Positions 1 to 64,000 of a DNA stretch of 64,000 nt are shown here, in pieces. Every line of letters begins with the position of its first letter. Position 1 is the stretch's first letter. Source of the stretch: Clostridia bacterium. Its GTDB lineage: Bacteria > Bacillota > Clostridia > Oscillospirales > CAG-272. The stretch is taken from contig JAGBTY010000053.1 in the NCBI GenBank assembly GCA_017631085.1, forward strand, positions 20,517 through 84,516, in the 5' to 3' direction. The notes under the pieces are model-generated. The model saw nothing but the letters and a program-made list of their open reading frames with translations. It did no database searches and was not told the origin of the DNA. A program made the position numbers and the translations under genes.

Positions 1-852
1 ATTTTCTACGATTTCTTTAAGCTTTCCTGCGGCATCTATAAATGCGGTCTTAAGGTCGGGATACTTATAGGGATTATCAAAGGTCGTTCCCTCCGCCACA
101 AGAGCGTTAAGTCCCGAAAATGTCTGGAGATGAGGCTCAAGAGATATGAAAAATTTTCCGTCGAAGCTCTTTGCGTGATCGGCAATTATCTCCTTTATAG
201 AAGCCTCTCCGCACCCGGGAGGCACGATAGCGCCTGCCGAAAGACCGTCCTTGATATGAAAATATTCGATATACGGCTTGAGCAATTCATATGTCGAAGG
301 GTATGGGGGATATCCGCCAAGAAGGAAATTTCCCATATCAAAAACACACTTCATTCTGCCACCGAAATGATCGAGAAGTTCGATGCATCTCTCGGGAGAC
401 TCTCCGTATATTTTCGTCTCGTTTTCATGGCAAAGCGTGACACCGTATTTTTCTGAAAGACCTATCATTTTTTCAAGCGTCGAATATACCGTGTCTCTGT
501 TCTGAGCATCGCTCAGCTTATCCGAGGGATAAAAGCTGAACATTCTTATGTACTTGCACTCAAGCTCGTTTGCAAAGCCAAATATCTTTTCGGCTTTTTT
601 CAGCTCACCGTCTATGTCTCCATCGGTGGATATCTTTCCCAAGGGAGAACCGATAGCCGACACTCCTATATTTGCTCGCTGAAGCTTTGATCTTATTTCT
701 TCGATCTTTTCATTATCCATTGCCGACACGTTTATTCCGTCCGCATGGCGAAGCTCAAGATAGGATATCCCAAGCTCCGAAAGACCGAAAAGCTGCTCAT
801 CAAAGCTTTCGGAATATTCATCGGCAAATGCTGAAAGTATGATTTTTTTCAT
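1..852 (-). CDS. Sugar phosphate isomerase/epimerase, TIM barrel (partial)
   Basis: Reverse translation from the ATG at 852 stays open for 284 codons to the window edge, so the C-terminus is missing. It begins MKKIILSAFADEY. The fold is the xylose-isomerase-like (AP endonuclease 2) TIM barrel. Candidate metal ligands are Glu143 (CHENE), Asp172 (FDMGN), His199 (FHIKD) and Glu239 (SLEPH). Members isomerise or epimerise sugars or inositol derivatives in the cytoplasm; the substrate cannot be read from the sequence. It lies 11 bp after an oxidoreductase gene, with a TGAGG ribosome site in the gap, and is the third gene of a minus-strand operon with two Gfo/Idh/MocA dehydrogenases. This suggests oxidation and isomerisation of one sugar or cyclitol. 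The family call is firm, the pathway is inference. Confidence 0.85.
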   Translation of the reverse strand, partial: MKKIILSAFADEYSESFDEQLFGLSELGISYLELRHADGINVSAMDNEKIEEIRSKLQRANIGVSAIGSPLGKISTDGDIDGELKKAEKIFGFANELECKYIRMFSFYPSDKLSDAQNRDTVYSTLEKMIGLSEKYGVTLCHENETKIYGESPERCIELLDHFGGRMKCVFDMGNFLLGGYPPYPSTYELLKPYIEYFHIKDGLSAGAIVPPGCGEASIKEIIADHAKSFDGKFFISLEPHLQTFSGLNALVAEGTTFDNPYKYPDLKTAFIDAAGKLKEIVEN

Positions 853-863
853 TTTCAAAAACC

Positions 864-1736
864 TCAGATATTATACTTTTTTACCGCAACTCGACTTCCG
901 CTCTCAAAGGCTTCAACCATAGCGTTCATAATAAACACGGGAGCTATGAAATCTTCATGAGACTGTCTTCCCGCTCCGCCGCGCATCATATCGCAGAACC
1001 CCGAGACCTCTCCGTACATTCTCTCGTCATCAGGGTCGTCAGAAATGTCTACTACCTCGGTACTCTTTTCCGTAAAGCGTCCTATATAATACTTATAGTT
1101 TTTCTCAAGGAAATGGGCGGTCACGTGATAGTCACCGTATTCGAGTATCGCGGTAACACTTGTGTCGCTCTTGGTAGCGCTGACGTATTCGGGATAATAT
1201 CCAAAGAGAGCGCATATCACCTCAACGAGATGCTGGGCGTAGAAATAAAATCCGCCGTATTCGCTATTTATGTCGATGGGTGCTCTTACAAATCCGCCAA
1301 GGGTTTTCTCACCCTCACCGGACTCGATCTTTTTCTTCATTTCTGCGATCCTTTTATCAAAAGGAAGAACAGATCCTCCACAGAAACGCACGTTTGCCAC
1401 CTTAAGCTCCTTCATGAACTTCACGGCTTCTTCTCCGTTTTCCGTGATGGGCTTATCGATAAACATAGGAATTCCACTCTCGATATAGGGCTTTGCATAC
1501 TTATAGTGATTGGATCCGTGTCTTGCGGTAATTATCACGCCATCGACCTGACCCACAGCCTCGTCGAAGCTTTCCATGACCTTAACGCCATATTCAGCGC
1601 TCAGCTTTTTTGCCGCCTCGGTGTCGTAGCTATATACACCTACTACCTCTATATCGGAAAACTCTTCTTTTTTAAAATACTTCAAGAATCCGTTTGCGTG
1701 AGAATTTTCGCAACCGAGAATTACGATCTTTTTCAT
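864..1736 (-). CDS. Gfo/Idh/MocA-family oxidoreductase
   Basis: A 290-aa protein starting MKKIVILGCENSHANG, a Rossmann nucleotide-binding start in which the usual GxGxxG is altered to GCENSHANG. A FIDKPIT motif near residue 94 matches the EKP/DKP motif of this family, whose lysine helps catalysis. At 290 aa it is shorter than the usual 330-390 aa. Members are NAD(P)-dependent dehydrogenases of sugars, inositols or amino sugars. It is the middle gene of the minus-strand operon, 18 bp after another Gfo/Idh gene and 11 bp before an isomerase. The weakened dinucleotide-binding loop could mean a changed cofactor or a tightly bound one, so the family is clear but the activity is open. Confidence 0.8.
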   Translation of the reverse strand: MKKIVILGCENSHANGFLKYFKKEEFSDIEVVGVYSYDTEAAKKLSAEYGVKVMESFDEAVGQVDGVIITARHGSNHYKYAKPYIESGIPMFIDKPITENGEEAVKFMKELKVANVRFCGGSVLPFDKRIAEMKKKIESGEGEKTLGGFVRAPIDINSEYGGFYFYAQHLVEVICALFGYYPEYVSATKSDTSVTAILEYGDYHVTAHFLEKNYKYYIGRFTEKSTEVVDISDDPDDERMYGEVSGFCDMMRGGAGRQSHEDFIAPVFIMNAMVEAFESGSRVAVKKYNI

Positions 1737-1754
1737 GTTTCCCTCCGTTAAATA

Positions 1755-2828
1755 TCAAAGGAATTTTACGGGCATCGGATTTTTCGCATGGACCTCTGCG
1801 ATGACCTTTACGACAGCCGCTGCCATTTCGGGTGTTACGGACATAGGTCTGCCCTCGCTGATCTTGTGATAAAGCTCACCGTAGAACGTCATAGCGCCTG
1901 CCTCGAAAACGTCACTCTTGAATTCTATTTCTTCGGTGTGCTTGATAAGATTTTCTCCGCAGTAGATAGGCTCACCCGCTTCGTTTTTCAAGGACGCCTC
2001 GATCACGGGACGTTCGGGATTTTCACCGTCAACGATATATACTATCTCGCACTTCGAAAGAGAGGTCTTAAGAGTGCCGCGGCTTCCCTGCACCTTTAAC
2101 GTGAAATTCGAGAACGCATCGCAGGAGCTGACCTCGATATCTACGACAGGCTTGCCCGGAGCTTCGAGAATGACCTTTGCGTAGTCGTCTGCGTCACCGC
2201 TCGTAAGTGCGCTTCCGAGTTTGCTGTAAACCACCTTGGTATCCTTGTCAAAGCCAAGGAAGCCAAGCGCCATTCCTACGGGGTGAGGGCCTGTGTTGTA
2301 AAGACCGCCCGCACACTTCTTCTGAAGTGTCTGCCAGTCCCAGCGTCTCGAAAATCCACTGAATGCTATGTTTATCTGCTTGATGTCTCCAAGCTTTCCG
2401 CTCTCCGCGATCTCTTTCGCCTTGAGGTAATAGGGAGCGAATAAGCTCTGATGATATACGGCAAGGACGACGCCCATTTTCTCTGCAGTCTTTATAAGCT
2501 TCTGACACTCATATTCGGTAGCTCCCATAGGCTTTTCCACAAGCACGTTAAAGCCGTGCTCAACAAGATCAAGCGATACGGGATAGTGCATTTCCGAATA
2601 TGTGGCATTTACAACGAGGTCGATATCCTTTATATCAAAAAGAGATCTGTAATCCTCAAAGGTCACACAACCGGGGTATATCTTCTCCGCGACCTCGCGA
2701 CGAAAGGGATCGAAATCCACTACGTATTTTACATTGTAATGCTCGTTCACTTCGCTTCTGAAATATGCTCCGTGAATATTTTTTCCGCTTCTGCCCTGTC
2801 CGATAATTGCAACGTTAAGTTTTTTCAT
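1755..2828 (-). CDS. Gfo/Idh/MocA-family oxidoreductase
   Basis: A 357-aa dehydrogenase with an N-terminal Rossmann motif (AIIGQGRSGKNIHG) and the catalytic LVEKPMG motif near residue 97, followed by the usual alpha/beta domain. The length is typical. The start has a strong GAGGAGG ribosome site 6 bp upstream. It is the first gene of an operon of two dehydrogenases and one TIM-barrel isomerase, divergent from an AraC-type regulator, which probably controls the operon. The likely substrate is a sugar or cyclitol; nothing in the sequence identifies it. Confidence 0.87.
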   Translation of the reverse strand: MKKLNVAIIGQGRSGKNIHGAYFRSEVNEHYNVKYVVDFDPFRREVAEKIYPGCVTFEDYRSLFDIKDIDLVVNATYSEMHYPVSLDLVEHGFNVLVEKPMGATEYECQKLIKTAEKMGVVLAVYHQSLFAPYYLKAKEIAESGKLGDIKQINIAFSGFSRRWDWQTLQKKCAGGLYNTGPHPVGMALGFLGFDKDTKVVYSKLGSALTSGDADDYAKVILEAPGKPVVDIEVSSCDAFSNFTLKVQGSRGTLKTSLSKCEIVYIVDGENPERPVIEASLKNEAGEPIYCGENLIKHTEEIEFKSDVFEAGAMTFYGELYHKISEGRPMSVTPEMAAAVVKVIAEVHAKNPMPVKFL

Positions 2829-2863
2829 GAGTTCCTCCTCAATTTATAATATGGTATATCATG

Positions 2864-2892
2864 ATTATATTATATATTTTTTTCAAAGTAAA
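2864..2892 (-). promoter_or_regulatory. Sigma-A-type promoter of the Gfo/Idh operon
   Basis: On the minus strand TTTACT (2892-2887) is followed after 17 bp by TATAAT (2869-2864), upstream of the first oxidoreductase. An 8-bp palindrome ATCATGAT (2858-2865) overlaps the end of the -10 box and the start region and could be an operator for the divergent AraC regulator (inference). Confidence 0.65.
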
Positions 2893-2914
2893 TAGCAAAA
2901 AGTATATAAAACTA

Positions 2915-2943
2915 TTGCAAAAACTAAACTAAAATGTTATAAT
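2915..2943 (+). promoter_or_regulatory. Sigma-A-type promoter of the AraC regulator
   Basis: TTGCAA (2915-2920), a 17-bp spacer and TATAAT (2938-2943), predicting a start near 2950. It is back to back with the promoter of the Gfo/Idh operon. Confidence 0.65.
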
Positions 2944-2973
2944 TATACTGAAGTTTATACGGAGGTGATCTTT

Positions 2974-3780
2974 GTGGAAGATAAAACATTATATAATTTT
3001 TCAGAAGGAAATCTTTTGTTTTTGCGAAAGCGCTATCTTGAACCGCCTCATGACTACTTTTCTATGCATACTCACAATATTTTTGAACTTTTGTATATTA
3101 TAGAAGGAAATGTAACTCATGTCATTGAGGACAGAAAATATAAGCTCCGCAAGGGAGATGTTATATTGATACGCCCCTTTCAATATCACTTTATTCAAAT
3201 AGACTCCCCCAAAGCCACCTATGACCGCGTTGACATTCTTTTTGACATTGATAATATAGACTTTGACATGAGCTTGATATCCGAAAAGCTCAACGTTTTA
3301 AATATCTCTGCACATCCAAGGCTCTCCGATTCGTTCTCAAAACTTGATTTTTATGCCTCAAAATTCGAAAACAAGGATTTTATGAATATCTTTAAGGGCA
3401 TACTTAAAGAGATCCTTTACAATCTTTCGCTAACAGAACCCGAGGAAAGCTCTCCTGAAACCACTCCTATTCTTACGGAAGCCATACGGTATATCAATCA
3501 AAATTTGTTCACACTCAAGGAGGTCAAGGAGATATCGGATGCCGTCTTCGTCACCGAAGGCTATCTATACAAGCTATTCAAGCAGGAGCTCCATAAAGGC
3601 CCTAAAAAATATCTTACTGAAAAACGAATCCTCGCTGCTCAGAAGAAAATACTGTTTGGCGAAAAGCCTTCCGCGGTCTTTGAAAAATGCGGTTTTTCCG
3701 ATTACACAACTTTCTACCGGTGTTATGTTAAATATTTCGGGCATCCTCCGTCCGAAGAAAAACGAAATATACTACTTTAA
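2974..3780 (+). CDS. AraC-family transcriptional regulator
   Basis: About 268 aa. The N-terminal half has a cupin sugar-sensing domain (MHTHNIFELLYIIEG, then LRKGDVILIRPFQYH). The C-terminal 100 residues are a double helix-turn-helix ending in the typical signature CGFSDYTTFYRCYVKYFGHPP. A GTG at 2965 is possible, but the GTG at 2974 sits 8 bp after GGAGG (2961-2965) and is the better start. It is divergent from the dehydrogenase/isomerase operon and is probably its activator. The inducer is unknown. Confidence 0.87.
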   Translation: MEDKTLYNFSEGNLLFLRKRYLEPPHDYFSMHTHNIFELLYIIEGNVTHVIEDRKYKLRKGDVILIRPFQYHFIQIDSPKATYDRVDILFDIDNIDFDMSLISEKLNVLNISAHPRLSDSFSKLDFYASKFENKDFMNIFKGILKEILYNLSLTEPEESSPETTPILTEAIRYINQNLFTLKEVKEISDAVFVTEGYLYKLFKQELHKGPKKYLTEKRILAAQKKILFGEKPSAVFEKCGFSDYTTFYRCYVKYFGHPPSEEKRNILL

Positions 3781-3800
3781 ATCAAATGCTCATAACACCA

Positions 3801-3838
3801 TAAAGCCCCGCAAAGCTTTTATGCTTTGCGGGGCTTTA
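3801..3838. terminator. Bidirectional Rho-independent terminator
   Basis: A 16-bp GC-rich stem (TAAAGCCCCGCAAAGC and its complement) with a 6-nt loop between two convergent genes, the AraC regulator and the HAD hydrolase. Confidence 0.85.
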
Positions 3839-3853
3839 TTTTATATTAAGAAA

Positions 3854-4456
3854 TCAAAGAATAGAGAAAAGATATTTTTTAAGCTTTTCCACATCTCCGT
3901 CGAAGAGATACCCCTTTATTCCAAAGGCTTCCGAACCCTTTATATTGTTTATGTTATCGTCAACAAATACCGTCTCAGAGGCTTCGATATCGCATTCGCT
4001 ACATAGATGTGAGAAAATAGCGGAATTTGGCTTTACGTGACCGCATACTGCGGAAAATATGCACTTTTCAAATTCTTTAAGTACGGGGATCTCATCTGCG
4101 TGGTCGGCAAAGTATGTGCAGATATTTGAGAGCAGAAAAACTCTAACTCCAAAGCGTGACTTTATCTCACGGACAAGCTGGCGCATACCATCTATCTCGG
4201 GAATATTGTATATCCAGTTGTAATATATCTTTTCAGCAACCGAGTGAAGTCTTTCGGGTAGGCGCGAGTAACAGCCCTCCATTACCTCATCATCGGTTAT
4301 GGTCCCATCGTCAAGTTTGTCCCAATAAAGTCTGTCGAAAATAACCGTCTCGAGAAGAGCTACATCCTCAACGTCTGTAACGTATCTCTCTACCATATAT
4401 TTTGGATCAAAATGGACCATTACCTGACCAAAATCAAAAACAACGTTTTTTATCAT
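3854..4456 (-). CDS. HAD-superfamily hydrolase (HAD-IA, YihX-like)
   Basis: A 200-aa cytoplasmic phosphatase-like protein. Motif I is VVFDFGQV, with Asp8 as nucleophile; the second Asp is replaced by Gly, as in the YihX/epoxide-hydrolase-like branch. Motif II is LLSN, and motif IV is VFVDDN near residue 166. Relatives release phosphate from small sugar phosphates such as glucose 1-phosphate, but the substrate here is not predictable. It is a single gene ending at a shared terminator. Confidence 0.8.
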   Translation of the reverse strand: MIKNVVFDFGQVMVHFDPKYMVERYVTDVEDVALLETVIFDRLYWDKLDDGTITDDEVMEGCYSRLPERLHSVAEKIYYNWIYNIPEIDGMRQLVREIKSRFGVRVFLLSNICTYFADHADEIPVLKEFEKCIFSAVCGHVKPNSAIFSHLCSECDIEASETVFVDDNINNIKGSEAFGIKGYLFDGDVEKLKKYLFSIL

Positions 4457-4575
4457 AGCATTTCCGTCCTTCTTGTTTTACTTGATCTATTATAGCATAA
4501 CAGCTATGAATTTTCAATATATACTGCATTAAAAAACTACATATTAAAAAATATTTCATATAATCCTTTTTGTTA

Positions 4576-4604
4576 TTGACAAAAAAGACTGATTGACTTA
4601 TAAT
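4576..4604 (+). promoter_or_regulatory. Consensus sigma-A promoter of the rhamnosidase
   Basis: TTGACA (4576-4581), exactly 17 bp, TATAAT (4599-4604): both boxes are perfect consensus. Transcription should begin near 4611, which rules out the upstream TTG codon at 4593 as the start of the gene. Confidence 0.85.
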
Positions 4605-4631
4605 TATTTTATAGGTTATTTTCGAAAAATA

Positions 4632-6926
4632 ATGGATCTTACAAAAATAAAAACGGTGGTTTCTTTCGGTATCGAAGAGAGAAATACGTATTTAAAAATT
4701 TACGGAGGAATAAAGAGAACATATATGACTCATATAGGAAAGCTACTTGGAGAGAGTTGGATAGCTCCCGTGGAAGATATGGGAGAAGCGGTCATCTATT
4801 TTGATAAGGAGATCGAAATAGATGAATCAGTAGAAAGTGCAATGCTTTACGTTTGCGGTATAGGAAATCATTACGTTGAGATAAACGGTAGCGCGATAAA
4901 TGATCATATTCTTGCTCCCGCCATATCGGGATATGACGAAAGATGCTACTATGAAGCAATAGACGTGACCGATAAGCTAATTTGCGGTAAGAACGCTCTT
5001 GAGGTTCAGGTAGGTCAGGGCTGGAGAAGAAATCTCGGGGACTATACGAAGCACTTCGGAAGCCGAAAGATCACATTTTTCGGTATTCCTCAGCTTACGG
5101 CATACCTTGAAGTTACATATAAAAGCGGGAAAAAGTTAAATGTCATTACAGACGAAAGCTGGACGTCTCGCAAAGGAAACATAACTGAAAGCAATCTTTT
5201 CAACGGAGAGACATATGACGCAAGAGTTGAAGTTGTATCGGGTGTAAAGTGCAAAAAAGTACAGGCTCCCGGCGAGAACGTGAAAATGTGTCTTCAGGAA
5301 CTCGAACCCATAAGAATAAAGAAGATATACGAGCCCATATCCATGCATAAAGCAAAGGACGGATACGTTTTCGACCTCGGGCAGAATATTGCAGGACTTG
5401 CTGAGCTTTATATTCCCGAAGGACTCCCCGAAGGAACGGTACTCACGCTGACCTTCTCGGAACTTCTTGATAGAGAGGGCGATCTTTTTACCGCTCCTCT
5501 CAGAGGTGCTAAGGCGACCGACAAATATATCGTCGGAAAGGAAAATCTCAAAAGCTGGATGCCCAAGTTCACATATCACGGCTTCAGATATATCAAGCTT
5601 AACGGTCTGCCCTATACTCCCGATAAGAAGATCATACGGGGAGTGCAGTTCTATACTGATATCGATTCGGGCAGTACTTTCAGATGCGGAAATGCGCTGG
5701 TCAACGAGATACACAGAATGGTAGTTATCACCGAGCAGGACAATCTCCACAGTATTGCCACCGACTGTCCTCAAAGAGACGAGAGGAATGGGTGGATGAA
5801 CGACGCTACCGTCAGATTTGAGGAGATGCCCTATAACTTCAACGCAGAAAAGCTCTTCCCTAAGATAGTTAGAGACATTTGCGATACTCAAAAGGACGGA
5901 GCATTTACCGACACAGCTCCCTACCTGTTCGGAAGCCGCCCCGCAGACCCCGTATCAAGTTCATTTCTGATAGCGGCAGAAATGAGCTACCTTCATTACG
6001 GCAACGTGGAGCTTATAAAGGAAGCCTATGATAATTTCGCGGCATGGAACAACTATCTTGCAAGTAGATGCAAGGACGGTATAGTTGATTATTCCTATTG
6101 GGGAGACTGGGCAGGTCCTGAGGACTGCTGTTGGGGGCCCGAAAGACCCGAATCGGGTGTAACTCCGGGCATCTTTATGTCAACGGGATATCACTTCTAT
6201 AACGCAAAGCTTCTTGCTAAATTTGCAGAGATCCTCGGAAAAGATAACGACCGTGACGCTCACCTTGAAAGAGCCGAATACGTAAGAGGTGCAATGCTCG
6301 ATAAATGGTTCACCGAAGACGGAAAATTCGCAACAGGCTCACAGGCGTGTCAAGCTCTTGGCTTAAGATTCGGTATAATTCCCGAGGATAAGAGAGAGGC
6401 AGCGGCAAGAATAATGAACGAAGCCGTTAAGAGCGCGGGAATGCGTATTACAACGGGAAATCTTTGTTCTCTTTATCTTATGGAAATGCTTGCCGAATAC
6501 GGATATATCGATACCGCTTGGGAGCTGATAACCAAAGATGATTATCCCTCTATCGGATTTATGGTAGCTAATGGAGCGACAACTATCTGGGAGAGATTCG
6601 AGCTTAAAAAGAATCCCTCCATGAACTCACATTGCCACCCGATGTATGGCGCTATCGGAAAATGGTTCTATTCACATCTTGCCGGTGTAACTCCCACGGC
6701 AGCAGGATTTACCAAAGCACAAATAAAGCCAAGCCTCCCCGAAAAGCTTCTTTACACAGAGGCAAATGTGGTTACAAAGCTTGGAGATCTTAAGGTAAGA
6801 TGGGAAAAGAATTACGGAGAGACAAGACTTCTCACCGCCATTCCCAAAGGAATGACTGCAACCGTCTCATTTGGCAACAAGACCGAAGAGGTGGGAGAAG
6901 GAACACATCTGTTCTACCTTGAATAA
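4632..6926 (+). CDS. Alpha-L-rhamnosidase (GH78)
   Basis: About 764 aa. The N-terminal beta-sandwich region (through WIAPVED...YFDKEIEI) matches the bacterial rhamnosidase N-domain. The central (alpha/alpha)6 barrel carries the family signature DCPQRDERNGW near residue 376. The C-terminal domain contains a segment around HCHPMYGAIGKWFY. It removes terminal L-rhamnose from plant or bacterial glycans. There is no signal peptide, so it probably acts on imported oligosaccharides in the cytoplasm. The ATG at 4632 lies about 20 nt after the predicted transcript start and has no clear Shine-Dalgarno site; an internal ATG near 4726, about 16 nt after a GGAGGA, is an alternative. It is transcribed alone and closed by a strong terminator. 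Confidence 0.88.
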   Translation: MDLTKIKTVVSFGIEERNTYLKIYGGIKRTYMTHIGKLLGESWIAPVEDMGEAVIYFDKEIEIDESVESAMLYVCGIGNHYVEINGSAINDHILAPAISGYDERCYYEAIDVTDKLICGKNALEVQVGQGWRRNLGDYTKHFGSRKITFFGIPQLTAYLEVTYKSGKKLNVITDESWTSRKGNITESNLFNGETYDARVEVVSGVKCKKVQAPGENVKMCLQELEPIRIKKIYEPISMHKAKDGYVFDLGQNIAGLAELYIPEGLPEGTVLTLTFSELLDREGDLFTAPLRGAKATDKYIVGKENLKSWMPKFTYHGFRYIKLNGLPYTPDKKIIRGVQFYTDIDSGSTFRCGNALVNEIHRMVVITEQDNLHSIATDCPQRDERNGWMNDATVRFEEMPYNFNAEKLFPKIVRDICDTQKDGAFTDTAPYLFGSRPADPVSSSFLIAAEMSYLHYGNVELIKEAYDNFAAWNNYLASRCKDGIVDYSYWGDWAGPEDCCWGPERPESGVTPGIFMSTGYHFYNAKLLAKFAEILGKDNDRDAHLERAEYVRGAMLDKWFTEDGKFATGSQACQALGLRFGIIPEDKREAAARIMNEAVKSAGMRITTGNLCSLYLMEMLAEYGYIDTAWELITKDDYPSIGFMVANGATTIWERFELKKNPSMNSHCHPMYGAIGKWFYSHLAGVTPTAAGFTKAQIKPSLPEKLLYTEANVVTKLGDLKVRWEKNYGETRLLTAIPKGMTATVSFGNKTEEVGEGTHLFYLE

Positions 6927-6937
6927 TATAATGATAT

Positions 6938-6974
6938 AATTCCCCCGCGAAGTATTTCGCTTCGCGGGGGAATT
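6938..6974 (+). terminator. Rho-independent terminator of the rhamnosidase
   Basis: A perfect 15-bp stem (AATTCCCCCGCGAAG and its complement) with a 7-nt loop. Confidence 0.88.
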
Positions 6975-6990
6975 TATTGACAGTAAAAAC

Positions 6991-7020
6991 AAAACGGTCT
7001 GCCATAAAACAGACCGTTTT
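6991..7020 (-). terminator. Rho-independent terminator of the nucleotidyltransferase operon
   Basis: An 11-bp stem AAAACGGTCTG/CAGACCGTTTT downstream of the minus-strand nucleotidyltransferase; A/T-rich on both sides, so it may work both ways. Confidence 0.75.
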
Positions 7021-7057
7021 TTGTATTCTTAAAAAATTCGCTTATCAGCTATATGTG

Positions 7058-7825
7058 TCAAACTCCCACTTCAAGCTTTTCGGCGAGACGCTTCTCCAAA
7101 ATGCGTTCGCACACCTCAAGATCCTCGGGTGTGTTGATGCCGCGGAGATCGTCGCCGTCTTTCGTAAAGTAAGTCTCGACCTTCATGCCGCGTCTTGCCA
7201 TTATCTCGGGCACTTCGGTTATGTAATATTCCTTTTGCACGTTTGAACAACCCATTTCGGGCAATACGTAGAAGAGCGATCTGCTGTTGAACACTATAAC
7301 TCCCGAAAAGAGCTCCTTGATCGTCGCCTGCTCGGGTGTGCAATCCTTACCCTCAACGATCCTTGAAAAACGTCCGTTTTCGTCGCGTACGACACGAGCC
7401 CAAAGCTTCAAGGAGGGGTTTTCCGCAGTCATCATGGTGCAATCAGCACCGCTTTCCTGATGGAGACGGCACATTGCTTCCATTTCTTCTCTGCGGAACA
7501 GAGGCATATCACCGAATGTTATAAGAACACTTCCGTCAAAATCCTCAAATTCTCCTGCGCACTCCATTACAGCGTGTCCTGTACCAAGCTGCTGCTTTTG
7601 CTCAACATAATTGTAACGGTCGCCAAAGTGATCGGTAATCATTTCTTTGCCACAGCCTACAACAATGTATATTTCCTTTTCGTCAATAAAGGATATGTTT
7701 TCCAAAACAAATTCCAGCATAGGTCTTTTTACTACCGAAAACATTGCCTTGGGGATATCACCGCTGACCTTCTGCAAACGGCTTCCTTTTCCTGCGGCTG
7801 GCACTATTGCTCTGATATTTGTCAT
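7058..7825 (-). CDS. GlmU-like sugar-1-phosphate nucleotidyltransferase
   Basis: A 255-aa protein consisting of the pyrophosphorylase domain only. It has the dinucleotide signature AIVPAAGKGSRLQ with Lys26 of the IPKAM motif, the uridine-binding QKQQLGTGHAV segment near residue 78, and the metal-binding GDMPLF near residue 107. The left-handed beta-helix acetyltransferase half of GlmU is absent, so it is not a standard bifunctional GlmU. It is the second gene after a NahK-like kinase, 24 bp downstream with a GGAG site. The natural reading is that it makes UDP-HexNAc (or another UDP-hexose) from the sugar 1-phosphate made by the kinase. Uridyl rather than other nucleotidyl transfer is inferred from the QQLGTGHA motif. 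Confidence 0.82.
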   Translation of the reverse strand: MTNIRAIVPAAGKGSRLQKVSGDIPKAMFSVVKRPMLEFVLENISFIDEKEIYIVVGCGKEMITDHFGDRYNYVEQKQQLGTGHAVMECAGEFEDFDGSVLITFGDMPLFRREEMEAMCRLHQESGADCTMMTAENPSLKLWARVVRDENGRFSRIVEGKDCTPEQATIKELFSGVIVFNSRSLFYVLPEMGCSNVQKEYYITEVPEIMARRGMKVETYFTKDGDDLRGINTPEDLEVCERILEKRLAEKLEVGV

Positions 7826-7849
7826 TTTTACACTCCATATTTTTTATTT

Positions 7850-8983
7850 TTATAAAACGTTGGCTTCAAGTCCTTGATTGTTATATATTTTCTGGAGGAT
7901 CTTTCTGATTTCGGGAAGCTTTTTCTCCATATCCTCCAAAAGTTTTAGCTGGGTACGTGCTCTGTCAAGATTTTGTCCTTCATAATCAATGTGATAATAT
8001 GTGTCTCCGTTTATATGGTCCATCAAAAAGCGTATACCGTCTTCTGCCGTAATAATAAGAGATGCGTAAGGCATGAGCTCAAGCTCTTCGGTGGTCAATA
8101 TATCACCGCAGGCCTTAAGATAGCCGCGGGCATACATTCCGTAAAGATTCAGATCACACGAGACCTTTGAAAGATCCTTTTCGTCATCCTTTGCCGTGTT
8201 TGTTCCTATTCTCATGCTATCTCCGAAATCGTACAGAGGAGACGAAAGCATAACCGTGTCAAGATCAATAATAGCAACAGGAAGATGTGTTTCATCGTCG
8301 AAAAGAATATTGTTCAGATTACAGTCGTTGTGGCATATACGCTTGGGTATCTTTCCGCTCTCAAGCGCCTCTGTTATTTTTCCGTACATATCGGTACGGG
8401 AACGGACAAAGGCTATCTCATCAGCAACCTCACGAACTCTGTTTACGGGGTCTTTTTCAATAGCCGCTTCAAGATCCATATATCTGCTTTGTGTATTATG
8501 GAAGTTAGGAATGACATCTTTAATCTTTTTTGGATTTAGAGAACTCATTGCCTTTATAAACCGTCCGAAAGAAACACCTGCAAAGTAAAACGTCTCTGGG
8601 CTGTCGGGAAGATCGAGAGAATAGACGTTATCAAAGTACGTCATCAAACGCCACGAGCCCGATTCGTCCTCGTAATATATATTGCCGTCCTTTGTAAAGC
8701 GAAGCAACTGAACCGTTCCGCATTTGTGGTGTCCGGGCATTTGTAAAAAACTTGACAGGTGCTCCGTGGTGGTTTGAAAATTTCCCATCAATGCCTCGAT
8801 ATCGGGAAAAACATTGGTGTTGATACGTTGAAGGAGATATTGGTGTACGTGTTTGTTCTTTGAAAAAGTCTCTACTTTGTAGGTGGAGTTAATGTATCCC
8901 TTGTTAACCTTCGAGATCTGTGTGACGTCGCCATGGATGAAAAATTTGTTCACTATACGCTGTAAATCATTAAAATTTTCCAT
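7850..8983 (-). CDS. nahK: NahK-like N-acetylhexosamine 1-kinase
   Basis: About 377 aa, of the aminoglycoside-phosphotransferase/choline kinase fold. From memory of Bifidobacterium longum NahK, similar segments occur in the same order: GYINSTYKV, LLQRINTNVFPD, GSWRLMTYF, FHNTQSRY, HNDCNLNNILF (catalytic Asp in the Brenner motif), IIDLDTVM and YDFGDSMR...EDEKDLSKV-like. NahK phosphorylates GlcNAc or GalNAc at the anomeric carbon using ATP. The ATG at 8983 follows a GGAG site by 7 nt and is preferred over the TTG at 9001. The nucleotidyltransferase follows, and a GH38 mannosidase is divergent. Together these suggest salvage of HexNAc released from N-glycans or mucin. The substrate assignment rests on similarity only. 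Confidence 0.82.
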   Translation of the reverse strand: MENFNDLQRIVNKFFIHGDVTQISKVNKGYINSTYKVETFSKNKHVHQYLLQRINTNVFPDIEALMGNFQTTTEHLSSFLQMPGHHKCGTVQLLRFTKDGNIYYEDESGSWRLMTYFDNVYSLDLPDSPETFYFAGVSFGRFIKAMSSLNPKKIKDVIPNFHNTQSRYMDLEAAIEKDPVNRVREVADEIAFVRSRTDMYGKITEALESGKIPKRICHNDCNLNNILFDDETHLPVAIIDLDTVMLSSPLYDFGDSMRIGTNTAKDDEKDLSKVSCDLNLYGMYARGYLKACGDILTTEELELMPYASLIITAEDGIRFLMDHINGDTYYHIDYEGQNLDRARTQLKLLEDMEKKLPEIRKILQKIYNNQGLEANVL

Positions 8984-9050
8984 GTTACTCTCCATTATCA
9001 ATATAGTATTTGGGGATCATAATGATAAAAAAACAAGTATATTCTTAAAT

Positions 9051-9079
9051 ATTATAACATACTTCATAAAATTTTGCAA
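9051..9079 (-). promoter_or_regulatory. Promoter of the kinase-nucleotidyltransferase operon
   Basis: On the minus strand TTGCAA (9079-9074), 17-bp spacer, TATAAT (9056-9051), about 70 bp upstream of the kinase start. Confidence 0.7.
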
Positions 9080-9148
9080 CCATTTTTCATAAAATCATCA
9101 AATCAAAAAACATTGTATAAAAAATCAAGATAAATATAAGAATAACCA

Positions 9149-9177
9149 TTGAAATAATATTTTTAATGTGTTAAAAT
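9149..9177 (+). promoter_or_regulatory. Promoter of the GH38 mannosidase
   Basis: TTGAAA (9149-9154), 17-bp spacer, TAAAAT (9172-9177), placing the start near 9184 and leaving a short leader with GGGAGG before the ATG at 9205. Confidence 0.65.
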
Positions 9178-9204
9178 GTAAAAAAAGACAATGGGAGGAT
9201 AATA

Positions 9205-11604
9205 ATGAATAAACAAAAAATGCTTTACTATATTGGCAATGCTCACCTTGATCCTGTTTGGCTCTGGAATTGGCAGGACGGCTATTCAGAAGTTCTTGCG
9301 ACCTTCAGAAGTGCTCTTGACAGAATGTACGAGCACGACGACTTCAAATTCACCTCCGCCTGCTCTGCTTATTATCAATGGGTCGAAAAAACCGATCCCG
9401 ATATGTTTGAGGAAATAAAGGCACGTGTAAAAGAGGGCAGATGGAATATCGTTGGTGGTATGTTCATTCAACCCGACTGCAATATCCCTTCGGGAGAGAG
9501 CTTTGCAAGACATACACTTATAAGCCAGCGGTATTTTAAAGAAAAATTCGATATTACCGTTAAGACAGGCTACAACGTGGACTCCTTTGGTCACAATGCG
9601 TCTATTCCGAAGATCCTCAATGCCGCAGGAATCGACAGATACGTTTTTATGCGTCCTTGTGAAACAGAAAAAGCTCTCGGCTTTGACCTTTTCAATTGGG
9701 AGAGCGACGACGGAAGTAAACTCCTCACCTACCGCATTCCCCATTATTACAACATACATATGCCCCGCCTACACCTGCTCGATGAGATAAGAGGCAGAGT
9801 TGATGCTGACGGAATACCTCGTATGGCGTTTTACGGAGTTGGAAACCACGGTGGAGGACCAACAGCCGAGCTTATCGACGCAATGAAAAAGAAAAACGTT
9901 CACGATGCGGTATTTTCTTCGGTAGATGATTATTTCGACGATCTTGACAAGGATCTCTCACTCCCCACTGTTTCCGAGGAGCTTCAGCACCACGCCAGAG
10001 GCTGTTATAGCGCTACCTCTTACGTAAAGGCAATGAACCGCAGATGCGAGGAATCACTCCTTGCCGCTGAGCGCCTTTGTGTAATGGCAAACAAGCTTGT
10101 AGGCTACCCCTATCCAAAAAAGAAATTCAACAAAGCGTGGAAAAACCTTCTCTTTAATCAGTTCCACGATATTCTGGCAGGCTGCTCGATCGAGAGCGCA
10201 TACAGAGATGCTTCTTACCTCTTTGGCGAGACAATGAGTATTGCCGAGCAAGAGATATACTTTGCATCTATCGCCATAGCCCGCAGGATAGACACTGGAA
10301 CACCTGTCAAGGAATGTATAAAGGCAGAAAAAACTTGGGACAGAGTATGGGATCACCCCACTCTTGGCTCACCCGTAGTTGTATTCAATCCTCACCCATT
10401 CCCCGTCAAAGATACGGTAAGAACTGCGCATATTACCGAGCGTATGACCGACGAGTGCGGAAACGATATTCCTTTCCAGATGGTCCGCAGCGAACAGACA
10501 AACGGCATGGACGACAAATACAGCGTATGCTTCATGGCAGAGCTCGAACCCTTTGGATATAAGGTATACAGAGCATTTCCGCCCACTGACGACGGAAGAA
10601 ACAGACCCGAGAAAACATTCGAGCCGCTCAAGGCTGCCGAGACAATGCTTGACAACGGCATAATCCGTGTTGAATTTGACAAAACGACAGGTGAGATAGC
10701 AAAGATAACCGAGCTATCTACAGGCAGAGTAATACTTTCGGGAGGAATCGGCACGATCCTTACTAACGAAGAAAAATGTGACACATGGGCTCATGACCAA
10801 AAGGACCTCGGAGAAGAGGTAGCAAGATTTGGCGATCCTGAATTCTCGGTTATAGAAAAAGGAGCTCTTCTCGTAACTCTTCGTGTAAAAACACGCACCG
10901 AAGGAGCAACTCTCACAAGGCACTACACACTTACGAAGGACAACGACGAGCTGCGCGTATGGTGCGAAGCAGAACTTGATACCCCCCACAAAGCAATGAA
11001 GCTCACATTCCCCGCAAAAGACAAGATCATCTGCGACATTCCTTACGGAACGGTCACAAGAGAACTTATGTGCGGCGAAGAGCCTTTCTCAAAATGGTTT
11101 GCAACAGGAGATATTTGCGTTGCAAATGATTGCAAGTACGGCTATGATACAACAACCGATACCATAAGAATGACCGTACTCCGAGGAGCAATATTTGCAG
11201 ATCACTTCGGTAATCGAGACGACCGTTGCAGGTACATGGAAAGAGGCCCGAGAGCCTTTTCCTACTCCATATTCCCATTTAAGACAAAAACCGATGCGCA
11301 CAAGCGCGCGGCTCTCTTGAATCTCCCCCTCAGAGGAATATACGAGACCTTCCACCATGGTGAGCTTCCCACAGCGTTTTCGGGATTTGAATGCAACTGT
11401 GACCATGCAATGTTCAGCGCCATAAAAATGAGCGAGGACGGAGATATTGCCGTAATCCGCGCATATGAAACAGAGGGACAAAGCGATAACGTCATGATAA
11501 AGCTTATGGGCAAGGAGATCGACCTCTCCCTCAAGGCAAACGGTATATCCACCGTGGACGAAAATTCTGCCCCTCTGCTCATCACGGAGTTCAAAAAGAA
11601 TTAA
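9205..11604 (+). CDS. Alpha-mannosidase (GH38)
   Basis: A 799-aa enzyme with the full GH38 layout. The zinc-binding motif NAHLDPVWLW (His14, Asp16) is at the N-terminus. The nucleophile motif GYNVDSFGHN has Asp126. A three-helix middle domain contains NQFHDILAGCSIESAY near residue 314, with a further zinc-ligand histidine. The C-terminal beta-domains follow. GH38 enzymes cleave alpha-mannosidic bonds in N-glycan or mannan fragments with retention of configuration. There is no signal peptide, so it is probably cytoplasmic and acts on imported oligosaccharides. GGGAGG lies 7 bp upstream of the start. It is divergent from the NahK-like kinase operon, which fits joint use of mannose/HexNAc glycans. 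Confidence 0.9.
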   Translation: MNKQKMLYYIGNAHLDPVWLWNWQDGYSEVLATFRSALDRMYEHDDFKFTSACSAYYQWVEKTDPDMFEEIKARVKEGRWNIVGGMFIQPDCNIPSGESFARHTLISQRYFKEKFDITVKTGYNVDSFGHNASIPKILNAAGIDRYVFMRPCETEKALGFDLFNWESDDGSKLLTYRIPHYYNIHMPRLHLLDEIRGRVDADGIPRMAFYGVGNHGGGPTAELIDAMKKKNVHDAVFSSVDDYFDDLDKDLSLPTVSEELQHHARGCYSATSYVKAMNRRCEESLLAAERLCVMANKLVGYPYPKKKFNKAWKNLLFNQFHDILAGCSIESAYRDASYLFGETMSIAEQEIYFASIAIARRIDTGTPVKECIKAEKTWDRVWDHPTLGSPVVVFNPHPFPVKDTVRTAHITERMTDECGNDIPFQMVRSEQTNGMDDKYSVCFMAELEPFGYKVYRAFPPTDDGRNRPEKTFEPLKAAETMLDNGIIRVEFDKTTGEIAKITELSTGRVILSGGIGTILTNEEKCDTWAHDQKDLGEEVARFGDPEFSVIEKGALLVTLRVKTRTEGATLTRHYTLTKDNDELRVWCEAELDTPHKAMKLTFPAKDKIICDIPYGTVTRELMCGEEPFSKWFATGDICVANDCKYGYDTTTDTIRMTVLRGAIFADHFGNRDDRCRYMERGPRAFSYSIFPFKTKTDAHKRAALLNLPLRGIYETFHHGELPTAFSGFECNCDHAMFSAIKMSEDGDIAVIRAYETEGQSDNVMIKLMGKEIDLSLKANGISTVDENSAPLLITEFKKN

Positions 11605-11623
11605 TAATTTTGCTCACAAAAAA

Positions 11624-11659
11624 ACGAAGCCATAAGTTACATAATACTTATGGCTTCGC
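11624..11659. terminator. Bidirectional terminator
   Basis: A stem of about 14 bp (ACGAAGCCATAAGT with its complement) between the convergent mannosidase and AraC regulator, with A runs on the left and T's on the right. Confidence 0.8.
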
Positions 11660-11671
11660 TTTTAAACAATA

Positions 11672-12472
11672 TTATTTTTTACTCATGTATTCCTTGGGGC
11701 TCATACCGTACTTTTTCTTAAAAGATATAAAGAAATTGGAAAGCGAACCAAAACCCGATTCAAAACAAGCATATGAAACAGAGCAGCCATTGGACAGAAG
11801 AACACATGCATATTCAAGTCGAAGTCTCGTCAATGCTTCAGTGTAAGTCTCACCTATCAGTTCCTTAAACAGCTCGCTGAAATATGTGGGATGGAATCCC
11901 GCTTCCTTTGCAACATCAGAGAGCGAAAGACGCTCCCTGAAGTGAAGCTCAAGATACATAAGCGCTCGGTTTATTCCTGATATTCTCTCAGAGGACGCGG
12001 CGGGCTTTTTAGAATCGGCAAAAAAGCTTGCTATATAGCTTAGAAGTAAAGGACTGCTGTTCCCCCCTCTTTCAAGCTCGTTTATAAGCAGCTCAATGGC
12101 AAGAACAAGCGCATCGTATTCTTTTCCGTCAAATTTTTTAACAGTTCCCGAATCGGTATTTGCAAGACGCAAAAACAACTCTTCGCTTATAATATGATCT
12201 CTAAAGATTATATTGTAAAGTGTAACCGAGCTATCCGATACTATCTCATGAAAATCGATAGGTCGGAGAAAGTATGCGCTTCCCTTTGAAAGCTCATATT
12301 TCTTTCCTCCTAAAATATGCGTTCCCTCACCGCCCGTAATAAGCTCTATTTCAAAATAATCGTGCCAATGAAGAGGAAAAGCAGTTACAACATTTTTACG
12401 TACAGCTATATTCTGTCCCTCGTCAAGATACATTTCCGCGGGAAGCTGTGGGTATGGGTGATTTCGGCTCAT
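11672..12472 (-). CDS. AraC-family transcriptional regulator
   Basis: About 266 aa. An N-terminal cupin ligand domain (FPLHWHDYFEIELITGGEG) is followed by a C-terminal double helix-turn-helix (LSLSDVAKEAGFHPTYFSELF, then CFESGFGSLSNFFISFKKKYG). The ATG at 12472 has GGAG 6 nt upstream, making the ATG at 12499 unlikely. It is divergent from a ROK kinase and a SIS isomerase gene and convergent with the mannosidase, so it may control either. The inducer is unknown. Confidence 0.85.
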   Translation of the reverse strand: MSRNHPYPQLPAEMYLDEGQNIAVRKNVVTAFPLHWHDYFEIELITGGEGTHILGGKKYELSKGSAYFLRPIDFHEIVSDSSVTLYNIIFRDHIISEELFLRLANTDSGTVKKFDGKEYDALVLAIELLINELERGGNSSPLLLSYIASFFADSKKPAASSERISGINRALMYLELHFRERLSLSDVAKEAGFHPTYFSELFKELIGETYTEALTRLRLEYACVLLSNGCSVSYACFESGFGSLSNFFISFKKKYGMSPKEYMSKK

Positions 12473-12500
12473 ATCAGTCTCCTTGTATAAAATTAGCATA

Positions 12501-12529
12501 ATTATAAACTATAATTTCATTTTTTGCAA
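12501..12529 (-). promoter_or_regulatory. Promoter of the AraC regulator
   Basis: On the minus strand TTGCAA (12529-12524), 17-bp spacer, TATAAT (12506-12501). Confidence 0.65.
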
Positions 12530-12704
12530 CACTTTCCGAAAAAATTGAATGTTTCTATTGGTTTTTATATTGTTTATAATCTAAAAAGTTGTTATTATTG
12601 TCTACGAAAGAAAACATGCAAGACTTCAATCATTACCGTCTGTACACCACGCAATTTATCTCAAGCTTTACAAATAATTCTTACAAATACAAGGAGAAGC
12701 TATA

Positions 12705-13649
12705 ATGTATATCTTAGGCTTTGACATAGGTGGAACAAAATGTGCTGCCATAACTGCCCACTGGGAGAATGAAAAAATAGAGCTTCTGGAAAGAGTAAGC
12801 TGTCCTACAGAACACTGTCAGCCGGAAGAAATGCTGGAAAAGCTCATTGCACTTGCCGATACCATACTTATAAAGACACCCGACCGAATAGGAATTTCTT
12901 GCGGAGGCCCTCTCGACTCAAAAGCGGGAATCATTATGAGTCCGCCAAATCTTCCTCTTTGGGACAACGTGGAAATAGTAAAGATAATGAAGGAGCATTA
13001 CGGCGTACCCGTAATACTTCAAAATGATGCCAACGCCTGTGCCGTAGCAGAATGGAAATTCGGAGCCGGCAGGGGAAAGAAAAACGTGGTATTCCTCACT
13101 TTCGGAACAGGTCTCGGAGCAGGCCTTATACTTGACGGGCATCTGTATACGGGCACTAACGACAACGCGGGAGAGGTAGGACATATAAGGCTTGATTCAT
13201 TCGGCCCCGTAGGCTACGGAAAAGCAGGCTCATTTGAAGGCTTTTGCAGCGGTGGCGGCATCGCTCAGCTTGGTGTGCTCAAAGCTAAGGAGCTTGAACA
13301 AATTGGAAAATATCCTTCGTTCTATAAAAAGGGGATGTCATATTCGGAGATAAGTGCGAAAACCATTGCCATTGCAGCAGACGAAGGAGACGAAACTGCT
13401 ATTGAGGTATACAAAATATGCGGTGAACACCTTGGCAGAGGTCTTTCGGTCATAATTGATATTCTCAATCCCGAGGTTATCGTTATAGGAAGTATTTTTG
13501 GCAGAAGTCATTCTCTGCTTTGGGAGCACACAAAAAAAATGATAGACAAGGAAGCTCTCGGATTATCCGCAAGTGTATGTAAGGTTGTCCCCGGAGAGCT
13601 TGGCGAAAAAATAGGAGACTTTGCATCCGTTGCTACGGCGGTTATATAA
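12705..13649 (+). CDS. ROK-family sugar kinase, zinc-motif-free type
   Basis: A 314-aa ROK protein. The N-terminal phosphate-binding loop is LGFDIGGTKCAA. The catalytic Asp lies in LQNDANACAVAEW near residue 107, and the second glycine-rich loop is FGTGLGAGLI. After GEVGHIRL the usual CxCGxxGCxE zinc motif is absent; the segment instead reads GPVGYGKAGSFEGFCSGGG. There is no N-terminal helix-turn-helix, so it is a kinase and not a NagC/Mlc repressor. It phosphorylates a hexose or amino sugar with ATP; the exact sugar is unknown. GGAG precedes the ATG. The gene for a SIS isomerase follows 20 bp later, so the two probably act in sequence. Confidence 0.85.
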   Translation: MYILGFDIGGTKCAAITAHWENEKIELLERVSCPTEHCQPEEMLEKLIALADTILIKTPDRIGISCGGPLDSKAGIIMSPPNLPLWDNVEIVKIMKEHYGVPVILQNDANACAVAEWKFGAGRGKKNVVFLTFGTGLGAGLILDGHLYTGTNDNAGEVGHIRLDSFGPVGYGKAGSFEGFCSGGGIAQLGVLKAKELEQIGKYPSFYKKGMSYSEISAKTIAIAADEGDETAIEVYKICGEHLGRGLSVIIDILNPEVIVIGSIFGRSHSLLWEHTKKMIDKEALGLSASVCKVVPGELGEKIGDFASVATAVI

Positions 13650-13669
13650 AATCAGGAGAAAAAATTATT

Positions 13670-14296
13670 ATGTTAAACGAATTATTCAACAGATATCCAA
13701 CACTCAAAGAGTGCGAGGAAAGCATACTTGCAGCCGAAAAAGCCATTATAGAATGTTATGAGAGGGGCGGAAAGCTTCTTCTTTGCGGAAACGGAGGCAG
13801 CTGTGCGGACTGCGATCATATCACGGGTGAGCTTATGAAGGGATTTCTTAAGAAAAGACCTCTTTCGGCTGAAAAGATCGCTGAAATGAAAAAGCTCTCC
13901 CCAACACTTGATGATGAGACACTGAAAAAGCTTCAATGCGGTCTCCCTGCCATCTCTCTTGTCAGCATGAATGCTCTTGTAAGCGCCTTTTGCAACGATG
14001 TTGATCCTGAACTTATCTATGCACAAAGCGTGCTTGGGCTTGGTAAATCTGGAGATATACTTATAGGCATCAGCACTTCCGGTAACGCAAAAAACGTTGC
14101 CGCTGCCGCAAAGGTCGCAAAAGGACTTGGCATGACAGTTATCGGCCTTACAGGGAAAAAAGGAGGAACACTTGGTGAGCTTTCTGACATCTCTATCCGC
14201 GTTCCCGAGTGCGAGACCTTCAAGGTACAGGAGCTTCACCTCCCTGTTTACCACTATCTCTGTGCAACGGTCGAAGCGCATTTCTTCGAAAACTAA
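13670..14296 (+). CDS. SIS-domain sugar isomerase, GmhA-like
   Basis: A 208-aa single SIS domain. The motif LLCGNGGSCADCDHITGEL near residue 37 corresponds to the CGNGGSAADAQHxxxEL of sedoheptulose-7-phosphate isomerase GmhA. ISTSGNAKNV marks the phosphate-binding loop. QELHLPVYHYL near the C-terminus supplies His/Glu residues that in GmhA bind zinc. An extra charged loop (about residues 62-90) is inserted relative to E. coli GmhA. The gene is 20 bp behind the ROK kinase, so a keto-aldose step on the kinase product is as likely as heptose synthesis. No other heptose genes are nearby. Confidence 0.78.
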   Translation: MLNELFNRYPTLKECEESILAAEKAIIECYERGGKLLLCGNGGSCADCDHITGELMKGFLKKRPLSAEKIAEMKKLSPTLDDETLKKLQCGLPAISLVSMNALVSAFCNDVDPELIYAQSVLGLGKSGDILIGISTSGNAKNVAAAAKVAKGLGMTVIGLTGKKGGTLGELSDISIRVPECETFKVQELHLPVYHYLCATVEAHFFEN

Positions 14297-14311
14297 TATT
14301 GTATATAAAAA

Positions 14312-14334
14312 CCGCCTTTAAAAAGGCGGCTTTT
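14312..14334 (+). terminator. Rho-independent terminator of the ROK-SIS operon
   Basis: The stem CCGCCTTT/AAAGGCGG is followed by CTTTTAT. Confidence 0.75.
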
Positions 14335-14353
14335 ATATTAGAAAATATATATA

Positions 14354-14382
14354 TTGATATTCTTCTGAAAATGTGATATAAT
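14354..14382 (+). promoter_or_regulatory. Promoter of the HtrA-like protease
   Basis: TTGATA (14354-14359), 17-bp spacer, TATAAT (14377-14382). Confidence 0.72.
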
Positions 14383-14417
14383 TACTCCACATATAAAAAT
14401 AATCGGGGAGATAAAAA

Positions 14418-15674
14418 ATGAACTTGCCAAAAAGAAAAAAAAATATATTTCTCATGCTTACTGCTCTCTGCGTTTTACTATCTATAACGCTTTGCGGTTG
14501 TTATACCTTTGAGATAAACGGTGTAAAGAGCACGCACGTAAACGAAGACGGAGATCTTATTGTAACATATTTTAACGGTCGAAAGGAAAATGCAGGTCCG
14601 GTAAAAGATGACGATAAAGACATCGACGGCGGTGATGCATACAATAATATTACGATAAATTCCCAAGGTGGAAGCGACCTGTCACTCGCCACTGCAAAAG
14701 GGCTAATGAGCACAGTCAGAATCATATCCAAATATGCATCGTCTCTCTCTCAAAGTGCCGGAGTCATATATAAGCTTGACAAATCTGCGGGCGACGCATA
14801 CATCCTAACGAATTATCACGCAGTCGCAAACTCCGAAAATGATATTTCCGACAACATATCGATATTTATTTATGGAAGCGAAATAAATAATTTGGCAATA
14901 AGCGCTGAGTACGTTGGCGGCTCTATGTATTACGACATTGCCATATTGAAGATAGAAAACAGTGACATTCTAAAATCCTCTGACGCCATCGCGGTCAAGG
15001 TTGCCGATGCGGATAATATCTTTGTAGGCGAGAGTGCTATTGCCATAGGGAACCCCGAAGGCTATGGACTTTCTGCGACCTGCGGAATAATAAGCGTAGA
15101 TTCGGAAAATATCAATATAACAGTGGAAGACAGAACAGAAGTTTCGTTCAGAGTTATGCGAATAGATACTGCAATAAACCACGGAAACAGCGGAGGCGGT
15201 CTTTATAATACCAAAGGGGAGCTTATCGGTATCGTAAACGCAAAGACAAGCGATACATCTATAGAAAATATCGCTTTTGCCATACCCATATCCACCGCTT
15301 GCGCGGTCGCCGACAGTATAATCGACCACCCCGACCATGACACTCTTCAACGTGCGATGCTCGGCGTTGTCGTTACAACTGCCGATTCAAGGGCGGTATA
15401 TGACGCCGAAAGCGGACGAACCACAATAGTTGAAAAGGTCAGTGTTTCTCAAATATCAAGCGGCTTCATAGCAGAAGGCATTCTCGCCGAAGGGGATATA
15501 CTGAAAACCATATCTATCGGAGACAGAGAAAAACAGATCACGAGACGTTTCCATTTGATCGATTTCATGCTCACCGCCCGCTTGGGAGATACGGTTGACC
15601 TCAAAATAGAACGAAACGGCGAGGAAACGACTGTTTCTTTCGTTATAACCGAGGACTGTATAGTTTCATATTAA
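14418..15674 (+). CDS. HtrA/DegP-like serine protease, lipoprotein
   Basis: A 418-aa exported protease. A lysine-rich start and hydrophobic stretch end in a lipobox-like LCGC with Cys28, so it is probably lipid-anchored on the outer face of the membrane. An acidic linker follows. The trypsin-like domain has the triad His134 (TNYHAV), Asp173 (YYDIAIL) and Ser258 (HGNSGGGL). A PDZ-like region covers roughly residues 315-410 (GILAEGDIL). It would handle misfolded surface proteins. It has its own promoter and a terminator. Cys-Gly at -2/-1 of the lipobox is acceptable but slightly unusual. Confidence 0.87.
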   Translation: MNLPKRKKNIFLMLTALCVLLSITLCGCYTFEINGVKSTHVNEDGDLIVTYFNGRKENAGPVKDDDKDIDGGDAYNNITINSQGGSDLSLATAKGLMSTVRIISKYASSLSQSAGVIYKLDKSAGDAYILTNYHAVANSENDISDNISIFIYGSEINNLAISAEYVGGSMYYDIAILKIENSDILKSSDAIAVKVADADNIFVGESAIAIGNPEGYGLSATCGIISVDSENINITVEDRTEVSFRVMRIDTAINHGNSGGGLYNTKGELIGIVNAKTSDTSIENIAFAIPISTACAVADSIIDHPDHDTLQRAMLGVVVTTADSRAVYDAESGRTTIVEKVSVSQISSGFIAEGILAEGDILKTISIGDREKQITRRFHLIDFMLTARLGDTVDLKIERNGEETTVSFVITEDCIVSY

Positions 15675-15678
15675 CACA

Positions 15679-15713
15679 AAAAGGAATGAGTTCCTTAAGC
15701 TCTCATTCCTTTT
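15679..15713 (+). terminator. Rho-independent terminator of the protease gene
   Basis: The stem AAAAGGAATGAG/CTCATTCCTTTT with an 11-nt loop. Confidence 0.82.
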
Positions 15714-15815
15714 CTTGATGATTAATCAATATTTTTTGGTGATATTCTAATAGATTTATACTGCTTTTTATGATATAATCATCATAAAGACTTATTTTTA
15801 TAAAGGAGATCTTTT

Positions 15816-17075
15816 ATGGCTCACCCTACATTTGACAAATTACCTAAAAGGCTTACCATAAGCTTTCCACTGTGGCTTATTTATGCCACCAAAGGAGAAT
15901 ATTCACCTTATTATGATATTGACAAGCTCATGAAAGAGCACGCCGAAAGAGGCTTTAACTGTATTCGAATAGATAGCGGCGCAGGTCTTATTCACGATCT
16001 CTCGGGAAAGCCTCGTGGAGATTTTGACCTTGGCACCATGTTCGGTGAATTCGAAAGGATTCCACGTCAGCAAGGATTTTTGGGAGACGGAGGACACGTT
16101 GATCTACTTTAGCGTTTAATAAAAACATTTGAATGCGCAAAAAAGTACAACATGTACGTAATTCTCTCGCAATGGTATTTTTTACATACGTATTGGTTTC
16201 ATAAAGAAGGAGATCCTATTGCCGACGAGATATTCGCAATACCAGCCCATGAAAGATTTGCGGCATTCGCAAAATTCTGGCACTATATCCTTCTCGAGCT
16301 GGAAAAGAAAGAGCTTGATGACCGCATAGTATTCGTTGAGCTTTTCAACGAGGTCAACGACCACCCTTATCAGTGCGGTGTAACAGGTTGGGATCACAAC
16401 GTCAAAAGAATAGTAGGAGCCGAAGAAACCGCGCAATTCCGTCAGGAGCATACAGATGCAATAGATTTTCTGCGTGACCGTCATCCACAGATTCTTTTCG
16501 GTTACGATTCCGACAATTCAGGAATGACATCTACGTGTATGCCCGAAAATGTAGACGTGTTTAATTTTCATTCATATTTTCTTTGGGGTGCATATGACCG
16601 CACTTATGCAAAGCATCCCGAATGGTTCAAGGGTGAGATCACTCGCGAGATAGTTAAAAGCTCGAGAGCGGGACGTAGACCCGCAAGCGACGATTGGTAT
16701 GTCCGTGTTGCGCAGCACAACGACATTGACTATTCCTACCTTGATGAGATCGAAAAAGAGCTTGAAAAACACTATATTGAAAATCGCGACCACTACCTTG
16801 CGTTGATGAGATCGGCGCTAAGCAATAATATTAAAGCCGCAAACGGAAGACCTATCGTATGCGGCGAAGGAGTAAGCTACATATGCTCAAAGCTAATTCT
16901 TTGGGAAGAACACTCCGAATCCTATTGGGAGCTCATCCGTGAAATGCTGGAGACATACAAAGCCGCGGGAATTTGGGGAAGCGTTATCCGAACCTGCATG
17001 GGTCCCGAAGATCCTTGCTGGGAGCTTAACAAGGATAAAATACTCGAACTTAACAAATTTTTCTTGGAAGATTAA
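15816..17075 (+). pseudogene. Clan GH-A glycosidase interrupted by an in-frame TAG
   Basis: One reading frame runs from the ATG at 15816 (AAAGGAGATC upstream) to the TAA ending at 17075, 419 codons, broken only by TAG at 16110-16112. Translation before the stop (GDGGHVDLL) and after it (RLIKTFECAKKYNMYVILSQW) joins without a gap, so this is a point change and not a frameshift. The protein looks like a TIM-barrel cellulase-like hydrolase: FVELFNEVNDH carries the acid/base Glu of the Asn-Glu pair, and GRPIVCGEGVSY the likely nucleophile Glu. No signal peptide is visible. Restart at the ATG at 16152 would lack the first two barrel strands. It could be a pseudogene, a sequencing error or a readthrough case. 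Confidence 0.75.
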
Positions 17076-17128
17076 AAAATAGGTTGTCTCAAGTTTGGGA
17101 AATTTTTCAAACTATCGGCAAACCACAC

Positions 17129-17169
17129 AAAAAACACTTGCTATCCGCAATGGACCGCAAGTGTTTTTT
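17129..17169. terminator. Bidirectional terminator
   Basis: The 13-bp stem AAAAAACACTTGC/GCAAGTGTTTTTT between the convergent glycosidase and oxidoreductase genes. Confidence 0.82.
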
Positions 17170-17230
17170 GTTATTTTGTCACAAAGAAATTTTTTAAAGA
17201 TTAATTCGGGACATTCGCTTTTTTAATTAA

Positions 17231-18412
17231 TTAAAACTCGGGAACCTCGATCTCTACTTCTCTACCGAGCTTTGCCGATTTAACTATACCATCAATAATT
17301 GCCTGGTTATAGATGATCTCTGAAGAAGGTACGGGAGCGGGGGTTCCGTTCTTACAAGCGTCAAGAAACGTACGGATCTTTCTGTCAAACAGATATACTA
17401 AAAGGTCACCGCCAGTAGTTTCAATTATCGGAACCTCGGTCTGTGTATCAAGACCCGATACCTGATGATATATTACCATAGGCTTATCAACGCTTCCGTT
17501 CCAACACTCTGTAGAAGGAATACGGAGGCTTCCCTTTGTACCCATGATTATCGTGTCACCGGGGGTGTCAAGGTTCATTGCCCATGCTATTCTGAAGTCG
17601 AGAACGATACCGCCCTCAAGACGAATGAATGCAGCCGCAAAATCGTCAACTCCGAACTTTTCAGCGTAGGCCTTTCTCTTATCCTCTGCATATCCACTGT
17701 ATTCGGGATCCTTTCCGAAGAAGGAAGAGGTGTAACCCGAAACGGTGAGAGGCTTGGGATAACCGAGAGCATTGAGAACAAGGTCAAGTGAGTAGCATCC
17801 GATATCACCGACTGCGCCTATTCCTGCCGTTTCGTCAGCAATAAAGGACGTTCCAAAAGGAGCAGGGATACCTCTGCGGCGTCCGCCACCTGTCTGAATG
17901 TAGTAGATATCGCCGAGTACGCCAGACTGAACTATCTTCTTTATCTGCTGCATATTTGCGTCCATTCTGGGCTGGAATCCGATAGAAAGAACCTTTCCGC
18001 TTCTCTTCTCTGCCTTCATGACCTCTACTGCCTCGTCAAGAGTAACCGTAAAGGGCTTTTCGAGAAGAACGTTTATACCCGCATCAAGAGCGTATATTGC
18101 AGGAGCTGCGTGCTGACGGTTGTATGTACAGATCGATACTGCATCAAGCGCCAATGACTTGTCGTCTATCATCTCCTTATGAGATGCGTAATCGGTCTTT
18201 GCACCCTCGATTCCGTATTTTTTGAAGAATTCCTCTGCCTTACCGGGAACGAGGTCGCATCCTGCAACTATCTCAACGTCTGGCTGTGCGAGATATGCTT
18301 CCATGTGGTTATTTGCTATCCAGCCGCAACCTATGATACCTATTCTCATTTTCTTGGACGTGTCGATCTTAGCTCCGCCCGTTCTGTCTGTGAAACTGTT
18401 AAGCTGTGACAT
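17231..18412 (-). CDS. Gfo/Idh/MocA-family oxidoreductase
   Basis: A 393-aa dehydrogenase. After a 21-residue polar leader the Rossmann motif reads MRIGIIGCGWIANNHMEAY, followed by the catalytic NVLLEKPFT motif near residue 120 and the alpha/beta catalytic domain containing GDIGCYSLDLVL, where Asp and His/Tyr residues usually bind substrate. AGGAGG lies 8 bp before the ATG, which supports the longer start. It follows a TIM-barrel isomerase by about 30 bp in the same operon, a pairing typical of inositol or unusual-sugar catabolism. Confidence 0.87.
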   Translation of the reverse strand: MSQLNSFTDRTGGAKIDTSKKMRIGIIGCGWIANNHMEAYLAQPDVEIVAGCDLVPGKAEEFFKKYGIEGAKTDYASHKEMIDDKSLALDAVSICTYNRQHAAPAIYALDAGINVLLEKPFTVTLDEAVEVMKAEKRSGKVLSIGFQPRMDANMQQIKKIVQSGVLGDIYYIQTGGGRRRGIPAPFGTSFIADETAGIGAVGDIGCYSLDLVLNALGYPKPLTVSGYTSSFFGKDPEYSGYAEDKRKAYAEKFGVDDFAAAFIRLEGGIVLDFRIAWAMNLDTPGDTIIMGTKGSLRIPSTECWNGSVDKPMVIYHQVSGLDTQTEVPIIETTGGDLLVYLFDRKIRTFLDACKNGTPAPVPSSEIIYNQAIIDGIVKSAKLGREVEIEVPEF

Positions 18413-18441
18413 TCCTGTCTCCTCCTAAATTTAAATTTTTA

Positions 18442-19257
18442 TCAATATCCGAGAGTCTTGAGATATTCACGACTCATTTTAATACAATCCATACGGCTGA
18501 TGCCCTCGGTGGGCTCATCCTGCTCGACAACTACCCATTCCGCTCCTGCAGCTTCTCCTGCCTTAAGAATAGACGGAAAATCCTGAACTCCTGCTCCTAC
18601 CGAACGGAAAGCAAAATTGCTTGGACGCTTTGGGGCTTCATCTTCCATTCCGATAAGGCCGTACATACCCTCGGACTTGTCTCCTACATAATCCTTAAGG
18701 TGAAGAACGGGAGAACGTCCTGAATATTTTCCGATATAGTCCGCAGGATCCTCGCCACCGACTCTTACCCAACATACGTCAAGCTCTGTCATAAGATGCT
18801 CTGGCGCTATGCTATCGTAAAGAATATCGAGAGCATATTTTCCATCGATCTTCAAAAATTCAAAATCATGGTTGTGGTAAAGAAGCTGTATTCCAAGCTC
18901 TTTAGCAACAGTGCCGATCATATCAACGTTCTTTATTACTTCAGGGAATTTTGGAGTACCGGGACGATCCTCCTCTGTAAGATAGGGTACTGCTACGAAT
19001 CTACAGCCTACTGTCTTATACTGTGCAAGAACACCTTTGGGATCTGCCACAAGTTCAACATAAGGAACGTGTGCAGATATGGGAGTAAGTCCAATCTCCG
19101 AGCACATTGCAGCCACCTCTTCGGGAGCGTGACCGTAAAGTCCGGCAAACTCTACTCCGTCGTATCCGATCTTCTTTATTTCTTCAAGTGTCTTTCTAAG
19201 GTCTTTTTCTGCCGAATCACGAACAGAATACACCTGAACAGCTACGGGCAATGCCAT
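18442..19257 (-). CDS. Sugar phosphate isomerase/epimerase, TIM barrel
   Basis: About 271 aa, of the xylose-isomerase-like TIM-barrel family. Likely metal ligands are in LLYHNHDFEF, ELDVCWVRVGG, VLHLKDY and VVVEQDEPT near the C-terminus. The ATG at 19257 lies 6 nt after AGGAGGT. The ATG at 19299 is upstream of the predicted transcript start and is rejected. It is the first gene of a two-gene operon with a Gfo/Idh dehydrogenase and has a clear promoter. The substrate is unknown; IolE-, IolI- or 3-keto-sugar-type roles are all possible. Confidence 0.85.
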   Translation of the reverse strand: MALPVAVQVYSVRDSAEKDLRKTLEEIKKIGYDGVEFAGLYGHAPEEVAAMCSEIGLTPISAHVPYVELVADPKGVLAQYKTVGCRFVAVPYLTEEDRPGTPKFPEVIKNVDMIGTVAKELGIQLLYHNHDFEFLKIDGKYALDILYDSIAPEHLMTELDVCWVRVGGEDPADYIGKYSGRSPVLHLKDYVGDKSEGMYGLIGMEDEAPKRPSNFAFRSVGAGVQDFPSILKAGEAAGAEWVVVEQDEPTEGISRMDCIKMSREYLKTLGY

Positions 19258-19287
19258 TTTCATACCTCCTGATATGCTTTTTGTTTT

Positions 19288-19316
19288 ATTATAAGACATA
19301 AAAATTGCTTTTACAA
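19288..19316 (-). promoter_or_regulatory. Promoter of the isomerase-dehydrogenase operon
   Basis: On the minus strand TTGTAA (19316-19311), 17-bp spacer, TATAAT (19293-19288); the start near 19281 fixes the start codon at 19257. Confidence 0.72.
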
Positions 19317-19362
19317 GTCAAAACGCGGACATTTAGAGACAAAAATTGCTATATTTTATTAT

Positions 19363-19986
19363 TCATTCTTCGAAGCACTCGCAAACTACCGAATATACGT
19401 CATCCGCAATCTCCTCGATAGTTCGGTAAGCATCAATACGCCTTATATTGTCTCTCACCCCTATATCCTCAATGACCGATAGAAATTTTTCTCTGACTCG
19501 CCTAAGAGTATCTTCGTTTTCGTATATTTCCACATTATCTCTTCCCGCACTTATTCTCTCAAGACTTTGAGACGGAAGAAGGTCAAGATATATACATATG
19601 TCGGGGCGTATTATTTCAGGACAGTCAAGATTCATTCCCTTTACCCATGCATAATCGGTAGAATACCCCTGGTAAGCAAGTGTGGAGTAATAGTATCTAT
19701 CACAGATAACGTAATAGTCCTCATCGAGTTTTTTCTTTATACCAAACTCGGCGTTTATATTATGCTCTATTCTGTCGGATACGAACATAAGAGCCATATC
19801 CCACTCGCTTTTTTTCACTCTTCCGCCAAGTGCTTCTCTCAAGGCTTTGCCAGAAGGCATATCGGTAGGCTCGGCAGTCATATAGACCTTCTTGCCCTCG
19901 CTGCGAAACCTTTCGGCAAGTAGCTTTAGCTGGGTAGTCTTCCCCGAACCGTCTATTCCTTCAAAAACTATAAATCTACCACTCAT
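19363..19986 (-). CDS. tmk: Thymidylate kinase
   Basis: A 207-aa dTMP kinase (dTMP + ATP to dTDP + ADP, needed for DNA synthesis). The P-loop is FEGIDGSGKTTQ at residues 8-19, and the DRY-type motif CDRYYYSTLAYQG starts near residue 94. The length is standard. It is the last gene of the long minus-strand maf-mre-PBP2-birA operon, 11 bp after the biotin ligase gene. The AEPT segment near residue 38 fits the substrate-binding loop. Confidence 0.93.
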   Translation of the reverse strand: MSGRFIVFEGIDGSGKTTQLKLLAERFRSEGKKVYMTAEPTDMPSGKALREALGGRVKKSEWDMALMFVSDRIEHNINAEFGIKKKLDEDYYVICDRYYYSTLAYQGYSTDYAWVKGMNLDCPEIIRPDICIYLDLLPSQSLERISAGRDNVEIYENEDTLRRVREKFLSVIEDIGVRDNIRRIDAYRTIEEIADDVYSVVCECFEE

Positions 19987-19997
19987 TTATATAATGC

Positions 19998-20795
19998 TCA
20001 CTTTCCTTTATTTTCAAATCTTACAGATATCTCTCCGCTTGACAGTATCTTTGATTTACCGTTGCCAAGTGCTACATGCAAAAAACCCATATCGTCGATG
20101 CTCTCGACAACTCCCGTCTCGGTGTATCCGTTTTCGGTAAACCGTATCTCACGTCCGAGACAGAGAGACGATTCCCTGTATTCGTTCATGTATGAAAAAT
20201 CTCTCTCACCTGCCTTATCAAGCAATGTGAAAAATTCATTCGTTATCTCTGCCGCAAGCTCACTTCTTCCACCAAGCTTTCCAAGAGATACTGCAATCTT
20301 TCGGAGCTCGTCAGGAAAGCTTTCGGTACTTATATTCACACCGATACCCACTGCTACAGCTTTGAAGGACTTCCCTTCCTTTTCTCCCATAAAGCTTTCG
20401 GCAAGGATACCTGCCGCCTTTGAACCGTCGAGATAAATGTCGTTTACCCACTTTATCTTGGTTTCAATGCCGTACACACGATATATGCTTCGTTTGAGCG
20501 CTACTGCCGCTATTGAGGTTATTCTGAGCGTAGCATCTGTCTCATTTGGCGATGGAAACAACAGAGTCATATAAAGTCCCACTCCTCGCGGAGAATAAAA
20601 GCTTCTTCCCATTCGTCCTCTGCCGCCGCTCTGCTCCTCCGCAAGTATCAAGGCTCTGCCCGACGTACCACCCTCCGCAAGTCTTTTTGCTTCGGTATTT
20701 GTAGAATCTATGAGAGAATAAAGATAAATTTCAATGTCCCTATCAAGTGCTTTTTTTATTTTTTCTCTGTCAAGCATCTCGTTATTCGAACACAT
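19998..20795 (-). CDS. birA: Biotin--[acetyl-CoA-carboxylase] ligase
   Basis: A 265-aa class I biotin protein ligase without the N-terminal DNA-binding domain. Recognisable are STNTEAKRLAE, the biotinyl-AMP loop SGGRGRMGRSFYSPRGVG near residue 56, KWVNDIYLDGSKAAGILAE, and GIGVN. The C-terminal SH3-like domain holds GVVESIDDMGFLHV. It attaches biotin to carboxylase carrier proteins; lacking the HTH, it cannot act as the bio-operon repressor. The start at 20795 follows AAGGAGC by 6 nt. Confidence 0.92.
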   Translation of the reverse strand: MCSNNEMLDREKIKKALDRDIEIYLYSLIDSTNTEAKRLAEGGTSGRALILAEEQSGGRGRMGRSFYSPRGVGLYMTLLFPSPNETDATLRITSIAAVALKRSIYRVYGIETKIKWVNDIYLDGSKAAGILAESFMGEKEGKSFKAVAVGIGVNISTESFPDELRKIAVSLGKLGGRSELAAEITNEFFTLLDKAGERDFSYMNEYRESSLCLGREIRFTENGYTETGVVESIDDMGFLHVALGNGKSKILSSGEISVRFENKGK

Positions 20796-20825
20796 TTCTT
20801 GCTCCTTTTTGAAGGTCTCAAAATA

Positions 20826-22835
20826 TTATTTTTCTTGTTTCTTGTCAAAATATCTTTCAAAAACACTTGCTGCGCCGACAGACGCATTGTATCCGTGTAC
20901 ACCCTCTTCTATAACACAGGAAACAACGATTTCAGGTGCGATAAGTGGCGCGAAGCCCGAAAACAGAGCATAGTCCTCGCGACCTGTTACCTGTGCCGTA
21001 CCCGTCTTTCCTCCTACGTCAGCACCTACATCCTTAAAGTTATGGGTAAGCGACGTATTTCCGTCAACTACTTTTCCCATAGCATCTATAAGTATACTAT
21101 ATGTCTCGCCGCTAAAATCTACTTTTTCAACCACCTCAGGCTTGTATTCATATATCACATCACCCGTGTAAAATTCCTTTACCGCTTTGAGAATATGAGC
21201 AGAATATCTGCTTCCGCCGTTGACGATACTCGCCATATAAACGCTTAATTGCAGTGGAGTATATCCGTGATCTGACTGTCCGATAGATGCAGACAGATCG
21301 TCTCCCGCACTCCATTCACCACCGATCGATTCTCGGTATTCATTTCCCGCAATGTTTCCTGTCTTTTCACCAAGCTCAACACCCGTACTTTTTCCAAGCC
21401 CAAGAGCAGAAGTATAAGGTGTTATACGGTCAATGCCAAGCTCGTGACCGATGGTGTAGAAGAAAATGTTACATGATTCCTTTATCGCTTCAACAATATC
21501 TATATTCCCGTGTGAAGCAAGACAGGTCGGATGATGCAAATAAGGATACGTACCGTTACAGCTACAACGTGTATTTCTGTCTATATTGTTTTCTTCGAGA
21601 GCCGCCAGAGCCATGCCTATTTTATAGGTAGATCCGGGGGCATATATTTCATTAAGCGCCCGATTAAGAAGAGGCTTGTTCTTATCACTTGAGAGCGAAG
21701 AATAGTATTCTATCTCCGAATACACCGATAGGTCATAGGTAGGATATGAAGCAATTGCAAGCAACTCCCCTGTGTTAGGGTCGATGGCTGTCAAAGCGCC
21801 CGCCTCAGCACTCTCTACACTTGCCACGTTCTCCGCAAGACCTTCCTCAGCAGCTATCTGCAGATCGATGTCTATGGTCAAATAAACGTCGTGTCCTCCT
21901 TGCGGCTCGGTTTCATAATATGTATTTATTATATCTCCATGTTCGTCGTATTCTATGACCATCTCACCGTCACTTCCTCTGAGCCACTCCTCAAAGGCAA
22001 GCTCACAGCCAGAACGTCCGACGATAGCATCCATGGGATACCCCATAGAATCGTAATATTCTGCATCCTCGGCAGTGATCCTGCCCACAGTACCGAGAAT
22101 ATGAGATGCAATACCCGGGTAATGATATACCCTCTCACTTACCGACATGAAATTTGCTCCCTTTATGTCGGCCTCTTTAATATATGTCAGAAAAGCATAG
22201 TCACAACCCGATGCTATGGTATATGAGGCAAAAGATCCAAAATCAACCCTTCTCATTTCATACCACAAGCGAAGCAAAGAATCTATCTCTTCGCTTGTAT
22301 ATCTTTCTTCGTCGATAGCATATGCAGACATGATATATTGCACAAGCTCTTTTGCCTCGGTGTCTTCGGAAAGTCCGAAGTTTTTCAGCGTTCTTTTAAA
22401 ATGGTAATTATAGTTCGAGTCTTCGTCATATACCTCGTCTCTGTAAACAAGATCCGGATACTTACCCTCCAGTACGTAAAGATCCTCCGACAAAAGACCC
22501 AGCATTCCATTTTCATCAAGAGCATCTAAAAGATCAAGAAGCTCTCTGTTTATTTCGTTATACGTTGCGGGCATTGCCCCATATTCGTACACAAGATCGT
22601 AGGTTGTGGAATTTCCAACGAGAAGCTTTCCGTTTCGGTCAAATATTTCGCCTCTGATTCCCGCAACCTGAACTCTACGCTCACTTGCGGCAATGTCCTT
22701 TTCTCCGCCTCCATTTATTTGAATAACAGCAAGAACTACAAGATGGGCTATACATATTGCCAAAAACACGATACCAATTGCAAGAAATCTTCCCTTTTTA
22801 GCTACCTGCCTTTTTTTGTTATTAAAGCCGTTCAT
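20826..22835 (-). CDS. mrdA: Penicillin-binding protein 2 (elongation transpeptidase)
   Basis: A 669-aa class B PBP. A Lys/Arg-rich N-terminus and one membrane segment (about residues 17-40) anchor it. The dimerisation domain starts with RGEIFDRNG, and the transpeptidase domain has SxxK (APGSTYK), SxN (SCN) and KTGTA near residue 610. It cross-links peptidoglycan during side-wall growth with MreB/C/D, whose genes are in the same operon. CPBP protease and mreD lie just upstream. The FDRNG motif and length fit PBP2. Confidence 0.93.
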   Translation of the reverse strand: MNGFNNKKRQVAKKGRFLAIGIVFLAICIAHLVVLAVIQINGGGEKDIAASERRVQVAGIRGEIFDRNGKLLVGNSTTYDLVYEYGAMPATYNEINRELLDLLDALDENGMLGLLSEDLYVLEGKYPDLVYRDEVYDEDSNYNYHFKRTLKNFGLSEDTEAKELVQYIMSAYAIDEERYTSEEIDSLLRLWYEMRRVDFGSFASYTIASGCDYAFLTYIKEADIKGANFMSVSERVYHYPGIASHILGTVGRITAEDAEYYDSMGYPMDAIVGRSGCELAFEEWLRGSDGEMVIEYDEHGDIINTYYETEPQGGHDVYLTIDIDLQIAAEEGLAENVASVESAEAGALTAIDPNTGELLAIASYPTYDLSVYSEIEYYSSLSSDKNKPLLNRALNEIYAPGSTYKIGMALAALEENNIDRNTRCSCNGTYPYLHHPTCLASHGNIDIVEAIKESCNIFFYTIGHELGIDRITPYTSALGLGKSTGVELGEKTGNIAGNEYRESIGGEWSAGDDLSASIGQSDHGYTPLQLSVYMASIVNGGSRYSAHILKAVKEFYTGDVIYEYKPEVVEKVDFSGETYSILIDAMGKVVDGNTSLTHNFKDVGADVGGKTGTAQVTGREDYALFSGFAPLIAPEIVVSCVIEEGVHGYNASVGAASVFERYFDKKQEK

Positions 22836-22849
22836 TCTTTACCTCAAAA

Positions 22850-23863
22850 TTATATAGAGCCTAAAAGATTAAGTCCCACAATACAAACGGCAAGTATCAT
22901 CCCAACATTTGACATAACAAGGGAAATTCTTTTTTCGTCAGGAGGAGGAAGAACACCTCGTTCCAGAGATATATTTCGTCTGTGCTTCATAAAGACCACA
23001 AGTCCAAATATAGCAGCTGCGTACTGTATAAATTCAATTGCTAAAAGTCCGAGATAGAATGGCGCTTGGGTGATAATATCACCGATAACCCCCGAGGCAA
23101 GAACCTCCTCGTCAATAAACGATAGAAGCAGAGACGGAAGCGCACCGCAGAAAAAATTCATGAACATATGACCTGCTATAGTATAGCGAAGCTTTCCTGT
23201 TTTTACGTAGATATAACCCCACAAAAGACCGTTGGCTATACAATAAAAGCACTGAAAAACATTTCCGTGGATAAGTCCGAACACAAGTGCGGAAATGATT
23301 ACGGCATATCCCTCACCGAGAGGCAAAAGCTTTTCACAAAGATATTTTCTGAATACAAGCTCCTCAAGTATCGGTGCAAGCAACACTGCAAATATAAGGT
23401 TTATCCAAAAGCTTTCACCCAAAATTTCCGTGTTTACGGGATTTTCAAGTACCTCGCCTCTGAGCATACTTAAAACAGATGCAATAAAATTGCTTATTAT
23501 GTTTCCGCCCACTGTGCAGGTAAACATAAGACAAACAGTAATAAAAAAGTTTTTAGTTCCTATCGACCGCTTTTCCGGTCTTGCATCGGGCAGACGCCTC
23601 GTGATACAAAAGAGAATGGGAAAGGCTATGCCGTATATGGCCGCAACGGATAGTATATTCGAAAACAGAGTGCTTTCAAGTATGGACGGAGATATAAAAT
23701 AAACAGTCAAGGCTATGATCTCTACAGAAAACGACGTAGCAAGAGAAAAAAAGAAAAGTCCAAGACCAAACGTCGTAAAATAGGTCTTTACGTCTCCTGC
23801 CTCAAGCCTTCCCGTCGAGGGATCTGGAAGATAAATATCCTTTTTGCCCGATTTAAAAACCAT
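22850..23863 (-). CDS. CPBP-family intramembrane protease
   Basis: A 337-aa membrane protein with about eight hydrophobic segments. The CPBP (CaaX protease / bacteriocin-processing, Rce1-like) motifs are all visible: EELVFRKYL near residue 165, FGLIHGN near residue 196 and GHMFMNFFCG near residue 232. These hold the catalytic Glu and His residues in the membrane. It lies between mreD and PBP2 genes, with gaps of about 14-18 bp, so it is co-transcribed with the elongation machinery. Its substrate is unknown. CPBP enzymes cleave prenylated proteins, bacteriocin precursors or C-terminal sorting tails. Confidence 0.87.
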   Translation of the reverse strand: MVFKSGKKDIYLPDPSTGRLEAGDVKTYFTTFGLGLFFFSLATSFSVEIIALTVYFISPSILESTLFSNILSVAAIYGIAFPILFCITRRLPDARPEKRSIGTKNFFITVCLMFTCTVGGNIISNFIASVLSMLRGEVLENPVNTEILGESFWINLIFAVLLAPILEELVFRKYLCEKLLPLGEGYAVIISALVFGLIHGNVFQCFYCIANGLLWGYIYVKTGKLRYTIAGHMFMNFFCGALPSLLLSFIDEEVLASGVIGDIITQAPFYLGLLAIEFIQYAAAIFGLVVFMKHRRNISLERGVLPPPDEKRISLVMSNVGMILAVCIVGLNLLGSI

Positions 23864-23881
23864 TTATATTGCCTCCGTAAA

Positions 23882-24424
23882 TTATCTGAACGTAAATTTT
23901 CCCTTTGATTCCAAGGGAAGTGAGCTGACCTTTACTATAAAATATATGGGAAGACAAAAAATATATCCCATAAGCATCTGGGGCAGTATCAATTTTACAA
24001 GAGCTGATACCGTCGGAACAGAACCGTAAAACAAAATAACCTCTACTCCCGTATATATACCGCCTAAAAGGAAAGCGGGAATAAGAAGAACTGCATATGC
24101 CGGAAAGCTCTGCATGATCTTCTTTGCCATTATTCCGATACTAACACCTACTAAAAGATAAAAAAGAGCCGAGAAAGAAAGACCTATGCCGCCAAGTGCG
24201 TCTATTACGTATCCTCCTACTACAGCACAAACAGCAGTTTCCTCAAGAGTAGATGTCAGAGCCAAGGCCACAACAAGCCCGAGAATAAGATCGGGGGTCG
24301 CCCCCATAGGCTTTAGCGCTGAAAAAAAGGAGCACTCTGCCGCCGCGAGAACTAAAATAAGCGATCCTCTTATCAAAATTCTTTTGATAAGATCCGAAGA
24401 AGATCGCGATCCTGCTTTTCTCAT
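23882..24424 (-). CDS. mreD: Rod shape-determining protein MreD
   Basis: A 180-aa protein with about five membrane segments, preceded by mreC and followed by CPBP/PBP2 genes. Segments such as GATPDLILGLVVALAL and GLSFSALFYLLVGVSIGIM match the MreD family (ECF-transporter-S-like fold). MreD links MreC and the PBP2/RodA synthase in the cell-elongation complex. Sequence conservation in MreD is low, so position between mreC and PBP2 is an important part of the evidence. Confidence 0.87.
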   Translation of the reverse strand: MRKAGSRSSSDLIKRILIRGSLILVLAAAECSFFSALKPMGATPDLILGLVVALALTSTLEETAVCAVVGGYVIDALGGIGLSFSALFYLLVGVSIGIMAKKIMQSFPAYAVLLIPAFLLGGIYTGVEVILFYGSVPTVSALVKLILPQMLMGYIFCLPIYFIVKVSSLPLESKGKFTFR

Positions 24425-24456
24425 GCTCTGCCCCCTTTTTTCGTTTTTTTTAAAGT

Positions 24457-25287
24457 TTAGCTGCCGTATCCGCTGATTATCATAACTCTACCCAGAGAAT
24501 CAAGATCAGAAAAATCCACAGCAGGCTCTATTGTCGCCACAAGCGTTCTCGTAGAAGGATCTGCTTCAATAGTTGAAATTCTACCAATGTAAAGCCCTGA
24601 CGGATAATGCTCTCCACCCTCGGTGCATATTCTGTCGTCAACCATTATATCGGCTTCCGCCTGAAATACCATTCTGCAAAGCCCACTCTCACGCAACTCA
24701 AGAGAGCCTTCTAAATATCCCCTTGATCCGCTTCTCTGATCGTATCCGCCCACCTGACTTGCGGTTTCAATAACCGATACAACCTTGCACCAATCAAGAC
24801 CTACTTCGCTGACGTAGCCAAAAGCTCCGTCGGCGGTAATAACCGGCATATTCTTAAGCACACCGTGTACTCTTCCCTTATCAAGAGTCAAAACCGTCGA
24901 GTAGCTTCCCGAGCTGTGAGATATTATTCTCGCATCTGTAAGAAGAAATTCGGGATGCTCTGTATGTATGCCAAAATATTCCTTGAGCCATGAATTTTCA
25001 TTTTTCAGCACAGCATTGTCTCGCCTTTCCTCCTCAAGCTCTGTGAGCCTCGCTCTAAGCTCCTCATTTTCCTCCTTCAGCTCGTCATAGCTTGAAAATA
25101 CAGAAAAGAATCCGCCCACGCCGTCTGCCACGTAGCTTCCGACAGTCTCAAATGGCTTCGCCACCGTCTTTACGGCACTACGAAGTATGTCCGTTCCGCC
25201 AAAAGCTGCAAGCATTGCGGGAACAAGGCCTATTATTATCGCCACAAGTACACATATTATAAAATATCTGGATCTTAAAAATTTCAT
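24457..25287 (-). CDS. mreC: Rod shape-determining protein MreC
   Basis: About 276 aa. An N-terminal membrane anchor (YFIICVLVAIIIGLVPAML) is followed by a coiled coil (SSYDELKEENEELRARLTEL, continuing) and the extracellular beta-barrel domain (NMPVITADGAFGYVSEVG; GLYIGRIS). MreC is the scaffold that activates PBP2/RodA outside the membrane. The ATG at 25287 is preferred to the TTG at 25302. It lies between mreB and mreD in the operon. Confidence 0.92.
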   Translation of the reverse strand: MKFLRSRYFIICVLVAIIIGLVPAMLAAFGGTDILRSAVKTVAKPFETVGSYVADGVGGFFSVFSSYDELKEENEELRARLTELEEERRDNAVLKNENSWLKEYFGIHTEHPEFLLTDARIISHSSGSYSTVLTLDKGRVHGVLKNMPVITADGAFGYVSEVGLDWCKVVSVIETASQVGGYDQRSGSRGYLEGSLELRESGLCRMVFQAEADIMVDDRICTEGGEHYPSGLYIGRISTIEADPSTRTLVATIEPAVDFSDLDSLGRVMIISGYGS

Positions 25288-25310
25288 TATTTTCCGTCCC
25301 AATATGTATT

Positions 25311-26318
25311 TTATCTCTGTCTGATCTGCAAAAGGTCTCCAAGAGAGCCTTCGCTCTCTATTATGCGTCCAATTCCCTTACAAACACATTCAAGCGGGTC
25401 CTTGGCAATATTCACCCGAAGTCCCGTCTTTTCCATTATAAGTCTGTCTATACCGCGGAGAAGTGCTCCTCCGCCGGTAAGAGTTATACCGAAGTCATAT
25501 ATATCTGCCGATAGCTCGGGGGGAGTCTGTTCAAGGGTCGATTTTATGGTCCTTATCACCGCCGTAAGCGGTCTCTCGAGCGCTTCTCTTATCTCGTCTG
25601 ACTGTACCGTGGCAGTAACTCCGAGTCCGCTACGAAGGCTCCGTCCGCTTACTTCCATGTTCCCGCGAGGCAAAGATGGATGAGCAGTCCCGATCCTCAA
25701 CTTCAATTCTTCTGCCGTTGCGTTCCCGACAAGTATGTCTCTGTATTTTTTAAGGTATTCAACAATAGCCTCGTCAAATTCATCCCCCGCCACACGAAGC
25801 GACTGTGATGCAACGATACCACCCATGCTTATAACCGCTACCTCGGTAGTTCCGCCACCTATATCCACTATCATGCTTCCTCTTGCACGTCCAACTCTCA
25901 ATTCAGCACCCAACGCTGCCGCCAATGGCTCATCCACAAGAGCAACACTTCTTGCTCCTGCTTGATATGTCACATCTTCAACGGCTCTCTTTTCCACATC
26001 TGTAACTCCGTAAGGGATACAAATGACAACGGTCGGACGTGAGAAAAGAGAGATAGAGCCTGTTATCTCAAAATATGCTCTGAGCATCTTCGCTGCCACG
26101 TCAAAATCGGCTATCACACCGTCTTTTATAGGTCTGAATGCAAGTATTCCCTCAGGCGTACGTCCAAGCATCCTGTGTGCTTCTCTTCCAAGTGCAACGA
26201 CTTCTCTGTCAGACTTGCTTATAGCCACCACAGACGGAGCACGAAGCACTATTCCTTTACCCTTTAAAAACATAAGCGTGTTTGCTGTTCCAAGATCCAC
26301 GCCAACCATTTTTCCCAT
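25311..26318 (-). CDS. mreB: Rod shape-determining protein MreB
   Basis: A 335-aa bacterial actin. The phosphate-1 motif VGVDLGTANTLMF is at the N-terminus, phosphate-2 DIGGGTTEVAVIS near residue 158, and the adenosine motif LTGGGALLRGID near residue 286. It polymerises on the membrane and directs side-wall synthesis. A strong AGGAGG site precedes the ATG. It is followed by mreC and mreD; maf is upstream. Confidence 0.95.
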   Translation of the reverse strand: MGKMVGVDLGTANTLMFLKGKGIVLRAPSVVAISKSDREVVALGREAHRMLGRTPEGILAFRPIKDGVIADFDVAAKMLRAYFEITGSISLFSRPTVVICIPYGVTDVEKRAVEDVTYQAGARSVALVDEPLAAALGAELRVGRARGSMIVDIGGGTTEVAVISMGGIVASQSLRVAGDEFDEAIVEYLKKYRDILVGNATAEELKLRIGTAHPSLPRGNMEVSGRSLRSGLGVTATVQSDEIREALERPLTAVIRTIKSTLEQTPPELSADIYDFGITLTGGGALLRGIDRLIMEKTGLRVNIAKDPLECVCKGIGRIIESEGSLGDLLQIRQR

Positions 26319-26365
26319 TGGCTTCGCCTCCTTTCTGCAAAAATAATTAAAGCTTTAGTCTAAAT

Positions 26366-26968
26366 TTAATCTATGATCGCTTCCACTTTTTTTATAAGTC
26401 TGTTCATTTTATTGGTGGGAAGTCCAACCACACCGAAATAGCAACCATCAATGCCACTTATCCACTTTGAGAATCCACCTTGTATTCCGTAAGCTCCCGC
26501 TTTGTCCATAGGATCCTTTGTGTCAACGTATTCCTCAATGTCGCTATCAGAGATTTCATCCACTCTGACTTTAGTAACACTTGCGTCAGAGTAGCTGACT
26601 CCATCAACCGTTACGGCAATTCCCGTGACCACCTCATGCTCCCGACCTCGAAGCATTGAGAGCATATCTATCGCATCCTGTCTATCTCTTGGCTTCCCAA
26701 GTATTTTTCCGTCACATACGACTACCGTATCGGCAGAAATAATAAATGCATCACTGCTCTCGCCCCTGTCAGCTAAAAGCCGATACACCGCCTGACCTTT
26801 TTTCTCTGCGAGAAACATTGCAAAAGCTGCGGGATCGCGCTCGTCACATTGCTCGTCTGTATCCGCTGTAATAACAGTGAATTTTATTCCCATCTCACCT
26901 AAGATCTCTCTTCGTCTTGGAGAGGCTGAGGCAAGGATCACTCTTCTGTTTTTTATTCTCTCTGTCAT
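26366..26968 (-). CDS. maf: Maf-like nucleotide pyrophosphatase
   Basis: A 200-aa protein with the Maf signatures ILASASPRRREILGEMG, ISADTVV near residue 73 and DKAGAYGIQG near residue 155. Maf proteins hydrolyse non-canonical or excess nucleotides such as dTTP/UTP and have been linked to septum control. As the first gene of the operon that continues with mreBCD and PBP2, it fits the ancestral clostridial and bacillar order. A good promoter lies upstream. Confidence 0.92.
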   Translation of the reverse strand: MTERIKNRRVILASASPRRREILGEMGIKFTVITADTDEQCDERDPAAFAMFLAEKKGQAVYRLLADRGESSDAFIISADTVVVCDGKILGKPRDRQDAIDMLSMLRGREHEVVTGIAVTVDGVSYSDASVTKVRVDEISDSDIEEYVDTKDPMDKAGAYGIQGGFSKWISGIDGCYFGVVGLPTNKMNRLIKKVEAIID

Positions 26969-27043
26969 ATTATTTTTCCTCTTTTTTAGGGGCTTAAAAT
27001 CGTTTTATCTAAAAATGGGTACAATATATCATTATCCATATTA

Positions 27044-27072
27044 ATTATATCACAACACTTGTTTTTTTTCAA
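27044..27072 (-). promoter_or_regulatory. Promoter of the maf-mre-PBP2-birA-tmk operon
   Basis: On the minus strand TTGAAA (27072-27067), 17-bp spacer, TATAAT (27049-27044), giving a leader of about 70 nt before maf. Confidence 0.75.
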
Positions 27073-27162
27073 TATTCAAGTAGATTTTTTTTAATATTTT
27101 TTACCTCTTATTATATGGAAAATATTATACGTTTCGGCAAACTGTTCGTTATTAACGCTCAA

Positions 27163-27196
27163 CTAAAAAAGGTGAGCTTCCGCAGAAGCTCACCTT
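27163..27196 (-). terminator. Rho-independent terminator of the surface protein gene
   Basis: The 12-bp stem AAGGTGAGCTTC/GAAGCTCACCTT with a 4-nt loop; read on the minus strand it ends in a T run. Confidence 0.88.
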
Positions 27197-27237
27197 GAAA
27201 ATCAACTATTCAGTTGTGCGAAGTCAAAGACTATTAA

Positions 27238-28995
27238 TTAGTCCTCTTTCTTTTTTGTTGCAACTACTGCTGTGAGAGCAGAGCCAAGAACTGCAACGAG
27301 TCCGATTCCTGCAACAGAAGCTCCGCATCCGCCCTTCTTTTCTTCCTCGTCAGAAGAATCATCAGATGCATTGTCCTTCTTGTCGCTTGTTGCGGGATCC
27401 TTGGTGTCGGTATCGGTCGTTCCATCGGGTGTCTCGTCGCCACCTGAAGGCTTGTTACCCTCGTCTGTAGGCTTATCTTCAGGCTTTTCCTCTTCAGCCT
27501 TAAGGAATCTGTTAACAGCCTCAACCTCAAGGTCGGTTGCAGAGAGAGCTGCAAGAGCCTCGATGTCGTAGGTCTTCTCGTAAGAAGATACGAAGTTAGC
27601 TATTGTAAGTCCGCCTTCTTTCCACTGATAATCTTCAACAGTGATTCCGGTTGTCTCTTTATCATCATCTGCATCCTTAGCACCCTGCATGTTGGAGATT
27701 ACGTTGAATCCAAAGCCGTACTCACAGATCTTGGTGCCCTTTACCGTCTTACCGGTAGCCGTGCCGACCTTTACATCGTCAACGTAAACTTCAAACACGT
27801 AAGCTTCGTTGGTATCAACTATCTTTCTTGTCTCACCGTCATACTTAACAACGTTGTTTATGATCTTGAGCTCGAACTCGTCGCCAACTTTCTTTCCGAG
27901 ATCAATAACAGTACCGTTACCTACAAAGGTAGAAATAACCATCTGGAGGCCCTTCTCGGTATTGAAGATAGCACCACAGTTCATAATAGCGCCCATTGCG
28001 TTGGTGTTGTTAGATACGTAGAATGTAACGTGAGGCATCGTAGTATCATACTTGAGACCACCGGTACCGATGTCTCTGGAGGAAGCGATAGCAGCTTCAG
28101 AAACTGCAGGAAGTCCTTCGATCTTAACGTCTGCCTTGAGAACGTATGTCTCAGCATCCGGAATATCACCGTACATGGGGTCATAACCGTAAATAAGCAA
28201 TCCGGCTCTGGCGTCGCCGCTCTTCTTTGCAGCAAGCTCTTCAGCTGTATATGCAGCTCTGAGCTTATAACCACCTTCCACTTCATCAGCAACGCTCATC
28301 CAGTGTCTGTAGTATCTGCCAGCCTCGGATATTGTTGTGAGTTTAATTCCGTCAGGAGCCTTAATGTTCTTTGCGCGGTAATTGTCGTCACCTGCAACTA
28401 TGATTACAGGAACCATGCTTGTGAAAGCGAGCTTACCGTCAAATGTACCTGCATTTGTTGTAACCTTAATATCGGTAACAACGTACATACCGTCGTATGC
28501 AAGTGCAAGATCCTTGTTCGCCATAGGAATAGCTATTTCGTAGATATCACCCTTCTTGACCTCAGCGCCATCTATACCTGCAACAGTAAGATTTGCACGG
28601 TCAATAGCAAGTGTTTTGCCACCGATCTCGATAGCGAGCTCAGTAACGCTTACAGGAACCGCAAGATAGAGAACGTCTGTCTTGTCATTCCATGTAGCAG
28701 CTACTTTTACACCGTCTACCGTATCGAATACGTACTCAACGTAGTGGTCTTCACCGGAACCATCATTAGAGTCGTAATCTACTTGGTTTTCCTGCGACCA
28801 CATGTCACCGGGCTTACCTTCAGTGCCGCTCTGTGTTGCGTTACCGTCAAGAGTTACCTTTTCAGAGTAATATGCGTAAAGATATGCTTCTTTTTCAGCC
28901 GCTGCATCCTCAGCTGCGGATACAGTGCCGATAAGAGTTACAAGAGTTGCTATTGTAAGCATCATTGCAACAATTACCAATAATTTCTTTTTCAT
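27238..28995 (-). CDS. Secreted surface protein with a Gly-Gly-Cys-Gly membrane tail
   Basis: A 585-aa exported protein of unknown function. The signal peptide ends near VSAAEDAA (about residue 27). Residues 30-200 resemble a carbohydrate-binding CBM9/DOMON-like beta-sandwich (VTLDGNATQSG...DVLYLAVPV). A second beta-rich region extends to about residue 480. The tail is a Pro/Glu/Asp/Thr-rich wall-spanning linker, then KKGGCGASVAG, a hydrophobic stretch and KKKED at the very end. This layout of a small-residue motif with an invariant Cys, a membrane segment and a basic tail is what C-terminal sorting signals look like, but it is not LPXTG. It has its own promoter and terminator. Function and sorting enzyme are unproven. 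Confidence 0.75.
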   Translation of the reverse strand: MKKKLLVIVAMMLTIATLVTLIGTVSAAEDAAAEKEAYLYAYYSEKVTLDGNATQSGTEGKPGDMWSQENQVDYDSNDGSGEDHYVEYVFDTVDGVKVAATWNDKTDVLYLAVPVSVTELAIEIGGKTLAIDRANLTVAGIDGAEVKKGDIYEIAIPMANKDLALAYDGMYVVTDIKVTTNAGTFDGKLAFTSMVPVIIVAGDDNYRAKNIKAPDGIKLTTISEAGRYYRHWMSVADEVEGGYKLRAAYTAEELAAKKSGDARAGLLIYGYDPMYGDIPDAETYVLKADVKIEGLPAVSEAAIASSRDIGTGGLKYDTTMPHVTFYVSNNTNAMGAIMNCGAIFNTEKGLQMVISTFVGNGTVIDLGKKVGDEFELKIINNVVKYDGETRKIVDTNEAYVFEVYVDDVKVGTATGKTVKGTKICEYGFGFNVISNMQGAKDADDDKETTGITVEDYQWKEGGLTIANFVSSYEKTYDIEALAALSATDLEVEAVNRFLKAEEEKPEDKPTDEGNKPSGGDETPDGTTDTDTKDPATSDKKDNASDDSSDEEEKKGGCGASVAGIGLVAVLGSALTAVVATKKKED

Positions 28996-29041
28996 GATTA
29001 TTTAATCCTTCCTTTCTTTCAAGAATTATTTGGTTTATATC

Positions 29042-29070
29042 ATTTTACACCATTTAAGCGAAAAAATCAA
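29042..29070 (-). promoter_or_regulatory. Promoter of the surface protein gene
   Basis: On the minus strand TTGATT (29070-29065), 17-bp spacer, TAAAAT (29047-29042). Confidence 0.65.
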
Positions 29071-29569
29071 TACAATTTGAGGACATATTGAGGTTTTGCG
29101 TGTCTCTTTTTTTAAGTTTTTTTGCATAATTTATTTGTGCAATTTGCACATATAAACAACTGTGATCAAATATAAAAAAGGTCGATTCAAGCATAAATCG
29201 AGCGTTTTTTTCTTAAAATCGTTATAGCGTCGTTGTTTTGTTCTTCGCTATTTACACAAACACCATAGCAAATTGAACAATCCATATTTCGCTTCGCTCA
29301 AAAAGAACAAATTACAGGATCGCTTCGTGTCCCCCACAAAAGCGACAAAAAATACGCTCTCACATCTCTGTCATTTCAGTCTTATTATATGTTGCTGTCC
29401 TTGTTCGACAAAAAGCTCTCCGTAAAAGGTAATCACGTACATGTTAACACAAAAAACAAAGGTCCACGTTTTTTTAGAAATTTTATGTGTTTTTTACTTT
29501 GTTGTGTCGAACAAAACTGTATTATATGTAAAAACCATTTTCGTTAAATGTCAAAATTTCAAAAAAATC
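29071..29569. other. Non-coding gap of about 500 bp
   Basis: An A/T-rich stretch between two divergent promoters, with no convincing gene. It holds a 13-bp palindrome GTGCAATTTGCAC (29137-29149) and an exact 10-bp inverted pair, TTGTTCGACA (29401-29410) and TGTCGAACAA (29505-29514). A binding site or a small RNA is possible; nothing is strong enough to name. Confidence 0.5.
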
Positions 29570-29598
29570 TTGTAATATTATTAATAAGATGGTATAAT
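29570..29598 (+). promoter_or_regulatory. Promoter of the rluA-DUF3810-murA operon
   Basis: TTGTAA (29570-29575), 17-bp spacer, TATAAT (29593-29598). The predicted start near 29605 excludes any start codon before it. Confidence 0.72.
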
Positions 29599-29637
29599 AT
29601 ATATAACGTTTGGTTTTGGGCAGTCAAAAGGAGCAAT

Positions 29638-30576
29638 ATGGATTATATTATTCAAGAAAAATGGAACGGAATGAACATAAAAAACGTTATCATTTGCGAG
29701 CTTGGCTATTCAACCAGAGCGCTTAAAGAGCTTAAATTCATTAAAAACGGCATCAAGCTCAACGGAGAACACGCCATTGTAACCCAAACCGTCTCGAAGG
29801 GCGACCTTCTCTCGCTTGCAACCGAAGCTTTTGAAGCCACCTCCGACAAGCTGACACCAACACCGATGTCGCTCCCTATAGTTTATGAGGACGACTTCAT
29901 AGTCGTTCCAAACAAACCCGCAGGAATGCCTACGCACACATCTCACGGTCATATCGACGACACGGTAGCCAATGGCTTGGCATATAAATACGCTTCTGAA
30001 AACAAACCGTTTATTTTCAGAGCCATAAGTCGACTTGACAAAGATACCAGCGGTATTCTTATCATTGCAAAAACAAGACTTGCGGCATCATTTCTTTCTG
30101 ATGCAATGAAGCAACACAAAATAGAAAAATCATATATCGCCCTGCTCGAAGGCTCATTTGAAAGAGACGACGAGGGAGAGATAGAATCATACATACGCAG
30201 AGCAAATGAAAGCATTATATTTAGAGAAATATGCTCCGAGGGTGACGGCGGCGACTATGCAAAAACATTATATAAGGTGATCGCAAGATGCGATACCCAT
30301 ACTCTTGTTATCGCTTCTCCCGTAACGGGACGTACACATCAGTTAAGGGTACACTTTTCGTCGCTGGGCAATCCTATAGTAGGGGACGGGCTTTACGGTT
30401 CGGGCGCTGCTTTATCTCTTGCAGGACTCGCTCTTCACTCATACAACGTAAAATTTCCTCACCCAAATGGTGAGAGCATGGAACTGAAAACTCCTGTTCC
30501 CAAAGATTTCAAAGCACTTTGCTGCAGCATTTTCGGTGAAAGCATTGTCAAAAAATTCAAGGATCTGTTCGAATAA
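29638..30576 (+). CDS. RluA-family 23S rRNA/tRNA pseudouridine synthase
   Basis: About 312 aa. An N-terminal S4-type RNA-binding domain (residues 10-65) precedes the RluA catalytic domain with the motif SRLDKDTSG, in which Asp134 is the catalytic residue, and GRTHQLRVHFSSLGNPIVGD near residue 220. It isomerises uridine in rRNA or tRNA; the target position cannot be told. AAGGAG lies 5 nt before the ATG at 29638. It leads an operon with a DUF3810 membrane protein and murA. Confidence 0.9.
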   Translation: MDYIIQEKWNGMNIKNVIICELGYSTRALKELKFIKNGIKLNGEHAIVTQTVSKGDLLSLATEAFEATSDKLTPTPMSLPIVYEDDFIVVPNKPAGMPTHTSHGHIDDTVANGLAYKYASENKPFIFRAISRLDKDTSGILIIAKTRLAASFLSDAMKQHKIEKSYIALLEGSFERDDEGEIESYIRRANESIIFREICSEGDGGDYAKTLYKVIARCDTHTLVIASPVTGRTHQLRVHFSSLGNPIVGDGLYGSGAALSLAGLALHSYNVKFPHPNGESMELKTPVPKDFKALCCSIFGESIVKKFKDLFE

Positions 30577-30613
30577 AACACATATTAATAACGAAAGGAG
30601 ACAAACGTTAATA

Positions 30614-31759
30614 ATGAAAAAAGAAGAACCCATAACGGCCGACGAAGCTCTTTTTCCCACGTGCTCCGAGCCAAAGAAAAAGCTTCCTCTTTTTGCGAAG
30701 ATATTTTTCATTCTCGGTGCTTCAAGTCTCCTTCTGTATATCATATTTTTAATAAGCCCCGCGTTCTCCGATTTCTTTAACAGAAACATAAGCTCTGTAT
30801 TCAGAGGAATAACAGCACACATTTCAAACATTGTTCCATTTTCTCTTGCGGAGCTTCTGCTCCTTATAAGCCCTGTCGTTCTTGTGTTTCTTGTTGCGAT
30901 TGGCATAAAAAAATATTCATCTACCTGGCACGATGTGCTTATCTACTGCCTCTGCATCCTATCTGCAATAGCTCTGATCTTTTCTATATTCTCCATCGGG
31001 TTTGCCGCAGGATACAGAGGAAGACCTCTTGACGAAAAGCTGGGGCTTGAGCGACGCGACGTAAGCGCCGAGGAGCTTTACGCTACAGCGGACATATTAT
31101 GTACTCTTATCTGGAGCGAAATGGATAACATAGTTTACGATCCCGAAGGACGCTCGGTCATGCCATACGACCTCTCGGTCATGAACGAAAAGCTGATAGA
31201 ATCCTATGATAAAGCAAGTACCGTGTACTCATTTATTCCAAGGCTTAACTCCCGCGTAAAACCTGTAATGTTAAGCGAACCTATGTCATATACTCATATT
31301 ACGGGCGTTTACACCTTTTTTACGGGAGAAGCAAACATCAATATCGCTTTCCCGGATTACACTCTCCCCTACACGGCAGCACACGAACTGTCTCACCAGC
31401 GTGGCTTTGCTCCCGAGGATGAGGCGAATTTCATGGCATTTCTCGTCCCGTGCCTGTCGGACGACTCCTATATCCGTTACAGTGCGTACCTCAACCTTTA
31501 TGAATACGTATCAAACGCCTTATATTCTGCAGATCAACAGCTTTATTTACGATCTTTCGCAAGACTTCCCGAGGCGGTAAAGGGGGAACTTAGAGCATAT
31601 GCGGAGTTCGCTTCCAAATACGAGGACTCCACCATAGGAGAGATATCGGGTGCGGTCAACAATGCTTTCCTTATCGTCAACGGTACGGAAGGAACAAAAA
31701 GCTACGGAATGGTAGTCGATCTTGCCGTAGCATTCTTCAGACCGTTTTTCAGCGAGTAA
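30614..31759 (+). CDS. DUF3810-family membrane protein with HExxH-like motif
   Basis: About 381 aa. A soluble start is followed by three membrane segments (about residues 24-150), then a large domain containing AAHELSHQRGFAPEDEANF near residue 258, a zinc-metalloprotease-like HExxH motif with a downstream Glu. This is typical of DUF3810 (PF12725) proteins, whose function is unknown. The start is the ATG at 30614; the AAAGGAG site is 13 nt upstream, somewhat far. It lies between rluA and murA in one operon, so a cell-envelope role is a fair guess. Confidence 0.8.
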   Translation: MKKEEPITADEALFPTCSEPKKKLPLFAKIFFILGASSLLLYIIFLISPAFSDFFNRNISSVFRGITAHISNIVPFSLAELLLLISPVVLVFLVAIGIKKYSSTWHDVLIYCLCILSAIALIFSIFSIGFAAGYRGRPLDEKLGLERRDVSAEELYATADILCTLIWSEMDNIVYDPEGRSVMPYDLSVMNEKLIESYDKASTVYSFIPRLNSRVKPVMLSEPMSYTHITGVYTFFTGEANINIAFPDYTLPYTAAHELSHQRGFAPEDEANFMAFLVPCLSDDSYIRYSAYLNLYEYVSNALYSADQQLYLRSFARLPEAVKGELRAYAEFASKYEDSTIGEISGAVNNAFLIVNGTEGTKSYGMVVDLAVAFFRPFFSE

Positions 31760-31796
31760 TATATTCGACTCAAAATCTACGAAAGGCAGACAAAAC

Positions 31797-33053
31797 ATGG
31801 AAAGACTCATAATAAGAGGTGGAGAGCCTCTGTACGGCGAGGTCAGAATCAACGGAATGAAAAATTCCGCTCTTCCCGTTATTTTCGGTGCTATTGCTAC
31901 GGGAGGTATCTGTACCATAGGTAACGTTCCCGACGTAAGTGATATTTCTCTCGCACTCGAAACTCTCCGTTCCATCGGAGCTAAAGTAAGATTTGTCGAT
32001 ACCGATACGGTAATGATAGATACGACCGACATAACTCCTCAAAGCCCTCCTCTTGAATATGTCAGTAAGATGCGTGGCTCTACCTATCTTATAGGCGCTA
32101 TGCTCGGCCGTTTTGGCGAAGCTCTTGTTGGCCATCCGGGCGGTTGCGATTTCGGAGGCAGACCTATAAATCAACATATCAAAGGCTTTGAGCTTCTTGG
32201 AGCACGCATTACATACGATACTCTCGGCAACATAAGCGCCGTCGCTCCCGACGGACTTCGTGGAAATCTTATCTACTTCGACATTGCCTCGGTAGGCTCT
32301 ACTATAAACGTAATGCTCGCCGCCGTCTTTGCAGAAGGAACTACGGTCATCGAAAACGCGGCAAGAGAGCCGCATATAGTTGATATGGCAAACTTTCTCA
32401 ATGCTTGCGGTGCCAATATCACAGGTGCGGGAACAAGTATGATACGTATTAAGGGAGTAAAATCGCTTCACGGCTGTAATTATACCCTTGCCCCAGACAT
32501 GATAGAAGCGGGAACGTATATGGCAGCTGTAGCGGCAGCAGGCGGAAAAGTGACAGTCCGAAACGTTATACCGAAGCACATGGAATCGGTAACCGTAAAG
32601 CTTCGCGAGATGGGTGTAGGCGTTGACGTAGAAGACAACTCTATTACAGTCACATCGAATAAAAAATACAGAAGTACCGATATAAAAACAAATCCCTACC
32701 CAGGATTCCCCACAGATATGCACCCGCAATTTGCAGCTGTTCTATCTCTCGCTATGGGTATCAGTACCATAAACGAGGGAGTATGGGGACAACGCTTTAA
32801 ATACGCCGAAGAGCTGAAAAAAATGGGAGCTGAAATAGACATTGTTGAAAATTCAGCACACATCAGCGGCGTTCCCTCTCTTCACGGTGCATCTGTAAAG
32901 GCAGCAGACCTTCGCGCAGGCGCGTGTCTCGTAATTGCCGCTCTTGCGGCAGAGGGAGAAACGAGGATACAAGGCACAGAGCTTATCGAGCGCGGATATC
33001 AAGACCTTACGGGAAAGCTCAAGGCACTTGGCGCTGACATTAGAGAGGAATAA
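31797..33053 (+). CDS. murA: UDP-N-acetylglucosamine 1-carboxyvinyltransferase
   Basis: A 418-aa enzyme of the EPSP-synthase fold that adds enolpyruvate to UDP-GlcNAc, the first committed step of peptidoglycan synthesis. INGMKNSALP carries the substrate-binding Lys/Asn pair, and GHPGGCDFGGRPI has the active-site Cys117 that is the fosfomycin target, so no intrinsic resistance of the Asp type. DIASVGSTINVML and the FPTDMHPQF loop are also in place. It is the third gene after rluA and DUF3810. Confidence 0.95.
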   Translation: MERLIIRGGEPLYGEVRINGMKNSALPVIFGAIATGGICTIGNVPDVSDISLALETLRSIGAKVRFVDTDTVMIDTTDITPQSPPLEYVSKMRGSTYLIGAMLGRFGEALVGHPGGCDFGGRPINQHIKGFELLGARITYDTLGNISAVAPDGLRGNLIYFDIASVGSTINVMLAAVFAEGTTVIENAAREPHIVDMANFLNACGANITGAGTSMIRIKGVKSLHGCNYTLAPDMIEAGTYMAAVAAAGGKVTVRNVIPKHMESVTVKLREMGVGVDVEDNSITVTSNKKYRSTDIKTNPYPGFPTDMHPQFAAVLSLAMGISTINEGVWGQRFKYAEELKKMGAEIDIVENSAHISGVPSLHGASVKAADLRAGACLVIAALAAEGETRIQGTELIERGYQDLTGKLKALGADIREE

Positions 33054-33087
33054 ACCTAGATAATAATATAATAAAGGAAGAAAAAAT

Positions 33088-33345
33088 ATGAAAAAAACAC
33101 TTTTGCTTTTATTGGTGATCATTCTCACATTAAGCTTTGTTCTCTTGTCGTGCTCACCCGAAGAAGAAAAAGAAGATCTCGGAGAAGAAAATTCGGATAA
33201 CGTTACAAATGACGAAGTAACAGATCAGTCGCCCTCACAAGACAGTGAAAGTGACGACTCGGACGATTCAAATAAGGAAGGACTTACGATCGGTGACATA
33301 AACGACACCCCACCCCCATCAATAGACTTCGATGACCTGAAATAA
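33088..33345 (+). CDS. Small acidic lipoprotein
   Basis: 85 aa. A hydrophobic signal ends in a lipobox VLLSC with Cys22, followed by a nearly structureless chain rich in Asp, Glu, Ser and Asn. AAAGGAAG precedes the ATG, and it sits 34 bp after murA. No domain is recognisable. It may be a surface tether or spacer, or a fragment of a larger lipoprotein. Confidence 0.7.
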   Translation: MKKTLLLLLVIILTLSFVLLSCSPEEEKEDLGEENSDNVTNDEVTDQSPSQDSESDDSDDSNKEGLTIGDINDTPPPSIDFDDLK

Positions 33346-33362
33346 ATACGGCGCGAAAGTTC

Positions 33363-33391
33363 TTGACAAATCAATCGTCATGTTATATAAT
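33363..33391 (+). promoter_or_regulatory. Consensus promoter of glnN
   Basis: TTGACA (33363-33368), 17-bp spacer, TATAAT (33386-33391); both boxes are consensus. Confidence 0.85.
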
Positions 33392-33423
33392 AATTCTGTA
33401 TTATTTTTTTGAGAGGTTAAGAT

Positions 33424-35517
33424 ATGGTAAAAAATGTGCCTGAGATCTTCGGATGCATGGTATTCAACGACGACGTTATGCGTGAGAGACTTCCTAAAGA
33501 GGTCTATAAATCACTCACCAAAACAATAGCTACAGGTAAGACCATCGATGCCTCCATTGCCGACGTGGTTGCAAACGCCATGAAGGACTGGGCTATCGAG
33601 AAGGGTGCTACCCACTATACTCACTGGTTCCAGCCTCTCACGGGCGTTACCGCCGAGAAGCACGACAGTTTTATCTCCCCCCTGGGAAACTGCAAGATCG
33701 TTATGGAGTTTTCGGGAAAAGAGCTTATAAAGGGTGAGTCGGACGCTTCCTCTTTCCCCTCAGGCGGTCTCAGAGCTACATTCGAAGCAAGAGGCTACAC
33801 CGCATGGGATCCCGCATCCTACGCTTTCGTTAAAGATGGAACGCTATACATACCCACCGCGTTCTGTTCCTATACAGGAGAAGCTCTCGATACAAAAACT
33901 CCCCTTCTTCGTTCTATGGACGCTATAAGTACGGAAGGACTTCGTCTTCTCCGTTTCTTTGGAGACACATCGTCGAAGCGACTCAACGTTATGGTAGGAG
34001 CTGAACAGGAATACTTTATTATCGACAAAGAAATGTATGACAGACGAAAAGACCTGCTTTACACAGGCAGAACTCTTTTTGGCGCTGCCGCTCCTAAAGG
34101 TCAGGAGCTTGAGGACCACTATTTCGGTCCGCTCAAGTCGCGTATCAGCGCATTCATGGCAGATCTTGACGAAGCTCTCTGGACTCTTGGTGTAAACTCC
34201 AAAACCAAGCACAACGAAGCAGCTCCCGCACAGCACGAGCTCGCCCCGATATATGCAAACGCCAACATGGCAGTCGATCAGAACCTTCTCACCATGGAGT
34301 ATATGAAAAAAACGGCTGAAAAGCACGGTCTTGTATGCCTTCTTCACGAAAAGCCCTATGCAGGTGTAAACGGTTCCGGAAAGCATAATAACTGGTCTAT
34401 CTCTACGGATTCAGGCAAAAATCTTCTCGACCCCGGCAAAACTCCCGCGGAAAATGTAAAGTTTTTGCTTATCCTTGCAGCTGTTATAAAGGCTGTAGAC
34501 GATTATCAGGATCTGATGCGTTTGTCGGTAGCCTTTGCGGGTAACGACCACCGTCTCGGCTCAAGTGAAGCACCTCCGGCCATCGTTTCGATATTTGTTG
34601 GAGAAGAGCTTGAGGAAATAATCGATTCTATAATCAGCGGAAAGACGTATAAGGCAGCGAAAGCTCACGTTATGGACCTTGGAATCCCCACAGTTCCCAC
34701 CTTCCGCAAGGATACTACTGACAGAAACCGCACGTCTCCCTTGGCGTTTACAGGTAATAAATTCGAGTTCAGAATGGTAGGTTCTTCGCAGAACATTGCG
34801 ATGCCCAACATCGTTCTCAATACCGCCGTTGCCGAAAGCTTCAGACAATTCGCAGATGTGCTTGATGATGCAGAGGATTTCGACGTAGCAGTTGCAAAGC
34901 TTATAAAGGATACCTTTGCCGCACACAAGAGAATAATTTTCGACGGAAACGGTTATTCTGACGAGTGGGAGAAGGAAGCAGAGACGAGAGGCCTTTTCAA
35001 TTTGAAAACCTCTGTTGATGCATACGATATATTCGCCTCCGAAAAGAACGTAAAGCTCTTTGAGGCTCACGGAGTTATGAACGCTTCCGAAATATCCTCG
35101 AGAACAGATATTCTCTATGAAAACTACTCGAAGATAGTCAATATTGAAGCACTCACCATGATAGACATGGCAATGCGTGATATACTTCCCGCAGTCACCT
35201 CCTACGTTGCCGACGTTGCCGACTCATTGTCTGCGAAGCTTGCGGTAATGCCAAAGCTTTCCTGCATGTTTGAAAAGGACGTTATAAAAACTCTTTCAGA
35301 CCTTACAGAGTCTGCATATTCCGCTCTCACAGAGCTCAAAGCAGCAGAAGCCGAAGCCGCAGCTATCTCTGACAACGTAATGAAAGCCAAGAAATACTGT
35401 AATAGTGTAATTCCCGCAATGGACAAGCTCAGAGCCTTGATCGATAAGATGGAGCCTCTTACAGCTTCGGAATATTGGCCTCTCCCATCTTACGGAGATA
35501 TGATGTTCAAAGTCTAA
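33424..35517 (+). CDS. glnN: Glutamine synthetase type III
   Basis: A 697-aa GSIII, the large form found in Bacteroidetes, cyanobacteria and clostridia. The type III N-domain signature is visible (VPEIFGCMVFND near residue 5; THWFQPLTG near residue 62). It is followed by the catalytic barrel with VGAEQEYF, KHNEAAPAQHELAPI, GSGKHNNWS and GNDHRLGSSEAPP. It condenses ammonia with glutamate using ATP and is the main ammonia-assimilation enzyme. It stands alone with a consensus promoter and its own terminator. Confidence 0.95.
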   Translation: MVKNVPEIFGCMVFNDDVMRERLPKEVYKSLTKTIATGKTIDASIADVVANAMKDWAIEKGATHYTHWFQPLTGVTAEKHDSFISPLGNCKIVMEFSGKELIKGESDASSFPSGGLRATFEARGYTAWDPASYAFVKDGTLYIPTAFCSYTGEALDTKTPLLRSMDAISTEGLRLLRFFGDTSSKRLNVMVGAEQEYFIIDKEMYDRRKDLLYTGRTLFGAAAPKGQELEDHYFGPLKSRISAFMADLDEALWTLGVNSKTKHNEAAPAQHELAPIYANANMAVDQNLLTMEYMKKTAEKHGLVCLLHEKPYAGVNGSGKHNNWSISTDSGKNLLDPGKTPAENVKFLLILAAVIKAVDDYQDLMRLSVAFAGNDHRLGSSEAPPAIVSIFVGEELEEIIDSIISGKTYKAAKAHVMDLGIPTVPTFRKDTTDRNRTSPLAFTGNKFEFRMVGSSQNIAMPNIVLNTAVAESFRQFADVLDDAEDFDVAVAKLIKDTFAAHKRIIFDGNGYSDEWEKEAETRGLFNLKTSVDAYDIFASEKNVKLFEAHGVMNASEISSRTDILYENYSKIVNIEALTMIDMAMRDILPAVTSYVADVADSLSAKLAVMPKLSCMFEKDVIKTLSDLTESAYSALTELKAAEAEAAAISDNVMKAKKYCNSVIPAMDKLRALIDKMEPLTASEYWPLPSYGDMMFKV

Positions 35518-35539
35518 TCTTTTCATATTTATAAACTTA

Positions 35540-35563
35540 AGAAACCCTCAAAAGAGGGTTTCT
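35540..35563 (+). terminator. Rho-independent terminator of glnN
   Basis: The 10-bp stem AGAAACCCTC/GAGGGTTTCT with an AAAA loop and a T run. Confidence 0.9.
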
Positions 35564-35623
35564 TTTTGTTTTACAACAAAAAGGACATAATTTTTTTAAA
35601 AATGGCAGAAATGTAAAAATCTA

Positions 35624-35652
35624 TTGACTTAAAAGAGAAAATAATATAAAAT
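35624..35652 (+). promoter_or_regulatory. Promoter of the first sialidase-like gene
   Basis: TTGACT (35624-35629), 17-bp spacer, TAAAAT (35647-35652). Confidence 0.72.
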
Positions 35653-35700
35653 AAAACCAGAAGTCACAAACTTCAATATTACAATTAAGGAGAAAAAGCT

Positions 35701-38700
35701 ATGAAAACCAACAAAACGGTCATAAGAGCTGTATACGATAACTCCCTTAAAAAAATGGGACAAACAAAACACTTTGACGGAGATATTGAGGCTTCCGTCT
35801 ATGCCTCGTGGAATGCAAAAAAATTATCACTTACGATTATTTCCGACGAGGCAAAGGAATATACAATTGAACTTGACGGATACGAAAAGACTCTTGCATC
35901 AAAGGGCAATGCTACCGCTATAGTGATCGACACAGAGGATACAGCCATTAACTTCAGAGACGGCGGTCAGGTATTTCCTATCGCCATTACTGCCTCTTCA
36001 GATAAGGCAAGTGCCTCTCTTTCGGGCGTTTTTGTGCTTTGCGATGAGGATATCATATTTTCTCTTGACAAGAAAAACACACGCGCGCTTTTGGGTAATA
36101 TTCAGCGCCGTGCAGTTATAAATCCCGAAATGGACCCCGAAATTACAGATTTCGGGGTTGCAGAGATATCTGACGGATTTCAGATATTCGACCGTTTCAA
36201 TGAAAATTCTCCCAATTTTCCTCATACTGTTATTGATATTGAATCTTCGGATATTGAGGGATTTGACGGTTTTGATATAAACGGAAAAGATATGAGCATC
36301 AATATGACCGTTTGCGTCGATTCCTTTCCTTCTATGGACTACATGGCTGTCAGAGGCACTGAAAGCGCCTATGGTCTTTCATTTATTCTCTGCGGTAAAA
36401 ACGGCGAAAGAGCTCCCTTTTTCGGATTTCAAAGAAACAATTCAGGAATGTATATGTATGTCAATGGCGGAAATCCGCAGCTGACTCAACTTTCCGACCA
36501 AATAGACTTTTCCGTTCCATTCGACCTCCGCGTAGTCATCAAAGCGACCAATAAAGCAATAATTATGATCAACGGAAAAACAGTCATGAAAACGACAGTT
36601 CCTACCATAAAGCGTGAATCTTTTGGAAGCCGTTCCCTTCACGTCCGTTGGTCGCGTTCGCGATATGCGCCGCAGAGTCATGCAGATGACCTTGACGTAA
36701 AGATAACCGATCTTTGCGTATGCGAAGACAATACAGTTTCTGTAGCTGACTCTTTTGACGTAATGAAAGAGCTGTTCAACTCGGGACTTCAAAAAATAGG
36801 AAACGGTATATATTTTGCTCCATCCGAGTTTATCGCGCCCAACAAGCTAATAAATGAAAAATACGGACTTGAGCTTCCACTCTTTTATAGTAGCTCCTCT
36901 AATGCTCTTATTTCCGTTTCTAAAGGAAAAGGATCGTTCACAAACCCTATTGAAAAAACAGAATTTGTTTCTCTTTCTTTGATCTGTGATAGCTTTAAAG
37001 AAAATATAAACTTTATAGTTCCCAAAAAGGACACCGCTCCAAAAACGACCTTTGCAATAACAGGTGATCTTGATCCGTTTGTAAACAAAGACGAGCGCAT
37101 CGACGGAGTTTTCAACCTCTCGGATAATTTCGCAAGTGTCGTCAAGGACATGGGTGAAAAAACCAAGATATGCGGTGTAACTCTTAAGACCGCCACCGCT
37201 GACGTAGGACTTGTTAATAAAAATCACCTTTCCGTATTTGTAAGCGAAGACGGAGAAAGCTACGAATACGTAAGAGAATACTCTCTTCTCACAAAGGGTA
37301 ATACAGCATATATCTACAACCTTGACATAGATGCGAGATACGTAAAGATACACTCGACAACCAACGGACTTTCGGATACAGGTTGCTTTATTGGTTGCTC
37401 CGAGGAAATGATAGACGTAATTACAGCAAATGATCCCCTTCTCTCCGAAGGTGAGTTTACCAACAAAACGATCTATTCGTTAGAAAACGATGAAGAAAAG
37501 GAAGTATATGACAAAATAATAAAGCTATCCTTCGACGAAATGAGAATATGCGCATGTGACCTCAAACAAGACAAGAGTGACATTCGATTCTTCGCAGACG
37601 GAAAATGGCTTCCCCACTACTTCGACGGTGAGAAATTTTACGTAAGAGTTTTTAGACTCGCTCCAAAATCGACTACAAATATAGAAATCTTCTACGGCAA
37701 TGAAAAAGCCGAGTCTGTATCTGACGGAAATGAGACCTTCGAAATAAAATACGGACTCAAGCATGCAAGACGAAACCATGAAGCAGGCTGGTTCAACTCT
37801 GTTGCAACCATGCCAAACGGAGATATCCTCCGAATAGTAGACCTTCCTTCAGGAGAGGGCAAGAGATCTCTTGCAATGTACCGTTCAAAGAACGGAGGCC
37901 TTTCATGGAGCAACTACGAGATCATTCCCGGAACGGATATGATAAGACAGGGCGGAGGCTTCCTCGTTGATAAAAAGAACGGAAAAGTATTTTATTTCGC
38001 ATATCATTTCAACGAAAATGTACCGAGATCGGAAAAAAGATGTAAATACAAGATCTTTGTTTCCGAGGACAACGGTTATACGTGGTCGGGCCCCATGGAA
38101 CCTATTGGAAACGTTCGTCCCGTTCCCGACTGGTCACTCTCCTATTCCGACGGTATAACTCTCTCCTGCGAGGACGGAGACGGTCCCAACGTGGACTATG
38201 TATTTACAACAGGCGCATGTCTTGATATTATGACATCTGCCTACTCCTCATCCGCCATCTACTCGAAGGACGGCGGTAAGACCTGGATATTCAGTGATTC
38301 CAGAGTAAACTACGAACCCGAAGACACGTCTTCTCGAATCGCCTTTGAGGGCGGATGCTCCGAAGAGACCGTTTGGGAAAAAGAAGACGGAACTCTCATA
38401 ATGTATTCCCGTTGCCAGATAGACGAGATAGTTCATTTTGCAGTCTCCTATTCCTATGACCACGGAATTACTTGGGGCAACGTAAGACTTTCGGACATAT
38501 ACACCTGCAACACCCAACCTATCATATCACCTCTTGACAAAACCCCCGTTTTTCTTTGGGGCGGTAACAATTCGCTTGGTGGAAGGACCTACCTCAGATA
38601 TCCTCTTAACATGGCGGTTTCAACAGACGATGCAGAAAGCTTCCACGACCTTATCGACGCAAGTCTTCAAACCTGTGTCGCAACAGTAAATACAAGCATC

Positions 38701-39351
38701 GGAGCTTTGCTCCACACGAATCCCGACCTTACGTTCGGTAGCTACCGCGGAGAAGATATGGCATATATCGTGTCAACGAGACACCAGATGTATATACTTG
38801 ATCCCAAAAACTATCTTTCAAAAACTCGTGGAGCTTTTGACTCATTTGAATCCGGGGCAAGTGCTGAGGGATGGCTTGATACCATGTTTGACACTATTCC
38901 AACCGCAGAGATAGGTGCCACCGACGGCAAAAAAGCCATGCTTTTGAACTCCGGAAAAACGGTCACGAGACCTCTCCACTATATCGAAAAGGGAGAGATC
39001 GGATTTGATCTGTATACGTCGAATATAGGAGATGGATTTACCATTGATCTTCAGACTGCATTTAATGACAAGCCAAGTTCGATATCCACACCGATAAGCC
39101 TTAAGGTAGATAACGAAGGCAATATTTCGATCTTTGGAAGGTCGCTCGAAGAAAAGATCTCTCATGGTATGAATAAAATTAACATTTTCTTTAATGGAAG
39201 AGAAAAAACTGCATCGCTCACTCTTAACGGCAAAATGTTGCCCTTGGATTTTGTAAGTAATGATGCTTATATAAGCTACGTAACCGTTTTCCTCGGAAAA
39301 GACGCGAAGCTTTCTATGGATACCTTCTTTGCCATACGTGAAGACATTTAA
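35701..39351 (+). CDS. Large sialidase-like Asp-box protein with DUF2341, leaderless
   Basis: 1216 aa, with no signal peptide. In order: a short CBM9-like start (VIRAVYDNSL...ASWNAKKLSLTI), a lectin-like beta-sandwich (about 150-345), an F5/8-type galactose-binding-like region (about 450-580), a DUF2341 domain (about 595-690, DKSDIRFFADGKWLPHYF), and an Asp-box beta-propeller (about 700-1040). Asp-box-type repeats include YRSKNGGLSW, VSEDNGYTW, YSKDGGKTW and YSYDHGITW. A C-terminal lectin-like domain closes the protein. GCSEETVWEKEDGTL followed by Arg resembles the catalytic-Glu region of GH33 sialidases, but the Arg triad cannot be confirmed by eye. AAGGAG precedes the ATG. It is paralogous to the proteins at 41945 and 51764. 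The substrate is unknown. Confidence 0.75.
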   Translation: MKTNKTVIRAVYDNSLKKMGQTKHFDGDIEASVYASWNAKKLSLTIISDEAKEYTIELDGYEKTLASKGNATAIVIDTEDTAINFRDGGQVFPIAITASSDKASASLSGVFVLCDEDIIFSLDKKNTRALLGNIQRRAVINPEMDPEITDFGVAEISDGFQIFDRFNENSPNFPHTVIDIESSDIEGFDGFDINGKDMSINMTVCVDSFPSMDYMAVRGTESAYGLSFILCGKNGERAPFFGFQRNNSGMYMYVNGGNPQLTQLSDQIDFSVPFDLRVVIKATNKAIIMINGKTVMKTTVPTIKRESFGSRSLHVRWSRSRYAPQSHADDLDVKITDLCVCEDNTVSVADSFDVMKELFNSGLQKIGNGIYFAPSEFIAPNKLINEKYGLELPLFYSSSSNALISVSKGKGSFTNPIEKTEFVSLSLICDSFKENINFIVPKKDTAPKTTFAITGDLDPFVNKDERIDGVFNLSDNFASVVKDMGEKTKICGVTLKTATADVGLVNKNHLSVFVSEDGESYEYVREYSLLTKGNTAYIYNLDIDARYVKIHSTTNGLSDTGCFIGCSEEMIDVITANDPLLSEGEFTNKTIYSLENDEEKEVYDKIIKLSFDEMRICACDLKQDKSDIRFFADGKWLPHYFDGEKFYVRVFRLAPKSTTNIEIFYGNEKAESVSDGNETFEIKYGLKHARRNHEAGWFNSVATMPNGDILRIVDLPSGEGKRSLAMYRSKNGGLSWSNYEIIPGTDMIRQGGGFLVDKKNGKVFYFAYHFNENVPRSEKRCKYKIFVSEDNGYTWSGPMEPIGNVRPVPDWSLSYSDGITLSCEDGDGPNVDYVFTTGACLDIMTSAYSSSAIYSKDGGKTWIFSDSRVNYEPEDTSSRIAFEGGCSEETVWEKEDGTLIMYSRCQIDEIVHFAVSYSYDHGITWGNVRLSDIYTCNTQPIISPLDKTPVFLWGGNNSLGGRTYLRYPLNMAVSTDDAESFHDLIDASLQTCVATVNTSIGALLHTNPDLTFGSYRGEDMAYIVSTRHQMYILDPKNYLSKTRGAFDSFESGASAEGWLDTMFDTIPTAEIGATDGKKAMLLNSGKTVTRPLHYIEKGEIGFDLYTSNIGDGFTIDLQTAFNDKPSSISTPISLKVDNEGNISIFGRSLEEKISHGMNKINIFFNGREKTASLTLNGKMLPLDFVSNDAYISYVTVFLGKDAKLSMDTFFAIREDI

Positions 39352-39368
39352 AACCTTTTCTCAGCACA

Positions 39369-39399
39369 ATGGCTGTCTCTAAAAGACAGAGACAGCCAT
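39369..39399 (+). terminator. Rho-independent terminator
   Basis: The 11-bp stem ATGGCTGTCTC/GAGACAGCCAT downstream of the sialidase-like gene, followed by a short T-rich run. Confidence 0.8.
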
Positions 39400-39458
39400 G
39401 ATTTTCTTAATAAACATTATAAATTTTGTAACTTTTTATGCAAAAGAGCACTCCAAGA

Positions 39459-39487
39459 TTGACTAAACGGAATTTTTTTGTTATTAT
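39459..39487 (+). promoter_or_regulatory. Promoter of the flavin reductase-proA-yfcE operon
   Basis: TTGACT (39459-39464), 17-bp spacer, TATTAT (39482-39487), with a start near 39494. Confidence 0.65.
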
Positions 39488-39526
39488 ATTATTATAATGG
39501 TAGAAAAATACTATAGGAGTTTCTTT

Positions 39527-40039
39527 ATGAAAAAATTTATAGAAATACCCGTGTCGATGCTTGGTAATGCTCAGGAAATGATCGGAAAAGATATGATGCT
39601 CATTTCGGTCGCCGACGGCGAGAAGCTTAACCTTATGACTGCCAGCTGGGGTTGTATGGGAGTGCTTTGGAACAAGAACGTGGCGGTCTGCTTTGTAAGA
39701 GAATCAAGATACACATACGAGCTTTTAAAAAACCAAGACAGATTTACCCTTGCTTTCTTCGGCGGAGAAAGAAGAGACGTACTCTCTCATTGCGGACGTG
39801 TAAGCGGAAGAGATAACGATAAGGTGGAACAGCTAGGACTCACCTCTTTAGAAATAGACGGAGTATACGCAGTCTCCGAAGCCAAAACAATTATCGTATG
39901 CAAAAAGATCTATTCAGATATGATCGATCCTGACGGATTTGTTGATAAAGAAATATACGAAAAAGCATACGGAAAAGGAGACCTTCACCGCGCTTACGTT
40001 TGTGAAATAGAAAAAATATACAGGAGAAACGAGGAATAA
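39527..40039 (+). CDS. Flavin reductase-like (FMN-binding split barrel) protein
   Basis: About 170 aa of the flavin reductase-like FMN-binding family. NLMTASWGCMGVLWNKNVAVCFVRESRYTYELL is the typical core (split: a TASWG flavin-phosphate loop, then a hydrophobic strand and an R/Y-rich helix), followed by FGGERRDVLSHCG. Members reduce flavins or use bound FMN for small oxidoreductions. The ATG at 39527 follows AGGAG by 8 nt. It is 4 bp ahead of proA, whose ribosome site overlaps its last codons, so the two are translationally coupled; a functional link to proline synthesis is not known. Confidence 0.8.
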   Translation: MKKFIEIPVSMLGNAQEMIGKDMMLISVADGEKLNLMTASWGCMGVLWNKNVAVCFVRESRYTYELLKNQDRFTLAFFGGERRDVLSHCGRVSGRDNDKVEQLGLTSLEIDGVYAVSEAKTIIVCKKIYSDMIDPDGFVDKEIYEKAYGKGDLHRAYVCEIEKIYRRNEE

Positions 40040-40043
40040 AACA

Positions 40044-41291
40044 ATGTCTATAAGAGAAGAAGTCGAGCTATTGTGTATAAACGCAAAAAATGCGTCGTTA
40101 AAGCTCGGACTTTTAAGCACCGAAAAGAAAAATGAAATTCTTTTGAAGATAGCCGAACATCTGAAAAAAGACGAGGATAGTATTCTTGAAGCAAATAAGC
40201 TTGATCTATCATCGGCAGAGGAGGCTGGGGTTGCAAAAGCAATGCTTGACAGACTAACACTTACAAGCTCAAGACTTGACGGTATACGCGATTCACTCGT
40301 CAGTCTCGTCTCACTCGAGGACCCTGTAGGCAAATACCAGGAATGGACCGCTGCTTCCGGAATACAAATACGCAAAGCAAAAGTACCGCTTGGTGTGGTC
40401 GCTATGATATATGAAGCTCGTCCCAACGTAACCGTAGACTCTGCGGCACTTTGCCTGAAAACAGGCAACGCAGTAGTTCTCAGAGGCGGTCGAGAAGCAA
40501 TAAACACAAATATTGCTCTCGTTCGTTCAATGAAAGATGCACTGGACTGTTGCGGAATAGATCCACATTCTGTAGAGCTTGTAGAAAACACCGACAGAGA
40601 AAGCTCTATGGCTCTTATGACAATGAGAGGTCTTGTTGACGTCCTCATTCCCAGAGGCGGAAAAGGTCTTATAAAAAGTACCCTTGAAAATTCCACCGTT
40701 CCCGTTATCGAAACAGGAGCTGGAAACTGTCATATCTATATTGATGAAAGTGCCGACATAGAAAAGGCAATAAATATAACCGTGAATGCAAAGTGCTCTC
40801 GCCCCTCAGTATGCAACGCCGCCGAAACCTTGCTCGTTCATGCGGCAATTGCAGCGTCATTTTTACCCGCACTCTCTGAAAAACTGAACGGAAAGGTGGA
40901 ACTCAGAGGTTGTCCCAGAACAAGAGTCCTCATACCATCCTCAACCGATGCAACAGAAGAGGATTACTACACAGAATATAATGACTATATTCTCGCAATA
41001 AAGGTAGTTGACGACTTAAGCTCTGCTATCGACCATATAAACAAACACAGCACCGCACACAGTGAGGCAATAGTTACCGAGGACGATTCTTGCGCCGAGC
41101 GTTTTCTCAAGGAGGTAGATTCAGCGGCAGTCTACGTTAACGCCTCAACAAGATTTACCGACGGAGGTGAATTTGGTTTTGGCGCGGAGATCGGAATATC
41201 TACCCAAAAGCTTCACGTAAGAGGTCCTATGGGACTTTTTGCTCTGACCACAGAAAAATATATGATAAGAGGAAATGGAAACTTAAGATAA
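40044..41291 (+). CDS. proA: Gamma-glutamyl phosphate reductase
   Basis: A 415-aa enzyme of the aldehyde dehydrogenase fold, reducing glutamyl-5-phosphate to the semialdehyde in proline synthesis. Recognisable are VAMIYEARPNVTVDSA, LIPRGGKGLI, the active-site Cys in CSRPSVCNAAETLL near residue 256, and FGFGAEIGISTQKLHVRGPMG at the end. The length is standard. proB (glutamate 5-kinase), usually its neighbour, is not in the window. A YfcE-like gene follows 24 bp later. Confidence 0.94.
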   Translation: MSIREEVELLCINAKNASLKLGLLSTEKKNEILLKIAEHLKKDEDSILEANKLDLSSAEEAGVAKAMLDRLTLTSSRLDGIRDSLVSLVSLEDPVGKYQEWTAASGIQIRKAKVPLGVVAMIYEARPNVTVDSAALCLKTGNAVVLRGGREAINTNIALVRSMKDALDCCGIDPHSVELVENTDRESSMALMTMRGLVDVLIPRGGKGLIKSTLENSTVPVIETGAGNCHIYIDESADIEKAINITVNAKCSRPSVCNAAETLLVHAAIAASFLPALSEKLNGKVELRGCPRTRVLIPSSTDATEEDYYTEYNDYILAIKVVDDLSSAIDHINKHSTAHSEAIVTEDDSCAERFLKEVDSAAVYVNASTRFTDGGEFGFGAEIGISTQKLHVRGPMGLFALTTEKYMIRGNGNLR

Positions 41292-41315
41292 TGAACATGA
41301 AAGGAAATAAAAAGC

Positions 41316-41861
41316 ATGAAGATAATGGCTGCCTCCGATATACACGGTGACTACGATTCAGCAAAAGCAATAATAGATGCATACAAAACCTCGGGTGCGG
41401 ACAGACTTATTCTCCTTGGCGACCTACTTTACCACGGTCCAAGGAACGACCTTCCCCCCACATATGCTCCGAAAAAGGTAATTGAGCTTTTAAATTCCGT
41501 GAAGGACGAGCTTCTTTGTGTAAGGGGAAATTGCGATACCGAAGTAGACGCAATGGTACTTGAATTTCCCATTCTTGCGGATTATGCATGGATCTGCATC
41601 GGAAATGCACGAATATTTGCCACCCACGGGCACAAGTTTAATACACAAACGCCTCCTCCGCTAAAAAAAGGTGACATGCTTCTTCACGGTCATACACACG
41701 TAAGCTGTGCAATTCCCTTCGGAAACGAAAATCTATATATAAATCCCGGGTCTGCTTCCATTCCAAAGGAGAACACACCAAGAGGATATATTATCATTGA
41801 CGAAAACGAAGTATCCTTTAAAACTCTCGACGGATCAGAATACAAAAATATTAGCCTATAA
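41316..41861 (+). CDS. YfcE-like metallophosphodiesterase
   Basis: A 181-aa calcineurin-type phosphoesterase. All metal motifs are present: ASDIHGD (7-13), LGDLLYHGPRN, GNCDTEVD, THGH and GHTH. YfcE/MJ0936-type enzymes hydrolyse phosphodiesters in the cytoplasm with Mn or Ni; the natural substrate is unknown. It is the third gene of the flavin reductase-proA operon. Confidence 0.9.
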   Translation: MKIMAASDIHGDYDSAKAIIDAYKTSGADRLILLGDLLYHGPRNDLPPTYAPKKVIELLNSVKDELLCVRGNCDTEVDAMVLEFPILADYAWICIGNARIFATHGHKFNTQTPPPLKKGDMLLHGHTHVSCAIPFGNENLYINPGSASIPKENTPRGYIIIDENEVSFKTLDGSEYKNISL

Positions 41862-41944
41862 ATCACAAAATAAACTTTTTTACGCATTAATGATACCGAC
41901 ATCTATTACGTATAATAAAAGAACTATCTTATAAGGAGAATGTT

Positions 41945-44900
41945 ATGAAAAAAAGATGTATACTTTCAATAATTTCGTTATTGCTCACTTTGGTACTTCT
42001 TCTGGCGCAGGTAACGTTGCTCATATCCTGTATCAATGAAAATGAAAACACAGACTCTGGAAACGGTAATGACGCAACAGATGATAATCCAGGCAACAAT
42101 GATGCCTCTGACACCTCCGATAACTCCGATAACTCCGGTAACTCCGGAAATGAGAACGGAGAAAACAAACCAAATGATAACGAAAATGTTACACCTGGGG
42201 ACGAATCAGTTCTTAAAAAAACAACCCCTTTATATGCAGAAAATGTGTCTGACTTCGAAACCTACGATACACAGGGAAAACCCGTATTCAACGCAAACTT
42301 CTGCAAGGATTTCGAAAAAATAAACATTCCACCCGCAGAATACGCTCTCAAAAAGACGGTTGGCGATGCACCAAACTCAATAGTAAGCTTTATATGGAAT
42401 TCCAAATCTATAAGATATACGCTTAATACAGATAAAGCAGACAGTATTTCCGTAAACATCGGCAAATATGAAGAGGTATTCGGAACAGATGCGCTTGAGA
42501 ACGGAACTACTCTTACCCGCACCGTATCTCTCGATACTATCGGCGTATCCATTCAGGATATAGGTCAGCTTATCGAAACAAAGATAACAGTTAAGAGCGG
42601 AGACCTTGTATCTGAATCCGACGGATATATTCAAATATCCGACTATAAGATAAGCTTCAACACTACAGGTATGGACAAGTCCTATTTCACAAGAGTAAAC
42701 TCCACAGTTAAGAGCTCTGCTGCCGGAATTGATTTTGACAACGGCAAAATAAGACTTTTTGATACATATTCAAACGGGAAAGGTGTTTCTAATACAAAAT
42801 TATCTCTTCAGAAGAAGGATATAATAGACCTTCAAACCGAAAAAAGAAATTTTGTCATTGAGGCTGATCTGACTATCGACGCAATGCCCGTATATTCTCC
42901 TATAATCCTTACAAACAGCAGTGCCGCAGGACTTAACTTCAATGTTTGTCACAGCTCATCCTCTCCTTCTTTCCTCTTTACTCTTGTAAATACCAATAAC
43001 GGTATTGCTGTAATGGTAGTATCCGACGGAGCTTATTATCTTGCAAATACAGGCAAAAAGGTAGGAGATAACTTCCGCTTTGCAGCATCACTTTCAGCAG
43101 CGAACGGCTCTACCATCATTTCAATAGACGGGAAGGTAATTGCAACATTTACAGTATCCAATGCAGCGAGAAAAGACTTTGCTTCAAAGTCTGTAAATAT
43201 CGTATGGATGGCTGACGGAAACGAAAAAAAGAGTAATTCCGATAACATGGACATAACCATCAATTCCGTAATGGTATACTACGACCAGTCAAGGTCTGCT
43301 ACAAACAGTCTTACAACAAATGCTCTTTTTGGCGGAAAAGCGATCTCTCCTGTTGACACTTCACTTTCAATATACCGCGTTATAAATAGCATGAGCTTTG
43401 TAGAAACTGCATTTGGTGAAAGATATGGCCTTGATACTACTATGTATTGGAGCTCCTCGAACGAGAGCATAATCTCCAAGGATGGAACGCTTACTGCACC
43501 CAAAGGCAATGGAAAGATAGTGACCGTAACCTTTTATACTCTTGACGGAAACACCGTTCTCGGAGAAAGAGCATTTAATTTCTTTGTTCCGGGCGAAAAC
43601 GGTACCGTTTTAGTAAAAAACAGCGACACTAATCCGTTTACAGGCGTTGCAAAGGCAACCGATGCTATCTTCACTCTCAACACGCAAATGAACAGCATCG
43701 TATATGACATGGGCAACACTACAGTTATTAACAGAGCTACAATAAAGAGCTTACTTCCCATGGGACTTATAAGTAAAAACTTCGTGGGTCTCTATTACAG
43801 TAACGATAACGAAAATTATACACGTATAGACTCCTTCTCCATGCTCCAGACAGGCAACGACCTTTATTTCTACAACTTCAGCATAGAAGCTCGCTACCTT
43901 AAAGTGCACATGTCTTTCAGCGGTCTTGAAAATACAGGAACTATAGTTAACGCTACTGGAGATCTTCTTGTTGCAGAATACTCCAATGCTCCCCTTCTTT
44001 CAACAGGTACTTTTACAAAGACGGTAGACATACCCCTTAAAAACAATACAAATGAAACAGTTTACGATAAGGTATTCTCACTAACTCTCTCCGATATGGG
44101 TATTTCTGCTTACGACCTTAAACGTGATAAAAGCGATATTCGCTTTATGCACGACGGAGCATACCTTCCCCATTTCCTTGTCGGCTCTACCTTCTACGTA
44201 AGAGTTCTCGAAATGGCTGCAAATGAAAACATTACAGTCAAGGTCATTTACGGAAATAAGAATGCGGAATCAGTATCCGACGGTAACGAAACCTTTGAGA
44301 TCCAGTACGGTGAAAAATATGCCAAAATAAACAATGAGCGTGGTTGGTTCAATACGATCATTACAGCTCCCAACGGAGACGTACTCAGAATCGTCAGCGA
44401 AAGCGGTGGATTTGGAGTATATCGCTCAACCGACGGTGGTCTTACTTGGGGAAGTATGAAAAAAATTGCCAACTCTACTGTTGTTACAGAAAATACTCCC
44501 GGAATTCCCTATGGCAAACCCACCTGCGAGTGCGGAGGCTCTATCGTCGACAAGAAAAACGGAAAGATATTCTTTATCTGTCAGAGGATCGATAAAGAAA
44601 CCTCTCCAAAAATAGGTCTTAACTACATATTCCTTTCCACAGACAACGGTGAGACATGGACTCTTGTAGGCAATCCCACAGGTTCAAGAACCGAAACTAA
44701 TCCAAGCGTTGATAATATAGACGATAAAAGAGGTGCTCCCAATTACGCGCTTTCTTACTCGGACGGTCTTACACTCTCCTGCGCGGACGGAACAGGTCCT
44801 AATGTTGACTATGTATTCACTCTCGGTGAATGTGTAAATCAGGCAACAAGCGCCTTCAACACTACTGCATTCTATTCCAAAGATGGAGGTAAATCTTGGA

Positions 44901-45982
44901 TATTCAGTAATTCCACTATAAACTACGAAAATGGAAGCAGTAATTTCTTCGAGGGCGGATGCTCCGAGGACGCCCTTATTGAACAGGCGAATGGAACTCT
45001 GATATTCTACGCAAGATGTCAGATAGACGGCATTGACCATTTTGTAATGTCCAAATCCACAGACCACGGCGTAACCTGGAAAAAGCCCACTCTCACAAAC
45101 ATCTACACAACTAACACTCAACCGATTGTCGAAAGAATGGGAGACGGTAAACCCGTACTCCTCTGGGGAGGAAATAACGTTCTCGGTGGAAGAAGCTATA
45201 TGAGATTCCCCTTAAATCTTGCATATTCGAACGACGACGGAGAAACATTTGAAGGTATTCAGAACGCGTCCTTTGGAACTGTCATCGAAACATATGACAC
45301 ATTAGAAGGCAGAAGCCTTCATACCAACCCCGACCTTACCTTTGTAACCTATAAAGGAACCGAAATAACCTATATAGTCTCAACAAAGCATCAAATGTAT
45401 ATAATTGGTGTTGACGATTTCCTTTATAAACAAAAGGGCGCGTTCGACTCATTTGAATCGGGTGTTGCCGCAGAAGGCTGGTTTACAGTATCAGGCAGTG
45501 TAGCTTCGACTCCAATTGGCGCTACCGACGGATCTTTAGCTATGGCGATCGGTCAAAACACTACCGCTGTTCGTTCTATTACCTATATGGAAAAAGGAAC
45601 TGTCGAATTCGATTACTATATAGATAGCTTTGGATACGGACAGGTTATAGAGCTTCAAGCAGCATATAACAACAAGGAAGGCGCAACGCCCATCTCAAAG
45701 GTCCGCGCTCCGATTGCATTCCAGATAACCTCTAAAGGCGAGGTAAAATACATAAATGCCAGCGGCGAAGCAATATCTACCGGACTTTACCTTGATATTG
45801 GAAACAACACGATTTCCATAAGCTTTGATGGAAACGCAAGAAGCGCAACCATAACAGTAAATAGAGATACTGCAAACATAGGCTTCTCTGGCAATGATAT
45901 TTATGTATGTTACGTAACGATCTTTACCAAAGACTACGTTAAAGCTTCTCTTGACAGATTTATGGTTATCAAAGACAATTAA
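41945..45982 (+). CDS. Large sialidase-like Asp-box lipoprotein with DUF2341
   Basis: 1345 aa. A signal ends in lipobox LLISC (Cys29), then about 60 residues of Asn/Asp/Ser/Gly-rich low-complexity linker; the protein should be tethered outside the cell. The body repeats the layout of the 35701 protein: lectin-like beta-sandwich, F5/8-like region (about 555-665), DUF2341 (about 690-780, DKSDIRFMHDGAYLPHF), Asp-box propeller (YRSTDGGLTW, LSTDNGETW, YSKDGGKSW, KSTDHGVTW, YSNDDGETF) and a C-terminal lectin-like domain. EGGCSEDALIEQANGTLIF followed by YAR marks the possible catalytic Glu. AAGGAG lies before the ATG; a strong terminator follows. It likely binds or cleaves host or plant glycans. Sialidase activity is a hypothesis. 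Confidence 0.78.
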   Translation: MKKRCILSIISLLLTLVLLLAQVTLLISCINENENTDSGNGNDATDDNPGNNDASDTSDNSDNSGNSGNENGENKPNDNENVTPGDESVLKKTTPLYAENVSDFETYDTQGKPVFNANFCKDFEKINIPPAEYALKKTVGDAPNSIVSFIWNSKSIRYTLNTDKADSISVNIGKYEEVFGTDALENGTTLTRTVSLDTIGVSIQDIGQLIETKITVKSGDLVSESDGYIQISDYKISFNTTGMDKSYFTRVNSTVKSSAAGIDFDNGKIRLFDTYSNGKGVSNTKLSLQKKDIIDLQTEKRNFVIEADLTIDAMPVYSPIILTNSSAAGLNFNVCHSSSSPSFLFTLVNTNNGIAVMVVSDGAYYLANTGKKVGDNFRFAASLSAANGSTIISIDGKVIATFTVSNAARKDFASKSVNIVWMADGNEKKSNSDNMDITINSVMVYYDQSRSATNSLTTNALFGGKAISPVDTSLSIYRVINSMSFVETAFGERYGLDTTMYWSSSNESIISKDGTLTAPKGNGKIVTVTFYTLDGNTVLGERAFNFFVPGENGTVLVKNSDTNPFTGVAKATDAIFTLNTQMNSIVYDMGNTTVINRATIKSLLPMGLISKNFVGLYYSNDNENYTRIDSFSMLQTGNDLYFYNFSIEARYLKVHMSFSGLENTGTIVNATGDLLVAEYSNAPLLSTGTFTKTVDIPLKNNTNETVYDKVFSLTLSDMGISAYDLKRDKSDIRFMHDGAYLPHFLVGSTFYVRVLEMAANENITVKVIYGNKNAESVSDGNETFEIQYGEKYAKINNERGWFNTIITAPNGDVLRIVSESGGFGVYRSTDGGLTWGSMKKIANSTVVTENTPGIPYGKPTCECGGSIVDKKNGKIFFICQRIDKETSPKIGLNYIFLSTDNGETWTLVGNPTGSRTETNPSVDNIDDKRGAPNYALSYSDGLTLSCADGTGPNVDYVFTLGECVNQATSAFNTTAFYSKDGGKSWIFSNSTINYENGSSNFFEGGCSEDALIEQANGTLIFYARCQIDGIDHFVMSKSTDHGVTWKKPTLTNIYTTNTQPIVERMGDGKPVLLWGGNNVLGGRSYMRFPLNLAYSNDDGETFEGIQNASFGTVIETYDTLEGRSLHTNPDLTFVTYKGTEITYIVSTKHQMYIIGVDDFLYKQKGAFDSFESGVAAEGWFTVSGSVASTPIGATDGSLAMAIGQNTTAVRSITYMEKGTVEFDYYIDSFGYGQVIELQAAYNNKEGATPISKVRAPIAFQITSKGEVKYINASGEAISTGLYLDIGNNTISISFDGNARSATITVNRDTANIGFSGNDIYVCYVTIFTKDYVKASLDRFMVIKDN

Positions 45983-45997
45983 GTTCTAACAACAATT

Positions 45998-46023
45998 CAG
46001 GGCGGAGAAAATTCTCCGCCCTG
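45998..46023. terminator. Bidirectional terminator
   Basis: A nearly perfect hairpin CAGGGCGGAGAA/TTCTCCGCCCTG between the convergent lipoprotein and radical SAM genes. Confidence 0.87.
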
Positions 46024-46037
46024 TTTGTATATCGCTT

Positions 46038-46913
46038 TTAAAAATCAGGAGTAAATTTCGTGTCTGCCGCCCCCGCCCCCTGAAAAAATCCTTTTATGCC
46101 AAGCTTTATTGCCATATCTGCTATGCTTTCGTACTCAAATGTAGTAAGCCGCCTCTTAAGCTCTTTATATTCGCAATCCATGGCAAATTCGGGGGTATAC
46201 TGTCTCATAACGCTTACGAGTATCTCGTCCTTCGGCAATATCCGACAGATAGCTCGAAGCACCTCTGCGCTATCCGCTCTCGCACCGGGTAACACAAGGT
46301 GTCTCACGAGAACTCCCCTTTTTAACATCCGATCCTCCCCATATTCTATTTTGCCTACCTGTCGGTACATCTCACGTAAAGCTTCAGATGCAACTGCAAA
46401 ATAGTCGGAAGCATACGAATATTTTTCGGACAGCTCCGAAGAGCAATATTTCAGGTCGGGCATATAAATATCAATGAGACCGTCTAAATTCTTTAAGATC
46501 TCTACCCTTTCATAGCCGGAAGTATTATATATAACGGGAATCGAAAGCTTGTCCTTTACCGCACGAAGCGCCTCGGCGACCGTATCGGCAAAATGAGTAG
46601 CCGTTACAAGATTTATATTATGCGCCCCCATATCCTGAATATCAAGCATGAGGTTTGCAAGAGCGCGCGAATCCATCACATCTCCAACCGCTTCGTTTCG
46701 ACTTATGGCTTTATTCTGGCAAAAAACACACTTGAGATTACAACCACAAAAAAACATGGTACCGGAACCATTCTCTCCGCTTATGGGCGGCTCTTCGTAA
46801 AAATGAAGCCCCGATTTTGCTACCAAAGGTAACGCACCCATACCGCAATACCCTATTTCTCCCGCTTCTCTGTCAGCACCGCACATTCTGGGGCACAAAT
46901 AACATCCCGACAC
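46038..46913 (-). CDS. PflA-like radical SAM protein
   Basis: A 291-aa radical SAM enzyme. The cluster motif is CNLKCVFC (Cys58, Cys62, Cys65, the CxxxCxxC spacing), preceded by MFFCG. The N-terminus carries four more cysteines (C4, C7, C11, C23; YLCPRMCG), typical of the COG1313 group annotated as putative pyruvate-formate-lyase activating enzymes. It could activate a glycyl-radical enzyme, but no such partner is in the window. It is a single minus-strand gene. Confidence 0.88.
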   Translation of the reverse strand: MSGCYLCPRMCGADREAGEIGYCGMGALPLVAKSGLHFYEEPPISGENGSGTMFFCGCNLKCVFCQNKAISRNEAVGDVMDSRALANLMLDIQDMGAHNINLVTATHFADTVAEALRAVKDKLSIPVIYNTSGYERVEILKNLDGLIDIYMPDLKYCSSELSEKYSYASDYFAVASEALREMYRQVGKIEYGEDRMLKRGVLVRHLVLPGARADSAEVLRAICRILPKDEILVSVMRQYTPEFAMDCEYKELKRRLTTFEYESIADMAIKLGIKGFFQGAGAADTKFTPDF

Positions 46914-47086
46914 ACTCCTGCTCTCCTTTCGCGTTTTTATTAATTATAACTCAAAATCAATAAAATTTCAAGTATAAAAAAGAGATGAGAGTTTACAAAA
47001 TATACATAGGTGTATAAAAATTTTCCCTATTTTTTTTGCTATACTGTTGACAAAGATCGATTTTATTTACAGAAAGAGAAATTAAG

Positions 47087-48355
47087 ATGAACAATATAAA
47101 AAATGCAGAAATTCTATGTGTAGGATATGAACTTCTTCACGGAGACGTGGTAAATACAAATGCCGCATATCTTTCGGAAAAGCTTGATTCCATTGGCATT
47201 ACAGTTACACATCACACGGTAGTCGGAGACGAGCCCGCTGTTCTTATGAGTGCTTTGTCTGCAGCCTTTGAACGAGTTGACCTTGTAGTTACAAGTGGCG
47301 GTCTTGGTCCTACCTATGACGACCTTACAAAAGAAACGGTGGCTAAATATTTCGGAAGAGAAATGAAGATGCACACCCATTCTCTCGAAAGAATAACCGA
47401 TTATTTTGCCCGCTCTGGACGGATCATGACCAGAAATAATGAAAAACAGGCAATGATGCCCGAAGGAGCGACAGTTTTCGACAATGATTACGGAACAGCC
47501 CCCTCACTTGCCATTGAGGACGCAACTCTCGGCAAAACCGTCATTATGCTCCCCGGCCCTCCCTCCGAGCTTTGTCCTATTTTCTCTGAAAAAGCCATGC
47601 CATATTTGAAGTCAAGAAGTCATTGCGCAATATTTTATAGAAATATACACTTTTTCGGAATAGGTGAATCGGCACTTGAAGAAAAGCTTGGTGACCTTAT
47701 GACAAACTCGCAAAATCCAACTGTCGCTCCATACTGCAAGGAGGGTGAAGTAAGACTTCGAGTCACCGCTAAAGCGGATAGTGAAAATGAAGCGATCGCC
47801 TTATGTGATGCAATGACCGAAAGGATAAAAGACTCGTCTGTTGGAGAATATATATATGGAGTCGACACAGACACCCTTGAAGAAGCGGTAGTTCGTGAAT
47901 TAAAAAAACACGGTCTTACCCTCTCTGCCGCTGAATCCTGCACGGGAGGTCTTATCGCAAGACGAGTCACCGATATTTCGGGGGCATCATCGGTATTTCT
48001 CGGAGGTTGCGTTACCTACACTAATGAAATAAAAGAAAAGCTTTTGGGAGTCTCCCATGAAACGCTTGAAAGTTTCGGGGCGGTCTCAAAGGAGACGGCG
48101 GTCGAAATGGCAATAGGAGTCCGCCGTGTTACCGGCTCGGATATTGCCGTGTCCGCAACGGGACTTGCGGGTCCGTCGGGCGGAAGCGATGAGCTTCCTG
48201 TTGGTACTGTTTTCATTGGTATTTCAACAAAAAAAGGCGAAAAAGTAAGAAAGCTTACACTTTCAGCAAGACGAAGCCGTGAATATATAAGACAAGTAAG
48301 TGCATCAAACGCACTTCATATGGTACTTGAATATCTTAAAAACATTGAGGAATAA
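47087..48355 (+). CDS. cinA: CinA-family protein (MoCF domain + nicotinamide-nucleotide amidase)
   Basis: A 422-aa two-domain protein. The N-terminal molybdopterin-binding-like domain has CVGYELLHGDVVNTNAAYLS and TSGGLGPTYDDLTKE; the C-terminal CinA amidase domain (about 265-420) has LSAAESCTGGLIARRVTDI and ATGLAGPSGGSDELPVGTV. CinA recycles NMN to nicotinate mononucleotide and has ADP-ribose pyrophosphatase activity; in some Firmicutes it is part of the competence regulon. It is a single gene between a radical SAM gene and pfkA. Confidence 0.92.
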   Translation: MNNIKNAEILCVGYELLHGDVVNTNAAYLSEKLDSIGITVTHHTVVGDEPAVLMSALSAAFERVDLVVTSGGLGPTYDDLTKETVAKYFGREMKMHTHSLERITDYFARSGRIMTRNNEKQAMMPEGATVFDNDYGTAPSLAIEDATLGKTVIMLPGPPSELCPIFSEKAMPYLKSRSHCAIFYRNIHFFGIGESALEEKLGDLMTNSQNPTVAPYCKEGEVRLRVTAKADSENEAIALCDAMTERIKDSSVGEYIYGVDTDTLEEAVVRELKKHGLTLSAAESCTGGLIARRVTDISGASSVFLGGCVTYTNEIKEKLLGVSHETLESFGAVSKETAVEMAIGVRRVTGSDIAVSATGLAGPSGGSDELPVGTVFIGISTKKGEKVRKLTLSARRSREYIRQVSASNALHMVLEYLKNIEE

Positions 48356-48388
48356 TTAACAATTTATGATAAAATATGTAAAAATATC

Positions 48389-48417
48389 TTGATTTTTTGA
48401 AAAATATGTATTATAAT
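48389..48417 (+). promoter_or_regulatory. Promoter of pfkA
   Basis: TTGATT (48389-48394), 17-bp spacer, TATAAT (48412-48417). Confidence 0.75.
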
Positions 48418-48478
48418 TAGAATTGTATGAATTTGTTATACAAAATCTCTACAATTTATTACGGAAGGAAATATAAAA

Positions 48479-49567
48479 ATGGCAAAATTCAGAAGAATCG
48501 GCGTCCTTACATCTGGTGGCGACGCTCCCGGAATGAACGCGGCTGTACGCGCAATTACAAGAAAGGCTCTTGAGCAGGGCGTTGAAGTTATGGGTATCAT
48601 AGGCGGTTACAGCGGACTTATCCATGAAAAGCTCGTTCCACTTGATGCAGGTTCTGTATCTAATATAGTTATGCAGGGCGGTACGTTCCTCTACTCCGAC
48701 CGTTGCCTTGAGTTCAAGACCGAAGAGGGTATGCAGAAGGCTATGGCTACCTGCAAGAAGTACAACATTGACGCTATCGTTGCAGTCGGCGGCGACGGAA
48801 CCTTCAGAGGAGCAACAGACCTCTCTGTTCACGGTATTCCCACCATCGGCGTAACAGGCACAATTGACAACGATATTACCGCAACCGATTACTCGGTTGG
48901 TTTTGATACTGCAATGAATACAGTTCTTGATGCGGTAGATAAGCTCCGTGACACTTGTGAGTCTCACGCACGTTGCAACGTAGTTGAGGTCATGGGACGT
49001 GACTGCGGTCAGATAGCTCTTCTTGTCGGTATTGCGGCAGGTGCTATGTCCGTATGTATCCCCGAGGTAGAGTACGACGAGGCTGCAGAAATAGCAGCTA
49101 TCAAGGCAGCTAAAGAATCCGGCAAGAGAAGTATGCTCGTTCTGGTAAGCGAGGGCGTTTTTGTAACCGATGAAAACGGCAACAAGGTTCCCTACGGCGA
49201 GGTTCTCAGAAAGAAGATCGAGGCTGAAACAGGAATCGAAACAAAGTTTGCAAGACTTGCTCACATCGTAAGAGGAGGTTCTCCCTCTCTCCGTGACCGT
49301 CTCGCAGCTACAAAGATGGGCGTTAAGGCAGTTGAGCTTCTCCTTGAGGGTAAGAGCGACCTCGTAATCATCGAGGACAACAGCGAGATCAAATCCATGA
49401 ACATCAGATTTGCACTCACGGTTGACCGTATGTATAAGAAGAAGCTTAAGGACGGCGACCTTGATGCGTTCACCGCAGAGGAGATTGAGGAAATGAAGGC
49501 TATCTGCGCTAAGCGCGACGCTTATATTCACCACCTCTACGACATGGCAAAGGCTGTAAGAAGATAA
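48479..49567 (+). CDS. pfkA: 6-phosphofructokinase
   Basis: A 362-aa phosphofructokinase that makes fructose 1,6-bisphosphate, the committed step of glycolysis. LTSGGDAPGMNAAVR is at the N-terminus, GGDGTFRGA near residue 102 and TGTIDNDI with the catalytic Asp near residue 128. The Gly in GGDGT points to ATP rather than pyrophosphate as donor. At 362 aa it is longer than the 320-aa bacterial standard, with a C-terminal extension. The codon use is strongly biased, as for a highly expressed gene, and GGAAGG precedes the ATG. Confidence 0.94.
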   Translation: MAKFRRIGVLTSGGDAPGMNAAVRAITRKALEQGVEVMGIIGGYSGLIHEKLVPLDAGSVSNIVMQGGTFLYSDRCLEFKTEEGMQKAMATCKKYNIDAIVAVGGDGTFRGATDLSVHGIPTIGVTGTIDNDITATDYSVGFDTAMNTVLDAVDKLRDTCESHARCNVVEVMGRDCGQIALLVGIAAGAMSVCIPEVEYDEAAEIAAIKAAKESGKRSMLVLVSEGVFVTDENGNKVPYGEVLRKKIEAETGIETKFARLAHIVRGGSPSLRDRLAATKMGVKAVELLLEGKSDLVIIEDNSEIKSMNIRFALTVDRMYKKKLKDGDLDAFTAEEIEEMKAICAKRDAYIHHLYDMAKAVRR

Positions 49568-49590
49568 TTTTATTTCCGATATCAAATATT

Positions 49591-49629
49591 AAAAGCACAA
49601 AGCTTCAAAAAATGAAGTTTTGTGCTTTT
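49591..49629 (+). terminator. Rho-independent terminator of pfkA
   Basis: A 16-bp imperfect stem AAAAGCACAAAGCTTC with GAAGTTTTGTGCTTTT and a 7-nt loop; it insulates the structured RNA that follows from pfkA. Confidence 0.85.
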
Positions 49630-49646
49630 ATTTTCTTCAAAAAATA

Positions 49647-49675
49647 TTTACAAATCACTATTTTCGTGGTATACT
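49647..49675 (+). promoter_or_regulatory. Promoter of structured RNA copy 1
   Basis: TTTACA (49647-49652), 17-bp spacer ending CGTGG, TATACT (49670-49675). The same boxes and spacing precede RNA copy 2 at 60636-60664. Confidence 0.8.
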
Positions 49676-49680
49676 AAAAT

Positions 49681-49913
49681 TGCCAAACAAATTTCATAAG
49701 CAATCATAGGGATATTTTTCTCTTTTTTAGAAAAGGGTGAATTATACCTTTTTTCGTCGTGCAATAATCAACTATATGAATTTAGCAAAAACGCAAATTC
49801 CATCAAGTTGATTATGTATGGCGTAATATCCGTATGTTTGCTTGAAATTTGTTTGGCGACAATCGGAGTTTGCGTTTTTCGGTGCGTATGGCTTCGGTTG
49901 TACGCACTTTTTT
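49681..49913 (+). ncRNA. Structured leader RNA with terminator, copy 1
   Basis: Predicted transcript of about 233 nt starting right after the promoter. Its first bases (GCCAAACAAATTTCA, 49682-49696) pair perfectly with TGAAATTTGTTTGGC (49843-49857), and the stem extends via AGCAA/TTGCT around a 2-nt bulge. Inside are at least two hairpins, including AATCAACT (about 49766) with AGTTGATT (about 49806). After the closing stem comes GACAATCGG..., then the terminator hairpin GTGCGTA/TACGCAC (49882-49907) with TTTTTT. The ribosome site AAGGAGG of the next gene starts 7 nt after the T run. Copy 2 at 60457-60630 shares promoter, closing stem and terminator. It may be a riboswitch-like attenuator or a stand-alone small RNA. 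I do not recognise the class. Confidence 0.72.
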
Positions 49914-49934
49914 ATTTTAAAGGAGGTTATAAAC

Positions 49935-50300
49935 GTGAAGCTTTATAACAACATTGGAAAGAAGATCAAACTTTTGGCAATCGTTTCGGCTATTGTCTTT
50001 GCTCTAGCCGGGTATGTAACCGGATCCATCCTTATGATTTTAGATGACTTTGACAGTACCGGATGGATAGGATTGTTGATAATGATCTTGGTGCCGATAA
50101 TAGCATGGGTGTCATCTTTTGTACTTTACGGTTTCGGAGAGCTTGTTGAAAAAACCTGCAATATTAACAACATTCTTAGCGGTGGCAAAGCGGAGGACAG
50201 CGAGAGAATAAAAAGGATCAAAAGACTTCTCGCCAAAGATTTGATTACCGATGAGGAATATCAGACAATATTCGAAAGGATCAAAAAGGAGGAGGCATGA
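49935..50300 (+). CDS. Small membrane protein with C-terminal SHOCT domain
   Basis: About 121 aa from the GTG at 49935 (AAGGAGG 8 nt upstream); an upstream start would lie inside the structured RNA. It has two membrane segments (about residues 12-33 and 43-65), a short cytoplasmic loop and a C-terminal SHOCT module (ERIKRIKRLLAKDLITDEEY...), a short helical pair found at the ends of many bacterial membrane proteins and thought to aid oligomerisation. The function is unknown. It overlaps the next gene by 4 bp (ATGA), so the two are translated together. Confidence 0.78.
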   Translation: MKLYNNIGKKIKLLAIVSAIVFALAGYVTGSILMILDDFDSTGWIGLLIMILVPIIAWVSSFVLYGFGELVEKTCNINNILSGGKAEDSERIKRIKRLLAKDLITDEEYQTIFERIKKEEA

Positions 50301-51139
50301 CCGATATGAAAAACACAAAAAACGATAGTATTTTTAAAAACACTGCTGCTTTGATGACTTTCATTTCTTTGGCATTAACAATTTTGAGCTGGATTCCATA
50401 CTTTCTAAGATATAATACAGGATTAGGTTATAACGAATATTTTAAAGAATATATCAACCAAGGGAAATATTACAAATCATATAATATGTTTTTCAGCTTT
50501 CCAACCGTTGAAGAATTCATATCCATTTTGATCGGGTTAATTCCCTGTATATTACTGATCGTTTATCTTTTAGCATTTCACAAAAAAACAAAGGCAATTT
50601 GTATGATTCCTATAACACTTGGTTTCATGGCATTTACTAATATCTTTAATATTTTGGTCAGCATCCCGTTCGTGAATTCCGACATAATTTCAACCGTTTT
50701 AAGTCTATGTCTTATCGTAGCCCTCGTTTTTGCAACAATAAGTTCGCTTAATGGGTTTTCGAAAAAGATATATATTATAATCGCGTCATCAATAGGATTG
50801 CTTGCTGCGCTTATATCTCTCTTTGATTATTTTAATACACTTGATTTCTATTTGAATATTATGAAAAAAAACAACCCAGATATAATTGTATACCTTTTAA
50901 CTCGCCCTGCAAAAATTTTAGGTAATGCGGCTCTCTATGTGGCACTTCTCCTGTTCGGTCTCAAGAACAAGATCCCACCTATCATTTCTTTAACATTCTC
51001 CAAAAACAAAGCAAATAAAGATCATAACGAAACAAATCTCGAAAAGGCACTTGTTGTTTTAAAATTTAAATTTGAAGAAGATATAATAACGGAAGAGGAA
51101 TATAAAACAGAGAGGACAAAAATCCTCGAAAAACTTTAA
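50297..51139 (+). CDS. Multi-pass membrane protein with C-terminal SHOCT-like helices
   Basis: 280 aa with about six hydrophobic segments between residues 15 and 225, then a Lys/Asn-rich cytoplasmic tail ending in a SHOCT-like sequence (LKFKFEEDIITEEEYKTERT). The ATG overlaps the stop of the preceding SHOCT gene, and GGAGGAGG lies just upstream; a second ATG at 50306 is possible. There is no recognised transport or enzymatic motif. Its A/T-rich, Asn/Ile/Lys-heavy composition differs from the housekeeping genes around it, which hints at accessory DNA. Confidence 0.75.
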   Translation: MTDMKNTKNDSIFKNTAALMTFISLALTILSWIPYFLRYNTGLGYNEYFKEYINQGKYYKSYNMFFSFPTVEEFISILIGLIPCILLIVYLLAFHKKTKAICMIPITLGFMAFTNIFNILVSIPFVNSDIISTVLSLCLIVALVFATISSLNGFSKKIYIIIASSIGLLAALISLFDYFNTLDFYLNIMKKNNPDIIVYLLTRPAKILGNAALYVALLLFGLKNKIPPIISLTFSKNKANKDHNETNLEKALVVLKFKFEEDIITEEEYKTERTKILEKL

Positions 51140-51145
51140 TAACAT

Positions 51146-51182
51146 AAAAAAGGAACCGCTTACACCGAAACGGTTCCTTTTT
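51146..51182. terminator. Hairpin at the 3' end of RAYT 1, bidirectional terminator
   Basis: The stem AAAAAGGAACCG/CGGTTCCTTTTT with a 12-nt loop containing ACCGAAA. It lies between the SHOCT operon and the RAYT gene. The same stem follows RAYT 2 at 59537-59571. Confidence 0.85.
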
Positions 51183-51187
51183 GTGTT

Positions 51188-51685
51188 TTATTCAGAGTAT
51201 AATTTGTCGTAGTGCCAGCGGAGAGGGTTTTCGAAAATGTATCTTACATGCTCCTCATAGTCCTGTTCGTTGCGAATAACATGATCGAAGAAAAGTTTTT
51301 GCCAAATCGACGCGCCAAGGCGTTTTGTAACGTATCCTTTCAATTGTTGTACTACCCGTGATATTGTAGGGGCGACCATTGGTCGTCCGCAATCATCTGC
51401 ATGAATCAATAATAACAAATGAACATGATCAGACATTATGACATATTGTTCTACCGATATGGACGGATATATATTTGATATATTATTTATTGCATCGTCT
51501 ACGATCTTTCCGTATGGAGATAATTCAACATCTTGAGGACGACCAATGGTCGCCCCTACACTGTTCCAAAAATAATTTTGTCTTTCTTTGGTGCATACCG
51601 TAATGAAATATGCTCCCGCAGTGCTATAATCATAACAATCCAAACGATTCTTTTTGCGTTGTGGGGTATCGTTATTAAAACACAT
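51188..51685 (-). CDS. REP-associated tyrosine transposase (RAYT), copy 1
   Basis: A 165-aa Y1-transposase-like protein (IS200-like superfamily). AGAYFITVCTKERQNYF (from residue 23) is the typical N-terminal strand, IMSDHVHLLL holds the metal-binding HUH pair (His87, His89), and the C-terminal block IWQKLFFDHVIRN...NPLRWHYDKLY matches RAYTs. Where copy 2 has Tyr (RGYQDH), this copy has Phe-Phe, while Tyr118 is present; which residue is the nucleophile is uncertain. Residues 42-50 and 100-107 are encoded by the two arms of an inverted REP-like repeat. It converges with the SHOCT operon. Confidence 0.85.
   Translation of the reverse strand: MCFNNDTPQRKKNRLDCYDYSTAGAYFITVCTKERQNYFWNSVGATIGRPQDVELSPYGKIVDDAINNISNIYPSISVEQYVIMSDHVHLLLLIHADDCGRPMVAPTISRVVQQLKGYVTKRLGASIWQKLFFDHVIRNEQDYEEHVRYIFENPLRWHYDKLYSE
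51365..51388 (+). repeat. REP-like repeat arm A inside RAYT 1
   Basis: 24 bp beginning TGTAGGGG and continuing with the palindrome CGACCATTGGTCG. It is an exact reverse complement of 51537-51560. GTAG followed by a palindrome is the usual layout of bacterial REP elements. Confidence 0.88.
51537..51560 (-). repeat. REP-like repeat arm B inside RAYT 1
   Basis: 24 bp, perfect inverted copy of 51365-51388, 148 bp away. Both arms are in frame and translated. Confidence 0.88.
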
Positions 51686-51709
51686 ATTTTTTCCTTTTTT
51701 CTGATACTA

Positions 51710-51737
51710 CGGCAGAGGAGCTTTCGCCCCTCTGCCG
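51710..51737 (-). repeat. Hairpin upstream of RAYT 1
   Basis: The stem CGGCAGAGG/CCTCTGCCG 25 bp before the RAYT start. It may also end the sialidase-like gene, although the T run lies on the plus strand. RAYT 2 has the same hairpin at 58960-58987. Confidence 0.75.
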
Positions 51738-51763
51738 TTTTTTGTGTAAATGATATTAAATTA

Positions 51764-54700
51764 TCAGTTGTCCTTAATGGCAATAAAGCTATCAAGCGAG
51801 AATGTAGATTCTTTCTTGGGGAATACAGTGAAGTAGCTTATATAGCCGTCGTTGCCTGCAAATTCTACTTGAGCGGTATTTCCGTTGACCGTAAGGTAAG
51901 CCGTGCCGTTCTTTCCATTAAAGAGAATAGATACTTTGTTATTGCCCTTCTCAAGCTTCAAACCTGTCTTCTTGCCGCAGTCAAGAATATTTCCGTTTGT
52001 GTCAACATTAAAGTGCATTACCGTACTCTTGGATGCGACCGTCTCAGGCTTATCATTTTTCTTGTCGGGAGCATAGAACAGAATCTGAGGCTTTGACACC
52101 GACACGGATTTGTCCTCTCTGTCATTGAATGCCGACTGAAGCTCAATGCCGAGGCCTTCTCCAAATTCGGAAGCGTAAAGGTCGAAGCTTATCTCTCCCT
52201 CTCTGATGTAATGGAGAGGACGGGAAATAGCTGTGAAATTCTTAAGCAGAAGCGCACGACCTCCGTCGGTAGCCCCCATGTCCGTGGTAAGAAGTGTTCC
52301 CACCTGTGCCGCATACCAACCCTCTGCCTCTGCACCCGACTCAAAGGAGTCATATGCACCCTTGGTCTTTTCAATGTGAGCCTTTGCGTCTAATACGTAA
52401 AGCTGATGAACAGAGGATACGATATATGCCGCATCGACTCCACGGTACTTGCCAAAGGTAAGGTCGGGGTTCGTGTGGAGAGAAGCACCGTTATCTCTAT
52501 TGAGTGTCGCAACGTTTGTACGGAGAGATACGTCTACAATGTCCTCAAAGTTTTCTCCGTCGTCATAGGAGCGCGCGAGGTTAAGAGGATATCTGAGATA
52601 TGTATTTCCACCAAGGGAGTTATTTCCGCCCCACATAAATACGGGCTTCTCATCAAGCTTTTCAATAATAGGCTGAGTATTTGAGGTGTAGATGTTGGAG
52701 AAGGATTCGGAGGTTATATCGCTCCATGTAACACCATGGTCATAAGAGTAGGATTTTGCAAAGTGAACGCAGGTGTCGAGCTGACATCTCGCATAGAATA
52801 CGAGTGTTCCGTCCTCCTTTTCCCAAACAGTTTCCTCGGAGAGACCGCCCTCTGCAAAGTCGTTGTTTCCGTCGGTAAAGTTTGCGACCGTGTCGCTGAA
52901 TATCCATGTCTTACCGCCGTCCTTTGAATACATTCCGCCTGTGGAGAACGCCATAGTGTCAAGATTTACCATGATACCCGTGGTGAATACGTAGTCAACG
53001 TTAGGACCTTCTCCGTCCTCGTCCTTAAGCGTGATACCGTTGGAGTAGGAGATAGCGTATGTGGGAGCATTTTCGGGATTTCCCACAAAACTCCATGTAT
53101 ATCCGTTGTCCTCGGAAAGGAAGATATAGTATTTACAGTATCTTCCCTCAATGCCGTGAGTCCATTTTCCGTTTATGAATATGTTGAAGTCATAGGCAAA
53201 GAAGAATACCTTGTTGTTCTTCTTGTCAACGATAAAGCCGCCGCACTGAGTGATCATATCCGTATTTGGAATTATCTCGTAAGGAGACCAGGTAAGACCG
53301 CAGTTTGTGGAACGGTACATAGCAAGTTGTCTCTTGCCCTCGGGGGCAGGAATGTCAACTATGCGGAGCAGATCTCCGTTGGGCATGGTAGCCACAGAAT
53401 TGAACCAGCCTGTTTCGTTGTTGCGTCTGCCGTGCTTCATGCCGTACTGTATCTCGAGTGCCTCGTGACCATCGGAAACGCTGAGAGCATTCTCGTTCTT
53501 GTAAAGAACTGTAACGGTGAGCTTTTCGGAGGGAGCGAGCTCCAGCACTCTTACATAGAATTTTGTTCCGTCGAAGTAGTGGGGGAGATATGCGCCCTTG
53601 GCCAAAAATCTGATGTCTGCCTTGTCTGACTTGAGGTCGCACTCGCAAATACCCATATCCGCAAGGGTGAGTCTTACGATCTTGTCACAGACCGCCTTGT
53701 TCTCGGTATTTTCAACCGTAAATGTGGTCGTCTTCTCAAAGCTTCCTTCAGCAAGAAGGGGAGCATCGGAATGGAAAGCTTCGAGCATTTCCTCGGAGTA
53801 ACCTACTACCTTTCCAATATCACCGAGACCGTTTGTGGTGGTGTGGATCTTGACGTATCTTGTATTTGCGTTAAAGTTGTAAAAATATACAGTATCACCC
53901 TTTGTGAGAATAGAGAAATTCTTTACGTATTCGTAGCTTTCGTTGTCGATACTTGTAAAGAGGGCGAAGTTGTTCTTGTTGATGACTCCCACGCTTCCGA
54001 GAACGCTTCTGAGCACAACTCGGTTGACCTCGGTCTGCTTACCCATGTCGTAGATGACACTTGCGAAGTCGGACGAAAGGTCTATAAGTGCGGAGGAGGG
54101 CTCACCCTTACCGACAAAGGGGTCTTTGTCATCGAGTGAAACAAGGGTGTTTTGGGGGACGATATCTGTCTTTGATACTATAAAGCTTGCCTGTCTCTCA
54201 AAGGTGGGAGCGGTAATTGAGACCTCAACTCTACGGCTTCGATCTGTGGGAGCTACAAATTTTCCTTCCTTTGTAAGAAGCTCCACATTGCTCGAAATGA
54301 CCGAAAAAGGAACGGAGGTACCATATTTTTCATTTTCAATAGGCTTATTGATGATAAGGCTTGACGGAGCTTTATAGATAGTGCTACATATAGGCGCTCC
54401 TGTATCTTCCTCAAAGATATCCGTTGCATCAAATTTCTCAGACACCGAGAGAGTCTCGTCGGCATATATGTTGAGGTCACAGATATCCATATCCAGATTG
54501 TCTTCGTCACAAGCAGGAATGTATCTTGAACGCTTCCATGCGACAGAGAGTGAGTTAGGAGCGAGATGAGGTCTCTTCTGTTTTCCAATTCTCATAGAAA
54601 CAGCTTTTTCGCCATTTACATAAACAATAACATCACCTGATGCCCCCCATTTAAGTGTAAAGGAGGTTGGAACTCCAAAAGGAATGTTCAAAGGGGCAAT

Positions 54701-55456
54701 TTCTCTTGTACCGCCTACCACGAACAGATAAAGTCCGCCTTCATTTCTCTGGAAACCGAAGTATATAGAATCGTTTCCGTCCGCAGCGCAAAGAAAGAAT
54801 CCGAGTCCGTAGGAAGCATTGAAATTACGTACTGTCTTATAATCCATGGAAGGAAATGACTTCACGTTAAGGACCATGTCTACGCAAATATTCTTGTCTC
54901 TGTCTGCAAGAGCATCAATGCCGCAAAGACACATATCCACATTTGTATGAGGATAGTTCGGAGATGTCTTGTTGTGTCGGTCGTAAATGTTAAAGCCGTT
55001 TCCTATAACGCAAGCACCTAGGTCGGTCACAGCAGGATCCATTTCGGGATTTATTGCAGCGGTGACCTTTGTGCTATCAACAAGCTCCTTTATGCTTTCG
55101 GCTGTGGTAATAGAGATCATGTCATAATCGCAGAGCATGAGCTGTCCGCAGAACGTCTCTCCGTCCGCTGTGACAGAAATAGGAAATAGCTGGTTTCCGT
55201 CAAAAATTTCAAGTCCGTCGGCGGTGGTTATGTTGCACACAGTCTCGCCCTTTGCGCCAGATATCTCTTTTTCTACACCACCGAGAGCAATCTTATATGA
55301 TTTAGCCTTTTCGGATGTAAGGGTAAGCACTACAGCGTTTTTATTCCACGAAGCGTTTATGAGAACTGCATCTTCCTCGCCAAAATGCCGGGGATAACCG
55401 GTTTTTACGAGCTTTTCGTCGTATACCGCCCTCAGTACTATTTTATCGTTATTCAT
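51764..55456 (-). CDS. Large sialidase-like Asp-box protein with DUF2341, leaderless
   Basis: About 1230 aa, start ATG at 55456 (AAGGA 11 nt upstream, 50 nt after the predicted transcript start). No signal peptide. The domain order matches the proteins at 35701 and 41945: CBM9-like start (IVLRAVYDEKL...NASWNKNAVVLTL), lectin-like sandwich, F5/8-like region, DUF2341 (DKADIRFLAKGAYLPHYF), Asp-box propeller (YRSTNCGLTW, LSEDNGYTW, YSKDGGKTW, YSYDHGVTW, RSYDDGENF) and a C-terminal lectin-like domain with an insertion (FYAPDKKNDKPETV). It is visibly closest to the 35701 protein. SEETVWEKEDGTLVF followed by YAR may hold the catalytic Glu. A promoter with a palindrome in its spacer suggests tight control. 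Confidence 0.77.
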   Translation of the reverse strand: MNNDKIVLRAVYDEKLVKTGYPRHFGEEDAVLINASWNKNAVVLTLTSEKAKSYKIALGGVEKEISGAKGETVCNITTADGLEIFDGNQLFPISVTADGETFCGQLMLCDYDMISITTAESIKELVDSTKVTAAINPEMDPAVTDLGACVIGNGFNIYDRHNKTSPNYPHTNVDMCLCGIDALADRDKNICVDMVLNVKSFPSMDYKTVRNFNASYGLGFFLCAADGNDSIYFGFQRNEGGLYLFVVGGTREIAPLNIPFGVPTSFTLKWGASGDVIVYVNGEKAVSMRIGKQKRPHLAPNSLSVAWKRSRYIPACDEDNLDMDICDLNIYADETLSVSEKFDATDIFEEDTGAPICSTIYKAPSSLIINKPIENEKYGTSVPFSVISSNVELLTKEGKFVAPTDRSRRVEVSITAPTFERQASFIVSKTDIVPQNTLVSLDDKDPFVGKGEPSSALIDLSSDFASVIYDMGKQTEVNRVVLRSVLGSVGVINKNNFALFTSIDNESYEYVKNFSILTKGDTVYFYNFNANTRYVKIHTTTNGLGDIGKVVGYSEEMLEAFHSDAPLLAEGSFEKTTTFTVENTENKAVCDKIVRLTLADMGICECDLKSDKADIRFLAKGAYLPHYFDGTKFYVRVLELAPSEKLTVTVLYKNENALSVSDGHEALEIQYGMKHGRRNNETGWFNSVATMPNGDLLRIVDIPAPEGKRQLAMYRSTNCGLTWSPYEIIPNTDMITQCGGFIVDKKNNKVFFFAYDFNIFINGKWTHGIEGRYCKYYIFLSEDNGYTWSFVGNPENAPTYAISYSNGITLKDEDGEGPNVDYVFTTGIMVNLDTMAFSTGGMYSKDGGKTWIFSDTVANFTDGNNDFAEGGLSEETVWEKEDGTLVFYARCQLDTCVHFAKSYSYDHGVTWSDITSESFSNIYTSNTQPIIEKLDEKPVFMWGGNNSLGGNTYLRYPLNLARSYDDGENFEDIVDVSLRTNVATLNRDNGASLHTNPDLTFGKYRGVDAAYIVSSVHQLYVLDAKAHIEKTKGAYDSFESGAEAEGWYAAQVGTLLTTDMGATDGGRALLLKNFTAISRPLHYIREGEISFDLYASEFGEGLGIELQSAFNDREDKSVSVSKPQILFYAPDKKNDKPETVASKSTVMHFNVDTNGNILDCGKKTGLKLEKGNNKVSILFNGKNGTAYLTVNGNTAQVEFAGNDGYISYFTVFPKKESTFSLDSFIAIKDN

Positions 55457-55514
55457 AGGTTGTACCGTCCTTAATAAATTTTGCGACATAGAGAAATATG
55501 CCAACATCAAAACA

Positions 55515-55543
55515 ATTTTATCCTATTTAAATAGGTATGTCAA
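55515..55543 (-). promoter_or_regulatory. Promoter of the third sialidase-like gene
   Basis: On the minus strand TTGACA (55543-55538), 17-bp spacer, TAAAAT (55520-55515). The spacer is almost filled by a 14-bp palindrome. Confidence 0.8.
55522..55535. promoter_or_regulatory. Probable operator: perfect 14-bp palindrome
   Basis: CCTATTTAAATAGG is its own reverse complement and sits between the -35 and -10 boxes. A dimeric repressor bound here would block RNA polymerase. The regulator is unknown. Confidence 0.6.
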
Positions 55544-55569
55544 GTCATTTTTATGTTTTTTTAAAAAAG

Positions 55570-55603
55570 TTTTGCGGGAATTTCCAGAGAAACTCCCGCA
55601 AAA
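55570..55603 (-). terminator. Rho-independent terminator of the DUF1538-PII operon
   Basis: The stem TTTTGCGGGA/TCCCGCAAAA; read on the minus strand it is followed by a T run. Confidence 0.85.
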
Positions 55604-55617
55604 GATATTATTGGTAA

Positions 55618-56310
55618 TTATTCAGCATCTTTAGATACCGTATCAGCAAATCTAAACCCTGCGGTAGCAGCTACGGGCAGTGAAAATACTACTGCGTGAG
55701 CCTTGGAGTCGATTCCCGCTTTGTTCATTATAGCGGACATTATATCCTTCTTTTTGTCTGTGTGAGAGACGATAAATACCATTTCCTTCTCTTCGGCAAT
55801 AGACATTCCAAAGAACTTTTCCGAGCCTGCTCCAGTGCCCTTGGCGTGAATGGTAGTGCCCCCACCCGCACCTGCATCTCTTGCGGCGTCCATAACAAAC
55901 TTGGTATATCCCTTTTCGTATATAGCAACTATAAGTTCATGCGATGATTCCATAATGAATTCTTCTCCCTCTTTAGTAAATTCCTGCCCCTCGGTAAGAT
56001 ATCCGAGTGCTCGGCTTCCACCGATCCCCGAAAGTGGAACGGCAACTGCCACTCCTCGATCGGGAAGGTCGATCTTCATAGTATCGGTAAGTCTTTTGCA
56101 TAGGCGTTTTAGAGTTGTCCCCGTTACTGTGGAAAAAAGCATAGCCTTTTCGGTCTTTTCTATACCTAAAATTGTCAAGGTCTTTTCGTGAGCTGTGCCA
56201 TTGCAGGGGGTAGAAAAGTTTACTGTAACACCCTCATCCTTGTAAAAATTCTCATACTCCAAAGAATCGGAGCGTTTTATTATGGTTAAAAGGAAAAACA
56301 GATCTTTCAT
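55618..56310 (-). CDS. PII-like signalling protein, partner of DUF1538 transporter
   Basis: 230 aa that appear to hold two PII/GlnB-like ferredoxin-fold units. The second is clear: ELIVAIYEKGYTKFVMDAARDAGAGGGTTIHAKG... with the Gly-rich loop expected before a nucleotide site, then VFIVSHTDKKKDIMSAIM. The first half (FLLTIIKRSD...GTAHEKTLTILG) is a more diverged copy. PII proteins sense ATP/ADP or related nucleotides and bind transporters or enzymes. It follows the DUF1538 gene by 18 bp in one operon, so it probably regulates that membrane protein. Confidence 0.78.
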   Translation of the reverse strand: MKDLFFLLTIIKRSDSLEYENFYKDEGVTVNFSTPCNGTAHEKTLTILGIEKTEKAMLFSTVTGTTLKRLCKRLTDTMKIDLPDRGVAVAVPLSGIGGSRALGYLTEGQEFTKEGEEFIMESSHELIVAIYEKGYTKFVMDAARDAGAGGGTTIHAKGTGAGSEKFFGMSIAEEKEMVFIVSHTDKKKDIMSAIMNKAGIDSKAHAVVFSLPVAATAGFRFADTVSKDAE

Positions 56311-56328
56311 TCGCTAAATCTACCTCCT

Positions 56329-57915
56329 TTACAGATCTATTATATCGTCGACCATAGGTTGATTGTCTTGGCCATTTGTGTCTGAATGAATATCAGTGAT
56401 AATATCTTCCGTAGTAGTTTCGACGGTCGTCGTATCCGTATCCTTTGCGACGCGAGAACGTCTTAGCTTGATCTTATATACAAGACCGAGTATTTGAATG
56501 GCAATAAGAGGAGTCATGGCAACCATTGCCACTACACCGAAGGCATCCTCTATAACGTCTCCGCCAACAGCGGTACAAGCTCCTATCGCAAAGGGCAAAA
56601 GGAATGTTGCGGTCATAGGACCTGAAGCAACTCCACCCGAGTCAAATGCGATTGATGTAAAGATGTCGGGAACGAAAAATGTAAGTAACAGAGCAATGAC
56701 GTACCCGGGAATTACTATCCACATAATAGATATACCCGTAAGAACTCGAAGCATTGCGATTCCTACCGATATTGATACGCCGATAGCAAGTGCCAGAGAT
56801 AGAACTTTTCTTGGAATAGTACCTGCTGTGACCTCTTCGACCTGCTTAGTAAGAACCTGTACGGCAGGCTCGGCGGACACTATAAAGTAACCTATGACCA
56901 TTCCGAGAGGTACGATAATATATTTCAGAGAAGTACCCGCAAGAGCTTCTCCAAGCGCGTAACCTACGGGCATAAAGCCTACGTTTACTCCGGTAAGGAA
57001 TAAAACGAGACCAACGTAAGTGTATGCAACACCCATAAGAGTCGTTCCGAGTCCGTCTGTTCCGATACCCCCCGTAAGAGCTCTGAATATAAGGAAGAAT
57101 ACAACGATAGGACCTACCGCGATAGCGACCTCTTTCATATAATGAGGCATCATAATGAGAAACGCTTTGAATATCTCACGGGAATCGTTCATTTCCGGCA
57201 TCATATATTCTGCTGCTTCTGCATTTCCTGCGTTAAACAGAAGTCCGAGTACCATTACGGCAAGTATCGGCCCGATAGAGCAAAGCGCAACAAGACCAAA
57301 GCTATCGTTAGCCTCGTCCGAACGAATTGCCGCAACACCCACGCCGAGCGCCATAATAAACGGAACTGTCATGGGACCTGTTGTAACTCCACCTGAGTCA
57401 AAAGCAATGGCCAAAAAACTGTCAGGAACAAAAAATGCGAGTACGAATACCGCTGTATAGAACACAAGTAAAAGGTATTTAAGCTTTATCGCAAAAATTA
57501 TGCGAAGCATCGCAACAACAAGGAAGATACCAACACCCACTGCGACCGAAAGGATAAGAGTAAGGTTTGGAATAGCGGGAACCTGATTTGCCAGGACCTG
57601 CAGGTCCGGCTCGGATATCGTTACCATTATTCCCACAAAAAGCAAAATAAAGATTATGAGAAAAAGATTTCTCGATTTCGTTATCTTTGATCCTACGTAT
57701 TTACCCATAGGAGTCATAGCAGTTTCCGCACCCAGAGTAAACAAGCCCATTCCCACTATCAACAAAAATGCACCAATGACGAACGCCATAAGCGTGGCAG
57801 AGGGAATCGGTACTATCGTAGCCAGAAGCAAAAGAACTATTCCGGTTACGGGCAAGACTGCCGAGACAGATTCGGAGATCTTTTCGCGAAGTATTGTCTT
57901 TGCAAAAAATCGCAC
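56329..57915 (-). CDS. DUF1538-family membrane protein (tandem duplication)
   Basis: About 528 aa from the GTG at 57915 (AAGGAG 10 nt upstream). It has a dozen or so membrane segments in two homologous halves: FDSGGVTTGPMTVPF in the first half and FDSGGVASGPMTATF in the second, as is EPDLQVL versus EPAVQVL. This duplicated layout is DUF1538 (PF07556), a putative transporter family often found with PII-like genes. The tail is hydrophilic and rich in Asp/Thr, on one side of the membrane. The substrate is unknown. Confidence 0.85.
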   Translation of the reverse strand: MRFFAKTILREKISESVSAVLPVTGIVLLLLATIVPIPSATLMAFVIGAFLLIVGMGLFTLGAETAMTPMGKYVGSKITKSRNLFLIIFILLFVGIMVTISEPDLQVLANQVPAIPNLTLILSVAVGVGIFLVVAMLRIIFAIKLKYLLLVFYTAVFVLAFFVPDSFLAIAFDSGGVTTGPMTVPFIMALGVGVAAIRSDEANDSFGLVALCSIGPILAVMVLGLLFNAGNAEAAEYMMPEMNDSREIFKAFLIMMPHYMKEVAIAVGPIVVFFLIFRALTGGIGTDGLGTTLMGVAYTYVGLVLFLTGVNVGFMPVGYALGEALAGTSLKYIIVPLGMVIGYFIVSAEPAVQVLTKQVEEVTAGTIPRKVLSLALAIGVSISVGIAMLRVLTGISIMWIVIPGYVIALLLTFFVPDIFTSIAFDSGGVASGPMTATFLLPFAIGACTAVGGDVIEDAFGVVAMVAMTPLIAIQILGLVYKIKLRRSRVAKDTDTTTVETTTEDIITDIHSDTNGQDNQPMVDDIIDL

Positions 57916-57953
57916 GGTGTACTCTCCTTTCACAATAAGGTTATCTATAAAAG

Positions 57954-57982
57954 AGTATAACATAAAAAAAATAAAAAAGCAA
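57954..57982 (-). promoter_or_regulatory. Promoter of the DUF1538-PII operon
   Basis: On the minus strand TTGCTT (57982-57977), 17-bp spacer, TATACT (57959-57954). Confidence 0.62.
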
Positions 57983-58014
57983 TAGAGATATTCAGTTTTA
58001 TTCATTATCTTTGA

Positions 58015-58043
58015 TTGACAAGAGATTCGTCGTATGGTATAAT
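58015..58043 (+). promoter_or_regulatory. Consensus promoter of the class IV aminotransferase
   Basis: TTGACA (58015-58020), 17-bp spacer, TATAAT (58038-58043); both boxes are perfect. Confidence 0.85.
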
Positions 58044-58098
58044 AAACAAAGTAAATGCATATGCATAAAACAGTTATTCCGAAAGTGAGGGTGAGTTA

Positions 58099-58944
58099 AT
58101 GGAAGACCTTGGCTACTATAACGGGAAATATGACCGAATAGAAAACATGACCGTTCCCATGAATGACAGAGCGTGTTATTTCGGAGACGGTCTGTTTGAA
58201 GTTGCCTATTGCAGAAACAGAAAGATATACGCTCTCTCGGAGCACATGGACAGACTTTATGCAAGTGCAGAAGCTCTCGGTATAAATATACCTATTACGG
58301 AAGAAGAATTTTCCGCTCTCATTTACGAGCTGTCGGCAAAGGTAGACAGCCATGAGCAGATAATATATTGGCAGGTCTCTCGCGGCACAGCTCCGAGAAA
58401 TCACGCTCCCGCCAAGGGAATGGTAGCAAACATTTGGGTAATGATTCGCCCAAAAGTCCTTGTTGACATCTATACGCCAATGAAACTCATCACCGTAGAG
58501 GACACAAGATTCTTCCACTGCAATATGAAAACTCTCAATCTTATTCCCACTGTCATGGCATCGCGAGAAGCCGAGATGAGAGGGGCGGAAGAGGCAGTTT
58601 TCCATAGAGGAGACAGAGTTACCGAGTGTGCCCACTCAAATATTTCTATAATCACAGACGAGGGAGTTGTCAAGACCGCTCCCGCAGACGAAATGATACT
58701 TGCTGGTGTCGCGAGAGCGCATTTCATAAATAAATGTCATGAACTGTCCATACCCGTAGTCGAAGAGCCCTATACGGTATCCGAAATGATGGCAGCGGCA
58801 GAGGTCATAGTTACCTCTTCGGGAACTCTTTGCCGACCCGCATGCGAGATCGACGGTATTCCCGTCGGTGGTAGAGCGCCAAAGATACTGAAGTCGCTTC
58901 AGGACGGATTGCTCGGAGATTTTATGAAAGAGACGGATATTTAA
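58099..58944 (+). CDS. Class IV aminotransferase, D-alanine aminotransferase-like
   Basis: A 281-aa PLP enzyme. DRACYFGDGLFEV (about 23-35), the PLP lysine Lys144 in CNMKTLNLIP, Glu176 in TECAHSN, and EVIVTSSGTLCRPACEIDG near the end are the class IV landmarks. The wording around them (HMDRLYASAEALGI, YWQVSRGTAPRNH, VEDTRFFHCNMKTLNL) is closer to Bacillus D-amino-acid aminotransferase than to IlvE. It would interconvert D-alanine and D-glutamate for the cell wall. GAGGGTGAG precedes the ATG. Confidence 0.85.
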   Translation: MEDLGYYNGKYDRIENMTVPMNDRACYFGDGLFEVAYCRNRKIYALSEHMDRLYASAEALGINIPITEEEFSALIYELSAKVDSHEQIIYWQVSRGTAPRNHAPAKGMVANIWVMIRPKVLVDIYTPMKLITVEDTRFFHCNMKTLNLIPTVMASREAEMRGAEEAVFHRGDRVTECAHSNISIITDEGVVKTAPADEMILAGVARAHFINKCHELSIPVVEEPYTVSEMMAAAEVIVTSSGTLCRPACEIDGIPVGGRAPKILKSLQDGLLGDFMKETDI

Positions 58945-58959
58945 TATAACGAAAACAAA

Positions 58960-58987
58960 TGGCAGAGGAACGAATGTACCTCTGCCA
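58960..58987 (+). repeat. Hairpin upstream of RAYT 2
   Basis: The stem TGGCAGAGG/CCTCTGCCA between the aminotransferase and RAYT 2; the same core stem precedes RAYT 1 (51710-51737). It may act as a terminator, but no T run follows. Confidence 0.75.
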
Positions 58988-59024
58988 TAACGATAATATT
59001 TCTAAATGAGATAAAAGATAAAAA

Positions 59025-59531
59025 ATGGATAAAATACCAAAAAGAAAGCCAACAAGAATGTATGGGGCGGATTATGATACCGTTGGCGCATATTTTATAA
59101 CAATTTGTACGCAAGACAGACGTTGTATTCTTTCGCGAATTGTAGGGGACGACGTCCTCGGCGTCCCGTCATACAGAACGGATTTATCGCCGTTAGGAAA
59201 AATCGCAGAGAAATACATAAATCAATTAAATATTTTTTACGACCATCTTTCGGTTGAAGAATATGTTATAATGCCAAACCATATTCACATTATGTTGATC
59301 GTGTCAGAGAACGGGACGCCGAGGACGTCGTCCCCTACAAAACAAACAAAATTTGTTCCTCATTTTGTTTCAACATTTAAAAGATTTTGCAACAAAGAAA
59401 TAGGGGAAAATATTTGGCAACGCGGATATCAAGACCACATTATCCGTAACCGTCAGGATTATGAAGAACACGTAAAATACATCCTTGAAAATCCTCTTCG
59501 TTGGCACTATGACAAATTATACTCTAAATAA
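59025..59531 (+). CDS. REP-associated tyrosine transposase (RAYT), copy 2
   Basis: A 168-aa Y1-transposase-like protein. VGAYFITICTQDRRCIL is the N-terminal strand, IMPNHIHIMLIV the HUH metal motif, and IWQRGYQDHIIRN...NPLRWHYDKLYS the C-terminal block, in which the Tyr is the likely nucleophile. The C-terminal 30 residues and the 3' hairpin are nearly identical to copy 1, while the middle differs. Residues 39-49 and 96-105 are encoded by an inverted 29-bp repeat pair located at the same positions as in copy 1 but with another sequence. The ribosome site is weak (AGATAAAAA). Confidence 0.86.
   Translation: MDKIPKRKPTRMYGADYDTVGAYFITICTQDRRCILSRIVGDDVLGVPSYRTDLSPLGKIAEKYINQLNIFYDHLSVEEYVIMPNHIHIMLIVSENGTPRTSSPTKQTKFVPHFVSTFKRFCNKEIGENIWQRGYQDHIIRNRQDYEEHVKYILENPLRWHYDKLYSK
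59141..59169 (+). repeat. REP-like repeat arm A inside RAYT 2
   Basis: 29 bp beginning TGTAGGGGACGACG and ending CGTCCCGT. GGGACG/CGTCCC form the hairpin. It is an exact inverted copy of 59311-59339. The head TGTAGGGG is shared with RAYT 1; the rest is different. Confidence 0.88.
59311..59339 (-). repeat. REP-like repeat arm B inside RAYT 2
   Basis: 29 bp, perfect inverted copy of 59141-59169, 141 bp away, in frame and translated. Confidence 0.88.
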
Positions 59532-59536
59532 ACCAC

Positions 59537-59571
59537 AAAAGGAACCGTTTCGGTGAAGGGCGGTTCCTTTT
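59537..59571. terminator. Hairpin at the 3' end of RAYT 2, bidirectional terminator
   Basis: The stem AAAAGGAACCG/CGGTTCCTTTT with GTTTCGGTG in the loop. It corresponds to 51146-51182 and separates the RAYT from the convergent zinc-ribbon operon. Confidence 0.85.
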
Positions 59572-59583
59572 GTTTGTAATCAA

Positions 59584-59955
59584 TTATTTATATTTTCCAC
59601 AATTTCTGCAATATAGATTATTCTGATAGTTTCCCGTACCACATTCTTTACAAACCCATGTGACCTTTTGTTGGTTTGCAGTGTTTACATATGAAACTGG
59701 GGTTTGTTCATCCTTAGTTTTATCAACAATTTCTTGTGTTGTATAGTTTATCATGTATATTCGAGAATGTATAGAATCCAGCAATGTAATTGCTTCCCCG
59801 CAAATTAACATAAATAAAATTGTAAAATAAGCAATAAAAAAACCTACAAAAACAAGTATCGGCTGTTCAAGCAAGATGGCTTCCACACAAAAGATAACCA
59901 CCTCAAATATTCCCAATATAATCCCGGATATTTTGCATATTTTCCCCAAAGTCAT
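59584..59955 (-). CDS. Small membrane protein with C-terminal zinc ribbon
   Basis: 123 aa. Two membrane segments (about residues 8-30 and 34-56) are followed by a soluble helix and a C-terminal zinc ribbon (WVCKECGTGN...YCRNCGKYK, two CxxC pairs). AAAGGAA lies before the ATG. It is the second gene of an operon led by RNA copy 2. The function is unknown. The two-TM-plus-small-C-domain layout parallels the SHOCT protein at 49935, with a zinc ribbon in place of SHOCT. Confidence 0.75.
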   Translation of the reverse strand: MTLGKICKISGIILGIFEVVIFCVEAILLEQPILVFVGFFIAYFTILFMLICGEAITLLDSIHSRIYMINYTTQEIVDKTKDEQTPVSYVNTANQQKVTWVCKECGTGNYQNNLYCRNCGKYK

Positions 59956-59979
59956 TTTAAAATTCCTTTCTTTATTTAA

Positions 59980-60441
59980 TTACTCTAGACCAATTTGGGC
60001 TTTTGAAACAACTTTTCCACCTTGAAATGTCACATTAGCATTTGATCCTGCGTATCCATTACCTTCCCAACTATATATTTTGGTTGCGTATTCTGAGTAT
60101 CCAATATCAACCTCCGACATTAATTCTCCCTTACATCCAACGACTACAACCACTTCATCGTATGTCATTCCTGTTTTGATTTTGTTGAATTCAGACATAG
60201 ATATGGTTGTGTCTTTAAAAGCAGAACCTCCTGTTACACTGGAGCTACTGCTGTCCATTAAAGAAATTATTGCCCAAGTAAAACACGTAATGGATAAAAC
60301 CAAACAAACACATATAAAAATAATTCTTCTTGATGAAAATTTTCTTTTTACTTGTGTACCGCAATGTAAGCACATTGGAGCATTTTCTAAAATAAATTCT
60401 CCACACGTTGGACATTTTTCGAATTTTTCTTTTCCAAACAT
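59980..60441 (-). CDS. Zinc-ribbon, single-pass protein with BLIP/SmpA-like (DUF3862-like) domain
   Basis: About 153 aa from the ATG at 60441 (GGGGAGG 7 nt upstream); a longer start would sit in the terminator of the RNA. The N-terminal zinc ribbon KCPTCGEFI...CLHCGTQ is followed by a basic stretch, one membrane segment (about 36-57) and an extracytoplasmic domain with FNKIKTGMTYDEVVVVVG, the signature of small SmpA/OmlA- or DUF3862-like domains. Its role is unknown. It is the first gene behind RNA copy 2. Confidence 0.77.
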   Translation of the reverse strand: MFGKEKFEKCPTCGEFILENAPMCLHCGTQVKRKFSSRRIIFICVCLVLSITCFTWAIISLMDSSSSSVTGGSAFKDTTISMSEFNKIKTGMTYDEVVVVVGCKGELMSEVDIGYSEYATKIYSWEGNGYAGSNANVTFQGGKVVSKAQIGLE

Positions 60442-60456
60442 ATTTTCCTCCCCTAA

Positions 60457-60630
60457 AATAAAAAGTGCGTACAACCGAAGCTATACGCACCGAAAAACAC
60501 ATAGCCCCAATTGTCGCCAAACAAAATTCATTTTCCCAAATAAGAATACGGAAAAATGGGCATATGTATTTTTACCTGAAAATAAAAACACGTATCCCCT
60601 TTGGGAAGAAATATTGAATTTTGTTTGGCA
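60457..60630 (-). ncRNA. Structured leader RNA with terminator, copy 2
   Basis: Predicted transcript of about 174 nt read leftwards. Its 5' end GCCAAACAAAATTCA (60629-60615) pairs perfectly with TGAATTTTGTTTGGC (60530-60516). Relative to copy 1 one base pair in this stem is switched from T-A to A-T, with the change present on both strands. An inner stem TTCCCAAA/TTTGGGAA and a further hairpin follow. After the closing stem GACAATTGG... leads to the terminator GTGCGTATAGC...GTACGCAC (60490-60465) with a T run. The ribosome site GGGGAGG comes directly after. Class unknown. Confidence 0.72.
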
Positions 60631-60635
60631 CCTTT

Positions 60636-60664
60636 AGTATACCACAAAACCATGTACTTGTAAA
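60636..60664 (-). promoter_or_regulatory. Promoter of structured RNA copy 2
   Basis: On the minus strand TTTACA (60664-60659), 17-bp spacer ending TGTGG, TATACT (60641-60636), matching the promoter of copy 1. Confidence 0.8.
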
Positions 60665-60675
60665 CATTTTTCGTA

Positions 60676-60709
60676 AAAAAACAGGATTCTTTTTTGAATC
60701 CTGTTTTTT
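60676..60709. terminator. Bidirectional terminator
   Basis: The 14-bp stem AAAAAACAGGATTC/GAATCCTGTTTTTT between the ClpP-like gene and RNA copy 2; it insulates the RNA promoter. Confidence 0.88.
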
Positions 60710-60714
60710 CTTTA

Positions 60715-61410
60715 TTATTCGCTCTGCTTTTCCTTTATCATTTTCCTAAGCTCCTCCAGGGCATCCGAAAGACCTCCCACGCGGTCAATTATTCCGTACC
60801 TTACCGCTTCCTCGCCACTTATGATCGAACCCACATCGGTCGCCATCTCGTCAGGACGCATCATAAGCTCCATAATGCTTTCCTCCTTGGCTTCGGAATG
60901 GTCACAAATAAACCGCAATATCCTCTTTTGCATGTCCTCGAAATATCGAAAAGTCTGAGGAACTCCCACGACAAGCCCGTTTACTCTCACAGGGTGTATG
61001 GTCATCGTCGCCGACGGAACAATAAAAGATCTGCACGCACAAGTAGCAAGAGGTACCCCTATGGAATGCCCTCCCCCGAGTACTAATGACACCGTTGGCT
61101 TTGTCATTGACGCGATCATCTCTGCAATGGCAAGTCCTGCCTCTACGTCACCACCCATAGTATTCAAAACGACTAATAGTCCATCTATATCCTCGCTCTC
61201 CTCGATCTCGGTAAGCAAAGGAATTATCCTTTCATATTTCGTGGCTTTCTGCCCTTCGGGAAGAATATAATGTCCTTCTATCTGTCCTATGATTGACAAA
61301 CAATATATAGACTCCCGTGAATTTTTTGCCACTGCCATGCCGTCTCCTATCTCACCGTCATTCTCTTTGTCGGAAGAGTGTTCCCTCTCTTCGTTATCTC
61401 TTTCGCTCAT
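60715..61410 (-). CDS. TepA/ClpP-family serine protease
   Basis: About 231 aa from the ATG at 61410 (GGAGGCAG upstream). After an acidic N-terminus the ClpP/crotonase-like fold carries LNTMGGDVEAGLAI, the nucleophile Ser in LGGGHSIGVPLAT and His in TMTIHPVRVNG. The wording is that of the TepA (YmfB) subgroup in Firmicutes, linked to degradation or export of short peptides in sporulating Bacillus. It is a single minus-strand gene next to RNA copy 2. Confidence 0.87.
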   Translation of the reverse strand: MSERDNEEREHSSDKENDGEIGDGMAVAKNSRESIYCLSIIGQIEGHYILPEGQKATKYERIIPLLTEIEESEDIDGLLVVLNTMGGDVEAGLAIAEMIASMTKPTVSLVLGGGHSIGVPLATCACRSFIVPSATMTIHPVRVNGLVVGVPQTFRYFEDMQKRILRFICDHSEAKEESIMELMMRPDEMATDVGSIISGEEAVRYGIIDRVGGLSDALEELRKMIKEKQSE

Positions 61411-61475
61411 ATCCTGCCTCCAAAACAATTTTCTTTATTATTTGGAGAAATTTATAGAAATATTCCCCGATAACC

Positions 61476-61504
61476 TTTACAACTGAAAAAAAATGTGATA
61501 TAAT
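61476..61504 (+). promoter_or_regulatory. Promoter of the pduL operon
   Basis: TTTACA (61476-61481), 17-bp spacer, TATAAT (61499-61504). Confidence 0.75.
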
Positions 61505-61565
61505 ACGTATTGTGGATATTTTTGTCCTTATTTAAAAATTATATAAATTCAGAAAGGGTAAAATC

Positions 61566-62138
61566 ATGGCTAATTTTATTGTTGAAACATCCGCCAGACA
61601 CGTACATCTTACAAGAGAGACAGTTGACGTCCTCTTTGGAAAAGGTCATGCTCTGACAAACAAGAAAGACCTCAGTCAGCCCGGTCAGTTCGCTTGCGAG
61701 GAAAAGGTTACCGTTATCGGTCCCAAGGGCGCACTCAAGGCAAGTATTCTCGGTCCCGAAAGAAACGCGGATCAGGTAGAGCTTTCTCTCACTGACGCAA
61801 GAACTATCGGTCTCGCAGGCGTTCCCGTAAGAGAATCGGGCGACGTTGCGGGAAGCGTTGGCTGCATCCTCGAGGGTCCCTGCGGAAAGGTAGAGATCAA
61901 GGAAGGCGTTATTGCCGCAAAACGTCATATACATATGACAAAGGCCGATGCTGAAGTCTTCGGCGTAAAGGACAAGGATATCGTTGAGGTAAGGATCGAA
62001 GGAACTCGTCCTCTTACATTCGGCGACGTTGTTGCAAGAGTCAGCGATTCTTATGCTCTCGCTATGCACATCGACACAGATGAGGCTAACGCTGCAGGCG
62101 TTTCCTGCGGAGCAGTTTTCGGGGAGATCGTAAAGTAA
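61566..62138 (+). CDS. pduL: PduL-type phosphotransacylase
   Basis: A 190-aa phosphate acyltransferase with two beta-barrel halves. ARHVHLT at residues 10-16 and RHIHMT near residue 120 give the metal-binding histidines of both halves; GPER and ALAMHIDTDEANAAG are further family marks. It exchanges acyl-CoA and phosphate (propionyl or acetyl). There is no N-terminal encapsulation peptide and no microcompartment shell gene in the window, so a housekeeping acetyl-CoA/acetyl-phosphate role is likely. Its stop overlaps the start of the next gene. Confidence 0.92.
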   Translation: MANFIVETSARHVHLTRETVDVLFGKGHALTNKKDLSQPGQFACEEKVTVIGPKGALKASILGPERNADQVELSLTDARTIGLAGVPVRESGDVAGSVGCILEGPCGKVEIKEGVIAAKRHIHMTKADAEVFGVKDKDIVEVRIEGTRPLTFGDVVARVSDSYALAMHIDTDEANAAGVSCGAVFGEIVK

Positions 62139-62773
62139 TGGCTACAAAAAAAATAAAGATTGTATTTCAGGGTGACAGCATCACCGATGCAGGTCGTGAC
62201 AGAAGAAATTACCACCACATGGGTAATGGATACCCCAAATATGCCGTTGAGCCTATCAAGGAAGCATATCCCGACGTTGAGTTTGAATTTATAAACCAAG
62301 GCTGCGGCGGACACCGCACGGGCAACGTATTTGACCGTATCTACAGAGATACTATTGAATTTCAGCCCGACATAGTTTCCATACTTCTCGGTATCAACGA
62401 CATCTGGCACCGTTATCTCGGTGAAAGAATAGCTACAACAGATGAGCAGCTTGAACTTAACTACCGTTGCATTCTTGAGCGCATCAGGAAGGAGACGAAT
62501 GCCAAGATAATTATTCTCTCGCCCTACCTTCTTACTTGCAACGACAAGGATCAGATCCGCGAAGATCTTAAGACCGCTCTTCCTATCATTCGTAAGCTCG
62601 CTGACGAATATGCTGATGTTTTCATTCCTCTCGACAAGCTTTTTGAGGAAGCTGAAAAAACAGCTGAACCTATGTTCTTCTCAGGAGACGGAGTTCACCC
62701 CAACGAAAACGGAGCAAAATTCATAGGTGGTATTTACGCAGATGCCATCAAGCCTCTTATCGAGAGTATTTAA
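62138..62773 (+). CDS. SGNH/GDSL-family esterase
   Basis: A 211-aa lipase/acylhydrolase. Block I is FQGDSITDAGRD (nucleophile Ser), then NQGCGGHRTG, LLGINDIWHRY (block III) and the catalytic SGDGVHPNENGAKFI (Asp, His). No signal peptide is visible, so it should act in the cytoplasm, perhaps deacetylating imported sugars. The ATG overlaps the stop of pduL (TAATG), so the two are coupled. Confidence 0.9.
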   Translation: MATKKIKIVFQGDSITDAGRDRRNYHHMGNGYPKYAVEPIKEAYPDVEFEFINQGCGGHRTGNVFDRIYRDTIEFQPDIVSILLGINDIWHRYLGERIATTDEQLELNYRCILERIRKETNAKIIILSPYLLTCNDKDQIREDLKTALPIIRKLADEYADVFIPLDKLFEEAEKTAEPMFFSGDGVHPNENGAKFIGGIYADAIKPLIESI

Positions 62774-62805
62774 CCACATAAATTATTTAAAAGGAGATAA
62801 AACAA

Positions 62806-63522
62806 ATGAGCAAAGAATTTTCTTGCGAATACGCTATGAGCGCAGAAGTCCAGAAGATGTGTGTCGTAGCAAAGGGCCCCGATCACGGTCCGGCTCCCAT
62901 TCCCGAAGAGGGCAAGTGGGTACAGGCAAAGCAGATAACAGACATCTCTGCTTACACACACGGTGTGGGCTGGTGCGCACCCCAGCAGGGCGCATGTAAG
63001 CTCTCGCTTAACGTTAAGAACGGTATCATCGAGGAAGCTCTCGTTGAGACCATCGGTTGTTCCGGTATGACACACTCCGCAGCTATGGCTGCTGAGATCC
63101 TTCCCGGCAAGACTCTTCTCGAGGCTCTTAACACAGACCTCGTTTGCGATGCTATCAACACCGCAATGAGAGAGCTCTTCCTCCAGATCGTTTACGGTCG
63201 TAGCCAGTCTGCTTTCTCTGAGGGCGGTCTCGTTATCGGCGCAGGTATGGAAGACCTCGGCAAGGGTGAGCGCTCCATGGTTGGTACTATGTACGGTACA
63301 AAGGCAAAGGGCGTTCGTTACCTCGAAATGACAGAGGGCTACTGCACAAGAATGGCTCTTGACGCTGACGATCAGGTTATCGGATACGAGTTCGTATCCC
63401 TCGGCAAAATGACCGACTTTATCAAGAAGGGCATGGAGCCCAACGAAGCTTACGAGAAGTCCAAGGGTACATACGGCAGATTCAACGATGCTGTTAAGTA
63501 CATAGATCCCCGTAAGGAATAA
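62806..63522 (+). CDS. IscU/NifU-like Fe-S scaffold-type protein
   Basis: A 238-aa protein with IscU/NifU N-domain-like features. Cysteines lie at GWCAPQQGACKL (about 57-64) and ETIGCSGMTHSAAMAAEILPGK (split; Cys near residue 84), then C-terminal FGRFND-type ends. This is the form annotated as iron-sulfur cluster assembly scaffold in clostridia and found next to GGGtGRT proteins, as here. The spacing differs from classical IscU, so the real function may not be Fe-S assembly. AAAGGAG precedes the ATG, and the codon use suggests high expression. Confidence 0.78.
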   Translation: MSKEFSCEYAMSAEVQKMCVVAKGPDHGPAPIPEEGKWVQAKQITDISAYTHGVGWCAPQQGACKLSLNVKNGIIEEALVETIGCSGMTHSAAMAAEILPGKTLLEALNTDLVCDAINTAMRELFLQIVYGRSQSAFSEGGLVIGAGMEDLGKGERSMVGTMYGTKAKGVRYLEMTEGYCTRMALDADDQVIGYEFVSLGKMTDFIKKGMEPNEAYEKSKGTYGRFNDAVKYIDPRKE

Positions 63523-63540
63523 TTAAGGAGGAAAGACAAA

Positions 63541-64000
63541 TGGCAAAATTTGAAGGTTATGAAAGACGTGAGGCGAAGATCCTCGCAGCTCTTAAAGAAT
63601 ACGGAATTTCCTCCATCGATGAGTGTAAGGCTATCTGCGATGCAAAGGGCATCGATCCCTACAAGATCGTAGAGGAGACTCAGCCCATCGCGTTTGAAAA
63701 CGCAAAGTGGGCATACACTGTTGGCGCAGCTATCGCAATAAAGAAGGGCTGCACAAAGGCTGCTGATGCCGCTGCCGCTATCGGTATCGGTCTCCAGGCT
63801 TTCTGTATCCCCGGCTCCGTTGCTGAGAACCGTAAGGTTGGTCTCGGTCACGGAAACCTCGGCTCTATGCTTCTCTCCGAAGAGACAGAGTGCTTCTGCT
63901 TCCTCGCAGGTCACGAGTCCTTCGCAGCAGCAGAGGGTGCTATCAAGATCGCTCTTAATGCTAACAAGGTAAGAGTAAAGCCCCTCCGCGTTATCCTTAA
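63541..64000 (+). CDS. GGGtGRT-family protein (partial)
   Basis: Open from the ATG at 63541 to the window edge (153 codons). It begins MAKFEGYERREAKIL and continues with AYTVGAAIAIKKGCTKAADA, IPGSVAENRKVGLGHGNLGSML and LAGHESFAAAEGAIKIAL. From memory this is the N-terminal half of the GGGtGRT family, of unknown function and common in clostridia. The name-giving GGGTGRT motif would lie beyond the window. It is 18 bp behind the scaffold-like gene, with AAGGAGG, in one operon. Confidence 0.82.

Follow-up and report, generated by a model that had tools for sequence, protein, structure and literature searches.

An RNA with its own promoter, a long closing stem and a terminator was proposed by a first-pass annotation to precede a small gene in a Clostridia genome, within the 64 000-nt stretch of DNA analysed here (the window). 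The locus raises the question of what kind of RNA this is, and whether it works as a riboswitch by attenuation or as a small RNA in its own right with read-through, the two options left by that annotation. The promoter, the 15-bp closing stem (P1) and the terminator described for copy 1 at 49647-49937 are all present, the joining region GACAATCGG follows the closing stem, and a ribosome-binding site lies just past the T run. A second copy with all of the parts, claimed near 60457-60664, was likewise found and lies on the minus strand. The downstream gene of copy 1 had been described as encoding a SHOCT protein; an open reading frame is present there, but its SHOCT identity is weak, at 19.6 bits against a Pfam cut-off of 27.

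Features of the two copies of the RNA in the window. Positions are those of the window.
Feature	Position	Strand	Remark
Copy 1, promoter-like sequence	49647..49675	+	Same spacing to the stem across the family
Copy 1, -35	49647-49652	+	TTTACA
Copy 1, -10	49670-49675	+	TATACT, TG-extended
Copy 1, RNA	49682..49913	+	232 nt, long type; predicted start to end of T run
Copy 1, predicted +1	49682	+	G
Copy 1, P1 closing stem	49682..49696 / 49843..49857	+	15 bp; 5′ strand / 3′ strand
Copy 1, internal hairpin, then U6 tract	49735..49754	+	Long-type feature
Copy 1, P4 apical hairpin	49778..49801	+
Copy 1, loop strand	49785-49801	+	Potential pseudoknot partner of J
Copy 1, joining strand J	49858..49880	+	Complementary to apical loop strand and to terminator
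Copy 1, terminator	49881-49907	+	Hairpin; T run to 49913
Copy 1, ribosome-binding site	from 49919	+	AAAGGAGG
Copy 1, ribosome-binding site and gene	49919..50297	+	121-aa protein; GTG start at 49935
Copy 2, promoter-like sequence	60636..60664	-	-35 TTTACA from 60664; -10 TATACT
Copy 2, RNA	60459..60629	-	171 nt, short type; runs 60629-60459
Copy 2, P1	60615-60629 / 60516-60530	-
Copy 2, loop strand	60558-60578	-
Copy 2, J	60492-60515	-
Copy 2, terminator stem	60465-60491	-
Copy 2, downstream gene	59980..60441	-	153-aa protein; DUF3862 and weak zinc-ribbon matches

The two copies in the window are members of a large family and not a lone pair. Further copies were found by blastn over the window's own 1.59-Mb genome, out of which eight full copies were read, and a first covariance model, built from 29 long copies, returned the same eight from this genome together with one weak match (E 0.14). 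Decayed or partial copies were also seen there (L037 in the C20:124119 region, L038 in C44, and G000:C16:119-277), comprising one promoter with the 5′ part only, one 3′ fragment and one weak model match. Two models represent the family: R1 fits the long type, in which most copies measure about 190-235 nt, and R2 the short type, mostly of about 150-195 nt. The first-pass annotation had proposed a model-based search of clostridial genomes, and this uncovered the family in 104 of the 295 genomes sampled from the window's order, in 63 of 149 genera, using R2 at E 0.001 (99 of 295 using R1 at E 0.01), and in 89 of the 341 genomes of a class sample. In a phylum-wide sample of 348 genomes, which took in at least 11 order or class members that gave no match, the one match was the window's own genome.

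Ten genomes picked as apparently copy-rich gave 9 to 30 matches each. The richest were G558 and G592, with 30 and 29 matches, 25 being listed for each; the weak matches in these two counts may include some on the opposite strand. When the 25 listed G558 matches were fetched, all 25 matched R2 again. An exact-pattern scan of named genomes gave at least 120 matches, and the 80 loci listed are titled as Clostridia, groups within Clostridia, or Bacillota, many of them from the herbivore gut; Pumilibacter intestinalis, with a copy at L237, is one named species among them.

Three alignments were made from these copies: A1 contains 25 of 30 loci (without L048, L053, L059, L061 and L067) and four from the window's genome; A2, fitted to R1, contains 103 copies, 100 of them distinct, including one partial copy (L047:1-125) and window copy 2, poorly aligned in the interior; and A3 contains 48 of 57 short copies and window copy 2. 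From one set of 142 matches, 109 were entered, leaving out 26 on the opposite strand (at most 51 bits, over an entered copy), five that were truncated and two already in the set, and from a later batch of 86, 77 were used, leaving out three duplicates and six weak opposite-strand matches. Removal of near-duplicates took 204 copies to 199, and the 193 with a J length of 21-28 were used in one own-versus-swapped test.

A -35/-10 pair with no more than four mismatches in 12 positions is present in 267 of the 274 copies with enough upstream DNA (mean 2.0 mismatches, against 5.2 in mononucleotide shuffles), and 258 copies have the TG extension of the -10. The distance from the end of the -10 to the first base of P1 is 6 nt in 249 copies and 7 nt in 25. 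Therefore, the predicted start of the RNA is the first base of P1, in agreement with the proposal that its own promoter fires directly into the closing stem. Twelve tandem loci were read; in each the second unit has, as judged by eye, a promoter-like sequence of its own, and in L329 so does the third.

In A2, the pairs of P1, P4 and the terminator are formed in 98.6 % of cells, and pairing falls to 28-42 % when the partner strands are slid out of register. Changes on both sides were found for 21 of the 27 pairs, a number reached in none of 500 shuffles, which ignore relatedness. The fit of A2 leans towards P1, P4 and the terminator; the pseudoknot and antiterminator are absent from the model, hence there is no such lean for these.

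Two pairings go beyond the first-pass annotation, and both involve the joining strand J (GACAATCGGAGTTTGCGTTTTT) that follows the closing stem. J is complementary to the inner loop strand, giving a pseudoknot, and also to the terminator, giving an antiterminator, which in copy 1 pairs J with part of the terminator 5′ arm, the loop and part of the 3′ arm. The duplex energies of antiterminator and pseudoknot lie close together, at -20.1 and -20.7 kcal/mol in copy 1, and -20.6 and -18.3 kcal/mol in copy 2. For the long type, the 15 pairs of the pseudoknot are formed in 99.0 % of cells (98.5 % after shuffling), three of the 15 are changed on both sides, and own and swapped partners differ by 0.4 kcal/mol; this test is weak, with a small gain over shuffles, because the sequence hardly varies. 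An added pseudoknot pair (columns 163-291) is G-C in 42 of 100 rows and A-T in 34, with 17 gaps and seven other combinations. The nine antiterminator pairs, between J and the terminator loop and 3′ arm, are formed in 96.2 % of cells and in 90.9 % after shuffling, a test that here too ignores relatedness. Column pair 270-313 is A-U in 45 copies, U-A in 33, U-G in seven, unpaired in 13 and gapped in two. By duplex folding, the pairing of J with the terminator reaches further, into the terminator 5′ arm.

J was also exchanged between copies. A minimum-energy split of J from the terminator was dropped, the antiterminator having been mistaken for the terminator in many copies, and a split by a T-run rule kept 272 of 276 copies. 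Across these 272, the mean pairing energy of J with the terminator is -18.5 kcal/mol for its own J versus -15.0 for a swapped J (200 swaps), and with the interior -17.8 versus -15.5 kcal/mol, both comparisons being uncorrected for relatedness. In the 48 copies with a divergent J, in which the usual core is absent, none of 300 swaps reached the own mean for either pairing, again uncorrected for relatedness. In L325, L330 and L332, the J, the loop and the terminator loop are altered together. The claim of an unrecognised structured RNA thus stands, with covariation in P1, the terminator, the pseudoknot and the antiterminator.

Certain bases vary little. The AATA after P1 is near-invariant, as are a U, an A and a U tract in both types: the loop A tract (A167-A169) is the same in 102 of 102 copies, the J U tract (T287-T289) in 103 of 103, and a U tract lies 5′ of the loop A tract in 264 of 270. 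On their sequence, these tracts would suit a U.A-U triple helix, but are no proof of one. Separately, a P1 pair is tightly coupled to a J base outside the pseudoknot pairs (A2 columns 8, 258 and 270). Column 270 in J tracks column 8 in P1, with A at both in 48 of 49 rows and T with T or C in 45 of 48; a base triple or a subfamily signal is possible.

The family is placed before genes. Of 267 copies, 156 have a ribosome-binding site and open reading frame no more than 60 nt behind them, compared with 11 of 263 upstream on the opposite strand and 65 of 1370 random positions. By a looser rule, allowing up to 200 nt, 173 of 195 copies qualify, and an open reading frame of at least 40 codons with a ribosome-binding site within 150 nt is found for 220 of the 270 copies with enough flanking DNA, and is absent for 50. 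The downstream genes are diverse and no single pathway is indicated, 173 of them falling into 102 protein clusters. Pfam domains were tallied for 210 of the 220 downstream proteins, truncated at 330 aa, in two sets of 108 and 102. BspA-type LRR_5 was found in 12 and 18 proteins of the respective sets, MazE/AbrB-like domains in five and five, Zn_ribbon_3 in six and four, SHOCT in two and three, and AMP-binding enzymes in four and one. The kinds of gene behind the RNA include those for surface LRR proteins, lipoproteins, AbrB/MazE-like regulators, zinc ribbons and SHOCT proteins. In several genera the gene behind the RNA encodes a small AbrB/MazE-like protein bearing CxxC motifs; G558 has four such cases (L341, L349, L352 and L356), and others are at L363, L046, L060, L081, L144 and L154; L046 and L349 were scanned individually.

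Upstream of these genes, leader open reading frames (at least eight codons, with a ribosome-binding site) are not enriched, at 48 in 276 copies where shuffles predict 75.9. This speaks against an attenuation mechanism driven by the ribosome. Leader-peptide attenuation is ruled out as far as such counts tell.

With a promoter at a near-constant position, P1, a terminator, a conserved pairing that excludes the terminator, a pseudoknot that competes for the same strand, and a same-strand gene directly behind, the predicted RNA has the anatomy of a transcription attenuator. It is very probably a cis-acting attenuator of transcription fused to its own promoter, in which the pseudoknot would be the OFF state and the antiterminator the ON state. 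Transcription would begin at the first base of P1, and the RNA would fold into a long arm closed by P1, the apical part of which bears an A-rich strand. J, as it emerges, would pair with this strand to form the pseudoknot, leaving the terminator free to form, and transcription would stop. If the pseudoknot were prevented, J would pair with the terminator instead and the polymerase would enter the downstream gene. We infer that the choice between the two depends on a signal, which could be a metabolite, a second messenger, a protein or an RNA. When J and the terminator are folded alone, the antiterminator is preferred in 169 of 272 copies (at least eight J:terminator pairs), both window copies included, whereas in a crude estimate for the whole RNA that charges nothing for the pseudoknot, OFF is the more stable by a median of 10 kcal/mol; the two estimates thus disagree on the default state.

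As to the signal, there is about an even chance that the attenuator is, more narrowly, a true riboswitch, with a small ligand bound by the arm or pseudoknot, perhaps at a U.A-U triple helix, and a many-gene regulon like that of the c-di-GMP riboswitches. The numbers of copies in G558 and G592, the diversity of the surface and regulatory genes behind them, the near-invariant AATA and U, A, U tracts of both types and the lack of leader-peptide enrichment are consistent with this; however, the gene set gives no clue to a ligand, and the tracts may be invariant purely for the sake of folding or of protein binding. It is rather unlikely that control of the attenuator lies instead with a protein or small RNA that binds in trans to the A-rich apical strand or J. 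Occupancy of the loop strand would block the pseudoknot, and that strand (A166-A169, G172 and C191 of A2) is nearly invariant, but its pairing with J also accounts for this conservation.

Two further readings were weighed. A stand-alone small RNA acting in trans, with read-through into the next gene incidental, would be in keeping with the fixed predicted 5′ end, with a stable terminator (median -15.6 kcal/mol) and with the copies that have no downstream gene. These copies are a minority, though, a ribosome-binding site and open reading frame being about 14 times commoner behind the RNA than in the opposite-strand control, and the antiterminator, useless to such an RNA, covaries. As a description of the family this is improbable, and of the two original options it is the attenuator that is supported; for the copies without a gene (50 of 270), a stand-alone RNA is possible. 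It is less probable still that the family is a promoter cassette that moves or duplicates, persisting chiefly through its spread and with its structure a by-product. Tandem promoter-RNA units, decayed copies in the window's genome, very diverse downstream genes and Y1-transposase-like genes near both window copies are what such a cassette might leave, yet covariation across three strands requires selection on function, and no match was found for one exact pattern of the RNA in viral contigs or for copy 1 in a plasmid collection.

In a phage collection, three records match and carry the RNA (L364, L365 and L366), all of them unannotated 'UNVERIFIED' fecal scaffolds. By eye, the open reading frames of L365 look chromosomal. 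Those of L364 look methyltransferase-like, HNH-like and MATE-like; its RNA, at 338-532, precedes the methyltransferase-like and HNH-like frames (575-2829), which by eye resemble a restriction or defence pair. In the window itself, Y1 (IS200-like) transposase frames, just below the Pfam cut-off, lie at 51188-51685 (minus strand) and 59025-59531 (plus strand), about 1 kb from each copy of the RNA. REP-like GTAGGGGCGACCATTGGTCG repeats occur inside the first of these, and in the window's genome repeats built much alike stand ahead of copies C22 and C28 and of fragment L037. Two very large related frames, at 41945-45982 (plus strand) and 51764-55510 (minus strand), appear by eye to encode secreted sialidase-like (BNR-repeat) proteins.

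Returning to the attenuator, its most specific form is offered tentatively: the RNA might be a widespread class of orphan riboswitch in Clostridia that unites promoter, start and sensor and has J as its lever. A global signal, such as a second messenger or stress metabolite, might then act through a U.A-U triple-helix pseudoknot on about 25 to 30 genes where copies are most numerous, including many for surface proteins and small regulators. The RNA is spread through gut Clostridia, in which gene control is little studied, and it points to candidate regulons in bacteria that are for the most part uncultured. Its well-defined competing pairings ease both mutational tests and a search for a ligand.

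An Rfam scan had been suggested as the check on novelty. No Rfam 15 family reached the gathering cut-off anywhere in the window, and on 20 other family loci two tRNAs did so and nothing else. Matches on both window copies were sub-threshold and were rejected, the best being RsaD (30.8 bits against 50), which runs antisense to part of copy 2 and its promoter. In a literature search limited largely to titles and some abstracts, no entry named the RNA. PMC8040213 has 3161 candidates, and the RNA could be among them.

The RNA would be classed as a transcription attenuator and as a candidate riboswitch, and it shares features with several known systems. We know of no class with a start fixed at the closing stem, one strand used twice and such a copy number, and to our knowledge few cis-regulatory RNA classes reach 25 to 30 copies per genome. 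The merging of sensing and termination parts recalls the HMP-PP (thiS motif) riboswitch, in which the aptamer is reportedly embedded in the terminator, although the new RNA has no Rfam match. In T-box and leader-peptide attenuators, as here, terminator and antiterminator are mutually exclusive; the new RNA differs in giving no Rfam T-box match, in its leader open reading frames not being enriched and in that the partners found for its pairings lie within the leader. Competition between a pseudoknot and structures around the terminator is found in ZTP (pfl) and other terminator-acting pseudoknot riboswitches, again with no Rfam match to the new RNA, and a long arm closed by P1 and fused to a promoter is not known to us from that type. 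The c-di-GMP-I and -II riboswitches also occur in many copies per genome before diverse genes, often those for surface proteins, can act by termination and, in class II, have a pseudoknot. They have no Rfam match in the loci scanned, and in the new RNA the predicted start falls on the closing stem itself, with a single strand serving both the pseudoknot and the antiterminator.
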